From positions 1 through 11,333 of the forward strand of contig JAFLJU010000277.1 of assembly GCA_022712835.1 (NCBI GenBank): a DNA stretch of 11,333 nt, in the 5' to 3' direction. Below the pieces are notes generated by a model. It was given only the letters and a program-made list of their open reading frames with translations, was not told where the DNA came from and made no database searches. Source of the DNA: Desulfobacteraceae bacterium (GTDB taxonomy: Bacteria; Desulfobacterota; Desulfobacteria; Desulfobacterales; Desulfobacteraceae). The translations under genes were made by a program, and so were the position numbers. Each line of letters opens with the position of its first letter. Position 1 is the first letter of the stretch. Below, in pieces: positions 1 to 11,333 of the stretch.

Positions 1-93
1 TATATCACCCGCAACGGTGGAATTACCCGAATGAAACAATTAAGACACAAGGAACTGCTGATCAGTGCAAAGGATACCCATGACAGACTATAA
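1..93 (+). CDS. CoA-transferase subunit A, C-terminal end (partial)
   Basis: Only the last 30 codons are present, read in frame 1 and ending at TAA 91-93. The peptide contains YITRNGGITRMKQLR, which resembles the C-terminal EYLNKLGATRLINLK stretch of Acidaminococcus glutaconate CoA-transferase subunit A as I recall it. Its position directly before a GctB-like gene supports this. The frame overlaps the start of the B subunit by 14 bases (80-93), as expected for translational coupling of the two subunits of one enzyme. Frame 3 is also open to TGA 81-83 and would give a four-base overlap, but its peptide looks less like a protein. The family assignment rests on a short stretch. Confidence 0.65.
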   Translation, partial: YITRNGGITRMKQLRHKELLISAKDTHDRL

Positions 94-847
94 TGAAATG
101 GAAATGATGATTGTCATAGCCGCAAGGGAGTTAAAAAATGGTGCCACCGTCGGCGTTGGAACAGGCGCCCCCTGTGCTGCGGCCATGCTGGCACAAAAAA
201 CAGCAGCCCCTGATCTTGTGATTATGTTTGAGGCTGGCGGTATCAGTCCTAACCTTCCTGAAATGCCCATATCTGTGGGAGATTCAAGAACTTTTTTCCA
301 GGCCTCCATGGCGGGATCCATGGGTACTATCATGACATCCTGCGCCCGGGGATACGTGGATTACACCTTTCTGGGCGGCGCCCAGATTGATTGCTACGGA
401 AATCTGAACTCCACTGTGATAGGAGACTATGGTTCTCCCAAGGTCCGGCTTCCCGGCAGTGGCGGTGCCAATGATTTTGCTTCCTTCTGCTGGCATACCA
501 TGGTCATGACGCCCCAGGACAAAAGACGGTTTGTTGAAAAATTAGATTTTTTGACCACCCCGGGCTGGCTTACGGGGGGAGATTCGCGTAAAAACTCGGG
601 CCTGCCCGAGGACACCGGCCCCCATAAAATCATTACTAATATGGCGGTCATGGATTTTGAACCGGATTCCAAACGGATGCGGGTCATCTCCCTGAACCCG
701 GGGTATGCCCTTGGGGATGTCCAGGAAAACTGCGGGTTTGAGTTGCTTTCTCTGGATCGGCTGGATGTCACCCCACCCCCCACTCCCCTTGAACTGGAAA
801 TTCTTAGAAACCAGGTAGATCCGAAGGGAATGATCATTGGAAGATAA
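80..847 (+). CDS. gctB: Class I CoA-transferase subunit B, glutaconate CoA-transferase-like
   Basis: This 255-residue protein is the beta subunit of a heterodimeric class I CoA-transferase, which moves CoA between acyl groups through a covalent glutamyl-CoA intermediate. It aligns along its length with Acidaminococcus GctB. The shared segments include VGTG (near residue 26), IGGAQID-like FLGGAQID, GNLNST, IGDYGSPK and GSGGAN, and TPGWLTGG. Glu51 in FEAGG corresponds to the catalytic Glu54 of GctB (VESG). ATG 80 is chosen because AAGGA lies six bases upstream; an in-frame GTG at 65 would add five residues and has no better ribosome site. The gene overlaps the A subunit end. The acyl substrate cannot be read from sequence: glutaconate is the nearest named relative, but other dicarboxylic or aromatic-degradation acids are possible. 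Confidence 0.88.
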   Translation: MTDYNEMEMMIVIAARELKNGATVGVGTGAPCAAAMLAQKTAAPDLVIMFEAGGISPNLPEMPISVGDSRTFFQASMAGSMGTIMTSCARGYVDYTFLGGAQIDCYGNLNSTVIGDYGSPKVRLPGSGGANDFASFCWHTMVMTPQDKRRFVEKLDFLTTPGWLTGGDSRKNSGLPEDTGPHKIITNMAVMDFEPDSKRMRVISLNPGYALGDVQENCGFELLSLDRLDVTPPPTPLELEILRNQVDPKGMIIGR

Positions 848-868
848 AAAGACGATAAAAAAATGCGG

Positions 869-897
869 TTGATCTGATGACCGTTATTGGGTATAGG
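869..897 (+). promoter_or_regulatory. Possible sigma-70 promoter for the metallophosphoesterase gene
   Basis: TTGATC (869-874) and TATAGG (892-897) are 17 bases apart, with four of six matches in each box. The site lies in the 102-base gap between gctB and the metallophosphoesterase gene. No terminator is evident after gctB, so read-through from the CoA-transferase genes is equally possible. Confidence 0.3.
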
Positions 898-930
898 ACT
901 ATAGATATCACCTATCGGTTTGTAAACCCT

Positions 931-1009
931 ATTGATGCGGAGAAAATTGATGCGGAAAAATCAGATGAATCACCAAATGAAAAACCAGATCAAAAACCAA
1001 ATGAAAAAT
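931..1009 (+). repeat. Short tandem repeats over the start of the phosphoesterase gene
   Basis: Two 15-base copies (attgatgcggagaaa at 931-945 and attgatgcggaaaaa at 946-960) differ by one base. They are followed by 12-base units at 962, 974, 986 and 998 of the type caaatgaaaaac. In the reading frame the 12-base units encode QMNH, QMKN, QIKN and QMKN, followed by the related RVKR. The first 15-base copy carries the ribosome-binding site. Confidence 0.75.
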
Positions 1010-2356
1010 CGGGTCAAACGAATTTTGTTTTTTTTTACCTGGGTGCTTATTGCCACATGTAGCGCAACATTGTTTGTGACGCCCACAGTTGCAGATACAG
1101 GACCTGTTTATCCCTCTGCCCGGTTTATTGTGATATCAGATCTTCATTTCTATGACACAAGCCTGGGGGCCACGGGAGCAGCTTTCCAAGAATATTTGAA
1201 CAATGACCGAAAACTGCTGGTGTTGAGCGATGAAATCATTGGGGCCGCCATGGACAAAATCGCTGGAGAAGCGGCGGATTTTGTCCTTGTGGCCGGAGAT
1301 CTGACCAAGGATGGAGAGGAAATTTGTCACCAGGGGGTTGCCCGTCATCTTAAAAAGCTTGTGCAATCAGGCAAAAAAGTCTTCGTGGTACCGGGTAATC
1401 ATGATATCAACAACCCGGATAGTGTAAGGTTTAAGGGAGATATCACCGAGCCTACGCCCAGTATCGATCCGGCAGCATTTAAAAATATTTATGGGGATTT
1501 GGGATATGAAGAAGCCATTGCCCAGGACCCGGGTTCCCTAAGTTATGTGGCAGAACCCGTGCAGGGGCTTTTGATACTGGCCCTGGACTCTAATCGTTAT
1601 AAAGAAAACCGCTCCGATCACCACCCCATTACCGGCGGGGCTTTTTCAGAGCAGACCCTTGCCTGGATTGAAACTCAACTTATTGCGGCCCAAAAAGAAA
1701 ATAAGGCTGTTATTGTTTTACAGCACCATGGGATCATGGAGCATTATCCTGCCAATGAAAAATTCTATGAAGAATATTTGGTGGAAGACCATGAAAAGGT
1801 GGCTGCCCTGTTTTCCCGGTACAAAGTGCGTCTGGTCTTTACCGGCCATTTTCATGCCCAGGATGTCACCGAAAAAAAGATAGCGGATACCGGCCAATTG
1901 ATCTTTGATATTGAAACCGGTTCCATGGTAACCGCCCCCTGCCCCTATCGCAGGGTTGAGTTTAGCAAAAACAAAAGCGGCAACACCCGTGCATCCATCA
2001 CAAGCAAGTTCATCACCAGTATCCCCTCGCTTGGCGACGGGTTTGCTGACTACGCAGATACCTATGTTTTTGAGGGAACCCAGAAACTTGTAAACGCCGC
2101 CCTTGCAAAATACAAGGTATCGGCGGAAGAACTCCCCCTGATCAATGGCCAGGTGGCCGCTGCTTATTCTGCCCATCTCAACGGAGATGAAATTAAACCG
2201 TCTAGCACCCTTGATTCATCAGAATTCGGATACTGGCTTAAGTTCGTTGCCTGGATGCAGGAAGATCTAGTAGACGGATGGTGGACAGATCTTGCCCCCC
2301 GGGATAATGATCTTATCATTGATCTTGCCACGGGCAGGGTGGTCGACAGGAAATAG
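950..2356 (+). CDS. Exported calcineurin-like metallophosphoesterase
   Basis: This 468-residue protein is a dinuclear-metal phosphoesterase. The family motifs appear in order: DLH (Asp64, His66), GDLTKDGE (from Gly116), GNHD (149-152), HH (259-260) and GHFH (299-302). The N-terminus is a long basic polar stretch with four-residue repeats, then a hydrophobic segment (about 25-44) and a likely signal peptidase site after TVA (46-48), so the enzyme probably acts outside the cytoplasm. Residues about 345-468 form a C-terminal extension with no motif I recognise. ATG 950 is chosen because GGAG lies seven bases upstream. ATG 1001 would give a more ordinary signal peptide but lacks a ribosome site, and TTG 932 is also open. 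The substrate is unknown: related proteins hydrolyse cyclic nucleotides, phosphodiesters or phosphomonoesters. The gene converges on thiC. Confidence 0.85.
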   Translation: MRKNQMNHQMKNQIKNQMKNRVKRILFFFTWVLIATCSATLFVTPTVADTGPVYPSARFIVISDLHFYDTSLGATGAAFQEYLNNDRKLLVLSDEIIGAAMDKIAGEAADFVLVAGDLTKDGEEICHQGVARHLKKLVQSGKKVFVVPGNHDINNPDSVRFKGDITEPTPSIDPAAFKNIYGDLGYEEAIAQDPGSLSYVAEPVQGLLILALDSNRYKENRSDHHPITGGAFSEQTLAWIETQLIAAQKENKAVIVLQHHGIMEHYPANEKFYEEYLVEDHEKVAALFSRYKVRLVFTGHFHAQDVTEKKIADTGQLIFDIETGSMVTAPCPYRRVEFSKNKSGNTRASITSKFITSIPSLGDGFADYADTYVFEGTQKLVNAALAKYKVSAEELPLINGQVAAAYSAHLNGDEIKPSSTLDSSEFGYWLKFVAWMQEDLVDGWWTDLAPRDNDLIIDLATGRVVDRK

Positions 2357-2380
2357 GCAGACAATGCCCATTTCCTGTCG
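2344..2380. repeat. Strong inverted repeat overlapping the phosphoesterase stop codon
   Basis: CGACAGGAAAT (2344-2354) is perfectly complementary to ATTTCCTGTCG (2370-2380). After one mismatch the stem continues with GGCA (2356-2359) and TGCC (2365-2368), leaving a five-base loop. The stop codon TAG (2354-2356) is inside the left arm. On the plus strand the stem is followed by GAAAAAA and on the minus strand by ACCACC. Neither side has the T-run of an intrinsic terminator, although the hairpin lies between convergent units where a terminator is expected. Confidence 0.75.
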
Positions 2381-2391
2381 GAAAAAATTAA

Positions 2392-2473
2392 CAATTGGTT
2401 TGCTTTAACCGATTTGCTTTAACAGTTGGTTTACTTTATCAGTTGGTTTACTTTATCAAGGGGTCTGCTTTAC
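2392..2473. repeat. Degenerate 17-bp tandem repeat between convergent genes
   Basis: Two identical copies of cagttggtttactttat lie head to tail at 2423-2439 and 2440-2456. Related units flank them: caattggtttgctttaa (2392-2408), a shortened ccgatttgctttaa (2409-2422) and caaggggtctgctttac (2457-2473). The last unit contains the stop codon of thiC, read on the minus strand at 2472-2470. The array fills most of the gap between the phosphoesterase gene and thiC. Confidence 0.75.
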
Positions 2474-3753
2474 AGAAGCTCGCTCACCCGTTTCATGGCG
2501 CAGAAATCACCACACATGGTGCAGACACCTTTTTCCAAGGGCTGGGAGGACTCCTTGTATTCACGGGCTTTGCCCGGATCAATGGCTGCAGCAAACTGGC
2601 CTTCCCAGTCCAGCGCAACCCTTGCCCGGCTCATTGTCAGGTCTCTCTTTTCCACCCCGGGTATGCCCTTGGCAAGGTCTCCTGCATGGGCAGCTATTTT
2701 TGAGGCCATGATCCCTTCCTTGACATCTTCCAGGCTGGGGAGCCGCAAATGCTCCGCTGGCGTGACATAGCAAAGAAAATCCGCCCCGTGCATGGCGGCA
2801 AGCGCCCCGCCAATGGCAGAGGTGATATGGTCGTATCCCGGTGCAATATCGGTGACCAGAGGTCCCAATACATAAAAAGGGGCATTGTGACAAAGTTTTT
2901 TCTGGAGCTTCATGTTCATCTCCACCTCGTGGAGGGGGACATGGCCCGGGCCTTCGATCATGACCTGGACATTCTTGGCCCAGGCGCGTTTGGTCAGCTC
3001 TCCCAGGGTAATCAATTCCTGGATCTGGGGGGCATCGGTTGCATCCATGATGGAACCGGGTCTTAAGCCATCCCCAAGGCTGATGCAGACATCATGCTGT
3101 TCACAAATGGCAAGAAGTCGGTCAAAATGTTCGTAAAAAGGATTTTCATTTCCGGTTTTGGTCATCCATTCAAAGAGAATGGCCCCTCCCCGGCTGACAA
3201 TGCCGCAGAGCCTTGGGTTGTTTCGAATGCTCTGGACCGCTTGCTGGTTCAGGCCGGCATGGATGGTGATAAAATCAATCCCGTTCTCGGCATGGATTTC
3301 AACGGTCTTAAACCAATCTTCAATGGTTATTTCTTCCACGGGTTTTCCCGTGCGTGTCAGGGTGTCATAGATGGGCACACTACCAATCATAACCGGCACT
3401 TCACTGACCAGCCGTTTTCGAAATCCTTCGGTGTCCCCTGACACACTAAGGTCCATGATGGCATCGGCCTTGTATTCCAGGGCCAGCTTGGCCTTGTTCA
3501 TTTCCCCATCAAAAGAACAGACATCCTTTGACACGCCCAGGTTCACATTGATTTTTGTTTTAAGGCCTTCCCCAACGCCACCGGCTTTGAGGTTGAAATG
3601 ATTTTTATTGGCGGGAATGGCAATGATTCCACGGGCGACCTTGTCCAGAAGATCCTGGCGGGAGATGGCTTCAGCCTCGAGCACCTGCTCCATCTGTGGG
3701 GTAACAATTTTTTTTCTGGCTGCATCCATCTGGGTGGTATAGGCATCACTCAT
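2470..3753 (-). CDS. thiC: Phosphomethylpyrimidine (HMP-P) synthase
   Basis: This is a radical-SAM enzyme converting 5-aminoimidazole ribotide to the HMP-P pyrimidine of thiamin, 427 residues long, the short form without the N-terminal domain of E. coli ThiC. Family segments visible include MDLSVSGDT (100-108), SRGG (187-190), [16 protein letters not shown] (225-240), [10 protein letters not shown] (267-276), [14 protein letters not shown] (304-317) and [12 protein letters not shown] (328-339). The C-terminal cluster motif is CTMCGDFC (Cys411, Cys414, Cys418), that is CX2CX3C rather than the CX2CX4C of the E. coli and Caulobacter enzymes. It is the last gene of the TPP-regulated operon, and its ATG overlaps the thiE stop (ATGA, 3753-3750). 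A second ThiC-family gene lies at 10089, but this copy keeps the classical ThiC residues and the thiamin context. Confidence 0.95.
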
Positions 3754-4421
3754 TTGTCTTCTCCTAAAATCTTTTTGATCTCATTAATTCGTTCCTTAAT
3801 ATCATCAGCGCCAATGATTTCAGTCACCAGGCAGATGGTTTTGGCTCCCCGGGAGACCAACTCCTTAAGGTGATGACGTTTGATCCCACCAATGGCCACA
3901 AAGGGGATGGTGATATGTTTCACCACATACTCAAGGTAGTCAAATCCCACGGCATCACACACATCCGCCTTGGTCTGGGTGGTAAATATGGGGCCCACCC
4001 CTATATAATCCGCTCCATCTGCAACGGCTTTTTTCGCCTGGGCAGGGGTATGGGTGGAACATCCCACCCACATATCCGGGGCCAGTTTTTTCACTTCAGG
4101 AATGGGCAGGTCATCCTGGCCCTGGTGGACGCCATCGGCTCCCACCATCAAGGCAATGTCCAAAAAATCATTGACGATAAAAGGAACGCCCGCATCGGCT
4201 GTGATCTTCCGGATCTCCCGACACTCTTCCAACATGGCTTTCCTGCTCTTTTGATCTGATTTCTCCCGGTATTGAAGGAGATCTATTCCCCCCTCCACCA
4301 AAAGTCGTGCCGTCTCCACATTGGAGCGGCCCAGGGAAAATTTCTCTCCCAAAATTCCGTAAACTCCCTGGGGGAAAGTTGGTTTGGCCGCTTTTCCAGA
4401 CCCATGTATACGATTCTTCAT
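3750..4421 (-). CDS. thiE: Thiamin-phosphate synthase
   Basis: This 223-residue TIM-barrel enzyme joins HMP-pyrophosphate to thiazole phosphate carboxylate to give thiamin phosphate. ThiE motifs are present in order: LLQYREK (48-54), IVNDFLDIA (82-90), [13 protein letters not shown] (94-106, in place of the usual HLGQ/HVGQ), [10 protein letters not shown] (137-146) followed by a TTQTK loop, and IPFVAIGGI (172-180). About 16 residues precede the start of the barrel, slightly more than usual. The start overlaps the thiF stop as ATGA and the stop overlaps the thiC start the same way, so thiF, thiE and thiC are probably translationally coupled. No thiD is seen in the window, so the HMP-P kinase must be elsewhere or fused to another protein. 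Confidence 0.94.
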
Positions 4422-4957
4422 TTTCTTGACTCCTTAACCAATTTCAAAACGATTCCGGCCATTAAACTTGCCACCAGGCCAATTTTCGGCGGGAAAAGGG
4501 GCAGCTCCTCCATGTCGGAAACAAAATCCCCAACAATGTGACAATTGCCCAAATTTTTCACTCCCACTGTTTCCATTTCTTCTCCTGAAATGCCCGAGGC
4601 ACAAACCACCTGCTTGCCGGAATCTGCCAGTTCTTCTATGAGCATCTTTTTTGAGGCCTTGTTATCAAACCCTTCCACAACGATATCGCAGTCAAAAAAC
4701 ACCTTAAGGGCATCTTCTTGTTCCATGCGGCAATCAATGGTTTCTATCATCATATCCGGAAAGATCCCCAACAGGTTTTGTTTTAAGCAAAGGGTTTTAA
4801 GTTTACCTGCCTGGTCAATTGAATAAAATTGACGGTTTAGATTGGAAATTTCCACCCGGTCAAAATCCACTATTTTAAGATGGGGCAATCCTGCCTGGGC
4901 CAGGTGCCGGGCCACATTGGACCCGATTCCGCCGATTCCGGCGATTCCGATTTTCAT
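4418..4957 (-). CDS. thiF: Short ThiF-family sulfur-carrier adenylyltransferase
   Basis: This 179-residue E1-like protein is expected to adenylate the C-terminal glycine of ThiS so that sulfur can be loaded as a thiocarboxylate. It has the nucleotide-binding GIGGIGSN loop (7-14), the acidic DFDRVEISNLNRQFY segment (31-45) containing Asp33 and Arg42, and Asp98 in VEGFDN. It is much shorter than E. coli ThiF (about 250 residues). It lacks the paired CXXC zinc motifs and the C-terminal segment carrying the E. coli sulfur-transfer cysteine. This matches the short ThiF subfamily that I recall accompanying thiS-thiG-thiH in anaerobes. It starts one base after the thiH stop, with GGGAG about ten bases upstream. 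Confidence 0.88.
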   Translation of the reverse strand: MKIGIAGIGGIGSNVARHLAQAGLPHLKIVDFDRVEISNLNRQFYSIDQAGKLKTLCLKQNLLGIFPDMMIETIDCRMEQEDALKVFFDCDIVVEGFDNKASKKMLIEELADSGKQVVCASGISGEEMETVGVKNLGNCHIVGDFVSDMEELPLFPPKIGLVASLMAGIVLKLVKESRK

Positions 4958-4958
4958 A

Positions 4959-6077
4959 TCAAAAGATCTCCCAGTCTTTAAACACCGGCTGATACCCGCT
5001 GTCCTGGATCATTCGGGACACCTGGGCCACACTGCGGGTATCTGTCACCTCAAACTGGACCGTGGTGTCCTTTGTGTGAACGGCATACCCGCCCACATCG
5101 GTTTTGGATCCGGCTGAATATTTCGTGGCTCCCAAATGGATGAGTCGATCCCTGAACAGGGCAGACTCCCGTGTGGAGATATTGATGCCAAGTCTCGGCA
5201 TAAACAGGCGCCAGGCCAGCATACACTGGACAAATTTTTTGTCCGACAACAGATTTTTGGGTTCAATGCCGCCTTCTGCCTTGGTCATCCGGGGAAGGGA
5301 CAGGGAAACCTCCACATGGGGGAAACTCTGTTCCAGATATTTGGCGTGGACTCCGGCCATAAAGGCTTCTGTCCCTGGGTCCCCCAGCCCGAACAGGGCG
5401 CCGATATTCACGGCCCTAAACCCGGCACGGGCCCCCCGCTCCGGGGTCAAAAGCCTATATTCATAATCTGCTTTCTTCCCCTTGGGATGGACCTCTTTAT
5501 ATATTTTCTGATCATAGGTTTCCTGGTAAACCGTCAGGGAATCTGCCCCGGCAGCAGCCATCTCCCCATAGGCATCCTCGTCCATGGGGAACATTTCCAG
5601 GGCGATGGAGGAAAAATATTTTTTTAAGATTCCCATTGCAGCCGTTAGGTAGGACAAGGGGGTTTTGGCCGGTGCTTCTCCGGTGAGGACCAGGATGTGG
5701 CGGATGCCCATGTCAAAAATGGCCCGGGCCTCCTGTTCGATCTGATCCAGGGTCAACTGGGTTCGCTTAAAGTCTGTACTGCAATTAAACCCGCAATAGG
5801 TGCAGTGGTTGGAACAAAAATCCGAGATATACATGGGGGCGTACAGGCCAATGGTGCGCCCAAAATGTTGATGGGTGAGTCCTTGTGCCTTTTGGGCCAT
5901 GGGTTCCAGAAAAGGCTGCGCTGCCGGACTCAGGAGGGTCAGCAAATCATAGGGCTCCAGTCTGACCAGGGTGTCCACCCGGTTCAGTGTCCTTTGAACA
6001 TCTTCTGGCAGGATCGAATCAAAATGGGCTTTAAAATCAAATGATTCATATTCTTTGACCTGGTTAAAAAAGGACAT
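4959..6077 (-). CDS. thiH: 2-iminoacetate (dehydroglycine) synthase, radical SAM tyrosine lyase
   Basis: This 372-residue protein cleaves tyrosine to p-cresol and dehydroglycine, the glycine-derived piece of the thiazole ring. It belongs to the anaerobic route and replaces the oxygen-dependent glycine oxidase ThiO. The radical-SAM cluster motif is CSNHCTYC (Cys88, Cys92, Cys95), followed by GFNC. The length matches E. coli ThiH (377). ATG 6077 is chosen because the reverse strand reads AAGGGAG five bases upstream. The frame is open further upstream to 6152, but that extension lies inside thiG and has no ribosome site. thiH begins two bases after the thiG stop, and its ribosome site is made of the last thiG codons. 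Confidence 0.95.
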   Translation of the reverse strand: MSFFNQVKEYESFDFKAHFDSILPEDVQRTLNRVDTLVRLEPYDLLTLLSPAAQPFLEPMAQKAQGLTHQHFGRTIGLYAPMYISDFCSNHCTYCGFNCSTDFKRTQLTLDQIEQEARAIFDMGIRHILVLTGEAPAKTPLSYLTAAMGILKKYFSSIALEMFPMDEDAYGEMAAAGADSLTVYQETYDQKIYKEVHPKGKKADYEYRLLTPERGARAGFRAVNIGALFGLGDPGTEAFMAGVHAKYLEQSFPHVEVSLSLPRMTKAEGGIEPKNLLSDKKFVQCMLAWRLFMPRLGINISTRESALFRDRLIHLGATKYSAGSKTDVGGYAVHTKDTTVQFEVTDTRSVAQVSRMIQDSGYQPVFKDWEIF

Positions 6078-6079
6078 GG

Positions 6080-6853
6080 CTACTCCCTTAAAAATCCGGT
6101 TAAGGGAGAGGAGGCCGCCGCCAGACGATTTTTCCCGGCAAGATTGGCACAAAAAGCCATGCGGCCCGCCATGACTGCCATGGCAAAGGCTTTGCCCGCA
6201 AGAGCCGGATCCCCGCTTGTGGCAATGGCGGTATTGACCAGAACGGCATCGGCTCCCATTTCCATGGCTTCGGCTGCCTGGGATGGGCGCCCGATACCCG
6301 CATCCACCACAACCGGCAGTTTGCTGATCTCAATAATCCGTTCAATCATGGATTTCATCTCAAGCCCCCGGTTGGACCCGATGGGAGAGCCCAGGGGCAT
6401 GACAGCCGCCGCCCCTGCATCGTACAATTGCTGGGTAATGGTAAGGTCGGGCATCACATAGGGAAGGACGATAAAGCCTTCTTTTGCAAGAATCCGGGAA
6501 GCTTTGAGGGTCTCGTAATTGTCCGGCATCAGGTATTGCATGTCCGTGATCACCTCAATCTTGATAAAGTCTCCGCAACCGGCCTCCCTGGCTATTCTGG
6601 CAATTCGAACCGCCTCGTCGGCCGTTCTGGCACCCGAGGTGTTGGGCAGGAGGGTCACACTATCAGGGATATGGCTAAGAATATTTCCCTGGTCTGCTGT
6701 GGGATCCACCCGGCGCAGGGCCACGGTGATGATCTCGGATCCGCTTGCCTCAAGCATGGGGGCGATCAGGGTTTTGGAAGCAAATTTTCCCGTGCCGGTC
6801 AAAAGCCGGCTTGAAAAGGTTTTATTGCCAAGGGTTAATAAATCTTTTGTCAT
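6080..6853 (-). CDS. thiG: Thiazole synthase
   Basis: This 257-residue TIM-barrel protein condenses deoxyxylulose 5-phosphate, dehydroglycine and the sulfur of ThiS thiocarboxylate into thiazole phosphate carboxylate. The N-terminal SRLLTGTGKF (15-24), VALRRVD (44-50) and LLPNTSGARTADEAV (68-82) blocks are typical. Lys98 in FIKIEVI is the expected Schiff-base lysine. MPLGSPIGSNRGL and VVVDAGIGRPSQAAEAMEMGADAV form the phosphate-binding end of the barrel. It starts three bases after the thiS stop, behind a very strong GGAGGAGG ribosome site. Confidence 0.96.
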   Translation of the reverse strand: MTKDLLTLGNKTFSSRLLTGTGKFASKTLIAPMLEASGSEIITVALRRVDPTADQGNILSHIPDSVTLLPNTSGARTADEAVRIARIAREAGCGDFIKIEVITDMQYLMPDNYETLKASRILAKEGFIVLPYVMPDLTITQQLYDAGAAAVMPLGSPIGSNRGLEMKSMIERIIEISKLPVVVDAGIGRPSQAAEAMEMGADAVLVNTAIATSGDPALAGKAFAMAVMAGRMAFCANLAGKNRLAAASSPLTGFLRE

Positions 6854-6856
6854 GGT

Positions 6857-7054
6857 TCATCCTCCTCCCACAAAGCTTAGCAGCTCTATGTTGTCTTTAT
6901 CTTTGATGAGGAGATGGCTCCAGAATTCCTGTTTGACCACCTCAAAATTGTATTCAGCAATCAGTGAGGTTGGGTTTAGGCCCTGTTTTTCCACAAGATC
7001 CATCAAGGAACGACAATGGGTTTCCACAAGCTTTCCATTCAGGTTGATTTTCAT
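6857..7054 (-). CDS. thiS: ThiS sulfur carrier protein
   Basis: This 65-residue ubiquitin-like protein carries sulfur as a C-terminal thiocarboxylate to ThiG. It begins MKINLNGK, contains the LIAEYN segment and ends in FVGGG. The Gly-Gly end is the site adenylated by ThiF. ATG 7054 is preceded by GGAG with a five-base spacer and gives the normal family length. A longer open frame back to 7102 would run into the riboswitch leader and is not used. It is the first gene after the TPP riboswitch, about 98 bases downstream. Its three final GGA codons overlap the thiG ribosome site. Confidence 0.95.
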   Translation of the reverse strand: MKINLNGKLVETHCRSLMDLVEKQGLNPTSLIAEYNFEVVKQEFWSHLLIKDKDNIELLSFVGGG

Positions 7055-7151
7055 CACATCTCCAAAAAACAAAACATTAATGGTGTTGTCCTGAACGGGC
7101 ACAAATTGTATCGACGGAAAAAAAGAATGGAATAAACGACTTGCAAACGAA

Positions 7152-7240
7152 CACCACTTTCCCTACGCCGGTACTAACCGTATCAGGTTCTAAGGGTTGA
7201 AGTTTGCCAACTTCTCTCAGCTAATAAAAGCACCCCCAGT
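7152..7240 (-). promoter_or_regulatory. TPP riboswitch (THI element)
   Basis: Read on the minus strand, the leader contains the THI-box blocks in order: ACTGGGGGTGC (7240-7230), GCTGAGA (7221-7215), ACCCTTAGAACCTGAT (7197-7182) and GGTTAGTACC followed by GGCGTAGGGAAAGTGG (7179-7154). The closing P1 stem is CACT with AGTG. It starts a few bases after the expected transcription start and precedes thiS. TPP binding should lower expression of all six genes. I see no clear intrinsic terminator before thiS. A T7 run on the minus strand (7125-7119) lacks an obvious stem, so control may be translational. Confidence 0.96.
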
Positions 7241-7252
7241 GAACAGATTGAG

Positions 7253-7281
7253 ATGATAGACCAATTTTCCCTGGCAGTCAA
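7253..7281 (-). promoter_or_regulatory. Sigma-70 promoter of the thiamin operon
   Basis: On the minus strand, TTGACT (7281-7276) and TATCAT (7258-7253) are 17 bases apart, five of six matches in each box. Transcription should begin near 7246, just upstream of the first riboswitch helix, so position and spacing support each other. Confidence 0.8.
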
Positions 7282-7326
7282 TCTGAAATATCACGCAATT
7301 GGCAGGGCCACATACAGGCCCCACAA

Positions 7327-7366
7327 AAAATAGCCCCCATGCCGGGCTCGGCATGGGGGCTATTTT
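7327..7366 (-). terminator. Strong intrinsic terminator between divergent units
   Basis: Positions 7327-7343 pair perfectly with 7350-7366, giving a 17-bp stem around a six-base loop (GGGCTC). On the minus strand the GC-rich stem runs into TTTTTTG, six Ts; on the plus strand only four. It is therefore strongest for transcripts travelling right to left. It lies 46 bases upstream of the thi -35 box and would stop minus-strand transcripts arriving from the cyclase gene. Confidence 0.85.
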
Positions 7367-7388
7367 AAAGGTGTGAACAGTAAAATAG

Positions 7389-7402
7389 TTAGTTGCGACT
7401 AA
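7389..7402. promoter_or_regulatory. Small palindrome upstream of the HD-GYP promoter, possible operator
   Basis: TTAGT, TGCG, ACTAA form a perfect five-base inverted repeat centred 14 bases upstream of the TTGACA box. Its position suits a regulator binding site, but I cannot assign it to a known factor. Confidence 0.35.
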
Positions 7403-7408
7403 TTTGTG

Positions 7409-7437
7409 TTGACAGAAAAACATTTTCTCGCTATAAG
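7409..7437 (+). promoter_or_regulatory. Sigma-70 promoter of the HD-GYP gene
   Basis: TTGACA (7409-7414) and TATAAG (7432-7437) are 17 bases apart, close to consensus. The start of transcription would be near 7444, giving a leader of about 35 bases before the GTG at 7480. Confidence 0.8.
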
Positions 7438-7479
7438 CCACAGAATTAAAAAATGACCCAATTTTAAGAGGAAAATTAA

Positions 7480-8154
7480 GTGGATAACAAAAAAAAATCC
7501 TGCGTTAGATGTCTTTACCAGAATCCATCGGCAATCATGGCAACAACAATTTTGCACCAGTTTTCAGAATCCCTGGGAGCTGCAATCGATGCAAAGGATC
7601 CCTTTACAAGCCTTCACTCAGAAGAGGTTGCAGAAATAGCCCATTCCATTGCCCTTGCCATGGGAATTGACCCTGGAGAGGCTGATATTATTCATATCGC
7701 CGGACATCTTCATGATATTGGAAAAATAGGAGTTCCGGATGCAATACTAAAAAAGCCGGGCGCATTGAGTGATGAAGAATGGCAGTCTATCAAAAAGCAT
7801 CCGGACACCGGTGCAAATATTCTTTGTCCAGTTGCATCCCTCATGGAAAGCGGAGTTGTGGAGATGGTCCGGCACCACCATGAACGATATGATGGTAAAG
7901 GATATCCCGGGGGACTGAAAGGCGAGGCGATCCCCTTGGGTGCAAGGATAATTGCCCTGGCCGACAGCCTTTCTGCCATATTACAAACCCGCCCCTACAG
8001 GCCTTCCAGGGATTTTGACTGGGCACTTGCTGAAATCGTTGACTGCTCAGGGACCCAGTTTGATCCGAATGTTGTAACCGCTTTCATGGGTATTTCCGCA
8101 GAGATCTGTTCAATTCTAAAATTTTTAAGCCCGGAACAGGACAAAATTGCTTAA
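7480..8154 (+). CDS. Stand-alone HD-GYP domain protein, putative cyclic-dinucleotide phosphodiesterase
   Basis: This 224-residue cytoplasmic protein consists almost entirely of one HD-GYP domain, a family that hydrolyses cyclic di-GMP or related nucleotides. Metal-binding candidates are His46, His78-Asp79 in LHDIGKIG, His107, His133-His134 and Asp162. The signature HHERYDGKGYPGGLKGE (133-149) is intact. The usual ADxxDAL motif reads ADSLSAI, with Ser165 replacing the second aspartate, and the following SDRPYR reads QTRPYR. There is no receiver, PAS or membrane segment. The N-terminus has a CVRC pair (Cys8, Cys11) of unknown use. Start GTG 7480 is chosen for AGAGG eight bases upstream. It has its own promoter and converges on the cyclase gene. 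The exact substrate, and whether it is active, cannot be told from sequence. Confidence 0.88.
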   Translation: MDNKKKSCVRCLYQNPSAIMATTILHQFSESLGAAIDAKDPFTSLHSEEVAEIAHSIALAMGIDPGEADIIHIAGHLHDIGKIGVPDAILKKPGALSDEEWQSIKKHPDTGANILCPVASLMESGVVEMVRHHHERYDGKGYPGGLKGEAIPLGARIIALADSLSAILQTRPYRPSRDFDWALAEIVDCSGTQFDPNVVTAFMGISAEICSILKFLSPEQDKIA

Positions 8155-8165
8155 AATAATGGGAT

Positions 8166-9719
8166 TCATTTCTTTTCATCGCTCAAAGAAAAAACCCGGA
8201 TGGGGTCTGGCCTACCCTTCACCTTGATCTCCGGCATGGGCTGGAAGTCATAGTGATCCGACAGAAGGGTTTGAACGGCCTCACTGACCAGGATGTCGGT
8301 CTTAAATTCCTTGGTCAGTCCCTGGATTCTTGAGGCCAGGTTCACCGTGTCACCGATCAATGAATAGGCAGATCGATCTTCACTGCCGATATTGGCCGCC
8401 AGAACATATCCGGTATGGATTCCAACCCCGTGGGCGATGGGGGCAATCCCCTCCCCCGCAAGCCGCTTATTGAGCTGTGTCAGGCGGTGGCGCATGGCAA
8501 GGGCGGTCTTAACGGCTGAAAGTTCATGATTCGCCTGGTATATGGGGGCACCGAACACCGCCTCCACTTCATCTCCGATAAACTGAAGGATCAATCCCTG
8601 GTTCTCCTTGATGGCACCGGCCATTTCATTGAGATAGGCATTCAAGACATAAATTAATTCTTTGGGTGGAGTGACTGCCACCAGGGGGGTAAAATTCCTC
8701 AAATCCGCGAATAAAATGGTGGCCTCCTTGAATTCTCCGTCCAGGGGTACCCTGCCGCTTAGAATTTCATCCCGGATTCTTGAATCCACATATTTACCAA
8801 AGGTATCCTTGATAAACTCCCGCTCCCTCAAACCCTGGGTCATGGCATTGAGCGTTTCTCCTGCAGCCCCGATTTCATCATTGCTGAACACCTTTGCTTT
8901 CTCTGAAAAATCACCCTTTCTCACATGGTCCATGACCCGGATAATTTCTTTTATGGGCCGTCTAGTATGATGGGCAACCAGCCAGGACAGGACAATGGCC
9001 ACCCCCATGAACAGGATGCTTTCTTTGGTAATGATATCTTCCATGCGGCTGACCAGCATGAGCAGGGTCATTTCATCCATCATCTGCATCTGTTTAAACC
9101 TATGCATGGTCATGTGTATAACGGCTAATGGCACCACGGACACGGCAAAGATCAGGGCAGCAAATCTCACACTTAAACTGATGACTTTAACCCCCTGTAC
9201 CGTTGACAGATCTCCTTCCGGGAAAAACAAGGGGACCAGGGAGTGCTGGGACATATGCTCCACCCAGAAAAAGGCCAGGGTCACGGTGATCATCCCGCTG
9301 GCAATACCAACCCCGCTGGCAGGAGATCCTGCCAGCCAGAAAAGGATGAACCCGATGCTCCAGACAATCATATCCAGAATAACAATCATATAGGGTTCAT
9401 TCAATAACCTGCGGCGGGCGTTTTCCAGCAAAACAGGATCCTGATCCCGGCCCTGATAAAAGGATTTCAGGCAGTGCCGGATGGGCCTTTCATACCAGAT
9501 GGTGATCAATGACATCACCACTACACAAATGGAACTATAGAAAATATCCAGGTAATAGACTGTACTTAAAATATCCAGGGAGGCATCCCCGGCCCTGTTA
9601 ATAAACATAATACGGGTCAGCCAGTCGCCAAGGAAAAGAGCAGCCATATTGCCCAGGAGCACGGCATTGGAAATATAAAAATAGTGGACACGGCTTTTGA
9701 TCTGTTGCGTGGTTCCCAT
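8166..9719 (-). CDS. Membrane class III adenylate/guanylate cyclase with HAMP domain
   Basis: This 517-residue protein has about six membrane helices (near 14-38, 54-76, 110-130, 136-154, 183-205 and 233-250). A HAMP linker follows (about 250-300, RRPIKEI to FSNDEIGAAGETLNAM), then a class III cyclase catalytic domain (about 330-500). Catalytic residues are visible: metal-binding Asp339 (LFADL) and Asp383 (IGDE), and Asn460 and Arg464 in GDTVNLASR. The two purine-selecting positions are not the usual lysine and aspartate/threonine but Gln379 and Ser453, so ATP specificity is likely but not certain. It should act as a membrane receptor-cyclase making cAMP or cGMP in the cytoplasm; no defined sensor domain is recognised. 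The reverse strand reads AAAGGAACCT directly before the ATG. The stop is 11 bases from the HD-GYP stop with no terminator between. Confidence 0.92.
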   Translation of the reverse strand: MGTTQQIKSRVHYFYISNAVLLGNMAALFLGDWLTRIMFINRAGDASLDILSTVYYLDIFYSSICVVVMSLITIWYERPIRHCLKSFYQGRDQDPVLLENARRRLLNEPYMIVILDMIVWSIGFILFWLAGSPASGVGIASGMITVTLAFFWVEHMSQHSLVPLFFPEGDLSTVQGVKVISLSVRFAALIFAVSVVPLAVIHMTMHRFKQMQMMDEMTLLMLVSRMEDIITKESILFMGVAIVLSWLVAHHTRRPIKEIIRVMDHVRKGDFSEKAKVFSNDEIGAAGETLNAMTQGLREREFIKDTFGKYVDSRIRDEILSGRVPLDGEFKEATILFADLRNFTPLVAVTPPKELIYVLNAYLNEMAGAIKENQGLILQFIGDEVEAVFGAPIYQANHELSAVKTALAMRHRLTQLNKRLAGEGIAPIAHGVGIHTGYVLAANIGSEDRSAYSLIGDTVNLASRIQGLTKEFKTDILVSEAVQTLLSDHYDFQPMPEIKVKGRPDPIRVFSLSDEKK

Positions 9720-9793
9720 AGGTTCCTTTCCTTTCTTTTACATGTTCTTAACCCAAGACTATTGATCAAGAACCTATATTTGTAAAGAAAATA

Positions 9794-9823
9794 TTGACTT
9801 GGCCCCTACCTGTCATGTAAATA
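9794..9823 (+). promoter_or_regulatory. Possible promoter for the cobalamin-riboswitch transcript
   Basis: TTGACT (9794-9799) matches the -35 box well. The best-placed -10 is TAAATA (9818-9823) after 18 bases and is weak. CATAAT (9831-9836) is a better -10 but lacks a partner box. One of these should drive the riboswitch that begins at about 9847. The rest of 9720-9793 is AT-rich, and I see no confident promoter for the divergent cyclase gene there. Confidence 0.4.
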
Positions 9824-9846
9824 TGGTTTTCATAATTTTAGGGTAG

Positions 9847-9990
9847 TGTCTGGTCCACGGAACACGGTGAAACTCCGTGACGGTCCCGCCGCTGTAATCG
9901 GAAATATTTATTTTTTGTTAGTGCCACTGTTCACACGGGAAGGCCATGAAAAATAACTTTAATGCCGAAAGTCAGAAGACGAACCAGACA
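9847..9990 (+). promoter_or_regulatory. Cobalamin (B12) riboswitch
   Basis: The closing stem is perfect over eight pairs: TGTCTGGT (9847-9854) with ACCAGACA (9983-9990). Inside are the conserved blocks in order: ACGGTGAAACTCCGT, GGTCCCGCCGCTGTAA (9882-9897), GCCACTG (9923-9929), CGGGAAGGCC (9936-9945) and the B12-box AGTCAGAAGACGAACC (9970-9985). It leads into a terminator and a ThiC-family gene. Cobalamin binding is expected to switch that gene off, as for other B12 synthesis genes. Confidence 0.96.
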
Positions 9991-10020
9991 TTCTTGATTC
10001 TGTAAGACTCGATGGTAAAG

Positions 10021-10056
10021 GGTTTTGTAAGATAATTATTCTTGCAAAACCTTTTT
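10021..10056 (+). terminator. Riboswitch-controlled intrinsic terminator
   Basis: GGTTTTGTAAGA (10021-10032) pairs with TCTTGCAAAACC (10040-10051) with one G-U wobble, around a seven-base loop, and a run of five Ts (10052-10056) follows directly. Placed between the cobalamin aptamer and the start codon, it is the likely expression platform: stopping transcription when cobalamin is bound. Confidence 0.85.
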
Positions 10057-10088
10057 GTGTTTTGCCAGAACCGCATAGCGAGGAAACT

Positions 10089-11333
10089 ATGACAACACAG
10101 CTAGAGTCCGCCCGTCAGGGCATCATTACCGAAGAAATGAAAATTGTGGCCAAATCAGAAGGCCTTGCCGAAAGCTTCATCCTGGCCCATGTGGCTAAGG
10201 GGGAGATCGTGATCCCCTGCAACCCCAATCGGAAAAATCAGAAAATTGTGGGTATTGGTACAGGCCTTCGGACCAAGGTCAATGCCTCCATCGGTACCTC
10301 ATCTGATATCTGTGATATTGACCTGGAAGTTCAAAAAGCAAAAGCCGCCGAAGAAGAAGGGGCAGACACCCTCATGGAATTGTCCGCAGACGGAGACCTG
10401 GACCTGGTTCGGCGAACCGTGCTTGCCAACACCAATCTTCCCGTGGGTAATGTGCCTTTGTACCAGGCCTTCAAAGAGACCATCCGAAAATATAAAAATC
10501 CGGCCAAGCTGGACCCTGAATATTTGTTTGAGCTCATTGAACGACAATTAGAAGACGGGTTGAGCTTCATGGCCATCCATTGCGGCATCAACTTATACAC
10601 CATTGAACGTTTGAGAAAACAAGGATTTCGCTACGGTGGCCTGGCCTCCAAGGGTGGCACCTATATGGTGGCCTGGATGGATATCAATAAACGAGAGAAC
10701 CCCTTATACGAGCAGTTTGACAGGGTATGTGATCTCATGAAAAAATATGATGCAGTTCTTTCTTTGGGCAACGGTATCCGGGCCGGGGCCATCCATGACA
10801 GCCATGACCGGGCCCAGATGGCTGAAATGATTATCAACTGCGAGCTGGCGGAAATTGGCCGGGCCAAAGGGTGCCAGATGATGGTAGAAGGTCCGGGGCA
10901 TGTCCCCTTAGACGAAATTGAGGGCAATATCATGCTGGAAAAACGCATGTCCGGCAATGCTCCCTATTATGTGCTGGGCCCCATCCCCTGCGACACAGGG
11001 GCAGGCTATGACCATATTTCCGCTGCCATTGGTGCCGCCAGTTCCGCAAGGTTCGGTGCAGATCTTGTCTGTTATATCACCCCTGCCGAACACCTGGCCC
11101 TGCCCGATGTCAATGATGTCAGGGAGGGGGTTCGGGCCACCCGGCTTGCCGCTCGCATAGGCGATATCTCTAAATATCCGGACCGACGGGAGAATGAAAA
11201 ACAGGCGGCCATGGCAAGGCGGGACATGCGGTGGGATGACCTTGAAAAACACCTGCTCTTCCCAAAAGTCGCACGACAGATAAGGGAAGAACGGGCACCA
11301 GAGCAAAAAGACACCTGCACCATGTGTGGGGAT
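10089..11333 (+). CDS. bzaF: ThiC paralogue, 5-hydroxybenzimidazole synthase (3' end outside window)
   Basis: The 415 codons present encode a ThiC-family radical-SAM protein with no stop before the window ends. Cys410 and Cys413 begin the cluster motif CTMCGD, so by comparison with ThiC here only about 10-15 residues are missing. BzaF converts 5-aminoimidazole ribotide, the substrate of ThiC, to 5-hydroxybenzimidazole, the first step of anaerobic synthesis of the B12 lower ligand. The assignment rests on the cobalamin riboswitch upstream and on coherent departures from ThiC: SKGG for SRGG (187-190), GNGIRAG for GDGLRPG (227-233), HDSHD for MDATD (236-240) and HCGIN for HAGLN. GAGGA sits just upstream of ATG 10089. 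It could instead be one half of a BzaA/BzaB pair; the neighbouring gene that would decide this lies outside the window. A plain second thiC is less likely. Confidence 0.87.
   Translation, partial: MTTQLESARQGIITEEMKIVAKSEGLAESFILAHVAKGEIVIPCNPNRKNQKIVGIGTGLRTKVNASIGTSSDICDIDLEVQKAKAAEEEGADTLMELSADGDLDLVRRTVLANTNLPVGNVPLYQAFKETIRKYKNPAKLDPEYLFELIERQLEDGLSFMAIHCGINLYTIERLRKQGFRYGGLASKGGTYMVAWMDINKRENPLYEQFDRVCDLMKKYDAVLSLGNGIRAGAIHDSHDRAQMAEMIINCELAEIGRAKGCQMMVEGPGHVPLDEIEGNIMLEKRMSGNAPYYVLGPIPCDTGAGYDHISAAIGAASSARFGADLVCYITPAEHLALPDVNDVREGVRATRLAARIGDISKYPDRRENEKQAAMARRDMRWDDLEKHLLFPKVARQIREERAPEQKDTCTMCGD

Follow-up and report, generated by a model that had tools for sequence, protein, structure and literature searches.

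ThiC converts 5-aminoimidazole ribotide (AIR) to HMP-P, the thiamin pyrimidine. That AIR is the point where the thiamin and B12 lower-ligand pathways meet was previously published for BzaF, and is not new here. Two described systems with this enzyme are close to the locus analyzed below. Geobacter sulfurreducens, whose BzaF is GSU3005, is described as having only bzaF and cobT in the available portion of PMC8123684. Geotalea daltonii has a bzaF cluster with a B12 riboswitch before cbiMNQO, according to excerpts of PMC13119186. Parts of PMC6461909, PMC7726332 and PMC10553843 were also drawn on.

The locus lies in an 11,333-nucleotide stretch of DNA from a Desulfobacteraceae bacterium (contig JAFLJU010000277.1), analyzed as a whole and referred to here as the window. 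On its minus strand, a TPP riboswitch aptamer (RF00059, 7142..7247) scores 74.6 bits, exceeding the gathering score of 54.3. It is followed on the same strand by the sulfur carrier gene thiS (6857..7054; TIGR01683, 55 bits, cutoff 37; PF02597), the thiazole synthase gene thiG (6080..6853; PF05690, 333 bits), the 2-iminoacetate synthase gene thiH (4959..6077; TIGR02351, 484 bits, cutoff 380), the ThiS adenylyltransferase gene thiF (4418..4957; NF006395, 179 bits, cutoff 159), the thiamin phosphate synthase gene thiE (3750..4421; TIGR00693, 196 bits, cutoff 145) and the HMP-P synthase gene thiC (2470..3753; NF009895, 631 bits; TIGR00190, 590 bits), in that order. The ATG at 7054 is a likelier start for thiS than the GTG at 7102 of the open reading frame list, as is the ATG at 6077 for thiH over the listed TTG at 6152. 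No terminator was found in the window between the TPP aptamer and thiS, where there is only a weak fold. The thiC product falls on the ThiC side of the tree described below and has Asp at the place of Asp383 of AtThiC.

The second riboswitch, 2.6 kb from the first, is on the plus strand. Its cobalamin aptamer (RF00174, 9834..10002; 80.7 bits against a gathering score of 31.5) is followed by a predicted intrinsic terminator at 10017..10055 (+), with a 16-pair stem and a T-rich tail, which would be the expression platform. Behind it, 6.3 kb from the end of thiC at 3753, starts a plus-strand gene of the ThiC family (PF01964) at 10089, which opens with ATG and is still in frame at 11333, its 3' end lying outside the window. 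The first-pass annotation had placed thiSGHFEC under a TPP riboswitch on one strand and a ThiC-like gene under a cobalamin riboswitch on the other; Rfam scores and gene annotation confirm both assignments. Between the riboswitches are encoded an HD-domain (HD_5) protein (7480..8154, +; PF13487, 125.6 bits) and a HAMP plus adenylate/guanylate cyclase protein (8166..9719, -, divergent from the 10089 gene; PF00211, PF00672), each of which is probably a member of neither pathway.

The 10089 gene is of the bzaF type (5-hydroxybenzimidazole synthase) and not thiC, and its enzyme very probably makes the lower base of a B12 cofactor; this identification draws on the tree, the residues and the presence of cobT in relatives. 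In an unrooted tree, 27 BzaF rows separate from 23 ThiC rows with a support of 100/100. The BzaF side includes the 10089 protein, Geobacter P0294 and P0252, which NCBI names BzaF. This tree leaves out E. coli; a larger one, in which E. coli ThiC and several other proteins sit on long branches, splits in the same way. The 10089 protein is 66.9% identical to Geobacter P0294 and 41.2% identical to the ThiC of the window; a relative with the complete gene is 95-97% identical. In the phylum sample, matches at 62-88% identity occur in 31 of 148 genomes, while the others among the matches listed reach at most 51%. The BzaF-like character proposed in the first-pass annotation therefore stands, and the possibility that the protein groups inside true ThiC was checked by the tree and is contradicted by it.

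The gene could instead be a second thiC, an isozyme retained for thiamin synthesis. It belongs to Pfam PF01964, passes two NCBIfam ThiC equivalog models (NF009895, 548 bits, cutoff 410; TIGR00190, 500 bits, cutoff 460), matches only ThiC proteins in the PDB, and has relatives whose database names, where shown, are nearly all ThiC or phosphomethylpyrimidine synthase. However, both NCBIfam models also pass 10/10 hand-picked BzaF-type proteins, including P0252, and thus are not diagnostic. The separate clade, the substitutions at AIR and SAM contact residues, and a context of cobalamin riboswitch (with cobT in relatives) rather than TPP riboswitch and thi genes all argue against a second thiC, which is very unlikely. 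Slightly less probable again is that the gene is BzaA or BzaB, of the two-gene form of the enzyme, rather than the single-gene BzaF. The superfamily is shared and the BzaB model TIGR04386 does match, but at 490 bits against a cutoff of 700, a score that rules out BzaB. Moreover, an adjoining second gene of this type was not seen in 80 loci, and among 44 genomes the full-length PF01964 matches never exceed two per genome (G006, G032, G025 and G038 also have fragments).

To compare the two families at the active site, contact residues of AtThiC were taken from the available parts of PMC4389238 and PMC11117688. The 10089 protein retains the places of Tyr286, His322, Ser342, Arg386 and Glu422 (At numbering) and Cys474 (Cc numbering), and differs at three AtThiC contacts: Asn228 is Ser, Arg343 is Lys and Asp383 is Asn (Ser67, Lys188 and Asn228 in BzaF numbering). 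The Asp383 place is Asn in 110/110 BzaF-type rows and Asp in 59/59 ThiC rows (Asn in 0/59), the latter almost all from one phylum. Asn is likewise found in 345/345 BzaF-type proteins from three protein searches, 14 of which repeat a locus protein. The residue thus separates BzaF-type from ThiC-type proteins without exception among the sequences examined, and it places the 10089 protein, like the tree, outside ThiC. The three-cysteine iron-sulfur motif close to the C-terminus reads CX2CX3C in 109/110 BzaF-type rows, in 344/345 searched proteins and in 38 of 39 ThiC rows uncut at the motif, E. coli ThiC having CX2CX4C. The window protein is the single cut row among the 110, with the first two Cys inside the window and the third beyond it.

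These patterns suggest that residue swaps around AIR and SAM may help to part BzaF from ThiC chemistry. In the sections of PMC11117688 available, Asp383 of ThiC is the proposed proton donor for N3 of AIR, a step that would allow the sugar radical to break into the imidazole ring, and an AtThiC Asp383 to Asn variant partly keeps its activity. An amide at this place might leave the imidazole intact, so that the sugar carbons would close a benzene ring on it. That the combination of Asp383 to Asn, Asn228 to Ser and Arg343 to Lys constitutes the switch between the two AIR rearrangements is a tentative proposal, and somewhat doubtful. The window's ThiC/BzaF pair would lend itself well to testing such a switch. 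The residue swap may well be in print already.

Gene neighborhoods in relatives provide further evidence. Among 71 loci whose sequence continues for 2 kb or more past bzaF, 42 have a cobT gene (>55% identity) within 1 kb of it; in the other 29 cobT was not found adjoining bzaF, the close relative L011 among them. The genes bzaC/D/E follow directly in L042, L047, L051 and L129, with the order bzaF-cobT-bzaC-bzaD-bzaE in the first three. The first-pass annotation had pointed to the right of the window for cobT or bza genes; relatives often have cobT there, and some have bzaC/D/E. Thiamin genes taking the place of benzimidazole genes after bzaF, which would have spoken against its reading, were not found in the relatives compared; the window itself ends before this region. 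Close relatives that have bzaC-bzaD-bzaE carry the cluster elsewhere in the genome, and another cobalamin riboswitch stands in front of it in 6/9 cases. Desulfospira joergensenii is one example, with bzaF-cobT in L010 (genome G010) and bzaCDE in L147. BzaD-like proteins score 374-424 bits (NCBI cutoff 450) in 15/44 relatives' genomes; in the other 29/44 no BzaD-like match was present. The sub-cutoff scores raised the idea of 5-methylbenzimidazole as the end product (BzaF, BzaC and BzaE without BzaD), which was dropped, as the BzaD-like gene in the clusters is accompanied by another radical SAM gene of the B12-binding kind. Given the separate bzaC-bzaD-bzaE clusters of several close relatives, 5,6-dimethylbenzimidazole and true cobalamin are likely products of this organism, made without oxygen.

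A cobalamin riboswitch precedes bzaF in the window, in 7/7 loci of one set, in L015 and in 13/13 of another set; among phylum-sample loci it does so in 12/29 and was not found in 17/29. The terminator helix is paired in 94.2% of cells across 12 leaders, and five cells are changed on both sides, although the number of pairs with both-side changes (3) is not above shuffles (119/500 as high). Locus L003 is without a good terminator hairpin. A competing upstream helix (columns 19-25/35-41 of leader alignment A1) is paired in 98.8% of cells, with covariation not beyond shuffles; its role as an antiterminator is only a suggestion.

The close spacing of thiC and bzaF had been read as a possible trace of thiC duplication in place. 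In this scenario BzaF was born here from the neighboring thiC, and the pairing is the footprint. The shared family and the 6.3 kb spacing fit it, as does G172, outside the clade described below, where thiC and bzaF are divergent and about 0.2 kb apart. The tree does not: forcing the two window proteins into a sister pair costs 618.6 log-likelihood units (p-AU 7.6e-46), which rejects a local duplication under the model used. Throughout the phylum sample the BzaF-type proteins fall in a single clade, the two G172 proteins also lie on opposite sides of the tree, and bzaF and thiC are no more than 10 kb apart on the same contig in 5/44 genomes, an undercount in drafts. Duplication in place is accordingly exceedingly improbable.

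A second explanation is that the neighborhood is selected, with closeness balancing two drains on AIR. Upstream of bzaF, thi genes are present in 5 of the 50 loci that extend 5.5 kb or more in that direction and in 3 of the 30 shorter ones, giving 8/80 relatives plus the window; thi genes are also near bzaF in G172 and, 5-7 kb downstream (thiH and thiG), in L058, likewise outside the clade. Yet this upstream arrangement occurs in only one Desulfobacteraceae clade and is patchy within it. It is missing from five members with enough upstream DNA (L008, L010, L011, L013 and L017), requires at least four changes on the tree, and in L002 and L006 thiC is kept at the locus without thiSGHFE. The intervening genes encode the cyclase and HD proteins, and no common promoter or RNA was seen. 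Selection for this neighborhood is therefore unlikely, although less so than duplication.

Our preferred model, which we hold with high confidence as a whole, is one of two old AIR-using sister enzymes, separately riboswitched, that are neighbors in one clade. ThiC, within the TPP-riboswitch operon, would convert AIR to HMP-P, and BzaF, behind the cobalamin riboswitch, would convert AIR to 5-hydroxybenzimidazole. CobT, encoded after bzaF in relatives, would activate this base for corrinoid attachment, and the bzaC-bzaD-bzaE products would methylate it to 5,6-dimethylbenzimidazole. When cobamide is abundant, the aptamer should favor the 10017-10055 terminator, halting transcription before bzaF-cobT, by analogy with known cobalamin riboswitches. 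The thi and bzaF loci would have become neighbors in one Desulfobacteraceae clade, with neither gene derived from the other there.

BzaF-type proteins are often misnamed ThiC in public databases, and because two NCBIfam ThiC models accept all of those tried, this affects what is predicted from genomes about thiamin synthesis and about the lower ligand of B12. Some sulfate reducers are likely anaerobic makers of true B12 through a BzaF plus BzaCDE route. With its two matched enzymes, the locus is also a place to study how a common substrate is directed into two different vitamins.

Compared with known systems, the 10089 protein shares its family with AtThiC, CcThiC and E. coli ThiC but lies on the other side of the tree. 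With the BzaF of Geobacter sulfurreducens it has family and residue signature in common, as judged through the Geobacter relatives P0263, P0294 and P0307, and the window's relatives share the cobT association. The window differs in having its own cobalamin riboswitch before bzaF and a nearby thi operon, and several of its relatives add bzaC-bzaD-bzaE, unlike G. sulfurreducens as described in the available portion of PMC8123684. In Geotalea daltonii, as far as the excerpts of its description extend, bzaF likewise has cobamide genes and a cobalamin riboswitch as neighbors; there the riboswitch precedes cobalt transporter genes, whereas that of the window directly precedes bzaF. Finally, the gene order of the BzaA+BzaB-type cluster after the first step is matched by L042, L047 and L051; here a single BzaF replaces BzaA+BzaB, and the window's close relatives have the methylating genes elsewhere in the genome.

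Each of the two ThiC-family genes in the window lies behind its own vitamin riboswitch. On the minus strand, a TPP riboswitch (7247-7142) precedes thiS-thiG-thiH-thiF-thiE-thiC (7054 down to 2470); on the plus strand, a cobalamin riboswitch (9834-10002) precedes a bzaF-type gene that runs from an ATG at 10089 to the window end. An HD-domain gene (7480-8154, plus strand) and a HAMP/adenylate-guanylate cyclase gene (9719-8166, minus strand) lie between both riboswitches. Profile and riboswitch matches confirm the gene calls and riboswitch assignments of the first-pass annotation. A CoA-transferase-like protein (65-847, plus strand; weak match) and a calcineurin-like phosphoesterase (932-2356, plus strand) have no relation to the finding.

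The 10089 protein passes two ThiC models, NF009895 (548 bits, cutoff 410) and TIGR00190 (500 bits, cutoff 460), and scores 490 bits against the BzaB model TIGR04386, below its cutoff of 700. Because both ThiC models also accept 10/10 hand-picked BzaF-type proteins, including a Geobacter protein and one named BzaF by NCBI, their names are not decisive. Among 169 homologues from relatives' loci, 110 are closer to the 10089 protein (62-100% identity to it) and the remaining 59 are closer to ThiC (35-50% identity to the 10089 protein). In a phylum sample, 131 of 148 genomes have a match, 31 of them at 62-88% identity and the others at no more than 51% among the matches listed. A 50-row tree separates 27 BzaF from 23 ThiC rows (support 100/100; split present in 100% of 200 bootstrap trees), and a quick 108-row tree (49 BzaF, 59 ThiC) gives the same split, both being unrooted. 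Grouping of the 10089 protein inside ThiC, which the first-pass annotation had listed as contrary to its reading, was found in neither tree; nor, judged from relatives because the window ends within the gene, did thiamin genes take the place of benzimidazole genes after it, cobT or bzaC-bzaD-bzaE lying downstream in a number of relatives. The protein is 41.2% identical to the window's own ThiC. Geobacter sulfurreducens BzaF is described (PMC7726332) as converting 5-aminoimidazole ribotide (AIR) to 5-hydroxybenzimidazole; the likeness to it is drawn via the Geobacter protein P0294 (66.9% identity) and the NCBI-named BzaF P0252 (67.7%), not the G. sulfurreducens sequence itself. In the protein searches, nearly all named BzaF-type rows read ThiC or phosphomethylpyrimidine synthase, and a few (e.g., P0153, P0252) read 5-hydroxybenzimidazole synthase. 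Two loci, L143 and L144 (genomes G037 and G039), have a very divergent ThiC (47% to the window ThiC), which in L143 is still behind a TPP riboswitch.

Fifteen alignment columns part the 110 BzaF from the 59 ThiC rows at >93% per side. These columns were placed on Arabidopsis ThiC (AtThiC) by counting along the PDB alignment, with an offset consistent for Tyr286, His322, Ser342, Arg343 and Asp383. Three are contact residues according to PMC4389238: Asn228 contacts the AIR ribose hydroxyls, Arg343 contacts SAH adenine N7 and holds the AIR phosphate through its backbone, and Asp383 contacts AIR N3. Their BzaF equivalents are Ser67 (110/110 locus rows), Lys188 (107/110) and BzaF Asn228 (110/110), respectively, while Asn, Arg and Asp each occur in 59/59 ThiC locus rows. 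All three BzaF residues are present in 345/345 proteins from three protein searches, a set that widens the sample but is not random, as it consists of best matches of BzaF-type queries and 14 duplicate a locus protein. The cluster motif CX2CX3C, found in complete BzaF-type rows, also occurs in 38 of 39 ThiC rows uncut at the motif (E. coli ThiC has CX2CX4C), and is therefore no discriminator. The place of Caulobacter ThiC Cys474, a residue required for the pyrimidine methyl group, is retained in the window BzaF. According to PMC11117688, changing AtThiC Asp383 to Ala abolishes HMP-P, and changing it to Asn brings part of the activity back. ThiC chemistry thus survives in part with Asn at this place, an argument against a residue switch in its simplest form, Asp383 to Asn alone; the candidate would be the changes in combination.

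The first-pass annotation had suggested that the close pairing may reflect duplication and divergence of thiC. A recent duplication is excluded: a tree constrained to make the window ThiC and BzaF sisters is worse by 618.6 log-likelihood units (p-AU 7.6e-46). That both families share an ancient ancestor is to be expected. In a scan of the DNA upstream of bzaF, thi genes were present in 5/50 loci with at least 5.5 kb there and in 3/30 with less. All eight fall with the window in one 21-row clade (96/94), where five members with enough upstream DNA have no thi genes and the pattern on the tree takes four changes. The two genes, thiC and bzaF, are no more than 10 kb apart on one contig in 5 of 44 genomes. 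In L002 (5615-7124) and L006 (4619-5280), a TPP element is followed by thiC without thiSGHFE. The thi-bzaF pairing thus described looks like an inherited neighbourhood under loss, not a conserved unit. Outside the window's clade, thiC adjoins bzaF in G172, a distant lineage, where the two are divergent and ∼0.2 kb apart (L132 7001-9716; no Rfam match found there). L058 carries genes resembling thiH (41% identity to that of the window) and thiG (53%) at 15255-17230, 5-7 kb downstream of bzaF. A short stretch resembling the thiS start seems retained ahead of thiC in L002, and the L006 thiC, from a draft MAG, appears split into several pieces.

The bzaF gene has a cobalamin riboswitch ahead of it in the window, 7/7 close loci, L015 and 13/13 further loci, and in 12 of the 29 phylum-sample loci fetched (the 31 high-identity genomes minus G010 and G034). 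After the aptamer, a hairpin of 16 pairs with a T-rich tail (10017-10055) has 94.2% of cells paired over 12 leaders (shuffles 92.5%; 3/500 as high), a percentage biased in the helix's favour because the helix was defined from the window's own sequence; strand sliding drops pairing to ≤68%. Five cells are altered on both sides (shuffles 1.9; 4/500 as high), and only 3 pairs carry two-sided changes (119/500 as high). L003 has no good hairpin after the aptamer. A competing upstream helix has 98.8% of cells paired with covariation not above shuffles, and the complete leader has a folding z-score of -3.2. By analogy with known riboswitches, we infer that cobalamin would shut bzaF off. In the window, no terminator was seen between the TPP aptamer and thiS, and the TPP leader likely controls translation. 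Upstream of that aptamer, a GC-rich hairpin with a T run (7326-7362, minus strand) is perhaps a terminator shielding it from read-through.

Of 71 loci that extend at least 2 kb past bzaF, 42 have cobT (>55% identity) no more than 1 kb downstream of it, and in the closest loci cobT nearly abuts bzaF; in L002, bzaF ends at 11326 and cobT starts at 11331, its product scoring 405 bits against TIGR03160 (cutoff 319). The order is bzaF-cobT-bzaC-bzaD-bzaE in L042, L047 and L051, and bzaF-bzaC-bzaD-bzaE in L129. All three scanned BzaC proteins are an O-methyltransferase fused to DUF2284, two scanned BzaD proteins score 424 and 386 bits against TIGR04385 (cutoff 450), and the next gene, labelled BzaE by position only, encodes a second B12-binding radical SAM protein. 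BzaD-like matches (374-424 bits, none reaching 450) occur in 15 of the 44 genomes reached via loci; the other 29 gave none, many of the 44 being drafts. The genes bzaC, bzaD and bzaE occur together in 9/9 genomes of the window's wider clade (L145-L153), selected for already having a BzaD-like match; among them are G001, G002, G003, G004 and G007, whose BzaF proteins share 92-97% identity with that of the window. Six of these nine loci have a cobalamin riboswitch upstream of bzaCDE, in L152 directly ahead of bzaC; none was found within 6.5 kb upstream in L149, or in the short upstream DNA of L148 and L153. In L145 (6857-8461, minus strand) and L147 (4907-6466, plus strand), a sodium:solute symporter gene (PF00474), possibly encoding an importer of a precursor, separates riboswitch and bzaC. 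Beside bzaCDE and the riboswitch in L152, a small gene (7264-7884, minus strand) has a BzaC-like stretch, DUF2284-like by reading, near genes reading like corrinoid methyltransferases. G007 has a second BzaD-like protein (contig C360, 4768-6015; 407 bits) besides that in its bzaCDE cluster.

This analysis adds a matched ThiC/BzaF enzyme pair, a clean residue rule dividing the two types, evidence of frequent BzaF misnaming and, for some of the relatives, a likely way of making true B12 anaerobically. The intersection of thiamin and B12 synthesis at AIR, as the first-pass annotation held, is already known for BzaF. Lower-ligand genes are not new in sulfate reducers, since BzaAB is reported in Seep-SRB1a (PMC10553843). 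From the parallel with E. limosum and A. woodii (PMC8123684), the relatives' bzaF and bzaCDE gene set is predicted to yield 5,6-dimethylbenzimidazole.
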